Positions 1 to 60,765 of a stretch of 60,765 nucleotides of DNA are shown piece by piece. A program made the translations under genes and the position numbers. The notes under the pieces were generated by a model. It did no database searches. It was given only the letters and a program-made list of their open reading frames with translations, and was not told the DNA's origin. The stretch comes from Clostridiales bacterium (GTDB lineage Bacteria; Bacillota; Clostridia; Peptostreptococcales; Anaerovoracaceae), in the NCBI GenBank assembly GCA_015058145.1, contig SVCX01000006.1:1-60765 (forward strand). Direction: 5' to 3'. Within the stretch, counting starts at the first letter, position 1. Every line of letters starts with the position of its first letter.

Positions 1-18
1 CGTTCTGCGCGGTCTGTT

Positions 19-822
19 TTATTTGATATATAAGTCGACGGTTCGCCGTCCCCAGGATACCGCCTGCCCTCTCGAATTGAAGAACAGGTCGATGCGGTTG
101 CCCCTGATTGCGCCGCCTGTATCCTCTGCGTGAACTTCGCCATATCCCGGGACATAACCATAGGACCCCATGGCAACCACCCTGCGGTCTACAGCCATCG
201 TCCCTCTATGCGGCCAGGTTCCTGTTGCCGTTCTGTTGCCGGTATGCGTATAACCTGTAGCGACCACTGTGATCACCTTGCTGTATTTGACGCCGTTATA
301 GGATACCGCTGTGCCTTCAGCTACGACCTGTGTAACAGGCTTGCTGATGGTTTCTCTGGCGATTTCCTTCCGGCTCTGTTCGACTCCGCCGAGAGTCACG
401 ATTTCATACGTGACCTTGTCTTCTCCTTTGACCCCCTCGGTCGTGATCTTCGACTCGCCCTCCAGCAGATCGGACGTATACTCCGTCTTCGTCTTGAAGT
501 CCGTCGCTTCCGAAACTGTCTCTTTATGGATATCGTAAAGATCTATCTCAACGTCGGTTCCGTCATGCAGCGCTTTATTCATTCCCGGCTTCACCACGTC
601 CTTCTCATCCAGCGTCACATCCCAACCCCGGAGCATGTCGCTGACAGAATTCCGGATGGTCTTGTACTGGGCCGTCTGTCCGTTTACAGTGACCGTAATG
701 TCTTTGACGCTGTATGAAATCATGGCAAACAGCCCGATGATAATCAGGTTGCATCCGATTGCCAAGGCAAGGACCCTGCAGAATGTTCTGTTTTCATCAA
801 TCTTCTGCTTTAGCCAGTTCAT
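19..822 (-). CDS. G5 / 3D-domain cell-wall protein (YabE/Rpf-like)
   Basis: A 267-residue membrane-anchored wall protein. One N-terminal membrane segment (about residues 15-38) is followed by a DUF348-like domain, a G5 domain (about 110-185) and a C-terminal 3D domain. The 3D domain keeps its aspartates in MAVDRRV, AEDTGG and NRIDLFF. In this family the 3D domain is a double-psi barrel related to MltA lytic transglycosylases, so a role in peptidoglycan cleavage outside the cell is inferred. I chose the ATG at 822 because the longer frame has no membrane segment near its start and runs deep into the upstream gene; the chosen start overlaps the pepV stop by 26 bp, suggesting translational coupling. 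It is the last gene of the livK-like/nifU-like/pepV run. Confidence 0.85.
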   Translation of the reverse strand: MNWLKQKIDENRTFCRVLALAIGCNLIIIGLFAMISYSVKDITVTVNGQTAQYKTIRNSVSDMLRGWDVTLDEKDVVKPGMNKALHDGTDVEIDLYDIHKETVSEATDFKTKTEYTSDLLEGESKITTEGVKGEDKVTYEIVTLGGVEQSRKEIARETISKPVTQVVAEGTAVSYNGVKYSKVITVVATGYTHTGNRTATGTWPHRGTMAVDRRVVAMGSYGYVPGYGEVHAEDTGGAIRGNRIDLFFNSRGQAVSWGRRTVDLYIK

Positions 823-2227
823 AAACAGCCTCTGCGTAAATCTGCGCCAGCCGGACCATGTTGTCAGCGGATATCTTCTCGTTCTTCTGATGCCCCAACT
901 CCGGTTCACCCGGGAATCTGGCGCCAAAGGCAACGACATTCTCAAAAGCTCTGGCGTAAGTGCCGCCCCCGATTACGAGGGGTTCGCTTTCGCTGTCGCC
1001 CGTCTGTGAACGGTATACTCTCATCAGCGTTGAAACGAGCTGCGAATCTGCATCGATATTGATCGGCTTCTGCTCTCTGCCCTTGACGATACCGTATCCG
1101 TACTCGTCGAGTACCTCCATGATACCCGCGTAAACCTGCTCTCCGGTGCAACTGATCGGATATCTGATGTTGACCGTGAGTCTTACGGCATTCTTGTCCA
1201 GTTCAATTACAGCAGCGTTGAATGTAAGTTTTCCAGAATCCTCGTCTTCAAAAGCGCAGCCGATCCTCTCGCCGTGCAAGTCGCTGCCGATCCTGTTGTT
1301 ATAAAAATCCACGAAGTCCGCTGTTCCATCGTTGAGGAACGTGAGGTTCCCCAGAAAATCCATGAGGATCGATATGGCGTTCACTCCCTGATCAGGTTTT
1401 GCCGCGTGAGCGGACTTTCCGCGTACGCTGATTTCCAGACTTCTGCCGACGCCTTTGCAGCTGATATCCCAGCCGTTCTTCTCCGCGCAGCCGGCAACCG
1501 CTTCCCTGATAAACTCATATCCACCGCCTGCCGTATCGCTTACGACTGCCTTCGCAAAATCAGGAACTGCGTTGTGAACGGTTCCTCCGGTCAGAGAGCT
1601 GAGTTCCAGTCCTTTGCCTTTTGACTTAGGAAATTTCGCTATGATGTCGAAGGTCAGTATCCCCTTTTCTCCTCTGATGACCGGGAAATCGCCGTCCGGG
1701 GTAAACCCTGCGTCAGGGAAGTCCGGCGTCCGCTCCAGATAGTACTTCATGCCGCTCCATCCGGTCTCTTCATCGAGGCCCAAAATGAGTCGGATCGTCT
1801 TCGCTGGTTCGAATCCGCATTGCTTCAAGGCTTTCATCGCATAAAAAGACGCGATGACCGGCCCTTTGTCGTCCATGGCTCCGCGGCCATACACATAACC
1901 ATCTGCGATTTCTCCCCCGTAAGGTTCGAAATCCCAGCCGTCCCCTTCGGGCACCACGTCCAAATGACCCACAACGCCGATCACACCGTCTTCCGACCCG
2001 TCGAAATCGATGTGTCCACCGTAACCGTCGGCATCAAAAATACTGAAGCCCTCCTCTTCCCCCATTTCCAGCATAAGCCGGTAAGCCTTGTCAACTTCAT
2101 CGCCGAAAGGTTTCTCCCCTTCCGTCGCAACGGCAACACTCGGTATGGAGATAAGTTTGGACAGAGATGCGAGCATCTCTGTCCTGTTCTCAAGAATTTT
2201 ACTATTTACTGTTTCCAGAAATTCCAT
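797..2227 (-). CDS. pepV: M20 family dipeptidase PepV/Sapep
   Basis: A 476-residue cytosolic Zn-dependent dipeptidase. Metal-site motifs are visible: GHLDVV (H88), GAMDDKG (D119/D120) and DEETG (E153/E154). The length and the inserted lid domain match the PepV/Sapep branch rather than short M20 hydrolases. The ATG at 2227 is preceded by AAAGGACAG at good spacing. The longer in-frame start has no ribosome site and runs into the nifU-like gene. The family cleaves dipeptides released by peptide uptake, which fits a peptide-fermenting anaerobe. Its upstream neighbours are a NifU-like protein and an amino-acid binding lipoprotein, and its stop overlaps the G5/3D gene. Confidence 0.9.
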   Translation of the reverse strand: MEFLETVNSKILENRTEMLASLSKLISIPSVAVATEGEKPFGDEVDKAYRLMLEMGEEEGFSIFDADGYGGHIDFDGSEDGVIGVVGHLDVVPEGDGWDFEPYGGEIADGYVYGRGAMDDKGPVIASFYAMKALKQCGFEPAKTIRLILGLDEETGWSGMKYYLERTPDFPDAGFTPDGDFPVIRGEKGILTFDIIAKFPKSKGKGLELSSLTGGTVHNAVPDFAKAVVSDTAGGGYEFIREAVAGCAEKNGWDISCKGVGRSLEISVRGKSAHAAKPDQGVNAISILMDFLGNLTFLNDGTADFVDFYNNRIGSDLHGERIGCAFEDEDSGKLTFNAAVIELDKNAVRLTVNIRYPISCTGEQVYAGIMEVLDEYGYGIVKGREQKPINIDADSQLVSTLMRVYRSQTGDSESEPLVIGGGTYARAFENVVAFGARFPGEPELGHQKNEKISADNMVRLAQIYAEAVYELAKAED

Positions 2228-2252
2228 GTCTGTCCTTTGCCTCTGCCGCGTG

Positions 2253-2477
2253 TTACTGTACGGCTTCAACACCTTTGATTTCAGGATAGCTCTCCTGAAG
2301 GATTCTCTCGACGACGCCCTTGATGGTCATCTGAGCTCCCGGACATCCTGCGCAGTGGCCCTTGAGTCTAACCTTGACGATATTGTCTTCTGTATATTCT
2401 ACGAACTCAATATCTCCGCCATCTCTCTGCAGGAATGGTCTGATCTGATCCAGCGCGTTGTTGATTTTCTCTTCCAT
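2253..2477 (-). CDS. NifU C-terminal-domain Fe-S scaffold-like protein
   Basis: A 74-residue protein consisting of a single NifU-like domain. It carries the CAGCPGAQ motif (CxxC) that binds a transient [4Fe-4S] cluster in Nfu-type carriers. The start codon is preceded by GAAGGGAG. In Clostridia such stand-alone Nfu domains probably deliver clusters to apo-enzymes; the client is not evident here, although the window encodes several Fe-S enzymes (IorA, three radical SAM or U32 proteins). It sits 16 bp downstream of the binding-lipoprotein gene and 25 bp before pepV, hence in the same transcript. Confidence 0.9.
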   Translation of the reverse strand: MEEKINNALDQIRPFLQRDGGDIEFVEYTEDNIVKVRLKGHCAGCPGAQMTIKGVVERILQESYPEIKGVEAVQ

Positions 2478-2493
2478 TATCTTTCTCCCTTCT

Positions 2494-3732
2494 TTATTTA
2501 AGAGCTTCGACCGTATAGATCGTAGCCATCTTGCCTTTTTCCCATGTGTTTATATATGCCGTCTTGATCGGGTCTCCGTTCTGATTGAAATTAATCAGTC
2601 CGGTCGCTCCTTCGAAACTATACTGGGCATCCGCCAAAATATCGTTCACTTCCTCGCTCGTCGCGTCATCCGCTGCCTTATCGATGGCGTCGACCGCCAC
2701 GAAATAGGCGTCATACCCCAGGGCCATCGCTTCAGTCGGTTCGCTGTCGTTTCCGAATTCTTCAGCATAAGCCTTGAGAAAACTCTGTCTCTCCTTGGTG
2801 ACAGCTTCTCCCTCGATGCCGCTGTTGTCCGCAGAGAAGAACTGTACGAAAGCCAGATTGGAAGCCTTCACATTATCGTTCAGGAGTTTGACAAACTCCT
2901 CGTTTCCCCATTCAGAATCTCCCAGGAAAGTAACTTTCAGGCCCATCTCAGCCGCCTGGTTGATGATGTTCGCTGCATCTGTATAATCGCCCGGCAGAAT
3001 CACTTTATCTACCTTGGATTTTGCCAGCTTGCCGAGTAGTTCGCTGAAGTCCTTCTGACCCGTTGTGTACTCCTCATAGAATGCAATGGAATCATCGTTC
3101 TCCGTTTCCGCTTTCATACGATCCGTGAATGCAGTCGCTTCCGCCAGGGCCACGTCATTGTCCGAAGGCAAAAGCACTCCGGCGACATTTTCATTTTCTG
3201 ACTCCAATATATATCTTGCGAGAAGATCCCCCTGATTGGATGTGACGTAACATACTCTGTAATAGAATCTGTTGTTCACCGTCACCAGAGGATTCGTATT
3301 GGTGATTGCTATGGCCGGAATCTTCGCTTCCTTTATGTACGGTGACGCCGCCAGCGAATATACGTTGCCGTAACTGCCCAGAATGACCATCGGTTTCTTG
3401 TCCACCAGTGTCTTGGCCGCTGTCTCTGCCGCGTCGATATCTGATTTGTCATCGGAAAACATGAGAGAGATAAGTTTTCCGTTAACGTTCGGATGCACTT
3501 TGTTCGCCAGCTGGATTCCCCTGATCTCGTCTTCGGCAGCTTTTGAATCGGCGCCGGTGACAGGCTCAAGCACGCCTATGAGTATAGTCGTGTCCTTTTC
3601 CTGCTTGTCTATGAACGCAGACTTGAAATTGTCCCACGTGGTGCATCCGGACAGAGCCGTCATGCAAACCACAAGCAGCGCTATGAAAATTGTTGTTCTG
3701 ATTTTTGTTGTCATTTTTACTTTATTGCACAT
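2494..3732 (-). CDS. ABC transporter substrate-binding lipoprotein, branched-chain amino acid (LivK) type
   Basis: A 412-residue periplasmic-binding-fold type I protein (Peripla_BP_6). A signal sequence ends in the lipobox LSGC (Cys30), so it should be a lipid-anchored solute receptor. GVLEPVTG near the mature N-terminus and GSYGNVYS are typical of Leu/Ile/Val receptors. The permease and ATPase genes are not in the window, so the ligand is unknown. An alternative ATG lies at 3714; neither start has a Shine-Dalgarno. The -10 box at 3741-3746 puts the transcript start close to the ATG at 3732, so translation may be leaderless or nearly so. It is the first gene of a four-gene minus-strand operon. 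Confidence 0.85.
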   Translation of the reverse strand: MCNKVKMTTKIRTTIFIALLVVCMTALSGCTTWDNFKSAFIDKQEKDTTILIGVLEPVTGADSKAAEDEIRGIQLANKVHPNVNGKLISLMFSDDKSDIDAAETAAKTLVDKKPMVILGSYGNVYSLAASPYIKEAKIPAIAITNTNPLVTVNNRFYYRVCYVTSNQGDLLARYILESENENVAGVLLPSDNDVALAEATAFTDRMKAETENDDSIAFYEEYTTGQKDFSELLGKLAKSKVDKVILPGDYTDAANIINQAAEMGLKVTFLGDSEWGNEEFVKLLNDNVKASNLAFVQFFSADNSGIEGEAVTKERQSFLKAYAEEFGNDSEPTEAMALGYDAYFVAVDAIDKAADDATSEEVNDILADAQYSFEGATGLINFNQNGDPIKTAYINTWEKGKMATIYTVEALK

Positions 3733-3740
3733 ACATAGTT

Positions 3741-3769
3741 ATTATACATAAAAAGTCTTAGCAGGTAAA
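3741..3769 (-). promoter_or_regulatory. sigma-A promoter of the livK-like operon
   Basis: On the minus strand: -35 TTTACC (3764-3769), 17-bp spacer, -10 TATAAT (3741-3746). Confidence 0.65.
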
Positions 3770-3781
3770 GGACTGCTGTTC

Positions 3782-3808
3782 GGAGGTCCACTGCAGGACC
3801 TCCTTTTT
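3782..3808 (+). terminator. intrinsic terminator with no upstream plus-strand gene
   Basis: GGAGGTCC, 6-nt loop, GGACCTCC, then TTTTT on the plus strand. The gene to the left is transcribed away from it, so it does not terminate any gene in the window. Its T-tract runs directly into the extended -10 promoter of the M3 peptidase gene. Confidence 0.7.
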
Positions 3809-3811
3809 GTA

Positions 3812-3820
3812 TGTTATAAT
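3812..3820 (+). promoter_or_regulatory. extended -10 promoter of the M3 peptidase gene
   Basis: TGtTATAAT at 3812-3820. The -35 position falls inside the preceding hairpin and has no TTGACA-like hexamer. The predicted start near 3827 gives a leader of about 26 nt containing AAAGGGTGG before the ATG at 3853. Confidence 0.65.
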
Positions 3821-3852
3821 GGTTGCATCACGACAGACAAAGGGTGGCTTTC

Positions 3853-5643
3853 ATGAACAGCACAAACAATAAACAACTGAAACATCTCCGTAAGGCGAAG
3901 ACTCTTCTGAGTCTGATCCTTGCTTTTGCGTTGGCGTTAACAGGAACTTTTGCGCTGACAGGCTGCAGCGACAAGAAGAATCCAAGTGCCGATGTGTCGA
4001 AGGGTATCGCGGGCGTTGAGTACTACCACTACGACCCGGCGAATTTCAAAAGTATGTGCGACAAACTGGAAGACCTTGCAGCGGGAAACGATGCGGCGGC
4101 TGTAATCAACCAATACGATAAGCTGTATGAAGAATATCTGGAACTTGATACGCTGTACTCTGTCATTTACGTTATGTACTCTACGGACGTAACAAACGAC
4201 TACTATTCGAAAGAACAAATCTACGCCTACGACAATCTGCAAAAGTGTAACGATAGACTTTGCGAAGTCTGCCGTAAAATCACCGAGGGCCCGTGTGCGG
4301 ACAAGTTCCGGGAGCACGTCGGCAAGGGCGCCTTCGACGCCTTTGCGGGATACCGGGTTCTGTCCAAGCGGGAAAAGGATCTCATGAAGCAGGAGAAGGA
4401 ACTCGTCGATGACTACTACGATGCAATCGAGAAAGCGGAGGACGCGACCTACCCTTACAAAGGCAAGGAATGGAACTTTGACATGATATCCGGAGATCAG
4501 GGGAATGAACTTGCTTATTCGGACTACAATGGCTACGTCGAGATCTATGACGGCCTGCTCAAGATGGCCAACGACAGCGCCGGCCCGATTTATCTTGATT
4601 TGGTCGACATTCGAACTGAACTGGCGAATCTGGCAGGATATGATAATTACGCAGCCTATGCGGATGAAGAGGAATACTGCAGAGATTACTCCGATGCGGA
4701 CATCGAGCAGCTGCATAGTGACGTGAAGAAGGTTTCCCAGGAGTATTTTGACATCTATTATTCCAGTTATTCGGATGACGGAGGGAAAGCCCTTCCGAAG
4801 ATGACGACGAAGAAGCTGCTGAAAACTCTGCAGAAATACAGCAATCTGATCGATGATATGACAGCCGAGTCCGTGCAGCAGATGCTCGATGAGAATCTGT
4901 TTACGATTGGTGATGAAAAAAACCGTCAGGACGGTGCTTTCACGACGTATATTTCCAAGACAAACTGTCCATTCATCTCTATGACGTTGGACGGGCAAAG
5001 AGACTTCATCGTACTCTCCCATGAGTTCGGTCACTTCGTTGAGTTCAACAATGAAAAGACATCGAATGTTCTGACTGACAGCGATAACCTCGATCTTGCG
5101 GAGATTGCGTCCAATGGACTGCAGGGGCTCATGACCAACTATTATGATGAAATCTACAAAGGCAGCGCGGAGAAAGCCAAGAAAGATGCCGTCGGCGAAC
5201 TTCTCCAAAACGTAATCGACGGCTGCGTTGAGGATGAATTCCAACGTGGCATATATGAAAACCCCGACATGTCTTTGGATGAAATCAACAAGCTCTACTC
5301 GGAGACTTACGCGAAATACAACACCTGGGCAGAGGGCGACCCGGGTTACTCCTGGGTGTTCGTCTCACACAATTTCGAGGCCCCTATGTATTACATCAGC
5401 TATACCGTCAGCGCTTTGGCCGCACTGCAAATCTGGAATCAGAGCAGCAAGGATTTCGACGGAGCTGTGAAGACCTGGGAGAAGTTTATCAAGAAAGGAA
5501 CTCATAACAAGACGTACCTTGACGTCGTCGACAAATGCGGGCTTCTGAAGTTCACCGAAAAAGGCGCCGTCAAGAAAATATGCAAGCCAGCGCTCAAGGC
5601 TATCAGCAACGGTCCGGAGCTCAATTATGACTTTGAAAATTAA
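3853..5643 (+). CDS. M3 family oligoendopeptidase-like lipoprotein
   Basis: A 596-residue zinc peptidase of the thimet/PepF (M3) superfamily. The signal sequence ends in LTGC, so it is predicted to be a surface lipoprotein rather than the usual cytosolic PepF. The zinc site is HEFGH (H390, E391, H394), with a downstream glutamate in EIASNG (about E417) as the expected third ligand. The start at 3853 has AAAGGGTGG upstream; the longer TTG frame begins at the promoter itself. The expected role is trimming of extracellular oligopeptides for uptake. Its 3' end overlaps the MBL-fold gene by 17 bp, so the two are probably co-translated. Confidence 0.87.
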   Translation: MNSTNNKQLKHLRKAKTLLSLILAFALALTGTFALTGCSDKKNPSADVSKGIAGVEYYHYDPANFKSMCDKLEDLAAGNDAAAVINQYDKLYEEYLELDTLYSVIYVMYSTDVTNDYYSKEQIYAYDNLQKCNDRLCEVCRKITEGPCADKFREHVGKGAFDAFAGYRVLSKREKDLMKQEKELVDDYYDAIEKAEDATYPYKGKEWNFDMISGDQGNELAYSDYNGYVEIYDGLLKMANDSAGPIYLDLVDIRTELANLAGYDNYAAYADEEEYCRDYSDADIEQLHSDVKKVSQEYFDIYYSSYSDDGGKALPKMTTKKLLKTLQKYSNLIDDMTAESVQQMLDENLFTIGDEKNRQDGAFTTYISKTNCPFISMTLDGQRDFIVLSHEFGHFVEFNNEKTSNVLTDSDNLDLAEIASNGLQGLMTNYYDEIYKGSAEKAKKDAVGELLQNVIDGCVEDEFQRGIYENPDMSLDEINKLYSETYAKYNTWAEGDPGYSWVFVSHNFEAPMYYISYTVSALAALQIWNQSSKDFDGAVKTWEKFIKKGTHNKTYLDVVDKCGLLKFTEKGAVKKICKPALKAISNGPELNYDFEN

Positions 5644-6865
5644 CATTATACGGGGTCAGAACCAGATTGGCGGCTCCATCATAGAAGTTTATACGGAACA
5701 ATCGCGCATCATACTCGATGCCGGCGCGAACATGGGCGAGCGCAAACTGCGGACTTTTGTGCCGGATGTTGACGGACTCTTTGAAGGGAAACCGGCTTAC
5801 GACGCTGTCTTTGTCTCCCATTACCACTCGGATCACATGGGGCTGCTGAAATATGTAGTACCCGGCATTCCAATCTATATGGGCCGCGATGCTTACAACA
5901 TCGCCCGCGCCATGAGCGAATACAAAGGCAAGAAGCTCGACTTTTCGCCTACTCTGATGGACGCCGGCGTGCCGGTCACTGTCGGAGATATTACACTCAC
6001 GCCTGTGCTATGCGATCATTCTGCCTATGGAACATTTATGTTCCTGATTCGCGCCTGCGGAAAGACTGTCCTCTACTCAGCCGATTTTCGCTCGACGGGA
6101 CGAATGGATTTCAGCGCTCTGCTTGAAGAACTGCCGGAAGTCGACGTTCTTATTACGGAGGGAACCACCCTCTCCCGCGGTCTGGATTTTCATGAACCAA
6201 GGGAGCAGGAGCTTGAAGATTTTGCAGTAGAAACACTGGCCGGTCGCAAAGGCCCCGCCCTCGTATATCTCTCTGCGCAGAATGTGGACCGGATTGTAAC
6301 AGCTTACAACGCCGCGCGCCGCAGCAGCAGACGCTTCATCATGGATGAACTGACGGCATTGATCGCTGAAACGGCCGGATTGAAGATAGACGGATCTGTG
6401 CTGCGCGCCTCCCATTCACTGGCCGATCTGGGCGAGATCGTCGCAACGAGCGTAGGTGGTGGCCTTAGCAAACACCGTAGAGCGACCGTTTTCCCAGCCG
6501 TATCCGAGCGCAAAGCCTTTGCATCCAATGATTTCATGCTCTGTTTTACGCCGCAGAGTCTGATCAACTTCCAGAAGGTGCTTCATCGCACTTCCTTTAA
6601 GGACGGAGTGCTGTTCCTCGCGCGCCGTGAAACAGAAATACTAAAACCGGCTGCCTCAGCATTCATTTCATTTATGAAATCCATTGGCGCTGAAGTGCCG
6701 GTTCTTCATACAAGCGGTCACGCGGACAGCGATACCATAGACCGCCTGATCCGCGATGTCCGTCCTTCTGTTATCATCCCTGTTCACACAGAACTGGCCG
6801 AGTGGTTCGCCCGTTACGAGGACGAATGCATCGTCATCTATGACTGTAAGGATTATGAGGTTTAA
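5627..6865 (+). CDS. MBL-fold / beta-CASP metallohydrolase (RNase J-like)
   Basis: A 412-residue metallo-beta-lactamase-fold protein with the dinuclear zinc motif SHYHSDHMG (H65, H67, D69, H70). A later DHSAYG supplies another histidine, and a C-terminal HTSGHAD and PVHTE arrangement is typical of beta-CASP/RMMBL nucleases. At 412 residues it is shorter than RNase J (about 555) and lacks the RNase J C-terminal domain, so it belongs to the uncharacterised RNase J-like or mRNA-processing-like group. Nuclease activity is inferred. It is translationally coupled to the M3 peptidase gene. Its stop codon overlaps the stop of the convergent Card1-like gene within the sequence TTTAAA. Confidence 0.8.
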   Translation: MTLKINIIRGQNQIGGSIIEVYTEQSRIILDAGANMGERKLRTFVPDVDGLFEGKPAYDAVFVSHYHSDHMGLLKYVVPGIPIYMGRDAYNIARAMSEYKGKKLDFSPTLMDAGVPVTVGDITLTPVLCDHSAYGTFMFLIRACGKTVLYSADFRSTGRMDFSALLEELPEVDVLITEGTTLSRGLDFHEPREQELEDFAVETLAGRKGPALVYLSAQNVDRIVTAYNAARRSSRRFIMDELTALIAETAGLKIDGSVLRASHSLADLGEIVATSVGGGLSKHRRATVFPAVSERKAFASNDFMLCFTPQSLINFQKVLHRTSFKDGVLFLARRETEILKPAASAFISFMKSIGAEVPVLHTSGHADSDTIDRLIRDVRPSVIIPVHTELAEWFARYEDECIVIYDCKDYEV

Positions 6866-8022
6866 ATCTCCTGTTTGAGTCTCTTGACCAAACGGTCTTT
6901 GGTGAGGTCTCCCAGTTCAATCACTTCGATATTCAATTCCGCCGCTCTCATACGCATGAGGGCGCGATTTCTATTGGCAGGAGCGGAGGTCACGATGATG
7001 GCCCGGGACCGTCTGCCTCCGAATCTGTCACGCAGAATCGCCAGCTCATTCAAGGCTTCCGTCCGGATATCGCTGGTCTTGCAGCTGATGAACACGGGCT
7101 CGATACCCTGCACTGCGACAACGTCGATTTCATTTGTAACGGCATTTCGCTGAGTTGATCCGCCTTCCCAATTCACCACCGCACTGAGTACAACATCGTC
7201 GTAGCATCCCGCTTCCAGACAGGCGCTGTAAACCTGCAGTTCCAAAACAGATCCGATATCCCGCAGCCAGAACCTAACCACTTCATCAGGGAATTCAAAA
7301 CTGATCCTGTCCTGCTCGATTTGAAGATTTCTGATCAGGCCTGCACCGCTGAGTTCACGAAGCAGTTCCTCGTCCGCCGTCACTCTGCCATGATCCACCT
7401 TGACCGTCTTCTCACCTTCCGCGCTGAGCACACCGGGTTCTGATGAGGAAACCGCCTGCATGTATCCAATCTGCCTGCGCCAGATTCTGCGGTACTTGCG
7501 GAAAATCGCAAACAGCAGATCGATCTGCGGAAGCTTGTTCTTCAGTTCTTCGTTATCTTCTCTTCCCGGGAGCAATGTGCCGCCGGCCATGAGAAAACAG
7601 GACCTCGCATCCAGTGTCACATTGCACGGCAGGCTTCTGGCGAATGGCGCGTTCTGAATCTCAAAGAAAGAATTCTTACTGTGACTGTAAGTGAACACCG
7701 GCGTATCACCGCAGGCCGTTCCAGCCGCGAACAGAGAAGCGTCTGTTCCTCCTGAAATATCGATGGCGCAATCCTCATGTGTCTCGAGAATCGTCCGCAG
7801 TTGTTTCTCCACCTTAGCCGCATCCAACAGACTCACCGGCACCATCGTCAGCTTCACCTGACAGCCCCGGTATTCGAAGTACTTGCTTAGGGACTCCCGC
7901 AGTGCTTTATCCGACACCGCTTCCGGCGGACAAAGCATAATCATTTCCTCCGGTCGGAACATCTCCGTGCCGAGAACGTTTTCTAATGGTCTTTCGTCGT
8001 ATAATTCAATCAGTGTTTTCAT
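6862..8022 (-). CDS. Card1/Can2-like DUF1887 protein (CARF domain plus PD-(D/E)XK nuclease), orphan
   Basis: A 386-residue protein. The N-terminal Rossmann-like CARF domain (about 1-150) carries DISGGTD (88-94), the equivalent of the nucleotide-sensing loop of DUF1887 proteins. A middle winged-helix-like part is followed by a C-terminal restriction-endonuclease fold (about 255-386) with GSVLE (E261), NEID (D300) and ISCK (K315). In characterised relatives (Card1, Can2) cyclic tetra-adenylate made by type III CRISPR-Cas binds the CARF domain and activates nicking of nucleic acid. No cas gene or repeat array occurs in this window, so the activating signal is unknown. The residue two before the catalytic lysine is Ser rather than the Glu of a textbook ExK motif. 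The gene appears leaderless. Confidence 0.75.
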   Translation of the reverse strand: MKTLIELYDERPLENVLGTEMFRPEEMIMLCPPEAVSDKALRESLSKYFEYRGCQVKLTMVPVSLLDAAKVEKQLRTILETHEDCAIDISGGTDASLFAAGTACGDTPVFTYSHSKNSFFEIQNAPFARSLPCNVTLDARSCFLMAGGTLLPGREDNEELKNKLPQIDLLFAIFRKYRRIWRRQIGYMQAVSSSEPGVLSAEGEKTVKVDHGRVTADEELLRELSGAGLIRNLQIEQDRISFEFPDEVVRFWLRDIGSVLELQVYSACLEAGCYDDVVLSAVVNWEGGSTQRNAVTNEIDVVAVQGIEPVFISCKTSDIRTEALNELAILRDRFGGRRSRAIIVTSAPANRNRALMRMRAAELNIEVIELGDLTKDRLVKRLKQEI

Positions 8023-8028
8023 GGGTCA

Positions 8029-8037
8029 ATTATAACA
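8029..8037 (-). promoter_or_regulatory. extended -10 promoter of the Card1-like gene (leaderless)
   Basis: TGtTATAAT on the minus strand; TATAAT is 8029-8034, exactly 6 bp before the ATG at 8022. This leaves no room for a Shine-Dalgarno. The -35 position lies inside the adjacent terminator hairpin. Confidence 0.65.
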
Positions 8038-8067
8038 TAAGAGAGGTCTGATTTCTCAGACCTCTCT
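8029..8067 (-). terminator. terminator of the rubrerythrin gene
   Basis: An 11-bp perfect stem (AGAGAGGTCTG and its complement, 8040-8050 and 8057-8067) with a 6-nt loop. On the minus strand it is followed by the T-rich TTATGTTATAATT, which is also the next promoter. Confidence 0.65.
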
Positions 8068-8100
8068 GTTTCGCTTTCTTATTAAGGCCTCGGCCACCGC

Positions 8101-8640
8101 TTAGAAATATCTCTTCAGCAGTCCTTCGAATGCCTTGCCGTGTCTTGCTTCGTCTCTAGCCATTTCGTGAACGGTGTCGTGGATCGCGTCCAGACCCAGC
8201 TCCTTCGCTCTCTTAGCCAGAGCAGTCTTGCCTGCAGTCGCGCCGTTCTCAGCGTCAACTCTCATCTCGAGGTTCTTCTTCGTTGAGTCTGTAACGACTT
8301 CGCCGAGCAGTTCTGCGAACTTAGCAGCGTGCTCTGCCTCTTCGTAAGCAGCCTTCTCCCAGTAGAGGCCGATTTCAGGATAGCCTTCTCTGTGAGCGAC
8401 TCTGGCCATAGCCAGATACATACCTACTTCTGAGCATTCGCCATTGAAGTTGTCTCTAAGACCCTGAACGATCTCTTCGTCAACGCCCTGCGCTACGCCT
8501 ACTACGTGCTCAGCAGCCCATTCTCTTTCGCCTTCTTCTACTTTGTTAAACTTCTCTGCAGGAACTCCGCACTGAGGGCACTTTTCCGGTGGGGTATCGC
8601 CTTCATGGGTGTATCCGCAAATTGAACATGTCCACTTCAT
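8101..8640 (-). CDS. reverse rubrerythrin
   Basis: A 179-residue peroxide-scavenging di-iron protein with the domain order reversed: an N-terminal rubredoxin domain (C5, C8, C21, C24) followed by the ferritin-like four-helix domain with its ExxH-type metal ligands ([27 protein letters not shown]). Clostridia use this arrangement for NADH-dependent reduction of H2O2 and O2. AGGAGG lies 7 bp before the ATG. It has its own strong promoter and its own terminator, so it is a monocistronic oxidative-stress gene. Confidence 0.95.
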
Positions 8641-8711
8641 TTTTTTATCCTCCTGTAAATATTAATTTCCACTGTTCGTGATTATATCACATTGGTAACC
8701 CCTTTGTCCAT

Positions 8712-8740
8712 ATTATACTAATTTAGTCCAGATTAGTCAA
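8712..8740 (-). promoter_or_regulatory. sigma-A promoter of rubrerythrin with direct repeats in the spacer
   Basis: -35 TTGACT (8735-8740), 17-bp spacer, -10 TATAAT (8712-8717). GACTAA occurs twice, 10 bp apart (8733-8738 and 8723-8728), covering the -35 and the spacer. A second possible promoter, TGGACA-N18-TATAAT, lies just downstream. Confidence 0.7.
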
Positions 8741-8746
8741 TCCTTT

Positions 8747-9640
8747 TTATAATTCTTTGTCAGCAAAGGAGAAAACCTCTTCAATGATGCGCATGGCCGC
8801 CCAGCTGGTAATATCGTTGACGTCGAGCGGCGGCGCAACTTCAACAATATCCATGTCGCGCACAGGCAGCTTCTTCAGAATGAACCGCACGAGATTAATC
8901 AGCTCTCTAGATGTAAGTCCGCCGGATACGGGAGTCCCTGTCCCAGGTGCAAAGGCAGGATCAAGCACATCGATATCGAGGGTGAAATAAATATGGTCGT
9001 ATCCCTTGAATTTCTTTTCAATTATGGAGGCGCATTCCTTCCAACCCATCTCATCTAAGTCGCTAGCAGAGATGACTGTAATCTCAGGATTCCGTTTGAT
9101 GATATTGAGTTCTTCCGGTTCAGCGGCGCGGATGCCGAGAAACAGCAGGTCCTCCGGCCCGATGATATCATCGAGAGCTCGTTTCTCCGTATTGGCATGG
9201 GACCATTTGTGACCGTCGTAACAGTCGCAGAGATCGAAGTGCGCGTCAAAGTGGATAATACCGATCTTCTTCCCTTCTCTCGCCTTTGCAAAAGCCCTGT
9301 GTAGTGGTATCGTCACGGAATGATCGCCGCCGATAAAGAGGTTGAACTTTCCGTACCGCATCATCTGCAGCGCCTCCGCCTCGACGCGAGCGAAACCCTC
9401 TTCCCAAGTTCCACTCATGTCAACATCACCGAAGTCGTGCACGACTGGCTGCGTGTCGAGGACATACCAATCATCCGTCGCACACGGCATATAGACTTCT
9501 CCAAACTCCCGAATCTTCGCAGGAGCTTCGGCCGCGCCGGCTTCCTGACTTGTTCCACCATCAAAAGGGATGCCCAAAATGAGCACCCTTGCTTTTTCCG
9601 GAGTATTCGCATTGATATCAAGCCATTTCTTCATAGGCAC
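8747..9640 (-). CDS. agmatinase/arginase (ureohydrolase) family protein
   Basis: A 297-residue binuclear-manganese ureohydrolase. All ligand motifs are present: GGDHS (H107), DAHFD (D132, H134, D136) and DIDVLDP (D222, D224), plus PGTGTPVSGG typical of agmatinases. The likely reaction is hydrolysis of agmatine (or a related guanidino compound) to urea and an amine. Arginase and guanidinobutyrase remain possible, since substrate cannot be read from sequence alone. GAGGAG precedes the first ATG. It follows the Na/Pi cotransporter gene after 6 bp and is probably co-transcribed with it, an unusual pairing. Confidence 0.88.
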   Translation of the reverse strand: MPMKKWLDINANTPEKARVLILGIPFDGGTSQEAGAAEAPAKIREFGEVYMPCATDDWYVLDTQPVVHDFGDVDMSGTWEEGFARVEAEALQMMRYGKFNLFIGGDHSVTIPLHRAFAKAREGKKIGIIHFDAHFDLCDCYDGHKWSHANTEKRALDDIIGPEDLLFLGIRAAEPEELNIIKRNPEITVISASDLDEMGWKECASIIEKKFKGYDHIYFTLDIDVLDPAFAPGTGTPVSGGLTSRELINLVRFILKKLPVRDMDIVEVAPPLDVNDITSWAAMRIIEEVFSFADKEL

Positions 9641-9646
9641 TCCTCG

Positions 9647-11416
9647 TTAAATTGAAAATCTCTCCTGATACTCTTCGAAGTATCTGGTGAAAGTTTCGTC
9701 CTTCATTTTCTTAAGACTGGACAGATACTTGTGGGTATCGAACATATCGCTTTCCATTTCGATCATGCCGACTGCGATGTTCGAACAATGGTCGGAGATA
9801 CGCTCGTAGTTGGTGATGAGATCGTTGAACACGAAACCCTTCTCGAGAGCGCATTCTCCTCGCTGCAGTCTCTCGACGTGATGATTCTTCATCTCATCGC
9901 AGAGATTATCGATCAGTTCCTCCAAAGGCTCCACTCTGACCGCCAGTTCCATATCGTTATTCACAAACGCGCTCGTCGCCAGAGAAACTACTTCAGTAAT
10001 AGCCTCTCTCAACACTCTCAGCTCGCGTATCGCCGCATCTGAGAACTGGATTTCCTTCTCATGTATTTCCTGTGCGCACTCCGCGATGTTCCTCGCGTGG
10101 TCAGAAATACGCTCAAAGTCCGTGATGGAATGGAGGAAGGCGTATACCTGCTCGTTCTGCTTCTTTGAAAGCTCACGAGCGGAAATCTGTACTATATATT
10201 CCCCCAGTTTGTCTTCGTAGATGTCAACTGTTTTCTCTGCTTTCCTGACTTTCTGGAATTCGTCGACCGAGTAGTTGTTGAGAAGATCAAAGGCCTCCTG
10301 AAGGCACTGCTGCGTGAGCGTTGCCATAGCGTCGATTGCCTGATGGCTCTGTTCCAAAGCCAGTGCAGGGTGTTGTATGAATCTCTCTTCCAGGTTGGCG
10401 ATTGGCTCCGGAAGCTTCTCTCCCGGCGTTTCTTCCTCCGGTTTGTCTTTGACAATAGCACAGGCTATCTTCTCAAGCAACCCCACGCATGGGAAGAGAA
10501 CGACTACAATTACAAATCTGAACAGGGTGTTGAGTAAGGCCATGCTCACCGCAGATAGAGTAAACGACATTAACGAAAAACTGAACACAGCGTTCAGCGC
10601 ATAGAATAGGACACCGCAGATCAGCGATCCGAACACATCTATGAGCAGGTGGACAAGGGCTGTTCTCACACCGTTGATATTGGCACCGATACTGCTGATC
10701 AATACCGGAAGCGCTCCGCCCACGGCTATACCCAAAAGCATAGGAAATGCTTCTTGAAACTGCAGAACCCCCGTCATGGCCAGTGCCTGCAGAATACCAA
10801 CTGCAGCCGCGGAACTCTGGATGAGGGCGGTGAAGACCATGCCAACCAGAATGCCAATCAGTGGATTTGCCATCGCCGAAAGGAAGTTCAGGAAGGAATC
10901 TGTTTCACAGAACGGTTTGACTGCGTTAGTAATTGCGGTCATACCATACATGAGAATCGCAAATCCCATGAGTATTTCGCCCACCTGGTTCTTAACCTGT
11001 GATTGTGTGAATTTCCGCAGATAGATACCTATGATTGCCACGATTCCTGTAATCGTCGCCGTCGATAAAAGGGCGACCCATCCACCTGCTCCCTGAATCG
11101 CGGAGAGGCAGACAATCCACCCTGTTATACTTGTTCCTAATATTGATCCAAGAATTATACTGACGGCCTGTCTGAACTTCATCATTCCTGAGTTCACGAA
11201 GCCGATTGTCATAATAGAAGTTGCTGATGAGGACTGGATAACCGCTGTGACTCCAACGCCGAGAAGCATTCCTTTGAACGCATTGCTCGTCAATTTATAG
11301 AGAAACAGTTCCAGTTTATCACCGGCGACTTTTTTGAGTCCGTCACCCATCAGCGTAATCCCGAAGAGGAACAGCGCAATTCCGCCGAAAAAGGCAATTA
11401 TACTTACTGCTATCAT
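9647..11416 (-). CDS. Na+/phosphate cotransporter family protein with PhoU-like domain
   Basis: A 589-residue membrane protein. The N-terminal half holds two Na/Pi-cotransporter repeats with the QSSSAT and QSSAAA signatures (about residues 60-65 and 200-205). The C-terminal half (about 345-570) is a PhoU-like helical domain facing the cytosol. This architecture (NptA/YjbB-like) moves phosphate driven by sodium. AAGGAAA precedes the ATG. It is the first gene of a two-gene unit with the ureohydrolase. Confidence 0.9.
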   Translation of the reverse strand: MIAVSIIAFFGGIALFLFGITLMGDGLKKVAGDKLELFLYKLTSNAFKGMLLGVGVTAVIQSSSATSIMTIGFVNSGMMKFRQAVSIILGSILGTSITGWIVCLSAIQGAGGWVALLSTATITGIVAIIGIYLRKFTQSQVKNQVGEILMGFAILMYGMTAITNAVKPFCETDSFLNFLSAMANPLIGILVGMVFTALIQSSAAAVGILQALAMTGVLQFQEAFPMLLGIAVGGALPVLISSIGANINGVRTALVHLLIDVFGSLICGVLFYALNAVFSFSLMSFTLSAVSMALLNTLFRFVIVVVLFPCVGLLEKIACAIVKDKPEEETPGEKLPEPIANLEERFIQHPALALEQSHQAIDAMATLTQQCLQEAFDLLNNYSVDEFQKVRKAEKTVDIYEDKLGEYIVQISARELSKKQNEQVYAFLHSITDFERISDHARNIAECAQEIHEKEIQFSDAAIRELRVLREAITEVVSLATSAFVNNDMELAVRVEPLEELIDNLCDEMKNHHVERLQRGECALEKGFVFNDLITNYERISDHCSNIAVGMIEMESDMFDTHKYLSSLKKMKDETFTRYFEEYQERFSI

Positions 11417-11473
11417 CTTATTTCCTTGCCACCATCTCTATGCAGTTTATGAGCGGGCCACTTCCCACCCACT

Positions 11474-11501
11474 ATAATATTAGTATCTTGGCTATAGTCA
11501 A
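11474..11501 (-). promoter_or_regulatory. sigma-A promoter of the Na/Pi cotransporter gene
   Basis: -35 TTGACT (11496-11501), 16-bp spacer, -10 TATTAT (11474-11479). A partly overlapping second TTGACT lies 5 bp upstream. Confidence 0.6.
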
Positions 11502-11540
11502 GTCAATGTAAATTTCAGGTAAAATAATGTTAAAACCATA

Positions 11541-11567
11541 AAGAAAAGAGCCCGCTCCTGCGGACTC
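11541..11567 (-). terminator. terminator of the subtilase gene
   Basis: On the minus strand GAGTCCGC, loop AGGA, GCGGGCTC, then TTTTCTTT. Confidence 0.75.
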
Positions 11568-11593
11568 CTATATTTCCTTATACTTATACTTCT

Positions 11594-13675
11594 TTATTTA
11601 GTCTTCGCCTTCTTCGTACTGCTCCACTTGGAGTAATACGTCGCCGAACCAACAGTCTTATAGGATCTGTACTGCATGTAGTATTTCGTCTTTCGCTTCA
11701 GTTTCTTAACCGTCACTTTTGTCTTTGATATGCCCTTGACTTTGATGTACTTAGCGTTCGAGAAGTTTGACTTCGTCGATACGCGAACCTGATACCCTGT
11801 GATGGCAGGTTTATACTTTTTCTTCTGTTTTTTGCTCATGGCATTCCAGCGAACCGTCAGCTTCTTTTTGCCTCGTTTTGGGGCTTTGATCTTCTTGACG
11901 AGCGGAGGAACGATATTAAAGGAAAGAACTCTCGTACCAGTGTAACCGTTTACTCCTTCCACAGTCACCCGATAGGAGCCGACCTTCTTTCGGCCTGCAG
12001 CATATGATGCCCTGTAATAACCAGCTGACAGAGCTTTATTTGCCTTATAAACAGTAACACGCGGCGTCTTGACTTTGCCATTATAGGTGAAGGTCTTTCC
12101 CGACAAAGACGCTGCATGGGTCGACAAGTCAGTTGCCATATAACGGTATGCCGCGCCAAGATTGATCAGCCCATACCCATAATACGGATCATACCCCTTC
12201 GCTCCTTTGTCAACAGATGTTGCTTTGATTACCCGCGTGAAATCAGAATGTCTTGTCGACGGCGCCATCTGCTTGACCAAAGCCGCCATAGCTGAAACCT
12301 GCGGAGTGGAGAAAGATGTTCCGCTATCTAAACAGTACCTTCCGGTGTTTGACGCAAGCAGCAAGTCTTCTCCGTAAGCAGATACTGTAACGTATTTGTT
12401 GTAAGTCGAAAAGTATGAACGCTCCCCAGTACTATCAACGGACGCAACACTGACGACGCAATCATATGCTGCCGGATACATTACCGGATTGCCATACTCT
12501 GCATCATTACCTGCCGCCGCAACAAGAATGATTCCAGCGTTAACGGCCTCTCTGCATTTCGTTTCCAATGTAACCGAAAAGTCACCGTCAAATGACCCTC
12601 CAAAACTCATGTTAATCACGCCAACTTTTTTGTTGCTTTTTTTATTATAATTAATCACATGATTCAGCCCAGCGATAATCACGCTGATCGTTGAAGCGCC
12701 GCTGTCATTCAACGCCTTTACCGGCATTATGGTCGTGTTCGGCATGACTCCATTAAGTCCCTCATTATTGTTGTAAGAAGCTGCAATGACGCCCGTTACT
12801 TTCGTGCCGTGTCCGAATCCGTCGACTACATTGCTCGAACCGTTAAATGCATTGTAAGGAGCTGTATAGGCAACCCTTCTTAAGTCCGGATGACTGATCG
12901 TAACGCCCGAGTCAAGCACAGCAATAATTGTATTATTTCCAAACATTCCTCTGTTCCAGACATATGGGGCATTAATCAATCTCAGATACCAATCATGCTC
13001 TTCGTAGACAGGATCATCGATTTCTACTTCTGTCGCATGCACGATATAGTCCGGTTCGATGTATTCAATCATCGCAGGCTCTGCGACTTCCGCAATAGTC
13101 TCAATGGAATCGGCCGTGTAAAGTTCTTCATTGATGACTTCCTCTACCTTCTGCCCTTCACTCTCATCCAGATCATCGATGGCGCTTTCCATCTCTTTGA
13201 CCTCTTTTTTCGTGACATCGTCTTCAAGCTTATATATGAATCCGTCATATTCTTTCTCGTCTACGCTATCCAGATTCACCGTGAGCGCATCGTTTAGTTC
13301 GCCCACAGCAGCCTCTGTTGATGCCACTTCTGATTCAGCAACCGGTTCTTCATCTTCTGTTCCCGGCGTCTCTTCGGCGACGGTGTCCGCATCAGTTTCC
13401 GGCGCAACACCCTCCTCTTCTGCGGCAGCTGCTTCCGCTTCAGGCGCAACCGTTTCATCCATTGTTTCAATCGCATTAGTCACAACTGAGTCGTCAGTTG
13501 TATCAGTTTCCACTGCATAGATTCCCGTCGGCATATATATCATCCCAAACACAAAAACGACTGCCGTCAGTATAGCTGTCAGTCGTTTCGCAATGTGATA
13601 ATGTTTCTTTTCGACGAGTCTTCTCATTATAGTCTTTCTAAATCCCGATTCTTTCTCATTATTATCCATTCTCAT
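11594..13675 (-). CDS. secreted subtilisin-like (S8) serine protease with C-terminal fibronectin III domain
   Basis: A 693-residue exported protease. An N-terminal hydrophobic segment (about 32-55) is followed by an acidic Ala/Glu-rich stretch (about 60-125), an inhibitor-I9-like propeptide (about 130-215) and the S8 catalytic domain. The triad is D255 (VLDSG), H289 (GHGT) and S454 (GTSFSTP), with oxyanion N390. After it come an immunoglobulin-like module (about 525-600) and a lysine-rich fibronectin type III domain (about 605-693). No clear Shine-Dalgarno is seen; an ATG 6 bp downstream is equally possible. The lysine-rich C-terminus may bind wall polymers. It is predicted to feed the peptide-uptake genes of this region. 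Confidence 0.9.
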   Translation of the reverse strand: MRMDNNEKESGFRKTIMRRLVEKKHYHIAKRLTAILTAVVFVFGMIYMPTGIYAVETDTTDDSVVTNAIETMDETVAPEAEAAAAEEEGVAPETDADTVAEETPGTEDEEPVAESEVASTEAAVGELNDALTVNLDSVDEKEYDGFIYKLEDDVTKKEVKEMESAIDDLDESEGQKVEEVINEELYTADSIETIAEVAEPAMIEYIEPDYIVHATEVEIDDPVYEEHDWYLRLINAPYVWNRGMFGNNTIIAVLDSGVTISHPDLRRVAYTAPYNAFNGSSNVVDGFGHGTKVTGVIAASYNNNEGLNGVMPNTTIMPVKALNDSGASTISVIIAGLNHVINYNKKSNKKVGVINMSFGGSFDGDFSVTLETKCREAVNAGIILVAAAGNDAEYGNPVMYPAAYDCVVSVASVDSTGERSYFSTYNKYVTVSAYGEDLLLASNTGRYCLDSGTSFSTPQVSAMAALVKQMAPSTRHSDFTRVIKATSVDKGAKGYDPYYGYGLINLGAAYRYMATDLSTHAASLSGKTFTYNGKVKTPRVTVYKANKALSAGYYRASYAAGRKKVGSYRVTVEGVNGYTGTRVLSFNIVPPLVKKIKAPKRGKKKLTVRWNAMSKKQKKKYKPAITGYQVRVSTKSNFSNAKYIKVKGISKTKVTVKKLKRKTKYYMQYRSYKTVGSATYYSKWSSTKKAKTK

Positions 13676-13697
13676 TTTACATCAGAATCGGCTCTGA

Positions 13698-13726
13698 AAT
13701 ATATAGTTTTTTGATTACTTAAACAA
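13698..13726 (-). promoter_or_regulatory. probable promoter of the subtilase gene
   Basis: -35 TTGTTT (13721-13726), 17-bp spacer, -10 TATATT (13698-13703). The predicted leader is only about 15 nt. Confidence 0.5.
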
Positions 13727-13733
13727 ATATTCA

Positions 13734-14594
13734 TTACGCCTGCAGACTCCGCTGCGCTGCTTCGACGACATGCTTCATGAGCACCGCCGTAGTCACGCTG
13801 CCGACGCCTCCCGGAACCGGAGTGATCGCTGCCGCGTTCTCTTCCGCCTCCTCAAAGTTGACGTCGCCGCAGAGATTCCCTTCCTCGTCCACGTTGATTC
13901 CGACATCTATAATCGTCTGGCCGCTTCCCAGAATCTCCGACCCTATCATCTTCGCGCGTCCGAGGGCTGACACCACAACGTCCGCATTTTGTCCGGCGTC
14001 TCTGAAATCATCGATGGCCGTCCTGCTGTGGCAGACAGTAATTGTCGCATGTCGCCCCATGAGCATCATGGCAACGGGCTTGCCTATGACGAGGCTCCTG
14101 CCGAAGATTGTGACCTTGCTTCCTTTGAGTTCTACTCCGTAGTGGTCCAGAATCTCCATGACCGCTTCGGCCGTACACGGAGGATATCCGATTTCCGTAT
14201 CCATGAACACTCCTGCCATGGATCCGGAAGTAATGCCGTCCATATCCTTCGCCGGCGCAAGCACTTCGCAGACCTTCTTTTCGTTGATATGCTCCGGCAG
14301 AGGTCTAAACATGAGCACCCCGTGGATGCTGCTGTCCCCATTTATTTTTTCAATCTCTTTGATGAGCGCTTTCTCCGTCATGGTCTCCGGGAAGATGAAC
14401 TGTTTTACCTGCACGCCGGTCTTCTCCGCCCTTTTCAGCGCTCCTTTCTCATAGGAAAGGTCGCCCGGTTTTTCACCGAGTCTTATGATCGCCAATGTCG
14501 GTGTAACACCCTTCGCTTTCAGTTCTTCCACCGCCTGACTGTTTCTTCTTGTAATCGCCCCTGCGACGGGCGCTCCTTTAAGTTGTTCTGCCAT
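13734..14594 (-). CDS. folD: methylenetetrahydrofolate dehydrogenase/cyclohydrolase
   Basis: A 286-residue bifunctional C1-folate enzyme interconverting methylene-, methenyl- and formyl-tetrahydrofolate. SYEKGALK contains the conserved Tyr and Lys of the active site. VTIFGRSLVIGKP is the Rossmann nucleotide-binding motif, and PVPGGVGSVT is the C-terminal FolD signature. AGGAG precedes the ATG. It is the last gene of the rplS-rbgA-rnhB-folD run, 39 bp after rnhB. Confidence 0.96.
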   Translation of the reverse strand: MAEQLKGAPVAGAITRRNSQAVEELKAKGVTPTLAIIRLGEKPGDLSYEKGALKRAEKTGVQVKQFIFPETMTEKALIKEIEKINGDSSIHGVLMFRPLPEHINEKKVCEVLAPAKDMDGITSGSMAGVFMDTEIGYPPCTAEAVMEILDHYGVELKGSKVTIFGRSLVIGKPVAMMLMGRHATITVCHSRTAIDDFRDAGQNADVVVSALGRAKMIGSEILGSGQTIIDVGINVDEEGNLCGDVNFEEAEENAAAITPVPGGVGSVTTAVLMKHVVEAAQRSLQA

Positions 14595-14633
14595 TTCCTG
14601 TCTCCTGCTTTAACCTCTATCTTCTTAAGCGTT

Positions 14634-15311
14634 TTATCTTTCAAAATTCTTCAAAAAAGTCATCCTGTGTATCGGGCACGTTCCGTGCTCGCGGAGGCCT
14701 TCGTAATGGGCCGCCGTTCCGTAGCCTTTGTTCTTCTCAAAGGCATACCATGGATACTCTTCCGCGAACTGTACCATCATCCTGTCCCTTGTGACCTTGG
14801 CAACGATGGACGCCGCCGCAATGGCCAGCACCTTGGAGTCGCCCTTGATGACGGCGTGCTGCGGCTTATCCAGGCCGTCCAGATTCACAGCATCCAGAAG
14901 TACAAAATCAATGCGCGCGTCCGCAGCGCCGCCGCTCTTCACGCGCAGCTGCAGATCGCATGCAGAGATAGCATCCCGCATGGCTTTCTTCGTCGCCTGA
15001 AGAATGTTGATTTCGTCGATGACCTTATGGTCCGCCATTCCGATTCCGTAGGCCAAACATCCGTCAAGAATCTGATCGTACAGTTCTTCACGGCGTTTTT
15101 CGCTGAGTTTCTTAGAGTCGTCAACGCCCAGCACGGCAAAGTCTTCCGGCAGAACTACCGCCGCTGTTACAACCGGACCGGCCAAAGGTCCTCTGCCGAC
15201 CTCATCAACCCCCGCGATGTATCGATAGCCTTGTTTGTGCAGCGTCGCTTCCGGTTCTTTCATCTCGGCGAGCCGCTGCTTTTGCTTTTCGATCCGTTCC
15301 TGCTTAGTCAT
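14634..15311 (-). CDS. rnhB: ribonuclease HII
   Basis: A 225-residue RNase HII that nicks RNA in RNA-DNA hybrids and starts removal of misincorporated ribonucleotides. GVDEVGRGPLAGP carries the first catalytic Asp-Glu pair; DDSKKLSE, LLDAVNLD and ASIVAKVTRD match the other conserved blocks. I chose the ATG at 15311, which has GGAGGAAG upstream and overlaps the rbgA stop by 8 bp. The classic rbgA-rnhB gene pair supports both calls. Confidence 0.96.
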   Translation of the reverse strand: MTKQERIEKQKQRLAEMKEPEATLHKQGYRYIAGVDEVGRGPLAGPVVTAAVVLPEDFAVLGVDDSKKLSEKRREELYDQILDGCLAYGIGMADHKVIDEINILQATKKAMRDAISACDLQLRVKSGGAADARIDFVLLDAVNLDGLDKPQHAVIKGDSKVLAIAAASIVAKVTRDRMMVQFAEEYPWYAFEKNKGYGTAAHYEGLREHGTCPIHRMTFLKNFER

Positions 15312-16221
15312 CGTCTTCCTCCGGCCATTCCAGAGTGATGCGGCCGATCTTCGCCGACCGGAATTCATCGAGCAGGAGTCTTCCCATACGCTCATAATCG
15401 ATTCGCTTGCCCGGCAGAATACAGCCTCGCTTCAGCGCCATCTGATGCATATTGGCAAGGGCCGCGTCGGTCTCCGTTTCGATTGGGTATCCTGTCTCCG
15501 GAGATTCTTCTCCCTCACCGAGGAGCTCCTCAATCTTGTACCGCTCGCGCAAAAGCTCAGGATACTTTTTTGTCAGCACTTTGGTCAGCTCCAGAGCCAG
15601 CGTCGGCACATCCAGGATTTCATCTTTGATGGATCCGCAGAAAGCCAGATTCATCCCCACGTTCGGGTCCTCGAACTTCGGCCAGAGAATGCCCGGCGTG
15701 TCGAGGAGCTGCATGCCGTTCTCCAAGGTCAGCCACTGCTTGCCCTTAGTGACCCCCGGACGGTCTCCCGTCTTGGCGCTCTTGTGCCCCGTCAGTCTAT
15801 TGATAAGAGAGGACTTGCCGCAGTTCGGAACGCCGACGATCATGAGCCGGCACGGTTTGATCGCGCTGCTTCCGGTCCTCGCATCCGAAATCTTTTCGAG
15901 CATGGCGAAGAGCTGCCCCCGGCCTTCGCCTGTCATGGAGTTCATGACAACCGCCTGCGTACGAGCTGCCCCGGTGCTTTCTGCTGAAGTCAGTTTCTGC
16001 TTCCAAAGACGGGTGGCTTCATCGTCCGCCAGATCGCTCTTATTGATCGCGATGATCCGCGGCTTGGCGCTGACCAGTTCGTCGATGATGGGATTCCGGC
16101 TGGACACCGGAATGCGGGCGTCGATAACTTCGATAACCGCGTCGACCATTTTTAAGTTGTCCTGAATCAGTTCCCTGGTCTTCTTCATGTGGCCGGGATA
16201 CCAGTTGATGTTCTGTATCAT
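15304..16221 (-). CDS. rbgA: ribosome biogenesis GTPase YlqF/RbgA
   Basis: A 305-residue circularly permuted GTPase needed for late 50S assembly. The motif order is G4 (INKSDL, about 59-64), G5 (NSMTGEG), G1 (GVPNCGKSS) and G3 (DTPG), diagnostic of the YlqF family. NWYPGHM at the N-terminus is its hallmark. The start at 16221 has GGAAGGAG 6 bp upstream; a longer start 7 codons before is unsupported. It follows rplS but has its own promoter. Confidence 0.96.
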   Translation of the reverse strand: MIQNINWYPGHMKKTRELIQDNLKMVDAVIEVIDARIPVSSRNPIIDELVSAKPRIIAINKSDLADDEATRLWKQKLTSAESTGAARTQAVVMNSMTGEGRGQLFAMLEKISDARTGSSAIKPCRLMIVGVPNCGKSSLINRLTGHKSAKTGDRPGVTKGKQWLTLENGMQLLDTPGILWPKFEDPNVGMNLAFCGSIKDEILDVPTLALELTKVLTKKYPELLRERYKIEELLGEGEESPETGYPIETETDAALANMHQMALKRGCILPGKRIDYERMGRLLLDEFRSAKIGRITLEWPEEDDD

Positions 16222-16241
16222 GAGCCGCTCCTTCCGCAGCA

Positions 16242-16250
16242 ATTATATCA
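16242..16250 (-). promoter_or_regulatory. extended -10 promoter of rbgA-rnhB-folD
   Basis: TGaTATAAT (TATAAT 16242-16247) directly after the T-tract of the rplS terminator. The -35 position lies inside the terminator stem. Confidence 0.6.
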
Positions 16251-16282
16251 TACAATAAAACAGGACCGATACATCGGCCCTG
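16251..16282 (-). terminator. terminator of rplS
   Basis: On the minus strand a 10-bp stem (CAGGGCCGAT paired with ATCGGTCCTG, one G-U) followed by TTTTATT. Confidence 0.75.
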
Positions 16283-16311
16283 CTTCTTTTCTTAGTTGCC
16301 TGAAAGTCCGC

Positions 16312-16659
16312 TTACTTCTCCTTGCGGGATTTAATCTTAGCTGACTTACCAGTTCTCTGACGCATGTAGTGCAGTCTTGCTCTTCTGACTCTGCCGCGTC
16401 TTACTACTTCGATCTTTTCGACCAGCGGTGAGTGGATCGGGAATGTCTTCTCGACGCCAACGCCGGAAGCGATTCTTCTTACGGTGAAAGTCTCACCGAT
16501 TCCGCCGCCCTGTCTCTTCAGTACGAAGCCTTCGAATATCTGAATTCTTTCTCTGTTACCTTCTTTAATTTTAACGTGTACCTTGACAGTATCTCCAACG
16601 TTAAATGCAGGGATGTCAGACTTCATATATTCATTTGTTACTGAGCTTAATACGTCCAT
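16312..16659 (-). CDS. rplS: 50S ribosomal protein L19
   Basis: A 115-residue L19 with the family core ([45 protein letters not shown]). The ATG at 16659 has GGAGGAAGAG upstream; the longer frame runs through the leader. It is transcribed from its own promoter with a leader of about 118 nt. The usual rpsP-rimM-trmD genes are not upstream; a purine permease gene precedes it instead. Confidence 0.97.
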
Positions 16660-16777
16660 TGCTCTTCCTCCTTCCCTTCGGCATGTTCTTGGTGCCTGTT
16701 GCAGATACTGGGTCTGCGCCGCAAACCAGAGGACCACCCGTTAAATACAAATCATACGCTTGCGTTTCCACACGCGC
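16660..16777 (-). ncRNA. structured 5' leader of rplS (L19-leader type)
   Basis: About 118 nt lie between the predicted transcription start and the rplS ATG. The stretch is rich in self-complementary segments (GCGTGTGGAAACGC, GGTTTGCGGCGCAGACC, GCATGTTC). Low-GC Gram-positives carry an autoregulatory L19 leader at this place. I infer the same role from position and foldability, not from a covariance match. Confidence 0.45.
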
Positions 16778-16783
16778 TTGTAC

Positions 16784-16812
16784 ATTATACATGAGGGATT
16801 TCGCAGGTGCAA
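16784..16812 (-). promoter_or_regulatory. sigma-A promoter of rplS
   Basis: -35 TTGCAC (16807-16812), 17-bp spacer, -10 TATAAT (16784-16789). Confidence 0.8.
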
Positions 16813-16836
16813 GCACTTTTTTCGGCTTCGCCCACT

Positions 16837-18201
16837 CTACAGGAATACGTACTTGAGTATGAACAGCACCGCCAGCACATACATGATCACGGTAATCCGG
16901 TCGCGCTTGCCGCAGGCCAAGTTGATCACGACATATGAAATGACGCCAAAGGAGATGCCTTCGGAGATGCTGTAGAACAGTGGCATGGTGATGATGCATA
17001 GGTAAGCCGGAATCGTGTCGGTCATCGCCTCGGCAGAAAAACGAATCTCCTTGATTCCTTCGAACATGAGGAAGCCTACCATGATGAGCGCAGGCGCTGT
17101 CGCGAAGGATGGGATGGCCGTGAACAGCGGTGAGAACAGGCATGAGAGGAGGAACAGACACCCTGTCGTGACGGCGGTCAGTCCCGTGCGCCCTCCTACA
17201 GCGATGCCAGCCGTTGACTCAACGTAGGTTCCGGTTGTGGACGTGCCCAGAATCGCGCCGCACGTCGTGGCAATAGCGTCGGACAGCAGTGCCGGGCGAA
17301 TGGCAGGAAGACGTCCGTTCTCATCGAGCATTTTTGCTTTTGCGCTGACGCCGATCAGCGTACCGATGGTGTCGAACATGTCTACAAAGAGGAATGAGAA
17401 CATGACAACGATAAAGTTAAAAATACCGACTCCATGGAAGTCTGTATGGAAACACTCGCCGAAGGTGTCGCCAATCGCCGAGAAGTCAAAACTGACGATA
17501 GCTGCCGGGAACAGACTGTAGACACCTGCATCCGGATTCGGCACATAAAGACCGACCAGCTGACAAATCATACCGGCGCCCCAGGTAATGATGATACCGA
17601 ACAGTATAGAGGCTTTGACTTTTTTGATGTAAAGAATCGTCGTTACACACAGACCGAAGAGGGCCAGCAGCGCACAGATGCCGTGCGTTCCGAAGTCATC
17701 ACGGAAGCTCGTGATGGTGACGAGAGTGGTTGACGCATCGACGGAGAGACCTGCGTTCTGCAATCCGATGAACGCAATGAACAAGCCGATTCCTACGGAG
17801 ACGCCGTTCTTCAGCGACATCGGAATGGCGTTAAAAATAGCCTCCCGCACATTGGTCAGAGACAGCAATACGAAGATCAGTCCTTCGCAGAAGACAGCCA
17901 TCAGCGCCACATGCCAGGAGATGCCCATCCCCTGAACGACCGTATAGGCGAGGAAGGCGTTTAGCCCCATTCCTGCCGAAAGCGCAAACGGAAGATTCGC
18001 CATGAACCCCATGCAAAAGCATCCAATCGTCGATGCTAGACAGGTTGCGATCAGCACAGCGTGGGGATTCATGCCCGCGTCACCCAGAATGTTCGGGTTG
18101 ACCGCGATGATATACGCCATGGTCATGAAGGTCGTCACGCCGGCAACGATCTCCCGCTTCACAGTCGTATTATTCTCTTTGAGTTTAAAGAGTCTGTCCA
18201 T
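16837..18201 (-). CDS. NCS2 family purine permease (AzgA/PbuG-like)
   Basis: A 454-residue polytopic membrane protein of the nucleobase-cation symporter-2 superfamily, AzgA-like branch. Early motifs such as GVTTFMTMAYIIAVNP and GMGLNAFLAY, and the later SSTGTY-like stretch (GTSTTGTYVES), mark hypoxanthine/guanine/adenine importers. Substrate cannot be refined. The ATG at 18201 has GGAGG five bases upstream; the 46-codon longer frame overlaps the divergent trxA promoter. No purine riboswitch fits in the short leader. Confidence 0.9.
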   Translation of the reverse strand: MDRLFKLKENNTTVKREIVAGVTTFMTMAYIIAVNPNILGDAGMNPHAVLIATCLASTIGCFCMGFMANLPFALSAGMGLNAFLAYTVVQGMGISWHVALMAVFCEGLIFVLLSLTNVREAIFNAIPMSLKNGVSVGIGLFIAFIGLQNAGLSVDASTTLVTITSFRDDFGTHGICALLALFGLCVTTILYIKKVKASILFGIIITWGAGMICQLVGLYVPNPDAGVYSLFPAAIVSFDFSAIGDTFGECFHTDFHGVGIFNFIVVMFSFLFVDMFDTIGTLIGVSAKAKMLDENGRLPAIRPALLSDAIATTCGAILGTSTTGTYVESTAGIAVGGRTGLTAVTTGCLFLLSCLFSPLFTAIPSFATAPALIMVGFLMFEGIKEIRFSAEAMTDTIPAYLCIITMPLFYSISEGISFGVISYVVINLACGKRDRITVIMYVLAVLFILKYVFL

Positions 18202-18226
18202 GTCCGCCTCCGTATCATATAAAGTT

Positions 18227-18235
18227 ATTATACCA
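18227..18235 (-). promoter_or_regulatory. extended -10 promoter of the purine permease gene
   Basis: TGgTATAAT (TATAAT 18227-18232) on the minus strand, facing away from the trxA promoter. The two promoters are almost adjacent. Confidence 0.6.
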
Positions 18236-18239
18236 TAGG

Positions 18240-18268
18240 TGGACTGGCCTACCGATATGTAATATAAT
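18240..18268 (+). promoter_or_regulatory. promoter of trxA
   Basis: -35 TGGACT (18240-18245), 17-bp spacer, -10 TATAAT (18263-18268). AGGAGGG follows at 18297-18303. Confidence 0.7.
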
Positions 18269-18310
18269 GAAGCAACCGAATCAATAACATTACAACAGGA
18301 GGGTAAAAGA

Positions 18311-18619
18311 ATGGCAGAGATTACATTAACTAACGACAACTTTCAGGCGGAAGTCCTCGAATCGGACATCCCTGTTCTGGTGGATTTCTGGGCGACGTGG
18401 TGCGGCCCGTGCAAGATGGTAGGGCCTATCGTGGCAGAGATTGCAGACGAATATGAAGGCAAGGTCAAAGTTGGCAAAGTCAACGTCGATGAGGAGCAGC
18501 TCCTCGCTATGCAGTACCAGGTGACCGCAATTCCGACACTGTTCGTATTCAAGAACGGACAGGTAGATGGGAAGATTGTAGGCTTCGCATCAAAAGAAGA
18601 AATCGTGAAGTTGTTCTAA
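18311..18619 (+). CDS. trxA: thioredoxin
   Basis: A 102-residue classical thioredoxin with active site WCGPC (C31, C34) in FWATWCGPCK, the cis-proline in AIPTLFVFKNG and the usual length. It keeps cytosolic thiols reduced. AGGAGGG lies 7 bp before the ATG. It is monocistronic: its own promoter, then a shared bidirectional terminator facing the convergent muramidase gene. No thioredoxin reductase gene is nearby. Confidence 0.97.
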   Translation: MAEITLTNDNFQAEVLESDIPVLVDFWATWCGPCKMVGPIVAEIADEYEGKVKVGKVNVDEEQLLAMQYQVTAIPTLFVFKNGQVDGKIVGFASKEEIVKLF

Positions 18620-18644
18620 ACAGCAGAATTTGGACGGTAAAGAA

Positions 18645-18677
18645 AAAGCCGCCGGCGTTTCTCGCGCCGCGGCTTTT
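18645..18677. terminator. bidirectional terminator between trxA and the GH25 gene
   Basis: A GC-rich stem (AAAGCCGCCGGCG pairing with the 3' arm ending GCGGCTTTTTT) with T-tracts on both strands. It serves the two convergent genes. Confidence 0.8.
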
Positions 18678-18696
18678 TTGTTTCATATTATAATTG

Positions 18697-20073
18697 TTAC
18701 TGCTCGGCCTGAATGATGATATATCCTTCATCCATGTAGTCGATGAGTTCGTCGATGTCGGTGAGCTTGAATCGCTGATCTGTTTCAAACCACTTCCTGT
18801 CTTCCGTATCCGCCACAATCGCTCGGCCGTCCTCATCCATTCCAATCAGGAGCAGTCTCTGGCTTTCTCCTCGCCACGTTCCGCTATCTCCGTCAATGGA
18901 CAGGATAACCGGCATACCGTTGGCGAGATTTCCTTTGATGTCTACATATACACTGTCCTCGTCTTTGCATTGAACGCTGATAATGCCACGCGAATCAAGC
19001 GCTTCACTCCAGTCATCAAGATCGTTCAGAGAGAGTTCCTCGATGTTGCCATCCTGATACCCAAGGCCTGAGAGCAGCGCCGCCATGATACATTCGTCGC
19101 TGGTATGTCCTGAACCATCCGCACGTGTGACTTTGTAGGTGTGAACAACACCAAAGATATCCGTCACATTCGCTTTTGCCGTCTTCTTATTGCTCTTTAC
19201 CGGCAAGACGGATTTGACGCCATCAGACAGTTCATAGGTGACCGTCCCGCCTTTGGAAGATTTGATTTCCTTCGGCGCGTTGGTGACAGAGTAATCTTTC
19301 TCATAGAGATAGTTGCCGTCAAACCGGCAACGGATTCCCGGAATCCTGACATTGGAGCTATACTGCCACATGTAGTAGTCGCCTTTGTAGCCTGTCGCCG
19401 AGAGATCTATCGTATACTGGGCTATCCAGATGGCGTACTTATCTTCGAGCTTATCTGCGTCAAGATAAGTATTGAACAGTCCTCTGCTGGCGTAGAGCAT
19501 CGGTTCATATCCATTGTCCGCAATGATGTCGCAGAACGTCATGCACAGCTCTGTACAGTTGTCCTTTCCGAGCTCTCTCAGTTTATACCAGTTGAGACGT
19601 CCGCCGCTGTTTGTTTCGAAGTCTAATGCAACCGGAAGAGTAATCATATCTCTGTACGGTTCGATGATCTTCATGAAGTATTCCGCTTCTCTGGTCATCT
19701 CTTTTTTGGTGAGTCCGGTCGTGAAATAGTACACGCCAACATCGAGACCGTGTTTTCTCGCCCTCTTGATGTTCTGCTTGAACCGCTCGTCCTTCTTCAG
19801 CCGGTTTGTATTCAGTTTGCTGTAGCCCGCTCTGATGATGACGCTGTCTACGCCGGCATCTTTAATTGCTTCCCAGTCGTCGTTATCCAGATCTCCGTTC
19901 CATGACGAAATGTCCAGACAGTTGTGCTGGATGAAGCCATCCTGGTACCGTTCCGGCGTCTCCGCATCTCCCACAGAAGTTCTGTAGGTTGCGAAAGAGC
20001 CTTGCGGCATCAGTGTTACCGTCAGCGCCAAAACAGTGAGAAGAGCGATGGCTGCTACTTTTGTCTTTTGCAT
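18697..20073 (-). CDS. secreted GH25 muramidase with C39-like C-terminal domain
   Basis: A 458-residue exported lysozyme. A signal peptide (about 1-28) is followed by a GH25 catalytic domain (about 48-235) with DISSWNG (D54) and the catalytic DFE (D151, E153), so it should cleave the MurNAc-GlcNAc bond. The C-terminal part (about 290-458) resembles a C39-like papain-fold domain: SDECIMAALLSG gives the Cys position, and LLLIGMDEDG corresponds to the strand that normally starts with the catalytic His. Here that His is absent (Gln/Arg), so the domain is probably non-catalytic. The ATG at 20073 is preferred; a GTG 6 codons upstream is possible. Confidence 0.85.
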   Translation of the reverse strand: MQKTKVAAIALLTVLALTVTLMPQGSFATYRTSVGDAETPERYQDGFIQHNCLDISSWNGDLDNDDWEAIKDAGVDSVIIRAGYSKLNTNRLKKDERFKQNIKRARKHGLDVGVYYFTTGLTKKEMTREAEYFMKIIEPYRDMITLPVALDFETNSGGRLNWYKLRELGKDNCTELCMTFCDIIADNGYEPMLYASRGLFNTYLDADKLEDKYAIWIAQYTIDLSATGYKGDYYMWQYSSNVRIPGIRCRFDGNYLYEKDYSVTNAPKEIKSSKGGTVTYELSDGVKSVLPVKSNKKTAKANVTDIFGVVHTYKVTRADGSGHTSDECIMAALLSGLGYQDGNIEELSLNDLDDWSEALDSRGIISVQCKDEDSVYVDIKGNLANGMPVILSIDGDSGTWRGESQRLLLIGMDEDGRAIVADTEDRKWFETDQRFKLTDIDELIDYMDEGYIIIQAEQ

Positions 20074-20105
20074 GCCGTATTTCTCTTTCACTCACAACTC
20101 ACGTG

Positions 20106-20111
20106 ATTATA
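20106..20111 (-). promoter_or_regulatory. -10 box of the GH25 gene
   Basis: TATAAT on the minus strand, about 32 bp before the ATG at 20073. No good -35 was found; a second TATACT lies just upstream. Confidence 0.4.
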
Positions 20112-20167
20112 CATTAGTATAACGCAGACTTGCCCCTTGCTATCCTTAAAATTCTTTAATAAAAACC

Positions 20168-20288
20168 TTGCTTTTCTAACGATTCTGGGTTACTATTTAC
20201 GTGTGGTTATCCCCTGATAACCTCATTAATCTCTAATCCCAATACCCCTTTTAACAAAAGAAACCTTCGGGTTTCTTTTGTTTTTTTG
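20168..20288 (+). ncRNA. candidate small RNA with intrinsic terminator
   Basis: A possible promoter TTGCTT (20168-20173), 17-bp spacer, TACTAT (20191-20196) precedes a perfect 7-bp hairpin (GGTTATC/GATAACC, 20205-20222). About 30 nt later comes a very strong terminator. The predicted transcript is about 85 nt, ends before the promoter of the next gene, and contains no plausible reading frame. This is inference from sequence only. Confidence 0.35.
20253..20288 (+). terminator. strong intrinsic terminator upstream of the 20344 gene
   Basis: A 13-bp perfect stem (AACAAAAGAAACC and its complement) with a TTCG tetraloop, then TTTTT. The T-tract is only on the plus strand, although no plus-strand gene lies upstream. 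Confidence 0.85.
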
Positions 20289-20317
20289 TTCACTCTGCAT
20301 TGGTTTACCATAAAATG

Positions 20318-20326
20318 TGATATACT
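20318..20326 (+). promoter_or_regulatory. extended -10 promoter of the 20344-24177 operon
   Basis: TGaTATACT; the leader then carries GGAGGAA before the ATG at 20344. Confidence 0.55.
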
Positions 20327-20343
20327 CTACACGGAGGAATGTG

Positions 20344-20901
20344 ATGAAATACACGATGATAATCAAACAATACGTCATGGCTTACAGAGCCGACGAAAAT
20401 GAAATCAAACGACTCCTTCCGCCGGGATTCGAATCACTTCGTCCGGTACTGCGGATCAACGTGGAATGTTTCGATGGCGATGATGACTGGGGCTACATTG
20501 AATTCAACACGCCTGTCGCAGCGGAAGGCAAGCGCGGATGGCTCAACATCGTCTCATGGCTTGAGAAACCAGATTACATGCATCTGGAATTCACCCCGAC
20601 CGGGAAGGCGGGCGGCTGCCCGCATGAGGCGGATAACGACGGCTGCTTCTACTGGGACTACAACACAGGCCATTACGGTTTTTTGGAGGCAGAAGTTATT
20701 GACGCGGAGAAGGAATGCGCGGACTGCTCTCTTGATTGGGAGTTGCCGCCGGCGAACGCTTTCTTCGACGACGATGAACGCATACGCAGTTTCATCAAAC
20801 TGCCTGTAGAGGAAATCCTCGGTGCCTACGTTGTAGAATTCGACCGTGAACTTGAACAGGATGACGATGTCATCGGAGCAGAGGACGGTGCGGAACAGTA
20901 A
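20344..20901 (+). CDS. uncharacterised protein, acetoacetate-decarboxylase-like N-terminus
   Basis: I do not recognise this 185-residue protein with certainty. The N-terminal pattern LLPPGFE followed by PVLRINVECF resembles the beta-cone fold of acetoacetate-decarboxylase-like proteins. No catalytic lysine can be assigned. The middle contains four cysteines in CPHEADNDGC and CADC, and the C-terminus is strongly acidic. The ATG at 20344 has GGAGGAA upstream. Its stop overlaps the next start (TAATG), so it is the first gene of a tightly coupled five-gene operon with a nuclease-like protein, proC, a NUDIX hydrolase and a XerD-like protein. Confidence 0.6.
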   Translation: MKYTMIIKQYVMAYRADENEIKRLLPPGFESLRPVLRINVECFDGDDDWGYIEFNTPVAAEGKRGWLNIVSWLEKPDYMHLEFTPTGKAGGCPHEADNDGCFYWDYNTGHYGFLEAEVIDAEKECADCSLDWELPPANAFFDDDERIRSFIKLPVEEILGAYVVEFDRELEQDDDVIGAEDGAEQ

Positions 20902-21926
20902 TGAAACATATCGTCGAAGAGTGGCATCAAACTATCTGCGATTCTTCCCTTTGGGAGTTTTACTTCGGCGGCATGCGCGCTGGGACGCTGGATATTGAGA
21001 CGACAGGCTTGGATCCTTCGCGGAACAAGTTTGTCCTCGGCGGCGTATATGACGCTCAGTCACATGAACTCCACCAGGTGCTGGCCGAAAGCCGGGCCGA
21101 GGAGGCGGACGCCCTCGCCGAGTATATGGACGTACTTGCTGATCTGGAAGTAGTCGTTACTTATAACGGAAGACACTTCGATATCCCATTCACTGATACG
21201 CGGCTGAAGAATCATCCCGAAACGTCCTCACTTTCCTGCGGCTTTCTGTACGATCTGGATCTCTACCGGGTTCTGAGCGGCCATTCGCCGATTCGCAAAC
21301 TCGTTCCAAACATGCGTCAGAAGACTGTCGAAAACTACATGGGATTGTGGGACACAAGAGCAGACGAGATCTCCGGCGCCGAGAGCGTCGAACTGTACAA
21401 TCAATACGAAGCAACCGCAGATCCGAACGCGGAAGCGAAAATCCTGCTGCACAACAACGATGATGTCCGGCAACTCACACGCCTCACTAAGGCAATCACC
21501 AAGAGCGACTTTCACAAAGCCATGTTCCGAATCGGATTTCCTGTGAAATGCGGTCCGGCCTTGCTGACTGTAAACAACATCCGCATCCAGCGCGACAGAC
21601 TGGAATTCAACGGCGAACAGAACAGGCTGCCGTTCCGGTATCTGGGTTTTGAGATAAACGGATGGCCCGCCACCAGCCGATTCACGGGAGAGAACTTTGA
21701 AATCTCCGTTCCCGTCATCCGTCAGCGCGGCATCACTGTTGTCGACCTGGAGGCGGCCGGACTGGTAGACAGAAACGCAGCCGGTCCATCGGGTATCCGT
21801 TTTGAAGATTATCCGGGCTGCGCCAGCGGATTCCTCATACTCGAGGATGCCAACGGAATCAGATACAGAGAGACAAACCATTTCATAAAGGAATTTACAA
21901 AAAAATTCATGGAGGAGAACATATGA
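20901..21926 (+). CDS. ribonuclease H-like (DnaQ/YprB-type) exonuclease-domain protein
   Basis: A 341-residue protein with a 3'-5' exonuclease (DEDD) fold in its N-terminal half. TLDIETTGLD supplies D31 and E33 of motif I. VVTYNGRHFDIPF is motif II, and HNNDDVRQLTRL near residue 190 is the HxxxD motif III. This matches the YprB group of RNase H-like proteins found in Firmicutes. The C-terminal half (about 210-341) is unrecognised. The substrate is unknown. It overlaps its neighbours by one and four bases. Confidence 0.75.
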   Translation: MKHIVEEWHQTICDSSLWEFYFGGMRAGTLDIETTGLDPSRNKFVLGGVYDAQSHELHQVLAESRAEEADALAEYMDVLADLEVVVTYNGRHFDIPFTDTRLKNHPETSSLSCGFLYDLDLYRVLSGHSPIRKLVPNMRQKTVENYMGLWDTRADEISGAESVELYNQYEATADPNAEAKILLHNNDDVRQLTRLTKAITKSDFHKAMFRIGFPVKCGPALLTVNNIRIQRDRLEFNGEQNRLPFRYLGFEINGWPATSRFTGENFEISVPVIRQRGITVVDLEAAGLVDRNAAGPSGIRFEDYPGCASGFLILEDANGIRYRETNHFIKEFTKKFMEENI

Positions 21927-22765
21927 AAATCGGATTTATCGGAATCGGAAATATGGGCGGCTCCATCCTCAAAGGATACGCCAAATCATCTGCCAGCGCT
22001 GGTAATGTGATTCTGGTTCATGACAGGATGACCGAGAACAATCATGCTATGGCGGAAGCCATCGCCCAGAGCGGATATACGAACAAGAGTCTCGTGGTCT
22101 GCAACGATAACAGAGAGCTTGCTGAGGAGGCAGACATCATTATCATTGGCGTGAAACCAGCCATCGTGAACAGTGTGCTTAAGGAAATTGCACCTGCCAC
22201 AGATAAGATAATCGTTTCTATGGCTGCTGGCGTCAGCATCGCGAAACTGGAAGCGGGCTTGAACGAAGCAGTGCCCGGCAGCGGAAGTGCTGCCAAACTG
22301 ATTCGCATCATGCCGAACACACCGGCCCGTGTGGGCGCTGCGATGACTGCCATGTGCAGAAACGGCAACGTGAGCGACGAAGAATTCGCTGCGGCAAAGA
22401 CGATCTTCGATTCTGTCGGCGTAGCGGAAGGCGTTCCGGAGGACATGATTGACTGTGTCATCGGCGTGAGCGGCTCCAGTCCGGCTTACACTTACATGTA
22501 CATCGAAGCGCTCGTGAAGGCAGCTGTCGCCAACGGAATGGATGCGGAACAAGCGAGAGTCTTCGCCTGCCAGGCTGTTATCGGAGCGGCGAAGATGGCC
22601 CTCGAGAGCAAAGAATCCCTCGAGCAGCTTCGCATCAACGTATGCTCGCCGGGTGGCACGACAATTGAAGCAGTGAAAAAACTGCAGACAAACGGATTTA
22701 TGGATAATGTTATCGAAGCCTTCCAGGCTGCGGTAGACAGATCAAAGGAGATGACAGCGGAGTGA
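21923..22765 (+). CDS. proC: pyrroline-5-carboxylate reductase
   Basis: A 280-residue NAD(P)H-dependent enzyme for the last step of proline synthesis (pyrroline-5-carboxylate to proline). FIGIGNMGGSIL is the Rossmann motif, and RIMPNTPARVGAAM and SGSSPAY are the proC signatures. The length is normal. It overlaps the nuclease-like gene by ATGA and the NUDIX gene by GTGA. proA/proB are not in the window. Confidence 0.96.
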   Translation: MKIGFIGIGNMGGSILKGYAKSSASAGNVILVHDRMTENNHAMAEAIAQSGYTNKSLVVCNDNRELAEEADIIIIGVKPAIVNSVLKEIAPATDKIIVSMAAGVSIAKLEAGLNEAVPGSGSAAKLIRIMPNTPARVGAAMTAMCRNGNVSDEEFAAAKTIFDSVGVAEGVPEDMIDCVIGVSGSSPAYTYMYIEALVKAAVANGMDAEQARVFACQAVIGAAKMALESKESLEQLRINVCSPGGTTIEAVKKLQTNGFMDNVIEAFQAAVDRSKEMTAE

Positions 22766-23292
22766 TCTTCAAAGAAGAACTGATTGAAAGCGAAAGAATA
22801 TATGAAGGCGCGATTCTGAATCTGCGTCGCGATAAGGTGACGGCCGCTTCAGGCACCGCCTACCGGGAAATCGTCGAGCACAACGGCGCTGTTGCGATCG
22901 TCGCGCTCACGAATGACAACGAAATCATCATGGAGCGTCAGTACCGCTACGCCTGCGGACGCGCCGTGCTGGAAATACCAGCCGGAAAAATCGACAAGGG
23001 TGAAACGGATCCGGTCACAGCGGCAGTCAGAGAGCTCAAGGAAGAGACTGGCCTTACAGCATCAGAGATCATTCATCTGGGCGACGTCAATCCGAGTTGC
23101 GCGTACTCAGAAGAAGTGATTCACATCTATCTGATGCGCGGACTCACCCAAGGAGAGCAGGCGCTGGATGACGACGAAGTGATTGAATTGATTAAAATGC
23201 CTTTTGAAGAGGTTTATGAGATGGGAGTGCGCGGAGAGATTGTAGATTCCAAGACTCTGGCAGCGCTCCTGATGACGAAAGGCAGGTTGTAA
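22762..23292 (+). CDS. NUDIX hydrolase, ADP-ribose pyrophosphatase type
   Basis: A 176-residue NUDIX enzyme. The complete NUDIX box is present (GKIDKGETDPVTAAVREL, then KEETGL). The RQYRYACGRAVLEIPAGK stretch before it is typical of ADP-ribose pyrophosphatases (NudF), which hydrolyse ADP-ribose to AMP and ribose-5-phosphate. It starts with GTG inside the proC stop (GTGA overlap). The next gene begins directly after its stop, so all are translationally coupled. Confidence 0.9.
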   Translation: MIFKEELIESERIYEGAILNLRRDKVTAASGTAYREIVEHNGAVAIVALTNDNEIIMERQYRYACGRAVLEIPAGKIDKGETDPVTAAVRELKEETGLTASEIIHLGDVNPSCAYSEEVIHIYLMRGLTQGEQALDDDEVIELIKMPFEEVYEMGVRGEIVDSKTLAALLMTKGRL

Positions 23293-24177
23293 ATGTATAT
23301 TGAACAGTTTATTTCGTATTTGAAAAACGAGAAGAAAATGGCGCCGAATTCCCTCGACGCCTACGGACGGGACATCCGAGATTTCGAAAGTTTCGTTCTG
23401 TCCCGCGGCACCGACAGCGTTCTGGAAGCAACCAGTACGGACGTCGTCGCGTATCTGAATAAGTTGAAGGCGGCTGGCAGATCGCCGTCTACCGTGAACC
23501 GAAAACTGGCTTCCGTCAGGGCCTTCTACAACTATTTGCTGGATGAGAAGCTCATCACGGAAAGTCCTGCCCGTGGTATCAAAACGCCGCGGATTGAGAA
23601 AAAGGAACTTGAGTTCCTGACGATCAAGGAGATCGACCAGCTTCTGGCGAGTCCGGACGACAGCCTTAAAGGTCGCAGGGACCGGGCTATTCTGGAAGTT
23701 CTGTACGCGACCGGCATCAAAGTCAGCGAACTGATCGACGCTAATGTGGAAGACGTCAACTTCCGCATGGGATTCATCACCTGCTATGGAGAGAGCAGCA
23801 AAACCCGCATCGTTCCGATGGGAAGACCGGCCCGCGCGGCGCTGGAGGACTACGTCTATGAAGTCAGAGACCAGCTTCTGGCAGACAACAAGGAGGAAAA
23901 AGCTCTCTTCGTGAACTACTACGGCAAGCGGCTGACCCGTCAAGGACTGTGGAAAGTCCTAAAGGAGTGCGGCGAGAAATCCGGCATCAATCACAAACTC
24001 ACGCCGAACATCATCCGGAACTCCTTCGCGGTTCATATGCTGCAGAACGGAGCGGATCTCAAGTCCCTCCAGGAGCTCATGGGACACGAGGATATCATGG
24101 CGACACAGGTGTATCTGGCGGCTACGAAAAACCACATCAAAGACGTCTACGACAAGGCCCATCCAAGAGCAAAATAG
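23293..24177 (+). CDS. XerD-like tyrosine recombinase with altered catalytic residues
   Basis: A 294-residue protein with full XerC/XerD architecture: an N-terminal SAM-like core-binding domain (about 1-85) and a C-terminal catalytic fold (about 108-290). In active recombinases the set is R-K-H-R-H-Y. Here the first Arg (normally TGLRVSEL) is Lys143 (TGIKVSEL) and the His of TPHxLRH is Asn239 (TPNIIRN). R242, H265 and Y274 are kept. The NUDIX-xerD neighbourhood is the normal site of chromosomal xerD in many Firmicutes, so it may be the dimer-resolution partner, possibly with weak or structural-only activity. It ends the operon. Confidence 0.8.
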   Translation: MYIEQFISYLKNEKKMAPNSLDAYGRDIRDFESFVLSRGTDSVLEATSTDVVAYLNKLKAAGRSPSTVNRKLASVRAFYNYLLDEKLITESPARGIKTPRIEKKELEFLTIKEIDQLLASPDDSLKGRRDRAILEVLYATGIKVSELIDANVEDVNFRMGFITCYGESSKTRIVPMGRPARAALEDYVYEVRDQLLADNKEEKALFVNYYGKRLTRQGLWKVLKECGEKSGINHKLTPNIIRNSFAVHMLQNGADLKSLQELMGHEDIMATQVYLAATKNHIKDVYDKAHPRAK

Positions 24178-24199
24178 AGGACATGCTTTCACACTTTAC

Positions 24200-24245
24200 A
24201 GCGGCGATAAAACGGCTCAATAGAGCGGTAAAGCGTCGCTTTTTT
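24200..24245 (+). terminator. terminator of the proC operon
   Basis: AGCGGCG pairs with CGTCGCT around an inner GCTC-AATA-GAGC hairpin, followed by TTTTTT. Confidence 0.7.
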
Positions 24246-24269
24246 AATGGATTTAAAGGCCCTGAAACA

Positions 24270-24298
24270 TTGACAATTTTATGTCATACAGTTATAAT
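24270..24298 (+). promoter_or_regulatory. full-consensus sigma-A promoter of nhaC
   Basis: TTGACA (24270-24275), 17-bp spacer, TATAAT (24293-24298): a perfect match. The roughly 80-nt leader contains a hairpin (GGGCGT/ACGCCT, about 24308-24336). Confidence 0.9.
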
Positions 24299-24386
24299 TT
24301 TGGCAGATTAGGGCGTTTGGTGGTGTATAGGACGCCTTTGTCGGAATTATCATATTACTACTTATTTGGTAAGGAGGATTTTTGTT

Positions 24387-25880
24387 ATGGGTAGAAAAGT
24401 ACCTATGTGGCAGTGCATCCTCGCAATCGTAGCCATGATCGTATTCCTGTTCTGGAACGTTATGGGCGACGAAGGCGGCGAAGCACACATCGGCCTGATC
24501 CTGGCTGCTTGCGTAGCCGGAATCATCGGCGCAGCCAACGGCTGGAAATGGAGCTACATGGAACAGGGTATCCTGGCTGCTATCAACAGATCAATGCAGG
24601 CGATGCTGATCCTGGCAGTCGTAGGTGCTATGATCGCATCATGGATGGCCGGCGGCGTTATCCCTTCAATGATGTTCTACGGCATCAAGGTTATCGCTCC
24701 TAGCGTATTCCTGTTCACAGCATGTCTGCTGTGCTCCATCGTATCACTGGCAACAGGTTCATCATGGTCAACTGCTGGTTCCATGGGTGTTGCTATCATC
24801 GGTATCGGTACTGCTTTGGGATTCCCTGCAGCTATGTCAGCTGGTGCTGTAGTATCCGGCGCATACTTCGGAGACAAGATGTCACCGCTGTCCGATACAA
24901 CTAACCTGGCTCCTGCAGTAGCAGGCTCCAATCTGTTCGACCACATCAGACACATGATCTACACCGTTGCTCCGTCATGGATCATCGCTGAGATCGTATA
25001 TCTGATTCTGGGATTCACTCACAGCGGCGGCAGCGCTGACGAATCAATCGTTAGCGCAATGCTGGAAGCTATCCAGGCTAACTACACTGTAAGCCTGCTG
25101 TTCCTGATTCCGCCAATCTTCGTAATCGTAGCTGTAATCGTTAAGATGCCGGCTCTGCCAGCACTGGTTGCAGGTGTACTCCTCGGTGTTCCGTTCATGG
25201 CATTCCAGGGCGTTAAGCTCGTTCCTGGCGGCGGTGAGCTGTCCAACGTTGGTTATGTACTCAACTACGGTGTTGAAGAGCTGCCGGTCGGAACTGACAT
25301 GGTAGATAATCCGCTCGTAGCTGAAAAGCTCGAAGCACTGCTTACAGGCGGTGGACTCCAGTCCATGATGTGGACTATTTCCCTCATCATGCTGGCAATG
25401 TGCTTCGGTGGTATCGTAGACGTTACCGGTATCATGGGCAACCTGGCTGCAGCACTGCTGAAGCTGGCAAGAGGCACAAGAGGCGGTCTGGTAATCGTAA
25501 CAGAGCTGTCATGCGTATTCGTAAACGCTATCTGCTGCGACCAGTACCTGTCAATCATTCTGCCGGGCAGAATGTACAAGGAAGCTTTCGAAGACAGAAG
25601 ACTGGCTCCAAAGAACCTGTCAAGATGTCTGGAAGACTCCGGAACAATCACTTCAAACTTCTTCCCTTGGAACACTTGCGGCGCTACAATGAGATCATTC
25701 CTGGGCGTAAACAGTGCGTACATTCCATTTGCTGTACTTAACTGGATCAACCCACTCATCTCAATGTTCTACGGCGTAACAGGTCTGTTCATGCCAGAAA
25801 TGACTGAGGAAGAATATCAGCACGTTCTCGAAATGAGAGAAGCTGACAGAAAGGCTGCTGAAGAAGCTGCTGAGGCATAA
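24387..25880 (+). CDS. Na+/H+ antiporter NhaC family protein
   Basis: A 497-residue polytopic membrane protein of the NhaC/ion-transporter superfamily. GSSWSTAGSMGVA and SGAYFGDKMSPLSDTTNLA are family signatures (the SPLSDTT loop is at the ion path). AAGGAGG precedes the ATG at 24387. It should exchange external protons for internal sodium, although NhaC relatives also carry malate/lactate or tyrosine/tyramine. Codon use is strikingly uniform (CTG for Leu, GTA/GTT for Val, GCT/GCA for Ala, AGA for Arg) and the promoter is full consensus, so high expression is expected. Confidence 0.9.
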   Translation: MGRKVPMWQCILAIVAMIVFLFWNVMGDEGGEAHIGLILAACVAGIIGAANGWKWSYMEQGILAAINRSMQAMLILAVVGAMIASWMAGGVIPSMMFYGIKVIAPSVFLFTACLLCSIVSLATGSSWSTAGSMGVAIIGIGTALGFPAAMSAGAVVSGAYFGDKMSPLSDTTNLAPAVAGSNLFDHIRHMIYTVAPSWIIAEIVYLILGFTHSGGSADESIVSAMLEAIQANYTVSLLFLIPPIFVIVAVIVKMPALPALVAGVLLGVPFMAFQGVKLVPGGGELSNVGYVLNYGVEELPVGTDMVDNPLVAEKLEALLTGGGLQSMMWTISLIMLAMCFGGIVDVTGIMGNLAAALLKLARGTRGGLVIVTELSCVFVNAICCDQYLSIILPGRMYKEAFEDRRLAPKNLSRCLEDSGTITSNFFPWNTCGATMRSFLGVNSAYIPFAVLNWINPLISMFYGVTGLFMPEMTEEEYQHVLEMREADRKAAEEAAEA

Positions 25881-25928
25881 GCGAAAGCTAAGCCTACAAA
25901 ATGGCGTAAGCCAAAACACAAAACATAA

Positions 25929-25940
25929 GTATACGTATAC
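25929..25940. repeat. 12-bp perfect palindrome
   Basis: GTATACGTATAC lies between the nhaC stop and its terminator. No function is assigned. Confidence 0.6.
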
Positions 25941-25946
25941 ACCAGA

Positions 25947-25975
25947 AAGCGGCGTCCCGCGGGGCGCCGCTTTTT
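25947..25975 (+). terminator. terminator of nhaC
   Basis: AAGCGGCG paired with CGCCGCTT (with further inner pairing) followed by TTTTT. Confidence 0.85.
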
Positions 25976-26047
25976 CATACATAGAATATGTCCGTTGAAA
26001 GCAGGTGCGTTTTATGATACCATGGTTAAGACTTGGAGGTTAAACGT

Positions 26048-26236
26048 ATGTCATTCAGAAACAACGGCAGAAAGAGAAATCCCAGATATATTCTCAGCGC
26101 GGCATTTATGCTGCTGGTTGGTATCGTCGTAATCGTTTTGGCCCAGACTTCCGACTGGGGCTTTCATTGGAATGTGATTGGCGCCATCGTCATCTTCCTG
26201 GCGGTCATCATGTTCAAGAATGCAAACGAATTGTGA
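26048..26236 (+). CDS. small two-helix membrane protein, unknown function
   Basis: A 62-residue protein. A basic N-terminus is followed by two hydrophobic segments (about 15-32 and 38-55), separated by a short polar turn containing tryptophans. GGAGG sits 9 bp before the ATG at 26048. I do not recognise the family. It lies alone between nhaC and a convergent U32 peptidase gene. The clear ribosome site and the terminator directly after it support it being a real gene. Confidence 0.65.
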   Translation: MSFRNNGRKRNPRYILSAAFMLLVGIVVIVLAQTSDWGFHWNVIGAIVIFLAVIMFKNANEL

Positions 26237-26253
26237 CGTTGCCTATCAAAAAA

Positions 26254-26275
26254 GTGCTCTGCATGATCAGAGCAC
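26254..26275 (-). terminator. terminator of the ior-glnS-U32 operon, overlapping the stop codon
   Basis: On the minus strand GTGCTCTG, loop ATCATG, CAGAGCAC, then TTTTTT. The U32 stop codon lies inside the hairpin. The plus strand has a weaker T-rich tail, so it may also stop the small membrane protein transcript. Confidence 0.85.
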
Positions 26276-28333
26276 AATTTGTTTATCACCGTATTTTAAT
26301 ATCTCGTGTTTTACGCCCTTTCGATCGATTAGGTAATCGGTGTCGAAGGGGTGTTCTGTTATCATCAGAGGAATTCTGCCGCCGAAGCGGGCATCTCCCG
26401 ACCTGCCGTCTGTTCGCCGCTCATGGGAAAGGTGCAACATCTTCACATCCAGTTCTTCATAAGCTTTTACTGCCTGACTGTTATAGGCGTTCAGCCCATA
26501 GTCCCCGTAGACTGTCACACCCGCGTCTTGAAACTGTTTGATCCATCCTAGATTGCCGATGAGGATGCCTGTATCACTAACTTTGCCGACGATGTCGTTA
26601 AAGTTCTCCTCGATGTATTCATCCAGTTCGCCTTTGCTGACGTTCAGGATAAACGGAAGGTCTGCATCTGCTTTCAAGTTCTCCACTCGTTGCACCGCGT
26701 CTTCATTTCCAAGTTGCTCCGTCTTTATGATTTCCTGAATTACTCCCTCCGCAAGCGGCTTGCGCACTGATGTAACTTTAGTGCGCAGAATGTCGGCCAA
26801 TGCCTCCGCAGCCTGCCGCCTCATCTGGTTGATTACCGATACCGGAAGCATGATCTGAGGATCGACTTCAACTTCTATATCCGCTTCATCAGCGCGGAAA
26901 CGAGTATCGCCGAGTTTCATCAGCTGACCTCTGATTTTCGATTCATCCGTCGGCTTTATACGCGCCTCCTCTGCTTCGGTATCGCCGGTAATATGAACCG
27001 TATCCTCCTGCCACCTGATTTCCAGTTCTGGTTTCTGCCAGACGTGTGCTTCAAACCGCATGCTGCTGGGGAGTCTCTTCGTCGGCCTTGAAACGGCTTC
27101 CTCACGAAGTGTCTTGTCCGTAACCTTGTAGGCTTTGTCGCCTGCCTTGACGGCTCTGTCAAAATCCCCTATGCGGAGTGTGCCGTCCGCGAGTGTCTTC
27201 GTATACGTCGCTATGCTGCTTCCTGTTTCTTCTGCCGTGCGGCGGATTTCAACGCCGTCTCCCTGGGCAACGATGTTGTCGCTCTGAAGGCGCACGTCCG
27301 CCAAAACTTTATCTCTACTGCCTTTTACCGGGCGGACTGTTGAAACGGTCCCAATATATATGCCCTGGTTCTTCGGGCTGGATCCGGATAAAATCTTCTG
27401 CCCCGGATTTCCTTCCAGATAACCGGTCGTAAAACCTCCTCGGTTGAAAACCTGCCTGAGTTTCGCCATGTCCGCAGGATCAATCATCTCCTTCCACGCG
27501 TCAGGCGTGATGATTTCCTCCGTCGCAACTTCTGCATATTGGTCCAAATACTTCCTGTACACCGCCGTGGTGACCGCTACGTATTCCGCGGATTTGAGGC
27601 GCCCCTCGATCTTAAAGGAATCGACGCCCGCTTCAATAAGCTGCGGCAAAAGCTCCAGCGTGCAGAGATCCTTCGGGCTGAGAAAATAACCTTTCCTTCT
27701 CTTATCATCCATATAAAGCAGCCTGCACGGTTGGGCGCAAAGCCCTCTGTTGCCGCTCCTGCCGCCGCCTCCGAAAGCCCTGCTCATCTGGCACTGCCCG
27801 GAGTAACACATGCAGAGCGCTCCGTGAACGAACACCTCTGTATCCATCTCCAGTTCGTGACACTTCGCAGTGAACCTGCTGATTTCCTCCAGCGAAAGTT
27901 CCCTGGCAGGAACGACTCTGCTGAAACCCAACTGCTTCACCAGGTCGAGCGCCTGCACGTTGTAGACTGTCCCCTGCGTCGACAGGTGAATCGGAAAATC
28001 CGGAAGGTATTTATGTACCAGCCGGGCGAGTCCCATGTCCTGCAGAATCAGCGCGTCAGCGCCCATTTCATACAGGCGGCAGGCATACCGGAATGCCCGC
28101 GCAAGCTCGCTGTCCTTGATGAGTGTGTTGAACGTAATGTAGACTTTGACGCCGCTCTCGTGAGCATAGTCGATGGCTTCGGCTAGCGTGTCCTCCGTGA
28201 AATTCTCCGCATTTATGCGCGCATTAAAAAGGGAGCCGCCCATATAGACGGCATCCGCTCCATTATTAATTGCTGCCTCCAGCTGCACTCTCCCTCCGAC
28301 CGGCGAGAGCAGCTCCGGAATCATGGTTTTCAT
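26267..28333 (-). CDS. U32 family peptidase-like protein, RlhA-type (with DUF3656)
   Basis: A 688-residue protein. The N-terminal TIM-barrel-like U32 domain (about 5-290) has the cysteine-rich motif (CMCYSGQC ... NRGLCAQPC) thought to hold an Fe-S cluster. The longer C-terminal part fits the DUF3656-containing type. E. coli RlhA of similar length hydroxylates C2501 of 23S rRNA and TrhP modifies tRNA, so RNA hydroxylation is more likely than proteolysis; this is inference by family. Its ATG overlaps the glnS stop (ATGA), so it closes the long operon and is coupled to a tRNA synthetase, consistent with an RNA-related role. Confidence 0.85.
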
Positions 28334-29985
28334 TTCTTCACCTTGAAGGATGACTTCAGTCCGACGATTTTGTTGAAGACTTTTTCTTCCGCATTATCTT
28401 CGTTCAGCTTGCTGTCAGCGACGTAGTAGCCTTTGCGGAAGAACTGGAAGCGCTCGCCCGGTTTCGCCTCGCCGAGCAGCGGCTCCGCATAACCCCAGGA
28501 TTCAACGAGGGAATCCGGGTTCAGCTGCAGATCGCCACTTTCATCTTCCAGCATGAGATAATCGTAGTTTCTGATTTTTATCTTCACCGCAGTCTTCGCG
28601 TCGACCCAATGGATGGTGCCTTTGACTTTGCGGTTGGCGCCTTCTGTTCCACTCTTGGTGTCAGGATCGTAGGTGCAGTGCAGTTCCTTGATGGATCCGT
28701 CGTCATTCTTAATGACGTCCGTGCAGGTCAGGAAGTAAGCGCCCTTGAAACGGACTTCGTTTCCAGGGAACAGTCTGAAGTACTTCTTTACCGGCACTTC
28801 CATAAAGTCGTCGCCGTCGATCCACAGTTCATTGCTGAACGGCACTTCGCGGTCTCCCATCTCCGGTACTTCGCGATTGTTTTCAATCGGCATCATCTCT
28901 GTCTGATCCGCAGAGTAATTTGTGATCACAACCTTGATCGGATTCTCAACCACGTTCCTGTTCTGCACTTTGTTCTTCAGGTCGTCACGGACGCAGCTCT
29001 CCAGAAGAGCGACGTCAACCGTTGAGTTTGCTTTTGCAACGCCGATGCGTTCGCAGAAGTCACGAACTGCTTCCGGCGTATAGCCTCTGCGGCGGATACC
29101 TGCGATGGTCGGCATGCGGGGATCGTCCCATCCGTCGACTGTGCCGTCATCCACGAGGGCCTTCAGGTATCTCTTTGACATAATCGTATTGGTGATGTTC
29201 AGACGCGCGAACTCGATCTGCTGCGGCGGTGTCGGCCACTTGCCGACAGCCTGAAGCACCCAGTCGTAGAGCGGTCTGTGATCCTCGAACTCCAGCGTGC
29301 AGATGGAGTGTGTGATGCCTTCGATAGCGTCCTCGATCGGATGAGCGAAATCGTACATCGGGTAGATGCACCACTTGTCGCCTGTATTGTGGTGAGAAGC
29401 GTGGGCGATACGGTAGATGACCGGATCTCTCATATTGATGTTAGGGGACGCCATGTCGATCTTCGCGCGGAGCACTTTCTCGCCGTCCGCGTACTTGCCG
29501 TCGCGCATCTCCTCAAAGAGTTTCATGTTCTCTTCAACACTTCTGTTTCTGTATGGTGATTCCTTGCCCGGTTCCGTCAGCGTGCCTCGGGTGGCCCTGA
29601 TCTCATCCGCGCTGTAATCGCAGACATAAGCAAGCCCCTTCTGAATGAGGGTGACGGCGCATTCGTACATCTCATCAAAGTAGTCCGATGCCCAGAGTCT
29701 GTTCTTCCATTCGAACCCCAGCCATCTGACATCTTCCTCGATGGAGTCGACGTACTCCACATCCTCCTTCACCGGATTGGTGTCGTCATATCTGAGATTG
29801 CATCCGCCGTGGTATTTCAGGGCTGTCATAAAGTTCAGGCAGATGGACTTGGCGTGACCGATATGCAGGTAACCGTTCGGTTCCGGCGGGAATCTGGTCA
29901 GGACTTTGTCCCCGTATTTACCATCCTCAAGATCCTTGTCGATAATATCGTGGATAAAATTTGTCATCTCGATAACTTCAGCCAT
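28330..29985 (-). CDS. glnS: glutamine--tRNA ligase
   Basis: A 551-residue class I synthetase. HIGH motif [10 protein letters not shown] (about 35-44), the KMSKS-equivalent MSKRYLK (about 268) and the two C-terminal beta-barrel domains are present. RFPPEPNG is the GlxRS signature, and the domain layout is that of GlnRS rather than GluRS. Many Firmicutes lack GlnRS and use the GatCAB route, so its presence is notable. GGAG precedes the ATG. It lies 4 bp after an aminotransferase gene, within the aromatic amino-acid operon, an unexpected context. Confidence 0.95.
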
Positions 29986-29989
29986 CTTG

Positions 29990-31189
29990 TTACTCCTTGT
30001 CTTCCTCTATCTCTTTCATGAGCGCTGCGAATGCAGGCATTGAATTAACGATTGTATCATAGCTCACGCAGTAGGCGATTCGTACGTACCCCGGGCATGC
30101 GAAGGATTTTCCCGGCACGATCAAGATGTGGTGCTCCTTCGCCTTTGCACAGAATTCCACATCATCGTCAATTGGCGATTTGACGAACAGATAGAACGCA
30201 CCTTCCGGGAAGATGCATTCGTAACCTGCATCCACCAGGCCTTCGTAGAGCGCTCTCCTGTTGCGGTCGTAAGCCTCGATGTCAACTTTGCTCTTCAGGC
30301 ATCTGCCCGCCACTCTCTGAATCAGAGTCGGCGCGTTGACGAAACCCAGCACCCGGTTGGCGATGTTGGCCGCCTGAACCGCATTGTCGAAATCCGCCAT
30401 CTCGCTCGGGAATACCAGATATCCGATTCTCTCTCCCGGAAGAGACAAGCTCTTGCTCCAGGAATACCCAACGACTGTGTTGTCGTAGTACTTGGTTACA
30501 TACGGCACCTCGACGCCGTCATAAGCAAGCTCCCTGTAAGGCTCGTCGGATATGATGTAGATCTCCGTTCCGAACTCCTGCTGTTTTTCTTCCAGGATAC
30601 GCGCCAGCTTCCGGATGGTCTCCTCGCTGTAGACGACGCCTGTCGGATTGTTCGGCGAATTGATGATGACCGCGCGCGTATTCGGCGTCATCATTTCCTC
30701 CATCGCCTTCAGGTTCGGCTGGAACGTCACCGTATCTGCCGGCACCGCGCGCAGATTCGCGCCGTGATTCTTCGCGTAGTTTCCGTATTCTACGAAATAC
30801 GGTGCAAAGGCAAGAATCTCTTCGCCGGGATCCACCAGCGCCTTAATCGCTACGTTCAGCCCGCTGGCCGCGCCGACGGTCATGATGATATTTCCGGAAG
30901 AAAAGTTCGTTCCGTGCAGTTCATTGAGATGCTCCGCCACTGCCTGGCGCACGTCCTCATAACCGGAATTGCTCTTGTTGTACCCATGGACCAGCAGCGT
31001 CTCCTCTTCATCGAGGATGTCCCGGATGGCCTGATTCACCTCTTCCGGCGCAGGGACGCTCGGGTTGCCGAGGCTGAAGTCGTAGACATTTTCCGCGCCG
31101 AACTCGGCCGCCATCCTGGCGCCCTCCTCGAACATAGCCCTGATTGCGGAATTGCCTTCTACGTAAGGCATCATTGATTTTGCAGTCAT
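29990..31189 (-). CDS. pyridoxal-phosphate aminotransferase, class I/II, probably aromatic-amino-acid specific
   Basis: A 399-residue fold-type I aminotransferase. [11 protein letters not shown] (substrate Asn), [12 protein letters not shown] (Asp and Tyr to PLP) and [15 protein letters not shown] (Schiff-base Lys, phosphate-binding Arg) are all intact. Family members act on aspartate, aromatic or branched amino acids. Position directly after iorAB and paaK suggests conversion of Phe, Tyr or Trp to the aryl-pyruvate used by IorAB. It is separated by 15 bp from paaK and 4 bp from glnS. Confidence 0.88.
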
Positions 31190-31204
31190 GCAATTACTCC
31201 TCGT

Positions 31205-32449
31205 TTAGTATCTGTAGTCGAAGACCCTTGTCGTCTTCTTCTCGCTGCGCGGCAGATCGCCGATGTCGACCGCCTTCGGCGTAACGCCTACATTTATGAC
31301 ACTCTTGATTTTATCTTTGATTTCCTTCTCGAGATGACGGCGTTCGCCCTTCTTTGTGAGGATGGTCTCAACAAAGAGATTGATGACATCCTTGCCGTCT
31401 TCGTGGTCGATGAATATCTGGTACTCGCTGGATGCGCCGTGAATGTCCTTCAGACAGTCCTCAATTTGCCCCGGGAAGATGTTGACGCCTTTGACCTTGA
31501 CCATGTCGTCGGTTCTTCCCAGAATGACGTCGATCCTCGGCAGTTTCCTGCCGCATGGACAAGGAACGTCATCCGGAATGATTCTCGTCAGGTCATGAGT
31601 TCTGTAGCGAATGAGCGGAGCGCCTTCCTTCTTCAGGGTCGTGATGACCAGCTCGCCCAGTTCGCCGTCCGGCAGAACTTCTCCGGTCTTTGGATCGATG
31701 ACCTCGAAATAGAGATAGTCGTCGAAGTAGTGCATGCCTGTCTCATACTCGCAGTTGATGGCGATGCCTGGACCGTAGACTTCTGTCAGCCCATAGATAT
31801 CGTAGAGCTCTACGCCCAGTTCATTGGCGATACGGGCGCGCATCTTCGGGCCCCAACGCTCTGAACCGATAACGCCCTTCTTGAGTTTAATGCTGTCCTT
31901 CACGCCGCGCTTTTCGATTTCCTCGGCCAGAAGCAGCGCATAAGATGACGTCGCGCAGAGAACAGTCGACTCCATGTCCTGCATAAACTTGATCTGCTTA
32001 TCCGTATTGCCCGGGCCCATCGGAATCGTCATAGCGCCCAGTTTTTCAGCGCCCAGCTGGAAGCCGATGCCGGCGGTCCACAGTCCGTATCCCGGCGTGA
32101 TGTGGATTCTGTCCTTATTCGTGATGCCGGCGATTTCATAGCAGCGCTTGAACAGCTCCGCCCAGTTTTCGACATCTTTCTTCGTATATGGGATGATGCA
32201 AGGCAGACCCGTCGTTCCGCTGGAGGAGTGGATTCTGACAATCTCCTCGTCCGGCACTGCGGCCAATCCCAACGGATACGCGTCTCGCAGGTCATCCTTT
32301 TCGGAGAACGGAAGCTTCTCAAAATCTTCCTGCGTCTTGATGTCCTCCGGGTCGATGCCCTTCAGCCGCTTGGCGTAGAAACCGCCCGCCGCCTGAACGC
32401 GACCAATCTGTCTTCTGATGTCTTTGAGTGTTGATTTCTTCATCTTCAT
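31205..32449 (-). CDS. paaK: phenylacetate--CoA ligase
   Basis: A 414-residue AMP-forming acyl-CoA ligase of the PaaK subfamily. The P-loop is SSSGTTGLP, IYGLTEVYGPGIA is the A5-like motif, and a short C-terminal domain is typical of PaaK. In aerobic pathways PaaK activates phenylacetate. Next to iorAB in an anaerobe it probably runs in reverse or in equilibrium, making aryl-acetate and ATP from aryl-acetyl-CoA. The ATG at 32449 has GAGAGG upstream, and only 5 bp separate it from iorB. Confidence 0.92.
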   Translation of the reverse strand: MKMKKSTLKDIRRQIGRVQAAGGFYAKRLKGIDPEDIKTQEDFEKLPFSEKDDLRDAYPLGLAAVPDEEIVRIHSSSGTTGLPCIIPYTKKDVENWAELFKRCYEIAGITNKDRIHITPGYGLWTAGIGFQLGAEKLGAMTIPMGPGNTDKQIKFMQDMESTVLCATSSYALLLAEEIEKRGVKDSIKLKKGVIGSERWGPKMRARIANELGVELYDIYGLTEVYGPGIAINCEYETGMHYFDDYLYFEVIDPKTGEVLPDGELGELVITTLKKEGAPLIRYRTHDLTRIIPDDVPCPCGRKLPRIDVILGRTDDMVKVKGVNIFPGQIEDCLKDIHGASSEYQIFIDHEDGKDVINLFVETILTKKGERRHLEKEIKDKIKSVINVGVTPKAVDIGDLPRSEKKTTRVFDYRY

Positions 32450-32454
32450 TTGGG

Positions 32455-33057
32455 TTACCTCTCCGCAGCGCACTGCGCTCCCATATGCAATGCTTTCTTA
32501 TTCATCTCCAGCAATGCTGGTTTCATTCTGATCTTTAAGGCTTCTTCCATATCCTCGACGCTGAGATCCATAGCGCCTGTCGCTGCCAGTGCTCCCGCCA
32601 TGGCTACGTTCAGGACCTTCGGCGACCCGCAGGCCTCGATGATCTCCTCCGGATCGACTACGATGCATCTGCTGCCTTTGCTCTTCAGCCACTCCAGGCA
32701 GTCATCACCGTCATAAGCACTCTGTCCCAGAGACGCAGTTACAGGCTTCACCTGTCTGCTGCTCAAGATCATGACGCCGTCTTCTTTCAGGTATTTGATG
32801 TTCGCCGCCGCTTCGCCGGGTTCGAAGCCGATGATCACATCGGCCGTGCCGTAAGGAATCATCGGCGAGGCGATTTCCTCACCAATCCGCACATGGCTGA
32901 CGACGCTTCCGCCTCTTTGGGCCATGCCGATGGTCTCCGCCGTCTTCGCGTGAAGGCCCTTGGCCATTGCGGCTGCCGCGATGATTCTCGATGCCAAAAC
33001 AGTTCCCTGACCTCCGACGCCGCAGAGCAGGCAGTTCTTCACTTCACTTGTTGACAT
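32455..33057 (-). CDS. iorB: indolepyruvate ferredoxin oxidoreductase, beta subunit
   Basis: A 200-residue gamma-type domain of 2-oxoacid:ferredoxin oxidoreductases. The N-terminal GVGGQGTVLASRII and the ETIGMAQRGGSVVSHVRIG motif are diagnostic of IorB. Together with IorA it oxidatively decarboxylates aryl-pyruvates to aryl-acetyl-CoA while reducing ferredoxin. It starts 10 bp after the iorA stop. Confidence 0.96.
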   Translation of the reverse strand: MSTSEVKNCLLCGVGGQGTVLASRIIAAAAMAKGLHAKTAETIGMAQRGGSVVSHVRIGEEIASPMIPYGTADVIIGFEPGEAAANIKYLKEDGVMILSSRQVKPVTASLGQSAYDGDDCLEWLKSKGSRCIVVDPEEIIEACGSPKVLNVAMAGALAATGAMDLSVEDMEEALKIRMKPALLEMNKKALHMGAQCAAER

Positions 33058-33067
33058 ATTCTATCCT

Positions 33068-34858
33068 CTATCCTATCGCTTCTACCGGACAGATCTGGGC
33101 GCAAAGCCCGCAGCCTGTGCAGAGCGATTTGTCTATCAATGCTTTTCCGTCCTTCGTGATCAGCGCCGGGCAGCCGATCTCATTTACACACTGCATGCAG
33201 CCGATACACGTATCAGCGTCGACACGCTTCGGGTCATCCGGTTTCACCAGCGCGATACACGGTGATTTGAAGATAATGGCGCGCACGCCCTTCTCTTCTA
33301 TTGCGTCCTGTACCGCCTTCACGGATTCCTCCAGATTCTGCGGATCAACGGTGCGTATGGATTTGACGCCGATGCCTTCCAGTACTTTGCCGATGTCCAC
33401 CGGCTCGACCCGCTCGCCCATCATGGTGACGCCCATGCCCGGATGAGGCTGATGGCCGGTCATCGCGGTTGTGGAATTGTCCAGAACGCACAGAATTATG
33501 TTCGACTGATTGTATACCGCGTTGACGGTTCCCGTGATGCCGCTGGCGAAGAATGTGGAATCTCCAACAAAGGCGAAGCATACGGTGTCATCGCCAATGG
33601 CGTGATCCAGTCCCTGCGCCAAGGTGATTCCCGCGCCCATGCAAAGGCACGTGTCCACCATGTCCAGCGGCGCCGCGTTGCCCAGCGTGTAACAGCCGAT
33701 GTCGCCGGAGTAGATCGCCGGCCTCTTGCCGACGGCTTTTTTGACGGCGTAGAAGGAACCTCTGTGCGGACATCCTGCGCAGAGCACCGGCGGTCTTACC
33801 GGAAGAGCCGGCGCATCATCCGCTTCACGGAACGGAATGGTTGTCTCCACTCCTGTAAGGTTCTCTATGACTTCACCGACTTCTGTCGCGCTGAGCTCAC
33901 CGCCCAGCCGAACGGCGTCGGTTCTCTTTCCTTCTATAAAATGATCGATGTCCAAACTCAGACTGCCGTACTCATAGATGAGGGCGTCTTCAATGTATGG
34001 ATCGAGTTCTTCAAAACAGATGACCTTGTCTACGCCGAGAAGAAATTGCCGCGCCAGATCCGCTGGAAACGGATACGGCGTTGCGATCTTCAACACGGTA
34101 AACTGCTCTTCCTGTCCGCGAATGGCCTCTTTCACATAGGCGTAGGAAATGCCTCCGCAGGCGATTCCAACAGGGCCGTTTCCTTCAATGGAGTTGCCCT
34201 CGTATTCCGAGAACTCTTCGGCCAGTGATGGTTCGCGCCCGGCCACTCTGAGCTTCGCCTCATAGGCGAGTTTCGGAAAGATGACCCAGCGCGGATCCTT
34301 CTTGAATCCTTCCGGCGCTGCCGGGCTTTTGATCTCCGGCACGTCGATATCCGCGCAGGCATGGCAGACTCTGGTTGTGGACCGGAGAATAACCGGCGTT
34401 CCGTGCGCTTCGGAAAACGCAAAGGCATCCTGCACTGCCTGGAATGCCTGTTCCGGACTGTCGCAGTCAAAGCACGGAATATGCGCGTATTTTGCAAAGT
34501 TCCTCGTGTCCTGTTCTGTCTGTGAAGAAATCGGACCAGGATCATCGCAAACGTAAACGACCATGCCGCCCTTGACCCCGATATAGTTGACACACATAAC
34601 CGGATCGGAAGCTACGTTGAGTCCCATCTGCTTCATGGTGACAAGGCTGCGCGCCCCAGCGTACGCAGCGCCCGCGGCAACCTCGGCGCCGGCTTTCTCG
34701 TTAACCGACCACTCGACATAAACGCCGCCCGGATTTCTCTTTGCGATTGTTTCTAGCACTTCTGAAGACGGCGTCCCCGGATAACCGCTCACCACCTGCA
34801 CTCCCGCAGCCAGCGCGCCCATGGCCACCGCTTCATTTCCCATCAGTAATTCTTTCAT
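33068..34858 (-). CDS. iorA: indolepyruvate ferredoxin oxidoreductase, alpha subunit
   Basis: A 596-residue catalytic subunit. The N-terminal pyrimidine-binding domain (VVSGYPGTPSSEVLE) is followed by the thiamine-diphosphate domain (GDIGCYTLG ... FVGDSTFFASG ... DNSTTAMTG). At the C-terminus lie two [4Fe-4S] ferredoxin motifs (CIGCMQC with a following Cys-Pro, and CTGCGLCAQICP). CAGCPHRGSFYAVK is the IorA hallmark. GAGGATAG precedes the ATG. It is the first gene of a six-gene operon (iorA-iorB-paaK-aminotransferase-glnS-U32). Confidence 0.97.
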   Translation of the reverse strand: MKELLMGNEAVAMGALAAGVQVVSGYPGTPSSEVLETIAKRNPGGVYVEWSVNEKAGAEVAAGAAYAGARSLVTMKQMGLNVASDPVMCVNYIGVKGGMVVYVCDDPGPISSQTEQDTRNFAKYAHIPCFDCDSPEQAFQAVQDAFAFSEAHGTPVILRSTTRVCHACADIDVPEIKSPAAPEGFKKDPRWVIFPKLAYEAKLRVAGREPSLAEEFSEYEGNSIEGNGPVGIACGGISYAYVKEAIRGQEEQFTVLKIATPYPFPADLARQFLLGVDKVICFEELDPYIEDALIYEYGSLSLDIDHFIEGKRTDAVRLGGELSATEVGEVIENLTGVETTIPFREADDAPALPVRPPVLCAGCPHRGSFYAVKKAVGKRPAIYSGDIGCYTLGNAAPLDMVDTCLCMGAGITLAQGLDHAIGDDTVCFAFVGDSTFFASGITGTVNAVYNQSNIILCVLDNSTTAMTGHQPHPGMGVTMMGERVEPVDIGKVLEGIGVKSIRTVDPQNLEESVKAVQDAIEEKGVRAIIFKSPCIALVKPDDPKRVDADTCIGCMQCVNEIGCPALITKDGKALIDKSLCTGCGLCAQICPVEAIG

Positions 34859-34916
34859 TCTATCCTCTTACCGCGCATGCAGACGACTGTCGGATGCACA
34901 TACAAATACAGAATGT

Positions 34917-34925
34917 ATTATAACA
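34917..34925 (-). promoter_or_regulatory. extended -10 promoter of the ior operon
   Basis: TGtTATAAT (TATAAT 34917-34922) directly after a terminator T-tract. The -35 position is inside that hairpin. The leader is about 50 nt. Confidence 0.6.
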
Positions 34926-34947
34926 CAAAACCGCCTGTTTCGGCGGT
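34926..34947 (-). terminator. terminator of the YitT-like gene
   Basis: On the minus strand ACCGCC, loop GAAACA, GGCGGT, then TTTTGTGTT. Confidence 0.7.
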
Positions 34948-34964
34948 TCTGTTTCGGCTGTTTC

Positions 34965-35624
34965 TTAGCTTTTGCTTTCTTTCGCGCGGAGCATGGTGTT
35001 GAGGGTCAGCGCCTGAATGCCCGCGAAGGCGATGCCCATGAGCACGCATCGCAGACCGTAGGTGTAAAGCCCCAGCAGGAGAACGATGATATTAATCGCG
35101 TACATGGCATAGGCCACAGGAATTTTCTCGTGCCGTTTGTGTATGATAAGGGCGATGGTGTCCATGCCCACCGCTGTGGAATCATTGCTCAGGCAGAAGT
35201 AATAGCCTGCGCCCACAACGGCCGCCGCCGCAATCAGTTCCACTGCCATACCGACCGGAATCACCGGATTGTTCCCCATATGACCGATACGGACCATGGT
35301 ATCGATGACATCGGCAGGCACGATCAGCGTGAAGAAGTTGAAGGCCGTCACGCCGACGACGCAGCTGTATAGGCTGGCGATGAAGATATCTCTTCCCAGA
35401 AACATGAAACACAGCAATGCCAGAAGCCCCGTCACGATGGCGACCCAGGCGTTGACCGGCAGAACTTCTGTAAACGGGAGTCTCGCCAGGATCATGCTGA
35501 AACTCGTTACGCCTCCATTGATGATGCCGTGAGGCACCGTCACCATAACGTAGGCGAAGTTGAGAATCGTGAGGCCAAGTCCGATCAGCGCGTATCTTTT
35601 GATTGTCTTTCTCTTTCCGCTCAT
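34965..35624 (-). CDS. YitT/YczE-like integral membrane protein
   Basis: A 219-residue protein with about six hydrophobic segments and a short basic N-terminus. Motifs such as NFAYVMVTVPHGIINGGVTS and GMDTIALIIHK resemble the YitT (DUF161) family of Firmicutes, whose transport role is unproven. The start at 35624 lies 1 bp after the stop of the radical SAM gene (TAATATG), so the pair is an operon and the two products may act together. It lacks the usual C-terminal DUF2179 domain of larger YitT proteins. Confidence 0.75.
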   Translation of the reverse strand: MSGKRKTIKRYALIGLGLTILNFAYVMVTVPHGIINGGVTSFSMILARLPFTEVLPVNAWVAIVTGLLALLCFMFLGRDIFIASLYSCVVGVTAFNFFTLIVPADVIDTMVRIGHMGNNPVIPVGMAVELIAAAAVVGAGYYFCLSNDSTAVGMDTIALIIHKRHEKIPVAYAMYAINIIVLLLGLYTYGLRCVLMGIAFAGIQALTLNTMLRAKESKS

Positions 35625-35625
35625 A

Positions 35626-36783
35626 TTACACGTACCGGCAGATGTATCCATTCATTCTCACATCCCAGCCGAATTCATTCTCCTTCATAACTTCTGTACG
35701 GAGCTGGTCCAGTTCCGCCTGCCCTAGCCGCTTCATATCGTCCAGGTTATATGCGCGCAGAGTTCTGCGCAAAAGCTGGAAGGCGCGCCGGTCCGCTTCC
35801 GGCATCTCCAGATAGCCGTCGATCGTTTCCAGCATCCGCGTGCGGTCACTGATTACGGACCCTTCCACGTCCTGCAGCAGATTGATCATATGGTCGCTGA
35901 CCAGATACGTCGAAACGTCGGCGTCTGCCTGTTCAATGACTCTGCGAATCTCATGGACTTTGTCGTCGTCGCTGCAGAGTTGGAACTTCCCTTCCTGCCA
36001 GTCCTGATAGAGTTCCGTTCCGGGTTTAATAGCCGCTGTCCTCACGCGAACGAAATCCGGATTCACCGCGTTGATTACTTTCGCCGTTCCTGCGGCGTTG
36101 TCCTCTGACAAATCTTTCCCTCCGACACCGGGCATGAAATAGATGCTCAGCTCGATGCCGCCGGCCTTGATGGCCTTACCTGCGCGAATCTGCTGCTCCT
36201 GGGTTACGCCTTTGTTGATGCGCGAAAGCACGGCGTCGGAACCCGTTTCAAAGCCAGAATGGATGCGGTCCAGACCCGCTGCTTTGAGCTCCGCAAACTC
36301 CTCCGCTGAGGAGCGAGACAAATTCTCGGCCCTGCCGTAGGATGTAATTCTCTTGATCTGCGGGAAAACCTGACGGAGATAGAGAAGTACATCGGATAAT
36401 CTGCCGCTGCTTAGCGCTGTGCTGTTGCCATCCTGCAGAAAGACGTTCTCCCCACCGCCGACCAGCCAGTTGGCGACCGTATACATGCACTGCTGATCAT
36501 CTGCATCGGTCATATTTGAAAGCTCCGCATTGATGCCTTCCAGATCCCACGCAAAAGCACTGACGCCGGGGCGTTCATATCTTCTGACGCGCTCCGCCCA
36601 GTATGCAATGTTGTCGATATCCGCTCGTATGCTGTCCGCGCTGTAGGCTTTGAACTTGGTATGCCGGTAGAGCTGACAGAACCGGCACTTGTTCCAGGTG
36701 CACCCGTTGGTCACCTGAATCAGCAGACTGTTCGCCTCGCTTGGCGGACGAATCGGTCCGATTCGAAACGCTTTCTCACTCAC
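35626..36783 (-). CDS. radical SAM protein of unknown function (CX4CX2C)
   Basis: A 385-residue radical SAM enzyme. The cluster motif is CTWNKCRFC (C28, C33, C36), giving CX4CX2C spacing instead of the canonical CX3CX2C. It is followed by QLYRHTKFK and a TIM-barrel with GFETGSDAVL and PGVGGKD motifs seen in COG1032-like proteins. It has no B12-binding domain. The substrate is unknown. It starts with GTG preceded by GAGGGAG. It is transcribed from its own promoter and is followed 1 bp later by the YitT-like membrane protein. Confidence 0.8.
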   Translation of the reverse strand: MSEKAFRIGPIRPPSEANSLLIQVTNGCTWNKCRFCQLYRHTKFKAYSADSIRADIDNIAYWAERVRRYERPGVSAFAWDLEGINAELSNMTDADDQQCMYTVANWLVGGGENVFLQDGNSTALSSGRLSDVLLYLRQVFPQIKRITSYGRAENLSRSSAEEFAELKAAGLDRIHSGFETGSDAVLSRINKGVTQEQQIRAGKAIKAGGIELSIYFMPGVGGKDLSEDNAAGTAKVINAVNPDFVRVRTAAIKPGTELYQDWQEGKFQLCSDDDKVHEIRRVIEQADADVSTYLVSDHMINLLQDVEGSVISDRTRMLETIDGYLEMPEADRRAFQLLRRTLRAYNLDDMKRLGQAELDQLRTEVMKENEFGWDVRMNGYICRYV

Positions 36784-36806
36784 AGTAAATTCTCCCTCTC
36801 ACTTCT

Positions 36807-36834
36807 ATTATAGGGCAGGGACCTCCTTCGTCAA
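36807..36834 (-). promoter_or_regulatory. promoter of the radical SAM / YitT-like operon
   Basis: -35 TTGACG (36829-36834), 16-bp spacer, -10 TATAAT (36807-36812). The -35 overlaps the end of the thiolase terminator T-tract. Confidence 0.7.
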
Positions 36835-36869
36835 ATAAAAAGAAGGCGCCGCTTGCCGCGGCACCTTCT
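36832..36869 (-). terminator. terminator of the thiolase gene
   Basis: On the minus strand AGAAGGTGCCGC, loop GGCAA, GCGGCGCCTTCT, then TTTTTATTT. Confidence 0.88.
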
Positions 36870-36890
36870 GTCTCTAATGCTTTCGCAGAT

Positions 36891-38072
36891 TTATCTCTCC
36901 ACGATGACGGATGTTCCCATACCGCCGCCGATGCACAGAGTTGCGAGACCGTACTTGCTGTCTCTTCTCTGCATCTCGTACAGGAGCGTGATCAGGATTC
37001 TGCAGCCGGATGCTCCGATCGGGTGTCCCAGAGCGATCGCGCCACCGTTGACGTTGGTCTTCTCAGGATCCAGTCCCAGATCCTTTCTGACTGCCAGTGA
37101 CTGCGCCGCGAATGCTTCGTTTGCTTCTACCAGATCCATATCTTCAATGGTCAGGCCAGCCTTCTCCAGAGCCTTTCTGGAAGCAGGTACAGGACCTACG
37201 CCCATGATGGAAGGATCTACGCCGCCGGAAGCATATGACTTGATCGTAGCCATCGGCTTGATGCCCAGCTCGTCAGCCTTTTCCTTGCTCATGACGACTA
37301 CTGCTGCGCCTGAATCGTTGATTCCGGATGCGTTCGCTGCTGTTACGACGCCGCCGTCCTTCTTGAATGCAGGCTTCAGCTTCGCAACCTTCTCCATCGT
37401 GGATCCGCGGGTGAGGTGCTCGTCCTTATCGAATACGATTGGATCTCCCTTTCTCTGCGGAATGGTTACCGGAACGATTTCCTCGTCGAATACGCCGCTG
37501 TCAACAGCCTTCTCGGCTCTCTGCTGTGAGATGACGGAGAACTCATCCAGTTCTTCTCTAGTCAGTCCCCACTGCTCAGCTACGTTTTCTGCAGTCATGC
37601 CCATGTGGTAGTTGTTGAATACATCCCACAGGCCATCGTTTACCATCATGTCCGTCATCTTAGCATCGAACATTCTGGCGCCCCATCTTGCTGCAGGCAT
37701 TACATAAGGTGCTGAAGACATGTTCTCTGCACCGCCAGCAACGATGATATCAGCGTCTCCGGCTTTGATGATCTGTGCAGCCAGTTCAACTGCTCTCAGA
37801 CCGGAACCGCAGACTTTATTAATCGTGAAGCAAGGAACTTCTACCGGCAGACCTGCATCAAGCATCATCTGTCTGGCAACGTTCTGTCCAAGTCCGCCCT
37901 GGAGTACGCAGCCCATGATGACTTCATCGACCTGATCCTTCTCAACGCCTGCTCTCTTCAGAGCTTCTTCAATACATACTGCGCCAAGTGTTCTGGTAGG
38001 TACGTTCTTCAGAGTTCCTCCGAACTTGCCAATAGCTGTTCTTGCAGCACCAACGATTACAACTTCTCTCAT
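36891..38072 (-). CDS. thlA: acetyl-CoA acetyltransferase (thiolase)
   Basis: A 393-residue thiolase II. The nucleophile Cys lies in [15 protein letters not shown] (about residue 88), HPIGASG holds the catalytic His, and CIGGGMG the C-terminal Cys. It condenses two acetyl-CoA to acetoacetyl-CoA (or runs the reverse), the entry to butyrate-type fermentation; hbd, crt and bcd are not in the window. AGGAGG precedes the ATG, and the promoter is near consensus. Two Rex-like operators flank the promoter, as is known for thl genes of other clostridia, so NADH/NAD+ control is predicted. Codon use suggests high expression. Confidence 0.95.
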
Positions 38073-38123
38073 TCTTGTTTTCCTCCTTAATTAATATACT
38101 TATTCTGGGTATATCTTTTGGGT

Positions 38124-38141
38124 TTGTTAATATTTTAACGG
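38124..38141 (-). promoter_or_regulatory. putative Rex operator 1 (thlA leader)
   Basis: TTGTTAATATTTTAACGG on the plus strand, against the Rex consensus TTGTTAANNNNTTAACAA; only the last two bases differ. It lies about 30-48 bp downstream of the predicted transcription start. Confidence 0.6.
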
Positions 38142-38178
38142 CTTGTCCGATAAAATCTTGTTTACTTTTGCAGTTGCT

Positions 38179-38207
38179 ATAATACCTGTAATTTCAAGGC
38201 CTGTCAA
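38179..38207 (-). promoter_or_regulatory. strong sigma-A promoter of thlA
   Basis: -35 TTGACA (38202-38207), 17-bp spacer, -10 TATTAT (38179-38184). The leader is about 100 nt. Confidence 0.85.
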
Positions 38208-38223
38208 GGGTTTTGGCGAAAAA

Positions 38224-38241
38224 ATGTTAAATTTTTAACAG
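38224..38241 (-). promoter_or_regulatory. putative Rex operator 2 (upstream of thlA -35)
   Basis: ATGTTAAATTTTTAACAG on the plus strand, matching TTGTTAANNNNTTAACAA except at the two outermost bases. On the minus strand it is followed by TTTTTT, so it could alternatively act as a weak terminator for the DUF2156 gene. Confidence 0.5.
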
Positions 38242-38269
38242 AAACCTCGCCTGTCGCAAAGACCATATT

Positions 38270-39199
38270 CTAAAAATGGCCGATATACTTCTCCAGCAGC
38301 CTGCACGGACGATAGGACAGTTTCGCCTTCCGCAGGTTCGGAATGCCCATATCTTCTTCCCGGTTGATGTACTTGGCCCAGCCGGCGACGTGTTTACAAA
38401 ACTCGTTGTTGATGGCCTGATACAGTCCTCTATATTCGACATTGGCCTTCTCCACGTGCTCCGTGATCATCTTTGTGCCGAGACGGCCGCCTACGGCGAT
38501 GGCCTCGATTTTTCCGCCGATTCGAATGGCACCCGCTTCATAGCCGACGGCCTCCAGATTCCGGAACACGTCATCCATGGCCTCCTCTTCCATCTTGAGA
38601 AGTTCCATCTCGTGGGCCGGGATGTCTTTGCGGCGATTGAACTCGTCGATGAACTGCATGGCTTCGTCAGCCATATTAGATGTCATTTTAACATACTCGT
38701 ATTCGTATGTCTTCTTAAAATAATTGAGATGGTTCTTTTTCTTGTGGTAATCCCTTCCCGCCAGTTCAATCAGGTCCTTTGTCAGGTAGATGTAATCGTA
38801 GTTCGGGCGGTCGTCCTCCCACTTCAGTTCCGGAACCGCCTCCTTGATGATCTCGAGGATGTGGAACGGAACCAGCCGGAGGCTGAAGGGATGGCCCTGG
38901 CTCTCGAAGAAGTCTCTGGCTTCGAGAATCGTGGCGCGCAGCGAGTCCTTATCGTAACCGCCGGTCTTCGTAAGAGGCGGGAACATGAACGGCAGCTCGA
39001 TCCCCTGCTCCAGTTCCAGATGGCTCACGCCGCTCATACACATGTAGTCGCCGATCATCTTCCAGCTGAACTGGTTGATGTCACGCCACATATAAAGAGC
39101 GCTGTAAGAGAGCCCGGAGGTTTTGTATTCAAAACCATTCAGATACTCTTCCAGTATGTCTCTGTTTTCCAATGTAATTCTGTTATCGAATAAAAACAT
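38270..39199 (-). CDS. DUF2156 (phosphatidylglycerol lysyltransferase C-terminal-like) protein
   Basis: A 309-residue soluble protein with the double-GNAT-like fold of DUF2156, the catalytic domain of MprF-type aminoacyl-phospholipid synthases. Here it has no membrane flippase domain. YDYIYLTKDLIELAGRDYHK followed by KKNHLNYFKK is characteristic of the free-standing clostridial form. It may transfer an amino acid from aminoacyl-tRNA to an unknown acceptor; this is inference from fold. It overlaps the isochorismatase gene (TAATG) and forms an operon surE-isochorismatase-DUF2156. Confidence 0.8.
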   Translation of the reverse strand: MFLFDNRITLENRDILEEYLNGFEYKTSGLSYSALYMWRDINQFSWKMIGDYMCMSGVSHLELEQGIELPFMFPPLTKTGGYDKDSLRATILEARDFFESQGHPFSLRLVPFHILEIIKEAVPELKWEDDRPNYDYIYLTKDLIELAGRDYHKKKNHLNYFKKTYEYEYVKMTSNMADEAMQFIDEFNRRKDIPAHEMELLKMEEEAMDDVFRNLEAVGYEAGAIRIGGKIEAIAVGGRLGTKMITEHVEKANVEYRGLYQAINNEFCKHVAGWAKYINREEDMGIPNLRKAKLSYRPCRLLEKYIGHF

Positions 39200-39741
39200 T
39201 ACTTCACGATTTTGGAGATTTCTCTGAACTCTTCCGCCTTCGAATCCTTGAGGAGTTCGTAGAGGATCGATTCATAAGTTGTCATAATGGCTCCGGCCTT
39301 CTCCATCCTTTCCGCAGCCCACAGAAAATCGTTCTGACTTCTCGATGAGATGCAATCTACCGGTATGTACACGTTGTACCCTTCTTCCAGAAGCTGCTCC
39401 ACGGTCTGCTGCACGCAGATGTGGGATTCGATTCCGCAGACGATGATGTTCTTCTTCGCCGCAATCTCAAGTTGGTTGATGAAATCCACATGGCTCATGC
39501 AGCTGAATGTGGTTTTGTCGATGGCCTCGAATTCCCCGATGGCCTCAGCCACTTCAGGAATCGTCTCTCCGATGCCTTTGGTGTACTGCTGTGTAACGAT
39601 GTGCGGAATACCCAGCACGCCGAGACCCTTCGCGAGTCTGCACACCTTGTCCTGAAGTTCTTCTTTGTGATGCATGGCAGGCATCAGCTTTTCCTGAAAA
39701 TCGATGAATACCGCCAATGTGTCTTCTCTGTTCAGTGTCAT
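39199..39741 (-). CDS. isochorismatase-family cysteine hydrolase
   Basis: A 180-residue hydrolase with the triad D14 (FIDFQEK), K76 (IDKTTFS) and C109 (GIESHICV), and the cis-peptide stretch VCGIESH before the cysteine. This is the nicotinamidase/YcaC-like fold. Members deaminate small amides (nicotinamide, ureido compounds, maleamate); the substrate is not predictable here. The start overlaps the surE stop by ATGA, and its stop overlaps the DUF2156 start. Confidence 0.88.
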   Translation of the reverse strand: MTLNREDTLAVFIDFQEKLMPAMHHKEELQDKVCRLAKGLGVLGIPHIVTQQYTKGIGETIPEVAEAIGEFEAIDKTTFSCMSHVDFINQLEIAAKKNIIVCGIESHICVQQTVEQLLEEGYNVYIPVDCISSRSQNDFLWAAERMEKAGAIMTTYESILYELLKDSKAEEFREISKIVK

Positions 39742-40514
39742 TTTCCTATCCTCCAGTCTGCCAGCATTCTGCCGGCTTCATATGCCGTCATATCCTTGTG
39801 CAAAGCCGATATGGACGCGTACCCGTTCTCCAGAGCGACCACGTCGTACTGGTTCTCATCACTCTCATAGAGCACCGGGTCGCCGCCGTAAATGAAAGTC
39901 GTCACTTCCCCTTCCGTCTCAACCTGCACGTCGTTAACGTATTCTCTTCTGCCCATGATCGTGTTGCTGATTCCTTTAATCTCTTCAGCCGGAAGATTCG
40001 GCGTATTGATATTGATCACGATGGAGCTGTCCCACTTGCCGCCGGTCTTGCGAATCAGGTCCACGGCCAAGTCGCAGGCGTACTCAAAGTGAGACGCGCT
40101 GTGACTCTCCACCGAAACAGCCGCTGAAGGATACCCTTGAATGGATCCCTCGAGCGCTGCGCCGACGGTCCCCGAGTACACGATGTCCGTTCCCACATTG
40201 GCTCCGTGGTTGATTCCCGCGAAGACCATGTCCACCGTGACATCTCTCAGCTTCAGCATCTTCAGACCTACCGCCACGCAGTCGGACGGCGTTCCGTCCA
40301 ACGCAAAAGCTTCCGCCGCCCCATCGTACTCGACAGGCCAGACGCTGATAGGCGCATGGAGCGTGATCGCGTGACTCGCCGCGCTCCGCTGCCCGTCCGG
40401 CGCAAAAACATAAACCTCCGCGCCCGCGCGTGTGGTCAAAGCGTCCACGAGTTCCCGCAGACCGCGAGCCTCAATCCCATCATCATTCGCAACTAATATC
40501 TTCAAATTCTTCAT
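39738..40514 (-). CDS. surE: 5'/3'-nucleotidase SurE
   Basis: A 258-residue metal-dependent nucleoside monophosphate phosphatase. LVANDDGIEARGL carries the Asp-Asp metal site (D11, D12). RSAASHAITL and GTPSDCVAVGL, and INHGANVGTDIVYSGTVGAA, are the remaining SurE blocks. The ATG at 40514 fits the normal SurE N-terminus; a TTG 7 codons upstream is also open. No Shine-Dalgarno is seen. A weak -10 (GATAAC) ends 6 bp before the ATG, so this may be another leaderless gene. Confidence 0.93.
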   Translation of the reverse strand: MKNLKILVANDDGIEARGLRELVDALTTRAGAEVYVFAPDGQRSAASHAITLHAPISVWPVEYDGAAEAFALDGTPSDCVAVGLKMLKLRDVTVDMVFAGINHGANVGTDIVYSGTVGAALEGSIQGYPSAAVSVESHSASHFEYACDLAVDLIRKTGGKWDSSIVININTPNLPAEEIKGISNTIMGRREYVNDVQVETEGEVTTFIYGGDPVLYESDENQYDVVALENGYASISALHKDMTAYEAGRMLADWRIGK

Positions 40515-40542
40515 TGTTTTGTTATCGTATCTCAAAAGCGGG

Positions 40543-40609
40543 CTTTCGGCAGGTATACCTGCTGTAATCCGCAGTTTACGAGGACATCAGCAGGTATATC
40601 CTACCGAAG
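40543..40609. repeat. long imperfect inverted repeat upstream of surE
   Basis: Two 22-nt arms (40543-40564 and 40588-40609) are complementary except for one offset and one or two mismatches; the loop is 23 nt. Arm 1 contains the perfect 14-bp palindrome GCAGGTATACCTGC (40549-40562). It lies between the DUF2207 stop and surE. Confidence 0.7.
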
Positions 40610-40628
40610 CCTCCGCGGCTGAATCGGC

Positions 40629-42539
<1,911 letters not shown>

Positions 42540-42585
42540 TTTGCTTCCCTTTATATGCTCTTCTGTAAATGTAAAGTGATATTTG

Positions 42586-42594
42586 ATTATATCA
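42586..42594 (-). promoter_or_regulatory. extended -10 promoter of DUF2207 copy A
   Basis: TGaTATAAT (TATAAT 42586-42591) between the two DUF2207 genes; no clear -35. Confidence 0.5.
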
Positions 42595-42611
42595 CAAAAC
42601 AGCCTCTATCT

Positions 42612-44483
42612 CTACCAGGAGCCGCCGCCCCCGCCGCCGCCGCCTCCGCCGCCGGAGAAGGAACCGCCGCCCCCGCCATCCGATGGCGAAGAGTTCATGC
42701 TGGTCGTTATGCTGCTCATCATAGAGCCCATGGAATTCAGGAACGACGTGGACGTCACAGGGTTTCCGCCTGTGCTGGCGAAACCGGAATCATACCACTC
42801 CGGAGGCTGCGTAGCCAGCGACGCGAAACGCTTTGCATATACATCTGTGACGCCTAACGCAAAGGCATAGGCCAGATTCTTGTAGAAGTACTGCGGATCC
42901 TTTTCGGCCAGCATTTCCATCTTGTCCTTTTCCGCAATTTTGAGGAAGTTCCTATATCCTCTGATCTTGCCGAGGACAGAAGCGTACCAGTCGGTCTTCC
43001 TCTCGCAGAGAGCAGACAGCAGGAACAGGACAAAGCACATGCCCAAACCGACCAGGAACGGAATGAACCGCACCCCCGGCGCAATTTCGCAGACGATGCA
43101 GGCCGCCAGACCGACGGCGATGCAGATGGCGTATCCAATAATACCCCAGTAATGTTCCCGCTCATTGATCTTCTTCGCGATGCCGCCAAACCCCACAGCG
43201 AAAGCAACGACAGCGAGGATAATAATATAGATTGGTCCGAAGATGATGGATGGACCGATGAATCCCAATCCATTCCCGCCGAGGAACGTAGCGAGTATCA
43301 TCAGGATGATTCCGGCGATACCGCCGCCCTTCAGGATGCGCGCATATGTTGCTGCCTTTGGATCGTAGAGCTTGTCTCTATAGTAATTCTTGATGTCTTT
43401 TTCAATGGCGTTGACTGTCTTGTAGAATTTATTCTTGAGATCTTCTATGTCGACGGTATCTCCTGTCTCAAAGAGGCCGTCCATAAACGCGCGCTCGCCG
43501 ATCACGTCATCGTCGTACTCGCGCAGCTTGATTATTTCATAGGTTGTTTTCGTCTTATTCTTTCGGAATCCGGCCGGGACTTCACGTTCCGCTATCTTAA
43601 GATACCCTCTGTCGGCCAGACTCAAGAGCGCGCTGACAACATGACTTCCCTGTACCTCGCCCTTCGCGAGAAAGCCGACTTCCGGCGCGCTCAATTTCTC
43701 AGGAGGATAGAACTCCTCCGTCTCAACAAACTGCGGATCCCTGCCGTATTTTCTCCAAAGCAGGAAGCCGACGGCTGCCAGCAGAATCATCAGTCCCGTC
43801 AGAACGAGCAACGGAATGACCGAAGTCCCTTCCTGCCGAGTATAGTAACCTTCCGGAAGAACCGCTCTGACAGTCAGTCCGCCGAGGACGTATTCCGAAG
43901 TCTCGCCTTTGATCTCCTGGTCCGAAACAACTTCAAAATCGACCATCTTATTGTCACCGGTCTTGATGCCGACCTTGCTCATATCGATGGCCTTCGGGAA
44001 CTGCACGTCGAAGGAAACGTGTTTGATGGACTGCGCTTCCCAGCTCGTTCCGATCAGATTGTAGAAGAACTCGTCGCCGCCCTTGAAATGATCGCCCTGT
44101 GGATCGTAAGTGTAGGACATTTTGTAGACCGTATCCTTGTCGGCGTACACGTCCTCATCGCCGATGCGGGCGTTGAATTCATCATATTCGCTCTCGTCCT
44201 CCCACTTCTGCCCGCTGAGCATCTCGAAGCCGCGTACCTTCGCAAAGTAAGTGGATCGCTGTCCGTCCCTATCCAATGAAGTCCGCAGCGGAATCGTCCT
44301 GTAGATACCGTGGCTCCGCCAGGTGAAATGGACCTTGATCGTCTCCGTGATGTCGTAGGTGTCGTCTTCATTTACAACGACCTGTATATCGTAGTCATCA
44401 ATCCAAAAATTGCTGGCTGCGCTCGCTGTCTGCGGCAGCAGGCACAGCACAAAAATAAAAACCGCTATCACCAGTTTCTTCAT
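42612..44483 (-). CDS. DUF2207 membrane protein with poly-glycine tail (copy B)
   Basis: A 623-residue paralog of copy A with the same plan: signal peptide (1-22), extracellular DUF2207 domain starting FWIDDYDIQVVVNEDDTYDI, a membrane helix near 230-250, a cytosolic part, paired helices near 395-480, and a C-terminal run of 11 glycines ending GGSW. GGGAGG precedes the ATG. The copies differ across most positions, so the duplication is old. Gly-Ser tails ending in an aromatic residue are shared, suggesting a conserved role for the tail. Confidence 0.85.
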   Translation of the reverse strand: MKKLVIAVFIFVLCLLPQTASAASNFWIDDYDIQVVVNEDDTYDITETIKVHFTWRSHGIYRTIPLRTSLDRDGQRSTYFAKVRGFEMLSGQKWEDESEYDEFNARIGDEDVYADKDTVYKMSYTYDPQGDHFKGGDEFFYNLIGTSWEAQSIKHVSFDVQFPKAIDMSKVGIKTGDNKMVDFEVVSDQEIKGETSEYVLGGLTVRAVLPEGYYTRQEGTSVIPLLVLTGLMILLAAVGFLLWRKYGRDPQFVETEEFYPPEKLSAPEVGFLAKGEVQGSHVVSALLSLADRGYLKIAEREVPAGFRKNKTKTTYEIIKLREYDDDVIGERAFMDGLFETGDTVDIEDLKNKFYKTVNAIEKDIKNYYRDKLYDPKAATYARILKGGGIAGIILMILATFLGGNGLGFIGPSIIFGPIYIIILAVVAFAVGFGGIAKKINEREHYWGIIGYAICIAVGLAACIVCEIAPGVRFIPFLVGLGMCFVLFLLSALCERKTDWYASVLGKIRGYRNFLKIAEKDKMEMLAEKDPQYFYKNLAYAFALGVTDVYAKRFASLATQPPEWYDSGFASTGGNPVTSTSFLNSMGSMMSSITTSMNSSPSDGGGGGSFSGGGGGGGGGGGSW

Positions 44484-44503
44484 GGTATCGTCCTCCCGGT
44501 ACT

Positions 44504-44532
44504 ATTTTAGAGGTTTGGCGGTTTCACTGCAA
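44504..44532 (-). promoter_or_regulatory. promoter of DUF2207 copy B
   Basis: -35 TTGCAG (44527-44532), 17-bp spacer, -10 TAAAAT (44504-44509). Confidence 0.6.
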
Positions 44533-44540
44533 CAAAAGCC

Positions 44541-45323
44541 TTATGCAGAAATGACCGGTCCATTCACCTCCGTCAGATGCTTCCAGTACCGGACCGGCAT
44601 ATGATTCTTCTGGCAGCGCGGATTGGTACGCTCCTTGATGGCGATGTGGTCAAAATAGGTACGCCAAAGACTCTGGTAGGAGATCTCATTCTCCGACATC
44701 ATCATGGCGGTTCCGTCCGGCAGATGAGTGCCGTCGAAGTCTGTCACGTACCAATCGTGTTCATAGGCGACGATGGCCTTCGAACGGCCGATATCGTGGA
44801 TGATGAGCGGATCGTGGCTGAACCGCTCGGCGAAGTGATGTGCGACGAGGGCGATCACATCATGCTCGGGTTCGATCTTCGCGTAGAGAATCTGCGGACC
44901 GCCGCCGGCTGCTTCCATCACTTCGAAGCGCACAAACTGGAGCATGCGCTCCCGCTCGTTGCCTACCTTCCGCACGATGTCCTCAAGGGCCTGCACCTCC
45001 GGATGCGTATGCAGGGAACCGACCTGCGGTCCAACGCGGAATCCAAACAACACATAGTTGAGAATCACATTTTCCTTGCCGGTGATGCCGGAAAGAAAAG
45101 CGCGGTAGATGAGTCGCAACGAGTAACCAGAGATCTTGTTTCCAATTGCGTTGTAGACCCGATCCGCTTTCTCTTCATCCGTCTCCACTTCCATGGATCC
45201 GTGCAGGAGACTCGGCTGATACTCCCCGCGGGGATAGATTCCCGCCGCCTTGTCCGTGTAATAGTGGTGGTAGATGCAGGTCAATAATCCTTCAAATGTT
45301 CCGTCGTATAGATAATCTCTCAT
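44541..45323 (-). CDS. putative DNA repair protein, TIGR03915/DUF4130 type
   Basis: A 260-residue protein matching the family always found with the radical SAM protein encoded just upstream (3 bp away). The N-terminal YDGTFEGLLTCIYHHY and the C-terminal NPRCQKNHMPVRYWKHL are the conserved blocks. In many other bacteria this domain is fused to a uracil-DNA-glycosylase-like domain; here the fusion partner is missing. Histidines in VAHHFAERF and DIGRSKAIVAYE are likely functional. No biochemical role is established for the family. Co-transcription with the radical SAM gene from a LexA-box promoter supports a repair role. Confidence 0.85.
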   Translation of the reverse strand: MRDYLYDGTFEGLLTCIYHHYYTDKAAGIYPRGEYQPSLLHGSMEVETDEEKADRVYNAIGNKISGYSLRLIYRAFLSGITGKENVILNYVLFGFRVGPQVGSLHTHPEVQALEDIVRKVGNERERMLQFVRFEVMEAAGGGPQILYAKIEPEHDVIALVAHHFAERFSHDPLIIHDIGRSKAIVAYEHDWYVTDFDGTHLPDGTAMMMSENEISYQSLWRTYFDHIAIKERTNPRCQKNHMPVRYWKHLTEVNGPVISA

Positions 45324-45326
45324 TTT

Positions 45327-46745
45327 TTATATCACGCCCGCCGCCGCAAGTTTTTCCTGCCGGGCGCCTTCCTCGAGACGTTTCCAGTCATTGTCGAACA
45401 TGGACATCTGCAGTCCGCTCTCCATCTGAAGCAAGGAGTTCCGAATGGTTTCCTGTTCAAAGCTCCTGTCACCGAAATACCGACCGCAGCAGAGCACGAA
45501 GTACTTGGCCCGCTTTATGACGACGCCCATCTTCTTCAGATCATCAAAGTGTACAGCCGCGAACCGGCGCTGCCGCAGGATGCGCATTGCGGATATGTGT
45601 CCAATACCCGGAATCCGCATAAGCTGTTCGTAGGATGCTGTATTGACTTCCATTGGAAACTCATCCAGATTGCGCAGCGCCCAGGTCACCTTCGGGTCCA
45701 GATCCGGATCCAGATTCTCTCCGCCGCTTCGGAACAGTTCGCTCACTGTAAACCCATAGAAACGCAGCAGCCAGTCTGCCTGGTAGATTCGGTGCTCCCG
45801 CTTCAGCGGCGGCGCCGTAGTCTTGTCCGGCAGAATCGGCGAATCAACCACTGGAATATAGGCAGAATAATAGACTCGCTTCATCTTAAAGGTCCGATAG
45901 AGGTTCTCGCTGGTTGCCAGAATGCTTGCGTCGGTCTCGCCGCCGGCTCCGATGATCATCTGAGTGGTCTGCCCCGCCGAGGCGAAGGAGTTTTTCCCGC
46001 GTCCGCCCTTCGCCAAGGACAATGCGGATACTATGGAATCGTCCCCGCCAGAACCCGCATCCAGTCCCATCGGTCCCAAATAGTTTCCGGCGTCATTCAG
46101 ATTCTGTCCCTTGAACATAGTGCCCGGGCCTTTCAGCGACTTGGTCTCAATCAGGGTGTTGGTAATCTGCCGCATAGGCGCGACGATCTGCTCGATCTTC
46201 TTCTGCGGCGCGAAGGCAGCCAGACTCTCCCGGGACGGCATTTCGATATTGACGCTGAGCCGGTCCGCCACCAGACCGATCCGATGGAGGATCTCCGGTG
46301 ACACCCCCGGAATGATCTTGGCGTGAATGTATCCGGCAAAACCGTACTTGTATCGCAAAAGCTCCAGACACTGCAGAATCCTCTCCGCCGTGTGGTCAGG
46401 CGACACCTCAACCGCGGAGCTTAGGAACAGCCCCTCGATGTAATTGCGCCGATAGAACTCCACCGTCAGGCGCGCTAATTCATCCGGCTCAAAGGACGCC
46501 CTTGGGAAATCGTTGGCCCTCCTGTTCACGCAGTACTCGCAGTTGTAGACGCACTTATTGGTGAACAGAACTTTGAGCAACGAAATGCAGCGCCCATCGG
46601 CACCCCAGGAGTGGCAGATGCCGGCCATGTGGCCGTTGCCCATCCTTCCGTTGGCCGCGCGGCTGGATCCGCTGCTGGAGCAGGATACGTCATACTTGGC
46701 ACTGTCAGCCAAGATTTGAAGCTTTTGCATTAAGATCTCTTCCAT
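45327..46745 (-). CDS. putative DNA modification/repair radical SAM protein, TIGR03916 type
   Basis: A 472-residue radical SAM enzyme with cluster motif CVYNCEYC (C65, C69, C72). An N-terminal stretch KYDVSCSSSG plus further cysteines (HMAGICHSW, GRC) is family-specific. A C-terminal helix-hairpin-helix DNA-binding motif (LMRIPGIGHISAMRIL) is followed by a Cys-Cys (FVLCCGRY). The architecture implies a radical reaction on DNA, comparable in logic to spore photoproduct lyase, but the substrate is unknown. The ATG at 46745 sits exactly 6 bp after the -10 box (leaderless); an ATG at 46730 with a weak GGAAGAG is the alternative. Confidence 0.88.
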   Translation of the reverse strand: MEEILMQKLQILADSAKYDVSCSSSGSSRAANGRMGNGHMAGICHSWGADGRCISLLKVLFTNKCVYNCEYCVNRRANDFPRASFEPDELARLTVEFYRRNYIEGLFLSSAVEVSPDHTAERILQCLELLRYKYGFAGYIHAKIIPGVSPEILHRIGLVADRLSVNIEMPSRESLAAFAPQKKIEQIVAPMRQITNTLIETKSLKGPGTMFKGQNLNDAGNYLGPMGLDAGSGGDDSIVSALSLAKGGRGKNSFASAGQTTQMIIGAGGETDASILATSENLYRTFKMKRVYYSAYIPVVDSPILPDKTTAPPLKREHRIYQADWLLRFYGFTVSELFRSGGENLDPDLDPKVTWALRNLDEFPMEVNTASYEQLMRIPGIGHISAMRILRQRRFAAVHFDDLKKMGVVIKRAKYFVLCCGRYFGDRSFEQETIRNSLLQMESGLQMSMFDNDWKRLEEGARQEKLAAAGVI

Positions 46746-46751
46746 GGCTAT

Positions 46752-46780
46752 ATTATACCGCTTGCAGAACATCTGTTCAA
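46752..46780 (-). promoter_or_regulatory. promoter of the radical SAM repair operon
   Basis: -35 TTGAAC (46775-46780), 17-bp spacer, -10 TATAAT (46752-46757). Confidence 0.7.
46767..46778 (-). promoter_or_regulatory. LexA (SOS) box in the repair-operon promoter
   Basis: GAACAGATGTTC on the minus strand fits the Gram-positive LexA core GAAC-RNRY-GTTY exactly. It overlaps the -35 and the spacer, where a repressor would block RNA polymerase. Confidence 0.7.
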
Positions 46781-46792
46781 GAACATATATTC
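46781..46792 (-). promoter_or_regulatory. degenerate second LexA-like box
   Basis: GAATATATGTTC on the minus strand, one base off the GAAC-N4-GTTC core, 2 bp upstream of the first box. Confidence 0.4.
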
Positions 46793-46805
46793 TTAATAGT
46801 TGTTA

Positions 46806-46834
46806 TTGAGCGGATCTTTACAGCCCTATATAAT
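46806..46834 (+). promoter_or_regulatory. promoter of the M28 peptidase gene
   Basis: -35 TTGAGC (46806-46811), 17-bp spacer, -10 TATAAT (46829-46834); divergent from the repair operon. Confidence 0.65.
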
Positions 46835-46868
46835 GGAGGCAGACAGACAGCAAAGGACGGGCAAGACA

Positions 46869-48047
46869 ATGAAGCAAAAAAAGATATTTACCCTGCTGAT
46901 ACTCGTTTTAATACTGGCCTTCCTGGCCGGGTGCGGCAATCGAAACGCCTTAGATGACAGTGAAGAACTAGCTTCGAATCAGGCGTCGGCGATGATTGGA
47001 AACCTGAAGACACCTGTCACTTCCGCAAACATCACTGACTACGACTTCACGGATCAGGCGACCGCCTATCTCGAGCACATCGGCACCAGCGGAGAGTCCA
47101 GCGAGGCTTTGCGCGAGTGGATCATCGGTGAACTGAAGAGCGCCGGCTACCGTGACGAGCAAATCACCGTAGAACACTTCAATACGGATTGGGCTGCCGT
47201 CGAAGGAGACAATATCATCCTCACCGTGGAAGGCGATGACCCTTCCAAACAAATCATCGCGGGAGCCCACTATGATGGAGACGGTGTTGGAGACAACGGC
47301 TCCGGAACAGCGCTGCTCCTGGCGAACGCCGTCGGTCTGCAGAGTGTCAAACCACACTACACGGTCAAGTACATCTTTTTTGATGCAGAAGAGGAAGGAT
47401 GCTTTGGCAGCCAGTACAATGCTGACCAGATGACCGAAGAAGAAATCAACTGCACGATATACATGATCAATCTAGACGCACTGGCTTTCGGAGATTACTG
47501 CAACATCTATGGCGGCGCCTTCGGTGAAGACGGCATGGCAATCGCCGTCGACCAGCTTGAGTCGCCGGAGGCGACAGAAGGTTATACTTTCGCGGCGGAC
47601 ACAGCGGAGCAACTAGGTTTCAAGGTGATGCGCACTGCGGATCTCGACGGGTATTATGCGAAGCACGGCACCGGCCCTGCTATTGAAGAAGACACGCTGT
47701 ACACCAATCCATGGACGCCGGAGAATCCCGCGCCCGCAAACAATTCAGCGATGTCACCTGCTACAATCCCCGCCAGCGACCATGTGGAATATATGGATCT
47801 GGGCATTGAGTACATATATTTTGAAGCTACTAACTGGTTCGCCGAGAGCGGCAATGATGAAGTAGAGGGAACTTCCTTCACCGGATATATCGAGACATAC
47901 GATTATGCCCTCGGTGAACACGGCATGTTCATGAACACAGAATATGACACCTGGGAGAATCTCAACGAATACTTCCCTGGCAGAGCGCAAAAGCATTATG
48001 AGCTTTACTCGCCGCTCTTATCCGCCTTGCTTCTCGTTCACGAATAG
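46869..48047 (+). CDS. M28 family zinc aminopeptidase lipoprotein
   Basis: A 392-residue exported metallopeptidase. The signal sequence ends in LAGC, so it is a predicted lipoprotein. The co-catalytic zinc site is visible in GAHYDG (His, Asp), GVGDNGSGTA (bridging Asp), DAEEEGCFGS (Glu-Glu) and NLDAL (Asp). A late His in PASDHVEY completes the set. It should remove N-terminal residues from extracellular peptides. The start at 46869 follows AAAGGA and begins the signal peptide; the 23-codon longer frame overlaps the promoter. Confidence 0.9.
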   Translation: MKQKKIFTLLILVLILAFLAGCGNRNALDDSEELASNQASAMIGNLKTPVTSANITDYDFTDQATAYLEHIGTSGESSEALREWIIGELKSAGYRDEQITVEHFNTDWAAVEGDNIILTVEGDDPSKQIIAGAHYDGDGVGDNGSGTALLLANAVGLQSVKPHYTVKYIFFDAEEEGCFGSQYNADQMTEEEINCTIYMINLDALAFGDYCNIYGGAFGEDGMAIAVDQLESPEATEGYTFAADTAEQLGFKVMRTADLDGYYAKHGTGPAIEEDTLYTNPWTPENPAPANNSAMSPATIPASDHVEYMDLGIEYIYFEATNWFAESGNDEVEGTSFTGYIETYDYALGEHGMFMNTEYDTWENLNEYFPGRAQKHYELYSPLLSALLLVHE

Positions 48048-48070
48048 TCTCTAACCAAAGAGGAGTTCTG

Positions 48071-48079
48071 TGTTACAAT
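48071..48079 (+). promoter_or_regulatory. extended -10 promoter of AEC transporter 1 (leaderless)
   Basis: TGtTACAAT, with 6 bp between the -10 box and the ATG at 48086. The only Shine-Dalgarno-like sequence (AAAGAGGAG, 48056-48064) is upstream of the -10, so it cannot be in the transcript. Confidence 0.6.
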
Positions 48080-48085
48080 AGCGTT

Positions 48086-49027
48086 ATGTTTCTGGAAATT
48101 TTGCTGAAAATCTTAAGCATATTCCTGCTGGTCGGCATCGGGTACTTCGTTTACAAGATCCGGCTGGTGCCTTTTGACGCCCTGAAGACGCTGAACGCCT
48201 TCGTGCTGAACGTGGCAGTGCCGTGCCTGATTCTGCAGAGCATGCAGCGGGATGAAATCACCGACGAGGTCCGCCGTGATATTCTCTGGTCTCTGGTGGC
48301 CTTTGCCATCGTGACCTTGGTCATTGCCGCCATCGCCGTCCTCGTCATGCGCCGGATCAAGTCCGTGCCGGAGGATGACAAGGGAATCTATTCCGTGCAG
48401 CTGGCGTTTACCAACTGCGGTTTCATGGGCTATCCGCTCACGACGGTCATGTTCGGCCAGTACGGCCTGTTTCTGGCCATCATCATGAACATCGTCTTCA
48501 CGACCTTCCTGTATTCCATCGGCGTCGTGATGCTTTTGCATAAAAAAGGCGAGAAGCTGTTCACCATGAAACTGATGGTCCGGATGCTGAGCGTTCCGTT
48601 CCTGGCTTCCATCGCGGGACTTCTCATTTTCATCACGGGTTTTCACTTCCCGACTTTCATCGACGACACGCTGACCCTGATGGCCGCCACCGTTTCTCCA
48701 GTGGCTATGTTCATCGTTGGCATCAACCTTTCCAACAGCAAACTCAAAGAGATCTTCACTCCGCGGAACCTGATTCTGTGCGCCGTCTCACTGATCGTCG
48801 TGCCGTTCTTTACGCTGGGTGTCGATATGCTCCTGCCGATCAGCAACTTCGCCATGGTCATTCACGTGTTCCTGATGGCGATGCCGTCGGCTGCGATTAC
48901 GACGGTTCTCTGCAACCGCTATAATAAAAACGCCAAGCTCGCCGCGGAAGGAGTGGCTTCCACCACCTTCTTCTCATTGGGCACCTTGGCGCTCTGGACA
49001 TTCTTCCTTACGAAGATGTTTCTTTAG
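48086..49027 (+). CDS. AEC family transporter (auxin efflux carrier type), copy 1
   Basis: A 313-residue membrane protein with about ten hydrophobic helices in two inverted five-helix halves. NCGFMGYPL near residue 113 corresponds to the conserved Asn/Gly-Pro-type unwound helix, and AMPSAAITTVLCNRYNKNAKLAAEG near the C-terminus is typical for the family. Bacterial members export or import small carboxylates (malate, for example); the substrate is unknown. The gene appears leaderless. Its stop codon overlaps the stop of the convergent DUF202 gene. A second AEC transporter is encoded at 58206. Confidence 0.88.
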   Translation: MFLEILLKILSIFLLVGIGYFVYKIRLVPFDALKTLNAFVLNVAVPCLILQSMQRDEITDEVRRDILWSLVAFAIVTLVIAAIAVLVMRRIKSVPEDDKGIYSVQLAFTNCGFMGYPLTTVMFGQYGLFLAIIMNIVFTTFLYSIGVVMLLHKKGEKLFTMKLMVRMLSVPFLASIAGLLIFITGFHFPTFIDDTLTLMAATVSPVAMFIVGINLSNSKLKEIFTPRNLILCAVSLIVVPFFTLGVDMLLPISNFAMVIHVFLMAMPSAAITTVLCNRYNKNAKLAAEGVASTTFFSLGTLALWTFFLTKMFL

Positions 49028-49404
49028 TTTTCTCTGTAATTCTTTTCGATCTGCTCAGCGACCTGCTTGCGCCGGTCTGCTTCGCGTTCCAGTCTATGGC
49101 GCACCCGGAAGAAGTGCACCGTTCCTAAGATGACGATGACCGGAGAGATGGCCATCAGTCCCACGCCGATGTGGACGATGTTGGCGTTGTCGATGAATTC
49201 AAACATACCGATGCCCGCGGCAAACGTACCGATTGCTGTCCTGCAGTAGGCGAGAAAGGTCTGTGAATTTGTGAGGGCCGTACGCTCGTACGCGAGATCC
49301 GTACGCTCTGTGGCCATGCCCGTTCTGAGTTCGGACAGTTCCGTCCGCTCCCTAGCCAGGTCGTCCTGAGTCAGGACCTTCTTTTCTTCCAATCCGTCGT
49401 TCAT
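49024..49404 (-). CDS. DUF202 membrane protein with heptad repeats
   Basis: A 126-residue protein. The N-terminal half consists of five near-perfect seven-residue repeats starting Arg-Thr or Gln-Thr (RTELSEL, RTGMATE, RTDLAYE, RTALTNS, QTFLAYC), probably a helix or coiled coil. The DUF202 core RTAIGTFAAGIGMF and two membrane helices (about 57-75 and 80-100) follow. The C-terminus is charged. The function of DUF202 (YidH-like) is unknown. GGGAAA precedes the ATG. It is probably co-transcribed with the DUF1002 gene 36 bp upstream; a GACTGC/GCAGTC hairpin lies between them. Confidence 0.8.
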   Translation of the reverse strand: MNDGLEEKKVLTQDDLARERTELSELRTGMATERTDLAYERTALTNSQTFLAYCRTAIGTFAAGIGMFEFIDNANIVHIGVGLMAISPVIVILGTVHFFRVRHRLEREADRRKQVAEQIEKNYREN

Positions 49405-49440
49405 CTTATTTCCCAGACTGCCTACGCAGTCCGCCTCCTG

Positions 49441-50274
49441 TTAATCAAAGAATCCCATGAACCAGTTGACCAGTTTGTGGAACCAGCCGCCTGTGTCGAT
49501 TCCTTTCAGTTTCTCTTCGAGGCCTCCCCAATCGATATTCAGACCCTGCAGATTTTTAATCATGCTTTTGATCTTCTCAATCGTTGACTGGGACAGGCTG
49601 TAACCGGCTTCCTCGGCGGCCTGCTTAATCGCTTCCTCAATCTCCTGGTCGCTCATGTCCGGATTATCTGCCAGCTGTTCCTTAACGTCCGAAACGATCT
49701 CTTCTGCCGCGCCCTTGTCACCGATTTCCTCGCCGACTTCACCGGTGGTGGTCAGTTCATCCACTGCACCCTCAATGACCTCATCGTCGACGCTTTCGCC
49801 ACTCATCTCCTCATAGGCTTTGATGGTTCCCACGAGAGCCGCCGTTCCTGAAATCTCGAACGGTCCGGCTACAACGACCTCAGCGCCTTCCACTCCCGCG
49901 GTCTGGAGCGCATTTCTGTACATGCCCTCCGTACAGTAACCGATGTTGTGTATCTCCACGTCAATATCGTCGCCGTCCTGTTCTCTGATCAGTACGGATG
50001 ACAGGGCTTTGCTGCCGATCTGGTTCGTATCAACATAGCTGTCCAGATACTTGTGCTCTTCTTCGTTTGTTACGTATATTACAGTATAGTCGTCCGGATC
50101 ATCGACGCCCAGCAGGTCCATGACCGTGTTCCTCTCCGATTCAGAAAGGTCTGCGCCCAGGGACAGATACCCTTCGCTCTCCGCCGCAAAAGCAACGGAG
50201 CTCATGCTCATGGTAAATGCCAATGCAAAAGCAAGAATCACCGCAATTGATTGCTTAGTCTTCATCCGTTTCAT
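49441..50274 (-). CDS. DUF1002 secreted protein (YpuA-like)
   Basis: A 277-residue exported protein with a signal peptide (about 1-30, ending AFA). SLGADLSESERNTVMDLLGV is the DUF1002 hallmark, and the domain covers about 35-265. B. subtilis YpuA is the named relative; its biochemical role is unknown, but it is envelope-associated. AAAGGGG precedes the ATG. The C-terminal WFHKLVNWFMGFFD is amphipathic and could anchor the protein at the membrane. Confidence 0.88.
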   Translation of the reverse strand: MKRMKTKQSIAVILAFALAFTMSMSSVAFAAESEGYLSLGADLSESERNTVMDLLGVDDPDDYTVIYVTNEEEHKYLDSYVDTNQIGSKALSSVLIREQDGDDIDVEIHNIGYCTEGMYRNALQTAGVEGAEVVVAGPFEISGTAALVGTIKAYEEMSGESVDDEVIEGAVDELTTTGEVGEEIGDKGAAEEIVSDVKEQLADNPDMSDQEIEEAIKQAAEEAGYSLSQSTIEKIKSMIKNLQGLNIDWGGLEEKLKGIDTGGWFHKLVNWFMGFFD

Positions 50275-50325
50275 GTTTTACCCCTTTCTTATGCCAGTGG
50301 TGTCTATGTCTTTATGTCGCGAATT

Positions 50326-50331
50326 ATTATA
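50326..50331 (-). promoter_or_regulatory. -10 box of the DUF1002 gene
   Basis: TATAAT on the minus strand about 52 bp before the ATG; the -35 is not convincing. It is divergent from the serine hydrolase promoter. Confidence 0.45.
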
Positions 50332-50378
50332 TACCAGAAGTATGTGTCGATTGTGTGTTATTAACAAATATTCATTTG

Positions 50379-50387
50379 TGCTATACT
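50379..50387 (+). promoter_or_regulatory. extended -10 promoter of the serine hydrolase gene (leaderless)
   Basis: TGcTATACT; the -10 box ends exactly 6 bp before the ATG at 50394, and no Shine-Dalgarno exists. Confidence 0.6.
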
Positions 50388-50393
50388 TGCTGT

Positions 50394-51500
50394 ATGAACA
50401 AGGAACGGTTGAGTAACAATTGCAATGCATTTCTTGATGAAGTCATGAATCTCAACGATCTGCCGGGACTGGCGATCGGCGTGTCGGTCGGCGGCGCGGA
50501 TTTCATCGGCGTGCGCGGATACCGGGATTATTCAGAACGTGTACCGCTTCAGAAGGACGATGTCTTCCACTGCGCCTCTGTGTCCAAGCTGTTCACCTCA
50601 TCGGCGATCATGAAGCTGGCAGAGGCCGGCGCGCTGCATCTGGAAGACCGGCTCTGTGAACTGCTGCCGGAATTACACATCGCAGATAAACGATTCGAAG
50701 ACATTCGCCTTTGGAACATGCTTACCCACACGTCCGGGCTGGGCGACGTGTCAGATTACCATTGGTACGATCGGGAGACCGATGCGGATTCTCTGCGCAG
50801 ATACGTATATGAATCGGAGGAAGTGCTGAATCAACCGATGCTCTGGGCGCCGCAGGAATCCCCCGCAGAGGAGAACTCACGCTTCCGCTACAGCAACATC
50901 GCCTATGAGATCCTCGGCCAGATCGTTGCCGAGTGTTCCGGGCGCATGCCGGATGCCAAAGGCTCGCTCTCTTATGAAAATTTCGTGGGCCGCTATCTTC
51001 TGATGCCGGCAGGCATGGAGGATTCCACCATGAAGACCTTTGAGCGGAATCTCAACAATGTCGCGCAGCCATACGAAAAAAAGCCCGACCGTTCCATCGG
51101 ACCTGTGGAATACTATCCATACACCCGTCAGCACGCGCCGAGCTCCACATTAACTTCCACCGCAGGCGATCTGCTCCGCTGGGGGCGCGCTCATCTGACG
51201 TCGGCCCGCGGCGACGGCCCGCTTCTTAAGCCCGGAACCTACCAGACCATCTGGTGCGATTACGCCACGGTTCCGAACAACGGCGAGAAGATGGGAATCG
51301 GCTGGTTTATGCGCGAGCAGGAAGTTGCCGGCAAGTCTTATCAGCTCTATGGCCACGAGGGGACCGACGACGGATTCCGGGCGAGCTTCTGGATGTGCTC
51401 TGCGCTGGACATGGTCACGGTCGTCCTTTCCAATCTCTCCGGCGCGCCGGTTAAGAGAATCAACAAGAAACTCTTCCATGTGGTCGCGGAGAGCGAATAA
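50394..51500 (+). CDS. serine hydrolase, class C beta-lactamase / PBP4* fold
   Basis: A 368-residue protein without signal peptide or membrane anchor. The active-site motifs are SVSK (S62, K65), YSN (RYSNIAYE, about residue 165) and HEG in GHEGTDDG, which replaces KTG. This is the EstB/DD-peptidase-like branch of the beta-lactamase-related family. Esterase or D-amino-acid peptidase activity is more likely than drug resistance; the apparent cytosolic location argues against a wall role. The gene has no Shine-Dalgarno. It converges on the gntR gene, with the gntR terminator between them. Confidence 0.87.
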   Translation: MNKERLSNNCNAFLDEVMNLNDLPGLAIGVSVGGADFIGVRGYRDYSERVPLQKDDVFHCASVSKLFTSSAIMKLAEAGALHLEDRLCELLPELHIADKRFEDIRLWNMLTHTSGLGDVSDYHWYDRETDADSLRRYVYESEEVLNQPMLWAPQESPAEENSRFRYSNIAYEILGQIVAECSGRMPDAKGSLSYENFVGRYLLMPAGMEDSTMKTFERNLNNVAQPYEKKPDRSIGPVEYYPYTRQHAPSSTLTSTAGDLLRWGRAHLTSARGDGPLLKPGTYQTIWCDYATVPNNGEKMGIGWFMREQEVAGKSYQLYGHEGTDDGFRASFWMCSALDMVTVVLSNLSGAPVKRINKKLFHVVAESE

Positions 51501-51506
51501 CACTAA

Positions 51507-51539
51507 TGAAAAAACGCAGGTGCTAACCGCACCTGCGTT
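51507..51539 (-). terminator. terminator of icd-gntR, containing the gntR stop codon
   Basis: An 11-bp perfect stem AACGCAGGTGC/GCACCTGCGTT with a 5-nt loop, followed on the minus strand by TTTTTTC. The gntR stop (51523-51525) lies at the stem-loop junction. Confidence 0.88.
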
Positions 51540-52179
51540 CTTTCGCTCTATTGATATGGATCTCCATGGCCCGCCCGCCTTCACGGGGGTCCTCATCCAT
51601 AAAGGCTTTGAAAATCGCTCTGTGTTCTTCGAGGACCGTAGTTAAATAGTTGTCCTGTTGAACAACTTCCGGACTCTTGTACTTCAGATAACTCTGCAGA
51701 GACGTCAGGAGCTTCTGAAGCATTCTGTTCTTTGAGGCTTCATAAATGATCTGGTGGAAACCCGCATTGATGACCAGCATCTTCTCCGTGTCGCTCCGCA
51801 TAGTGTAGAACTCCATGAATTCAAAGGTCTCCTCCAGCCGTTCCATCTCTTCTTCCGTGATGCGCTCGATGGCCCACTTGACCGCCTGAATCTCACAGGC
51901 TTTGCGCAAATCGAACATGTCCTCGAAATCCCGATCGGACATGCCGATGACGAAGTACCCTCTGTTGAGGATGTATTCCACAAGGCCGTCCGCCTCCAGC
52001 TGCTTCAGCGCTTCCCTGACCGGGGTCCTGCTTGCGCCGTACTTCTCGCAGAGTTTCTGCTCGATGATCTTCTCGCCCGGTCTCATCTCACCGGTGAGAA
52101 TATCCTCCTGCATTCTCGCCAGAAGTCCCGTGGAAACGGGTGCCTTATTCTCTTCCGTTATCTCAGTGAACTTGTACAT
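51523..52179 (-). CDS. GntR family transcriptional regulator (FadR/FCD type)
   Basis: A 218-residue regulator. The N-terminal winged helix (about 20-85) has the recognition stretch GASRTPVREALKQLEADGLV. The C-terminal FCD ligand domain (about 92-205) has candidate metal-binding histidines in NAGFHQIIYEAS and EEHRAIF. Such proteins usually sense organic acids. It follows icd by 21 bp and is co-transcribed, so it probably responds to a citrate-cycle-type acid and controls this operon; palindromes upstream of icd are candidate operators. Confidence 0.92.
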   Translation of the reverse strand: MYKFTEITEENKAPVSTGLLARMQEDILTGEMRPGEKIIEQKLCEKYGASRTPVREALKQLEADGLVEYILNRGYFVIGMSDRDFEDMFDLRKACEIQAVKWAIERITEEEMERLEETFEFMEFYTMRSDTEKMLVINAGFHQIIYEASKNRMLQKLLTSLQSYLKYKSPEVVQQDNYLTTVLEEHRAIFKAFMDEDPREGGRAMEIHINRAKERRCG

Positions 52180-52200
52180 CTGCCTCGTGAACGTGTCCGT

Positions 52201-53328
52201 TTACAGCTGTCCCAGTACGAACTTTGTGAAATCGTCCGCCGTGTCGCCGCTTCCGTCACGGATGATATTGACGTTTTCCGCCGCCGCATCGAGAGCCTTC
52301 TCCAGGATGTCTGCCTTCTCGAAAGCGCCCATGTGACGCAGCATCATGACTGCTGCTCTGCAGATGCTTGCCGGATTTGCAAACTTGCCGCGGCCTTCCT
52401 TGATCATTCTCTCAGCGGAACCATGGATCGCCTCAAACATGGCGTATCTGCTTCCGATGTTGGCGCTTCCTGCTGTTCCTACGCCGCCCTGCATCTGAGC
52501 CGCTTCATCGGTGATGATGTCGCCGTAGAGGTTCGGCAGAATGAATACGTTGAAGTCCTTGTTGACCAGCTCGTTGATCAGGTTCGCGCTCATGATGTCA
52601 ACATATCTGTCGTTTGTCTTGATCTCCGGATATTCCTTCGCCATCTCGTAGCAGAGTTCCAGGAATTTGCCGTCCGTCTTCTTCATGATGTTGGCCTTGG
52701 TTACGATAGTTACATTCTTGTTGCCGTTGTTCTTGGCGTGTTCGAATGCAGCTCTCGCCAGTCTCTTCGTACCTGCGGTTGTCGTAACCTTGAAGTCGAT
52801 AGAGATATCATCGTTGATGTCAATGCCTCGGTTTCCCAGCGCATACTCGCCTTCTGTATTCTCTCTGAAGAACATCCAGTCGATGCCCTTCTCCGGAATA
52901 ACAACCGGCCTAACGTTGGCGAACAGATCCAGCTCTTTTCTCAGCTTAACGTTTGCACTCTCTATGTTCGGGAGGTTGTCGCCTTTGCCCGGGGTCATGG
53001 TCGGGCCCTTGAGCAACAGGTCGCACTCTTTGATCTCTGCGAGCACGTCGTCAGGAACCGCCTGGAGCTTCTCTACTCTGTTCTCGATGGTAAGTCCTTT
53101 GATGGTGCGGATCTCGATCTTTCCGCTGGCGATTTCGTCAGCCAGCAGTTTGTTCAGGATCTCTCTGCAGGAATCCATAATGATCGGGCCGATACCGTCT
53201 CCATCGATGGCTCCGATGACCACCTTGTCCTTTGACGCGAAATCCGGAGCTGCCGGCGAGTTCTTCATTCTTTCAACTCTCTCGAGCTGCTCCTTAACGA
53301 TTTGTTCAAAATGCTCTTGATATGACAT
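52201..53328 (-). CDS. isocitrate/isopropylmalate dehydrogenase family protein, probable NAD-isocitrate dehydrogenase
   Basis: A 375-residue beta-decarboxylating dehydrogenase. GAIDGDGIGPIIM at the N-terminus, LLLKGPTMTPGKGDN for substrate phosphate/hydroxyl contacts, FRENTEGEYA, the LPNLYGDIITDEAAQMQGG catalytic region and IHGSAERMIKEGRGKFANPA are all family motifs. The sequence resembles the NAD-dependent isocitrate dehydrogenase group more than LeuB, since no leu genes are near. It could supply 2-oxoglutarate for glutamate synthesis. The ATG at 53328 has AGGAGG upstream. It forms an operon with gntR. Confidence 0.85.
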   Translation of the reverse strand: MSYQEHFEQIVKEQLERVERMKNSPAAPDFASKDKVVIGAIDGDGIGPIIMDSCREILNKLLADEIASGKIEIRTIKGLTIENRVEKLQAVPDDVLAEIKECDLLLKGPTMTPGKGDNLPNIESANVKLRKELDLFANVRPVVIPEKGIDWMFFRENTEGEYALGNRGIDINDDISIDFKVTTTAGTKRLARAAFEHAKNNGNKNVTIVTKANIMKKTDGKFLELCYEMAKEYPEIKTNDRYVDIMSANLINELVNKDFNVFILPNLYGDIITDEAAQMQGGVGTAGSANIGSRYAMFEAIHGSAERMIKEGRGKFANPASICRAAVMMLRHMGAFEKADILEKALDAAAENVNIIRDGSGDTADDFTKFVLGQL

Positions 53329-53355
53329 TTTTTCCTCCTGTGTTTCCTTCATTTA

Positions 53356-53383
53356 TGTAAATACATCTACCTGTTTATAAACA
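53356..53383. promoter_or_regulatory. two palindromes upstream of icd-gntR
   Basis: TGTAAATACA (53356-53365) and TGTTTATAAACA (53372-53383) are both perfect palindromes in the 93-bp gap before icd. A TTGACG lies further upstream. They are candidate operators for the GntR protein. Confidence 0.4.
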
Positions 53384-53421
53384 AACCATATTTTTCCCCT
53401 GCCGTCAACAGGAATACAATT

Positions 53422-54777
53422 TTAATTCTTAAAAGAATGGACCGGAGCCGGTATACGTCCGCCGCGCTGTATGAACTGACTGCTTGAGAATGTATTGACC
53501 TCCATGACCGGAGCCGAACCGAAGAGTCCGCCCCAGTCGACTTTATCGCCGGCCTTCATTCCATAAGCCGGAATGACTCTCACCGCTGTCGTTTTGTTGT
53601 TGATGACGCCGATTGCCGCTTCATCGGCAATCATGGCGGAGATGGTATCTTCCGGCGTATCCCCCGGTATGGCGATCATGTCGAGACCTACGGAGCAGAC
53701 GCTGGTCATCGCTTCCAGTTTATCGAAGGTCAGGCAGCCCTCTTCCGCAGCCGCAATCATTCTGTTGTCCTCGCTGACAGGGATGAAGGCTCCGGAAAGT
53801 CCTCCCACATGACCGGACGCCATGATGCCGCCCTTCTTGACCGCATCCGTCAGCATTGCCAGCGCCGCCGTGCTTCCGTGGGCGCCGCACCGTTCCAGTC
53901 CCATTGTCTCCAGTATTTCAGCGACGCTGTCACCTATGGCAGGCGTCGGCGCCAGAGACAGATCCAGGATGCCAAAGGGAACGCCCAGCTTGTCAGAAAC
54001 TTTCCGTCCGATCAGCTGTCCGGCCCTCGTAATCTTGAACGCGGTCTGTTTGATCTTCTCCGCGATTTCATCCACCGACGCACCCTCCATATCGCGCAGC
54101 GCTTCCCTGACTACCCCGGGGCCGCTGACGCCGACATTGATTACGTTCTCTGCTTCGCCGACGCCGTGGAACGCCCCCGCCATAAACGGATTGTCTTCCA
54201 CAGCATTTGCAAAAGCAACAAACTTGGCGCATCCGAAACTGTTGTTCTCCCGTGTGAGGTAAGCCGTTTTTTTGATCAGGGGTCCCATCTTCTTCACGGC
54301 GTCCATATTGATGCCGGATTTTGTGGAGCCCAGGTTGATGCTGCTGCACATGGCGTCTGTTTCCGCGAGAGCGTACGGCACAGCCTCGATAAAACTCTCA
54401 TCGCTTGCCGTGCAGCCTTTGTGAACCAGTGCGGAAAAGCCGCCGATAATATCCACGCCCACTGCCTTTGCGGCATTGTCCAGAGCCTTCGCGTAGAGGA
54501 GCCATTCCTCGGTGCTGCCAGCGTTGGTCAAAGCGATAGGCGTTACGGATATGCGTTTGTTGACGATGTTGATACCATAATCGTCACCTACTTCATCAGC
54601 CGTTTCCACAAGCTTTTCGGCGAGTCTGGTGATTTTATCATAGACTCTTGCCGCGGCTTCTTTATGATCTCTCCCGAAGCAGTCCAGCAGGGAGATGCCC
54701 ATGGTCGTCGTCCGGATATCCAGATTTTCCTTTTCGATCATATGGATCGTTTCAAGAACATCTTTATATATAGTCAT
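53422..54777 (-). CDS. PFL family protein (UPF0210 / DUF711)
   Basis: A 451-residue cytosolic protein of the UPF0210 family, structurally related to pyruvate formate-lyase-type barrels, but without a visible glycyl-radical motif. [28 protein letters not shown] and [17 protein letters not shown] are family blocks. Its function is unknown. It is nearly always encoded beside a small ACT-domain protein, as here (23 bp upstream), so ligand control by an amino acid is plausible. Confidence 0.9.
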
Positions 54778-54800
54778 CTCAGTCTCCAGTGATTCTTTCT

Positions 54801-55070
54801 TTAAATCTGATGCATGGTGTCGAAAATCTCTTCCTTCTGCACGTGAATCGAAAGGCCTTCTCGTTCGGCCATCTCATGCAGCGCGACATCGACTTCGTGG
54901 AAGCTTGCCTTTGCTTCATCAATCTTCACGACCATAATCATGGTGAAGTACTCCTGCAGAATAGTCTGAGTGACGTCTTCAATGTTGACGTGTTTGTCGT
55001 TGAGAATGCCGGAAACTTTGTACATGATTCCGACCTGATCTTTGCCGACTACTGTGATTATTGCTTTCAT
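54801..55070 (-). CDS. ACT domain protein (UPF0237)
   Basis: An 89-residue stand-alone ACT domain: [21 protein letters not shown] opens the amino-acid-binding fold. It probably regulates the adjacent PFL-family protein. Its ATG overlaps the stop of the ThrE-like gene (TAATG), so amino-acid export and this pair are translationally coupled. Confidence 0.92.
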
Positions 55071-55543
55071 TACAACTCCCTCTTCAGAAAATCTTTGATG
55101 CTGACTGTTTTATGGACCAGCGCCCAGAACACTTTGATGATCGCGCCCATAACCAGCAGCCCCATGGCAATGGCGCCTGCCATCATAAGCGTCTCGATGC
55201 CGATGTGTGCCATGTCTTCAATGTCGCTCCTGAGCAGCGCCTCCATGGTATAGAAAATCTTGGCTCCCGGTACAAGGCACAGGATTCCCGGAATGACGAA
55301 TATGGTCATGGCCTCCTTGAAGATGCGTGCGGCAATCCAGCTGCATAATCCGACCATACAGGCTCCGAAGAAGCAGCCCATCACCGGCGACCCAAAGTTG
55401 TAATCCGTAATGAGATAGGTAATCCATCCCAGACCGCCTACGACAATGCAGGCTGGAATGTGCCGGATCGGCACTCTGAATATAATGGCGAACCCTAGTG
55501 TGGCAAACAACGCCAGCAGGAATTGTGTGAACAGATGCATCAT
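55070..55543 (-). CDS. threonine/serine exporter family protein, small subunit (ThrE C-terminal half)
   Basis: A 157-residue membrane protein with four to five helices and the LVPGAKIFYTMEALLRSD stretch typical of the DUF3815/ThrE_2 domain. I used the ATG at 55543, which overlaps the previous stop (ATGA) and has AGGAGGG upstream; the much longer open frame is a shadow of the neighbouring gene. It acts together with the product of the preceding gene. Confidence 0.88.
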   Translation of the reverse strand: MMHLFTQFLLALFATLGFAIIFRVPIRHIPACIVVGGLGWITYLITDYNFGSPVMGCFFGACMVGLCSWIAARIFKEAMTIFVIPGILCLVPGAKIFYTMEALLRSDIEDMAHIGIETLMMAGAIAMGLLVMGAIIKVFWALVHKTVSIKDFLKREL

Positions 55544-56322
55544 AACGCAATCCCTCCTAACATATACCAGAGTTTGATGATAACGCCCGCGCCCGCCGCC
55601 AGCGAAACGCTGATGATGCAGGCTTCCGTCAGACGCGCCACGCCTGAGAGCATATTGCCGGACAGGAAGTCGCGGATGGAATTGGTAATCGGGATTCCGG
55701 GAACGAAGAGCATGATGCAGCCGGAGATGACCGGCGCGTAGCTGACTCCGTCGATAGATGCCGCCGCCAGCAGCGAGCAGAAGGCCGCGAAAGCGCAGCA
55801 CACGAATCCTCGTATGAAGAAATTGATTTCATATTTCTCAAGGAAGCGGGAGATGATGTAGCACATGAGCCCTACAATCACCGCCACGCAGAAATCCATT
55901 GCTCCGCCGCCGAATATTACGCTGAAGCATGACGCGACCATTGCGGCGGCCAGCGCCCGGATCCAGAAAGGGTAAGGCCTGCTGTTTTCGATATCGTTCA
56001 GAATCTCATTTCCCTCTTCCACTGTCATATCCGTCGTGGTAAAGGATCTGGAAAACTGGTTGACGCGCGAGATTTTGGTGAGGTCCGTTTCACTGCTCTT
56101 GATGCGCTTGATGTAGGATACTGTATTGCTTGCTTCCTCATTGTCTGTAGACACGAAAATGCCCGTCGGCGTCGCGAAGACGTTGACGTCATCAATGCCG
56201 CAGCTTTTGCAGATGCGCTCGATTGTATCCTCGACGCGGTAGATTTCCGCGCCGCTCGTCATCATGATATTGCCGGCTCTCATGGCGAGCAGCAATATGT
56301 CTTTCTGTTTCTTCTTTTCCAT
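55540..56322 (-). CDS. threonine/serine exporter family protein, large subunit (ThrE N-terminal half)
   Basis: A 260-residue protein. The N-terminal soluble domain (about 1-110) has AMRAGNIMMTSGAEIYRVEDTIER, the ThrE/DUF1212 hallmark. Five membrane helices follow, with the MLFVPGIPITNSIRD motif. In Corynebacterium the two halves are one protein (ThrE) that exports Thr and Ser; here they are split, as is usual in Firmicutes. The start at 56322 has no Shine-Dalgarno but lies 13 bp after the ABC transporter stop, so re-initiation is likely. Confidence 0.87.
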   Translation of the reverse strand: MEKKKQKDILLLAMRAGNIMMTSGAEIYRVEDTIERICKSCGIDDVNVFATPTGIFVSTDNEEASNTVSYIKRIKSSETDLTKISRVNQFSRSFTTTDMTVEEGNEILNDIENSRPYPFWIRALAAAMVASCFSVIFGGGAMDFCVAVIVGLMCYIISRFLEKYEINFFIRGFVCCAFAAFCSLLAAASIDGVSYAPVISGCIMLFVPGIPITNSIRDFLSGNMLSGVARLTEACIISVSLAAGAGVIIKLWYMLGGIAL

Positions 56323-56335
56323 GTTTGGTATATTA

Positions 56336-58081
56336 TCACACTTTGTACAAAGATGCGTATTGTCCGCCAATCTTCATCAAATCTTCATGTGTGCCCTCTT
56401 CTTTGATCTCTCCGTCATCGATAAGAATGATCCTGTCGGCGCTCTTAATCGTGGACAGGCGGTGGGCGATGATGATGGTCGTTCTTCCTTCCGCCAGTTT
56501 ATCGAAAGCCCCCTGGATGCGCGCTTCCGTAATCGTATCCAGCGCCGAAGTCGCCTCATCCAGGATGAGAATCGGCGGGTTCTTCAGGAAGATGCGGGCG
56601 ATGGAAACCCTCTGTTTCTGGCCGCCCGAGAGTAATACTCCCCGTTCACCCGTGTATGATGTAAAACCATCCGGCATGGCCATGACGTCCTCATAGATTT
56701 CCGCTTTCTTCGCGGCTTCGATGACTTCCTCGTCGGTGGCGTCCGGTCGTCCGTACCGAATGTTCTCCGCAATCGTGTCAGGGAACAGATAAACATCCTG
56801 CTGTACGATGCCGATACTCTTCCTCAGCGTGCGTTTCTCTATTTCACGGATGTCGGTGCCGCCGATTCGGATGGCGCCCTCGTCCACATCGTAGAACCTC
56901 GGTATCAGCTGGCAGAGCGTGGTCTTGCCGCCGCCGGACGGTCCGACGATGGCGACGGTCTCGCCTTCCTCCACATGAAGGCTGACGCCGTTGATGACAT
57001 CTGTATTCTTCTCCTGATAGGCAAAGGAAACGTTGTCGATATCGATATCATAGGCCGTAATCGGTTTACCTTCTCCCGGCGCCACATCCTCCTCCGGACT
57101 GAGGCGCATAATCTCTACGAACCTGGTCAGACCGGCCCATCCGTTCATGAAGGTCTCCATGAATCCGGCCAGTTTTCTGATTGGCGTGATGAAGGTCGCG
57201 ATATAAAGGTAGAAGGTAATCAGGTCCGCGTAGTTCATCTCGTTGCGCATGATGATCCAGCCGCCCACCGCCATGATGACGACCGGCATGATGCTCATGA
57301 AAAACTCAAGAGATGAAGCGAATAATCCAAAAGCTTTATAGTTGTCGCACTTGGCAGTTCTGAACTCATCGTTCGCTGCTGCGAACTTGGCGTAGTCCGT
57401 TTCCTCGTTGGCGAAGGCCTTGCTGGTACGCACGCCCGACAATCCCGACTCGACTTCCCCGTTTATCTCAGCCAGTTTCTCCTTCACCTTTCTGGATGTC
57501 CGGATCATCCTGCGCCGGTTCAGCATGACGACCGTCAAAGCGATCGGCAGCAGAATCAGAATGACTAAAGCCAGCTTCCACTGGATCGTAAACATGATGA
57601 TCACAGCTCCAACGATGGTGATGCTCGCGATGAACAGATCCTCCGGTCCGTGGTGGGCCATCTCCGTCACCTCGAAGAGGTCGCCTGTCATTCTGGAGAG
57701 CAGCTGCCCGGTCCTGTTCTTGTTAAAGAAATTGAAATCCAGGCTCTGCATGTGAGCGAACAAGTCGTCACGGAGATCCGCTTCAACACGTACGCCGAAC
57801 ATGTGCCCCCAATAGGTGATGATGTAGTGCATGATCGCCTTCAGCAGGAACGCGATGCCGACGATGATCATCACGTGGAAGAAAGCCGCAAAGGCCTTCT
57901 CCGGCAGCATGTGGTACATGGCGTGTCTGGCCACCAGCGGGAAGATGAGGTCCACGGCCGACGCGATGAGCGCGCAGGTCAGGTCCAGCACAAAAAGCCC
58001 CATGTGGGGTTTGAAATATTCGAGAAATATCCTCAACGTCGGTTTGCTGAAATCTTTCGTCTTTCCATTGCCGTTTCTCAT
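56336..58081 (-). CDS. ABC exporter, fused permease-ATPase (MsbA/BmrA-like)
   Basis: A 581-residue half-transporter. Six membrane helices (about 25-310) with the TMD signature QSLDFNFFNKNRTGQLLSR are followed by an ATPase domain with GPSGGGKTT (Walker A), LLSGGQKQR (signature) and ILILDEATSALD (Walker B). It acts as a homodimer, since no partner gene is adjacent. The substrate (lipid, drug or peptide) is unknown. The ATG is exactly 6 bp after a TGtTAGAAT element, so the message is probably leaderless. It heads an operon continuing into the ThrE pair. Confidence 0.93.
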   Translation of the reverse strand: MRNGNGKTKDFSKPTLRIFLEYFKPHMGLFVLDLTCALIASAVDLIFPLVARHAMYHMLPEKAFAAFFHVMIIVGIAFLLKAIMHYIITYWGHMFGVRVEADLRDDLFAHMQSLDFNFFNKNRTGQLLSRMTGDLFEVTEMAHHGPEDLFIASITIVGAVIIMFTIQWKLALVILILLPIALTVVMLNRRRMIRTSRKVKEKLAEINGEVESGLSGVRTSKAFANEETDYAKFAAANDEFRTAKCDNYKAFGLFASSLEFFMSIMPVVIMAVGGWIIMRNEMNYADLITFYLYIATFITPIRKLAGFMETFMNGWAGLTRFVEIMRLSPEEDVAPGEGKPITAYDIDIDNVSFAYQEKNTDVINGVSLHVEEGETVAIVGPSGGGKTTLCQLIPRFYDVDEGAIRIGGTDIREIEKRTLRKSIGIVQQDVYLFPDTIAENIRYGRPDATDEEVIEAAKKAEIYEDVMAMPDGFTSYTGERGVLLSGGQKQRVSIARIFLKNPPILILDEATSALDTITEARIQGAFDKLAEGRTTIIIAHRLSTIKSADRIILIDDGEIKEEGTHEDLMKIGGQYASLYKV

Positions 58082-58087
58082 GCCTTG

Positions 58088-58096
58088 ATTCTAACA
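58088..58096 (-). promoter_or_regulatory. extended -10 promoter of the ABC exporter (leaderless)
   Basis: TGtTAGAAT, 6 bp before the ATG at 58081. AGGACA lies 17 bp upstream as a possible -35. Confidence 0.55.
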
Positions 58097-58115
58097 CAAA
58101 CCCTGTCCTGTGTCC

Positions 58116-58144
58116 TTGTTAAACATCGCAAAAACAGTTATAAT
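58116..58144 (+). promoter_or_regulatory. promoter of AEC transporter 2
   Basis: -35 TTGTTA (58116-58121), 17-bp spacer, -10 TATAAT (58139-58144). The roughly 55-nt leader contains a CTGTCGCG/CGCGGCAG hairpin. Confidence 0.65.
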
Positions 58145-58205
58145 TACTGTGAGTTTTTGCTGTCGCGCGACTCGCGGCAGACTGGCGAAAGGGGAATCTT
58201 TCTTT

Positions 58206-59159
58206 ATGGTAAGCATGGGCGCGCTGGATGTCATTCTGGCGCTGGCGAAAGTATTCATCATGATCCTTCCGGGCTACATCATCATGAAGCTCGGAATCAT
58301 CAACACGAATCACACACAGGGGGTCTCGAACATCATCACCTACGTGACCTACCCTTGTCTTGTCATCGCCGCCATGCAGATGGAATTTTCCATGGAAAAG
58401 CTGGAGAACTGCGGTTACGTCGTGCTGATTTTCATCGGCGTTGTTATCATCGCCATGATCATCTCCAGGATTCTCACTTCCATCATCAAGCTCCCGGCTT
58501 CCCAGAGCGGCATCATGGCCTTCATGATGGTCTTCGGGAACACGGGATTTCTGGGGCTTCCGGTGCTCAACGGACTCTTCGGCCAGGAAGGCGTCTTCTA
58601 CGGCGCCATCTGCGACTCGTCCTTTGACGTGCTCATGTTCACCATCGGCGTTACGCTGATTCGTCAGGCCGCCAAAGGCGAAGAGAAGATGAGTTTCAAG
58701 GAGACCATCAGCGGTCTGATCAATCCTTGTTTCATCGGCGTGCTCATCGGACTTCTGTTTTACGTTTGCCGCATCACACTCCCGCCGATCCTCGGCGGTC
58801 CGGTGGAAGCCATCGGCAACGCAACAAGCCCTCTCGCGATGATGGTAGTCGGCGCTCATCTGGCGCGCATCAGTTTCAAGGACATGTTCCGAAGCAAGCC
58901 GTCCTATCTGGTCTGCCTGCTGAAGCTCCTGGTGGCTCCTGCCGTTGCGCTCCTTCTCGTCAAGCTGATCATCGGCGGCGGGACATTGTTTGGAACGGTC
59001 ATCATCATGGAAGCGGCTATGCCTTGCGCGATGCTTTCCGTCATACTCAGCGAAAGATATCATGCGGACGTTGAATTTGCCACAAAGGGCGTTATGCTGA
59101 CGACGATACTCTGTCTCATCACCATCCCGATTGTGGCGATCACACTGCAGCATATATAA
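58206..59159 (+). CDS. AEC family transporter (auxin efflux carrier type), copy 2
   Basis: A 317-residue protein with about ten membrane helices. VFGNTGFLGLPVL matches the conserved NxGxxGxP motif, and AMPCAMLSVILSERYHAD near the end matches the second half-repeat. Relatives move small organic acids. The ATG at 58206 follows AAAGGGG; the longer frame covers the leader hairpin. It is divergent from the ABC exporter and only distantly similar to the copy at 48086. Confidence 0.88.
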   Translation: MVSMGALDVILALAKVFIMILPGYIIMKLGIINTNHTQGVSNIITYVTYPCLVIAAMQMEFSMEKLENCGYVVLIFIGVVIIAMIISRILTSIIKLPASQSGIMAFMMVFGNTGFLGLPVLNGLFGQEGVFYGAICDSSFDVLMFTIGVTLIRQAAKGEEKMSFKETISGLINPCFIGVLIGLLFYVCRITLPPILGGPVEAIGNATSPLAMMVVGAHLARISFKDMFRSKPSYLVCLLKLLVAPAVALLLVKLIIGGGTLFGTVIIMEAAMPCAMLSVILSERYHADVEFATKGVMLTTILCLITIPIVAITLQHI

Positions 59160-59176
59160 ATTGATCCAGGACATCT

Positions 59177-59182
59177 TATAAT
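59177..59182 (+). promoter_or_regulatory. -10 box of the FHA-FtsW gene
   Basis: TATAAT, 9 bp before the ATG at 59192, giving a very short or absent leader. No -35 was found. Confidence 0.45.
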
Positions 59183-59191
59183 AGGTCAACA

Positions 59192-60765
59192 ATGGAAAAT
59201 GGATACGAAGGGATAATGGAATATGTGACCCTGTACTTCACAACAGGGGTCAGATGGGTATGCATGGGATTGGCTATCCTGATTTTGCTGCACCAAATTT
59301 TTGCCCTGCTCAGAATGCGCAATCCGTCTGAAATCTGGGCTTATTTGCAGTGTCCGGATGGCAGTTCCGTTCCCCTGACTCATTGGGAGAACCTTATGGG
59401 CCGCGCCCGCGGATGCGATATCATCCTGAATCTCGGCGGCGTCTCCAGAAGCCACGGCACCCTCGTGCGTGATTCCGAGGGCGTCTGGGAATACAGAGAT
59501 CTCAATTCCAAAAACGGTTCTTATATTAACGGCAGGAAAGTGACAGAGCCTGCTGTTCTTCGGGCCGGCGATACTCTGACCGTCGGCGGCGGGGATTTTC
59601 AGCTCTATCCTCTCAGCGCCCGGGAGCGTCTTGAGAACATCGAGAAGAGAAAGCGCTACACCAAGCGTACGTCTCCGTGGCTGTCTATGCTGGCAATCAC
59701 GGTCTTCCAGCTTCTGACGGTGATTCAGTTCCATATTTCCCTCGGTGAGGATTATCCGGCCCAACTCACAGCCGCATTCGCAATCCTCTGCATCATCATG
59801 TGGGCGTATGTCATATTCCTCCGCATGTTAAGGAGGACCGGTTTCGAGGTGGAGCTCATCGCTTTCTTCCTGTCGACCCTGAGCCTTTCGCTGACGGCTT
59901 CCGCTTATCCGTACGCCGTCCTCAAGCAGTCCATCTGTGTTGTGCTTGGCGTATTCCTGTTCTTCGCCATGTGCTGGCTTTTGCGTGACCTGAACAAAGC
60001 CAAGAAGCTCATTCCGATTTTCCTCGGGCTCAGCGTAATCCTGCTCATTATCAACCTGGCCTTCGGAACAGTCGCCTTCGGATCCCAGAACTGGATCAGC
60101 ATCGGCGGGCTGACCTTCCAGCCATCTGAAATAGTAAAAATTGTGTTTATCTTCGTCGGCGCAGCGTCTCTCAACGAGCTGCAGCAGCGGCGGAACCTCC
60201 TGATCTTCATGGGATTCAGTGTGTTCTGTCTGGGCTGTCTGGCCATAATGGGAGACTTCGGAACCGCCATCATTTTCTTCGCGACGTACCTGGTCATCTC
60301 ATTCCTGCGAAGCGGCGACTTCACCAAGCTGTTCCTCGTCATCGGCGCGGCCGGACTGATGGGACTGATGGTCCTGCGGTTTAAGCCGTACATCGCTGAC
60401 CGGTTCGCTGTATGGCATCACGTATGGGAGGACCCGACGGATGCCGGTTTCCAGCAGGTTCAGACTATGACCTCCATCGCCAGCGGCGGTATTCCGGGTC
60501 TTGGCGCGGGAGAAGGAAACCTGAGCGACGTAGCTGCTGCCAGCACCGATCTGGTGTTCGGTATGCTGGCTGAAGAATGGGGGCTGGTCATTGCGGTGCT
60601 CTCGGTGCTCTGCATCATCACCCTGGCCGTATTTGCCTACCGGTCGATCATCGCAGGCCGTTCTACCTACTACTGCATTGCAGCCTGCGCGGCGACTTCC
60701 ATGTTTATGTTCCAGGCCATACTGAACGTCTTCGGTTCCGTAGACCTGCTGCCGCTGACAGGCGT
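59192..60765 (+). CDS. FHA domain fused to FtsW/RodA/SpoVE (SEDS) protein, 3' end cut by window
   Basis: At least 524 codons, open to the window end. An N-terminal membrane helix (about 17-40) is followed by a cytosolic FHA domain (about 55-140) with all phospho-threonine contacts: GR (70-71), SRSH (85-88), NSKNG (105-109) and NG (113-114). A SEDS glycosyltransferase begins near residue 165 with many helices, IASGGIPGLGAGEG and the PTDAGFQQVQ loop. SEDS proteins polymerise lipid II. The FHA domain suggests control by a Ser/Thr kinase of the PASTA type, which is not in the window. An ATG at 59216 is an alternative start. Confidence 0.85.
   Translation, partial: MENGYEGIMEYVTLYFTTGVRWVCMGLAILILLHQIFALLRMRNPSEIWAYLQCPDGSSVPLTHWENLMGRARGCDIILNLGGVSRSHGTLVRDSEGVWEYRDLNSKNGSYINGRKVTEPAVLRAGDTLTVGGGDFQLYPLSARERLENIEKRKRYTKRTSPWLSMLAITVFQLLTVIQFHISLGEDYPAQLTAAFAILCIIMWAYVIFLRMLRRTGFEVELIAFFLSTLSLSLTASAYPYAVLKQSICVVLGVFLFFAMCWLLRDLNKAKKLIPIFLGLSVILLIINLAFGTVAFGSQNWISIGGLTFQPSEIVKIVFIFVGAASLNELQQRRNLLIFMGFSVFCLGCLAIMGDFGTAIIFFATYLVISFLRSGDFTKLFLVIGAAGLMGLMVLRFKPYIADRFAVWHHVWEDPTDAGFQQVQTMTSIASGGIPGLGAGEGNLSDVAAASTDLVFGMLAEEWGLVIAVLSVLCIITLAVFAYRSIIAGRSTYYCIAACAATSMFMFQAILNVFGSVDLLPLTG

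Follow-up and report, generated by a model that had tools for sequence, protein, structure and literature searches.

A radical SAM and DUF4130 gene pair behind LexA-type boxes in a Clostridiales bacterium: probable SOS control and a clamp-type tail motif

The window analyzed here is a stretch of 60,765 nucleotides from the draft genome of a Clostridiales bacterium (76 contigs, 80% complete), whose closest relatives include a Clostridiales Family XIII bacterium. The minus strand of the window carries a radical SAM ORF at 45327–46745 (472 aa when read from the ATG at 46745) and, after a gap of 3 bp, a partner ORF at 44541–45323 (260 aa). The features of this locus are as follows.

46781–46792, minus strand: one-mismatch LexA-type box GAATATATGTTC, the second of the locus, 14 bp upstream of GAACAGATGTTC and in register with it
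46767–46778, minus strand: LexA box GAACAGATGTTC, an exact pattern match to GAAC-N4-GTTC, overlapping the −35 element
46752–46780, minus strand: putative sigma-70-type promoter TTGAAC-17-TATAAT, by consensus match
45327–46745, minus strand: radical SAM protein, TIGR03916 (COG4277 type), 472 aa from ATG 46745 or 467 aa from the likelier ATG 46730
46587–46682, minus strand: stretch with C22, C44 and C53, invariant in 78/78 aligned proteins and also present in two UdgX-fused copies
46530–46553, minus strand: cluster motif CVYNCEYC (C65, C69, C72), invariant in 78/78 aligned proteins
45534–45650, minus strand: helix-hairpin-helix, residues 366–404, presumed to bind DNA, from matches to HHH_3 and 2duy
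45396–45410, minus strand: QMSMF, residues 446–450, a beta-clamp-type motif by conservation in an otherwise variable tail
44541–45323, minus strand: partner protein, TIGR03915/DUF4130, 260 aa, without a UDG domain, by profile scores and AF2 model

The ORFs and their NCBIfam scores bear out an earlier note on this DNA, which had described adjacent radical SAM and TIGR03915-type genes 3 bp apart. The radical SAM protein scores 582.1 bits against TIGR03916 (cut-off 343.5) and 34 bits against Pfam Radical_SAM (cut-off 29.5), while the partner scores 241.1 bits against TIGR03915 (cut-off 112.25) and 161 bits against Pfam DUF4130 (cut-off 27). The CVYNCEYC motif named in the same note is read directly in the translation. 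We take COG4277 to be the same radical SAM family as TIGR03916. Of the 247 genomes examined in the order, 93 carry TIGR03916 above cut-off, and the family occurs in other phyla too; DUF4130 lies downstream on the same strand in 89 of the 91 order loci. Across 140 neighbourhoods, 5 of which repeat a record under a second id, the two genes fall into clusters of their own, present in 137 and 125 loci. The next largest gene cluster is present in just 19/140 neighbourhoods (smaller clusters carry no annotation), and further operon members were rejected on this ground. The pair belongs to a known family, of which it is a genuine and typical representative, and is organized as a two-gene unit. In the parts of PMC3765255 consulted, DUF4130 is linked to UDGs and to radical SAM proteins of the SplB type, and a mutagenesis-related enzyme role is predicted for it. 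TIGR03916 was not found by name in the literature searched, and the portions of that literature covered gave no reaction for the pair.

The promoter region contains the elements that the earlier note had pointed out, an exact LexA core overlapping the −35 and a one-mismatch box directly upstream of it. The promoter reads TTGAAC, 17-nt spacer, TATAAT. Three promoter-type sites occur in the 351-bp stretch, as compared to a mean of 0.5 in shuffles. The −10 TATAAT ends just 6 nt before the ATG at 46745, which makes the ATG at 46730 (residue 6), preceded by GGAAGAG, the more likely translation start as judged from the sequence. The box at the window alone is not significant, because GAAC-N4-GTTC with up to one mismatch occurs at 33 sites in the window where 26 are expected, and the exact pattern occurs at 17 places in the 1.53-Mb genome as compared to 11 for the reversed pattern. 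These counts would suit a reading in which the boxes arose by chance and the pair lies outside SOS control, and the matter was decided by the homologous loci.

We examined 91 TIGR03916 loci of the order, this one included, 90 of which have at least 200 bp of upstream sequence. Exact boxes are found upstream in 46/90 loci and relaxed boxes, in which one end position of GAAC-N4-GTTC is relaxed (GTTY or RAAC), in 79/90, both counts including the window. The remainder of the same loci predicts 0.39 exact and 1.18 relaxed boxes in 90 loci, dinucleotide shuffles give means of 0.2 (maximum 2) and 1.2 (maximum 5), and each of nine control patterns occurs in 0 or 1 of the 90 loci. The scan of upstream regions that the earlier note had proposed therefore finds the box well beyond chance, with 79/90 loci as compared to 1.2 expected. 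In the genus of the window, 6/7 loci (window included) have two boxes 14 bp apart, and in these six the beginning of the second of the two makes up the −35 TTGAAC; the seventh has a single relaxed box at −288. Given this tandem architecture and the conservation across the order, on which chance boxes were rejected, it is very improbable that the pair stands outside SOS control. The box is absent upstream of 11/90 order loci.

The second set comprises 82 loci, 2 on viral contigs and 80 in named genomes; by record title the latter are mostly Clostridia, with a single locus each from Paenibacillus, Geotalea and Elusimicrobia. Six of its proteins also occur in the first set. Of these loci, 36 have an exact box, 54 a relaxed box and 28 no box. 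GAAC-N4-GTTC was found at none of four plasmid copies (Paracoccus, Azospirillum, Parabacteroides and Spirosoma). The two alphaproteobacterial copies (Paracoccus and Azospirillum) each have one upstream GAAC-N7-GAAC repeat, counted without a chance control, which we take to be the LexA box of that class. The Parabacteroides copy has one GGA-N5-TCC at −211.

The host genome has the corresponding regulatory genes. Its recA, identified by Pfam, has two exact boxes, one of which is the same 12-mer as the window's GAACAGATGTTC, and its lexA has a one-mismatch box just upstream. One exact box also precedes a gene for a 115-residue LysM-domain protein (Pfam), perhaps a YneA-like division inhibitor. 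Full-length lexA is absent in 5 of the 11 genomes with box-less loci, as compared to 7 of the 79 with boxes (Fisher one-sided p 0.005, with kinship ignored). All five box-less genomes without lexA belong to one family (f10), and the other six box-less genomes have full-length lexA. The conserved boxes in 79/90 loci, the tandem boxes in the genus and the boxes at recA and lexA strongly support the SOS control proposed by the earlier note. As judged from these sequence comparisons, the pair is most likely under LexA control and switched on by DNA damage.

The same note had called the pair a candidate undescribed SOS system, a claim that did not hold, as LexA control had been predicted in print in 2013 for C. 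acetobutylicum and in 2021 for Bacteroidetes. In the parts of PMC3828012 (2013) covered here, LexA control of CAC3343-CAC3344 is predicted from footprinting and expression. That pair resembles ours in having a TIGR03916 product name and a second protein under predicted LexA control, a likeness drawn by product name only. In the parts of PMC8565304 (2021) covered, which cites work on Verrucomicrobia and Caulobacter, SOS-motif control is described for COG1573-COG4277 in Bacteroidetes. The Bacteroidetes system shares COG4277 under LexA-type control but is described there as a UDG base-excision system with other LexA motifs, whereas the window partner has no UDG and the box is GAAC-N4-GTTC. The literature searched yielded no mention of CAC3343 besides PMC3828012 and none of COG4277 besides PMC8565304. 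The relaxed pattern is itself supported by C. difficile LexA, which, according to the sections of PMC4234289 consulted, binds GAAC-N4-GTTT as well as GAAC-N4-GTTC operators in surface plasmon resonance; those sections make no mention of radical SAM. In the excerpts consulted, a radical SAM protein, not necessarily TIGR03916, appears in Streptomyces venezuelae LexA work (PMC9380542) and in the core regulon of Gram-positives (PMC7739468).

The radical SAM protein has six invariant cysteines among 78 aligned proteins (alignment A4, 77 of 79 chosen rows and the window's own), three of them beyond the CX3CX2C motif. C22, C44 and C53 may hold a second iron-sulphur cluster, a possibility suggested by their conservation; the extra cysteines could also bind zinc or play a structural part. 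The AF2 model (pLDDT 85.1, pTM 0.82) has as its nearest solved folds among the matches listed those of the lipoyl synthase, HydE and biotin synthase types. The window protein differs from this group by its helix-hairpin-helix and its clamp-type tail. Lipoyl synthase has an N-terminal auxiliary-cluster motif CX4CX5C, which is not present here, as the N-terminal cysteines of the window protein are spaced CX21CX8C. The DNA-binding helix-hairpin-helix named in the earlier note stands in part: the motif matches the ComEA-related 2duy in a sequence search (E 4e-4), but HHH_3 of Pfam scores 26.8 bits, just below its cut-off of 27.

A radical SAM domain next to a DNA-binding-type motif, together with SOS control of the pair, would also fit an SPL-like enzyme that directly reverses a pyrimidine photoproduct or a similar lesion, with DUF4130 as an accessory, and the portions of PMC3765255 covered tie DUF4130 to SplB-like radical SAM photolyases. 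SPL is not among the 22 PDB profile matches up to E 1, nor among the 50 fold matches listed in either of two lists. Absence from such lists excludes nothing, so a relation to SPL is compatible with them. We regard this reading as unlikely.

The otherwise variable tail of the radical SAM protein contains a conserved motif, with Q446 kept in 77/78 and F450 in 69/78 aligned proteins. The motif is mostly QLSLF-like, and QMSMF of the window is a variant. The strict clamp pattern matches 117/168 tails (114/164 distinct proteins), as compared to a shuffle mean of 0.7, and occurs in 3/820 other neighbouring ORFs and 1/126 DUF4130 ORFs. Exact QL[SD]LF is present in 47/168 tails. Among the 51/168 tails that lack the strict pattern, about 15 read QLSIF, QLTIF or QISIF, and a wider clamp pattern still has no match in 31/164 distinct proteins. 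A QL[S/D]LF-type clamp-binding consensus is given in the parts of PMC3716654 and PMC9690074 consulted. Conservation of this motif hints that the radical SAM protein may dock on the sliding clamp by its tail. The literature consulted makes no mention of a clamp motif in the radical SAM protein, and the 15 of 41 papers listed by a search for it contained no radical SAM. To our knowledge, no clamp-bound radical SAM enzyme has been described.

The AF2 model of the DUF4130 partner has high confidence (pLDDT 93.8, pTM 0.88). All 50 VIA rows listed for this model are DHH/DHHA1 proteins by title, with the replisome rows taken as Cdc45, and so are the top 10 Foldseek rows. Only three Foldseek rows in total have E below 0.001, and the TM-score of the resemblance is 0.37 at best. 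The listed matches are DHH/DHHA1 phosphoesterases such as RecJ, NrnA, family II pyrophosphatase and Cdc45, from which DUF4130 differs in having neither a DHH motif nor a profile-profile match. The DHH catalytic motif occurs in 0/73 DUF4130 sequences (alignment A3, 72 of 73 chosen rows and the window's own), and HxDxD in 3/73. Profile-profile comparison with RecJ-like (11 sequences), small NrnA-like (3) and long targets (2, assigned to AlaRS by length alone) gave probabilities of 0.86, 0.24 and 0.05%, with 0.68% for alignment A4 as a negative control, and a DHH enzyme was rejected at the level of sequence. A PDB sequence search with DUF4130 returned weak rows only, the best of which (an ArsR-type regulator, E 0.0036) was gone when a profile was used. 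On the strength of the model, DUF4130 is possibly built on a DHH-like fold without a metal site.

In other species the partner is fused to a UDG-like domain, as the earlier note had stated and as we found in Paracoccus and Azospirillum. In Paracoccus aminophilus and Azospirillum sp. TSH100, UdgX lies C-terminal to DUF4130, and these copies share with the window pair both DUF4130 and a radical SAM protein in which the six cysteines are all kept; the window partner has no UdgX. UdgX together with radical SAM was not found in the literature searched. The copies of Parabacteroides, Spirosoma, Geotalea, Elusimicrobia and Paenibacillus have no UDG domain on the partner. Within the order, UDG is missing from every one of the 82 partner ORFs that are complete, and at 242–289 aa (at most 339 from the farthest start) they are too short to hold a UDG domain behind DUF4130. 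The TIGR03914 profile is matched above cut-off in 0/299 genomes of the phylum. The note had read the missing domain as a sign of direct reversal or of an external glycosylase. This inference is weak, because copies without UDG are the rule in the phylum, and UDG loss as a pointer to direct reversal was rejected (82/82 partner ORFs, 0/299 genomes).

In two Alphaproteobacteria the UdgX-DUF4130 fusion adjoins this radical SAM gene, and uracil or abasic DNA is on that account a reasonable candidate substrate. The pair might then process uracil-derived damage or abasic sites with a glycosylase that is fused (UdgX) or separate. One PF03167 glycosylase is encoded elsewhere in the host genome, and TIGR03914-like matches below cut-off occur in 203/299 phylum genomes (best 174.6 as compared to 189.95 bits), so that free family-4-type glycosylases appear common by this genome-wide count. 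Against such a pathway, TIGR03914 has no match in the 80% complete host genome, the partner included, nor any above cut-off in the phylum, and no gene besides the pair recurs in more than 19/140 neighbourhoods. We consider it unlikely, if a little less so than SPL-like reversal. The family name of TIGR03916 covers modification as well as repair, and the pair could on that account modify DNA bases or sugars in an epigenetic or defence role. LexA-type boxes at most order loci speak against this, as does the lack of a third gene in more than 19/140 neighbourhoods, a count that leaves room for a rarer defence link, and we hold a modification role to be improbable.

The reading we prefer, and think rather probable, is a LexA-controlled two-gene module whose radical SAM enzyme, tethered to the clamp, uses radical chemistry to alter damaged DNA. 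LexA bound to the two tandem boxes covering the −35 would repress both genes, and upon DNA damage the RecA-driven cleavage of LexA would allow both to be transcribed, steps that the comparison of loci supports. The radical SAM protein would bind DNA with its helix-hairpin-helix, and its C-terminal QLSLF-type motif would attach it to the sliding clamp of replication. Its 5′-deoxyadenosyl radical may then alter a damaged nucleotide at or behind stalled forks, perhaps assisted in the radical step by a second iron-sulphur cluster at C22, C44 and C53. DUF4130 would serve as a structural or DNA-presenting partner, and the UdgX fusion of some Alphaproteobacteria would add uracil recognition. A more specific form of this reading, a damage-induced and clamp-riding, possibly two-cluster radical SAM enzyme at the fork whose DUF4130 partner is a dead DHH-like nuclease fold that holds the DNA, is put forward tentatively.

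The SOS link was already known as a prediction, and the clamp-type motif, the six invariant cysteines and the fold resemblance of DUF4130, none of them encountered in the literature consulted, are added here. The pair is widespread and lies mostly behind LexA-type boxes in the order, and the motif and the cysteines make an open annotation testable.

The intergenic region upstream of the pair, which encodes the radical SAM protein (P0001) and its DUF4130 partner, is shared with a divergent gene for an M28-family peptidase. Further features in the window are as follows.

40629-44483, - strand: two adjoining genes for DUF2207 membrane proteins of 636 and 623 aa (Pfam)
~45990-46133, - strand: insertion in P0001, residues 205-252 (alignment and model)
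46800-48047, + strand: gene for the M28-family peptidase (family match)

The second LexA box and the start of the peptidase gene's promoter-like site (46806-46834) are 14 nt apart, and LexA could therefore touch this gene as well as the pair. On the other side of the pair, both DUF2207 proteins end in long glycine runs.

Two further exact LexA-type boxes lie on L046, a stretch of the window's own genome.

L046 7431-7460: exact box GAACACATGTTC within a mutL-type gene, at its 3' end
L046 13098-13451: exact box GAACAAATGTTC directly upstream of a 115-aa LysM-domain protein

The box in the mutL-type gene lies 29 bp from the start of the downstream IPP-transferase (miaA-type) gene. The LysM-domain protein is perhaps a YneA-like SOS division inhibitor.

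The insertion in P0001 is predicted to be disordered (pLDDT <50 at residues 210-249) and, in an alignment of 27 sequences, is confined to the seven members of the window's family. The radical SAM frame of L110, the locus of genome G243 in the window's genus, is 649 aa long and carries at the same place a much longer in-frame insertion of ~190 residues.

Copies L192, L193 and H26-H35 are on contigs whose labels call them viral or phage.

Tandem boxes are absent upstream of the pair in L110. In five genomes of family f10 (G033, G050, G059, G076 and G082), we found neither a box upstream of the pair nor a full-length lexA. SOS control of the pair has possibly been lost in this one family.
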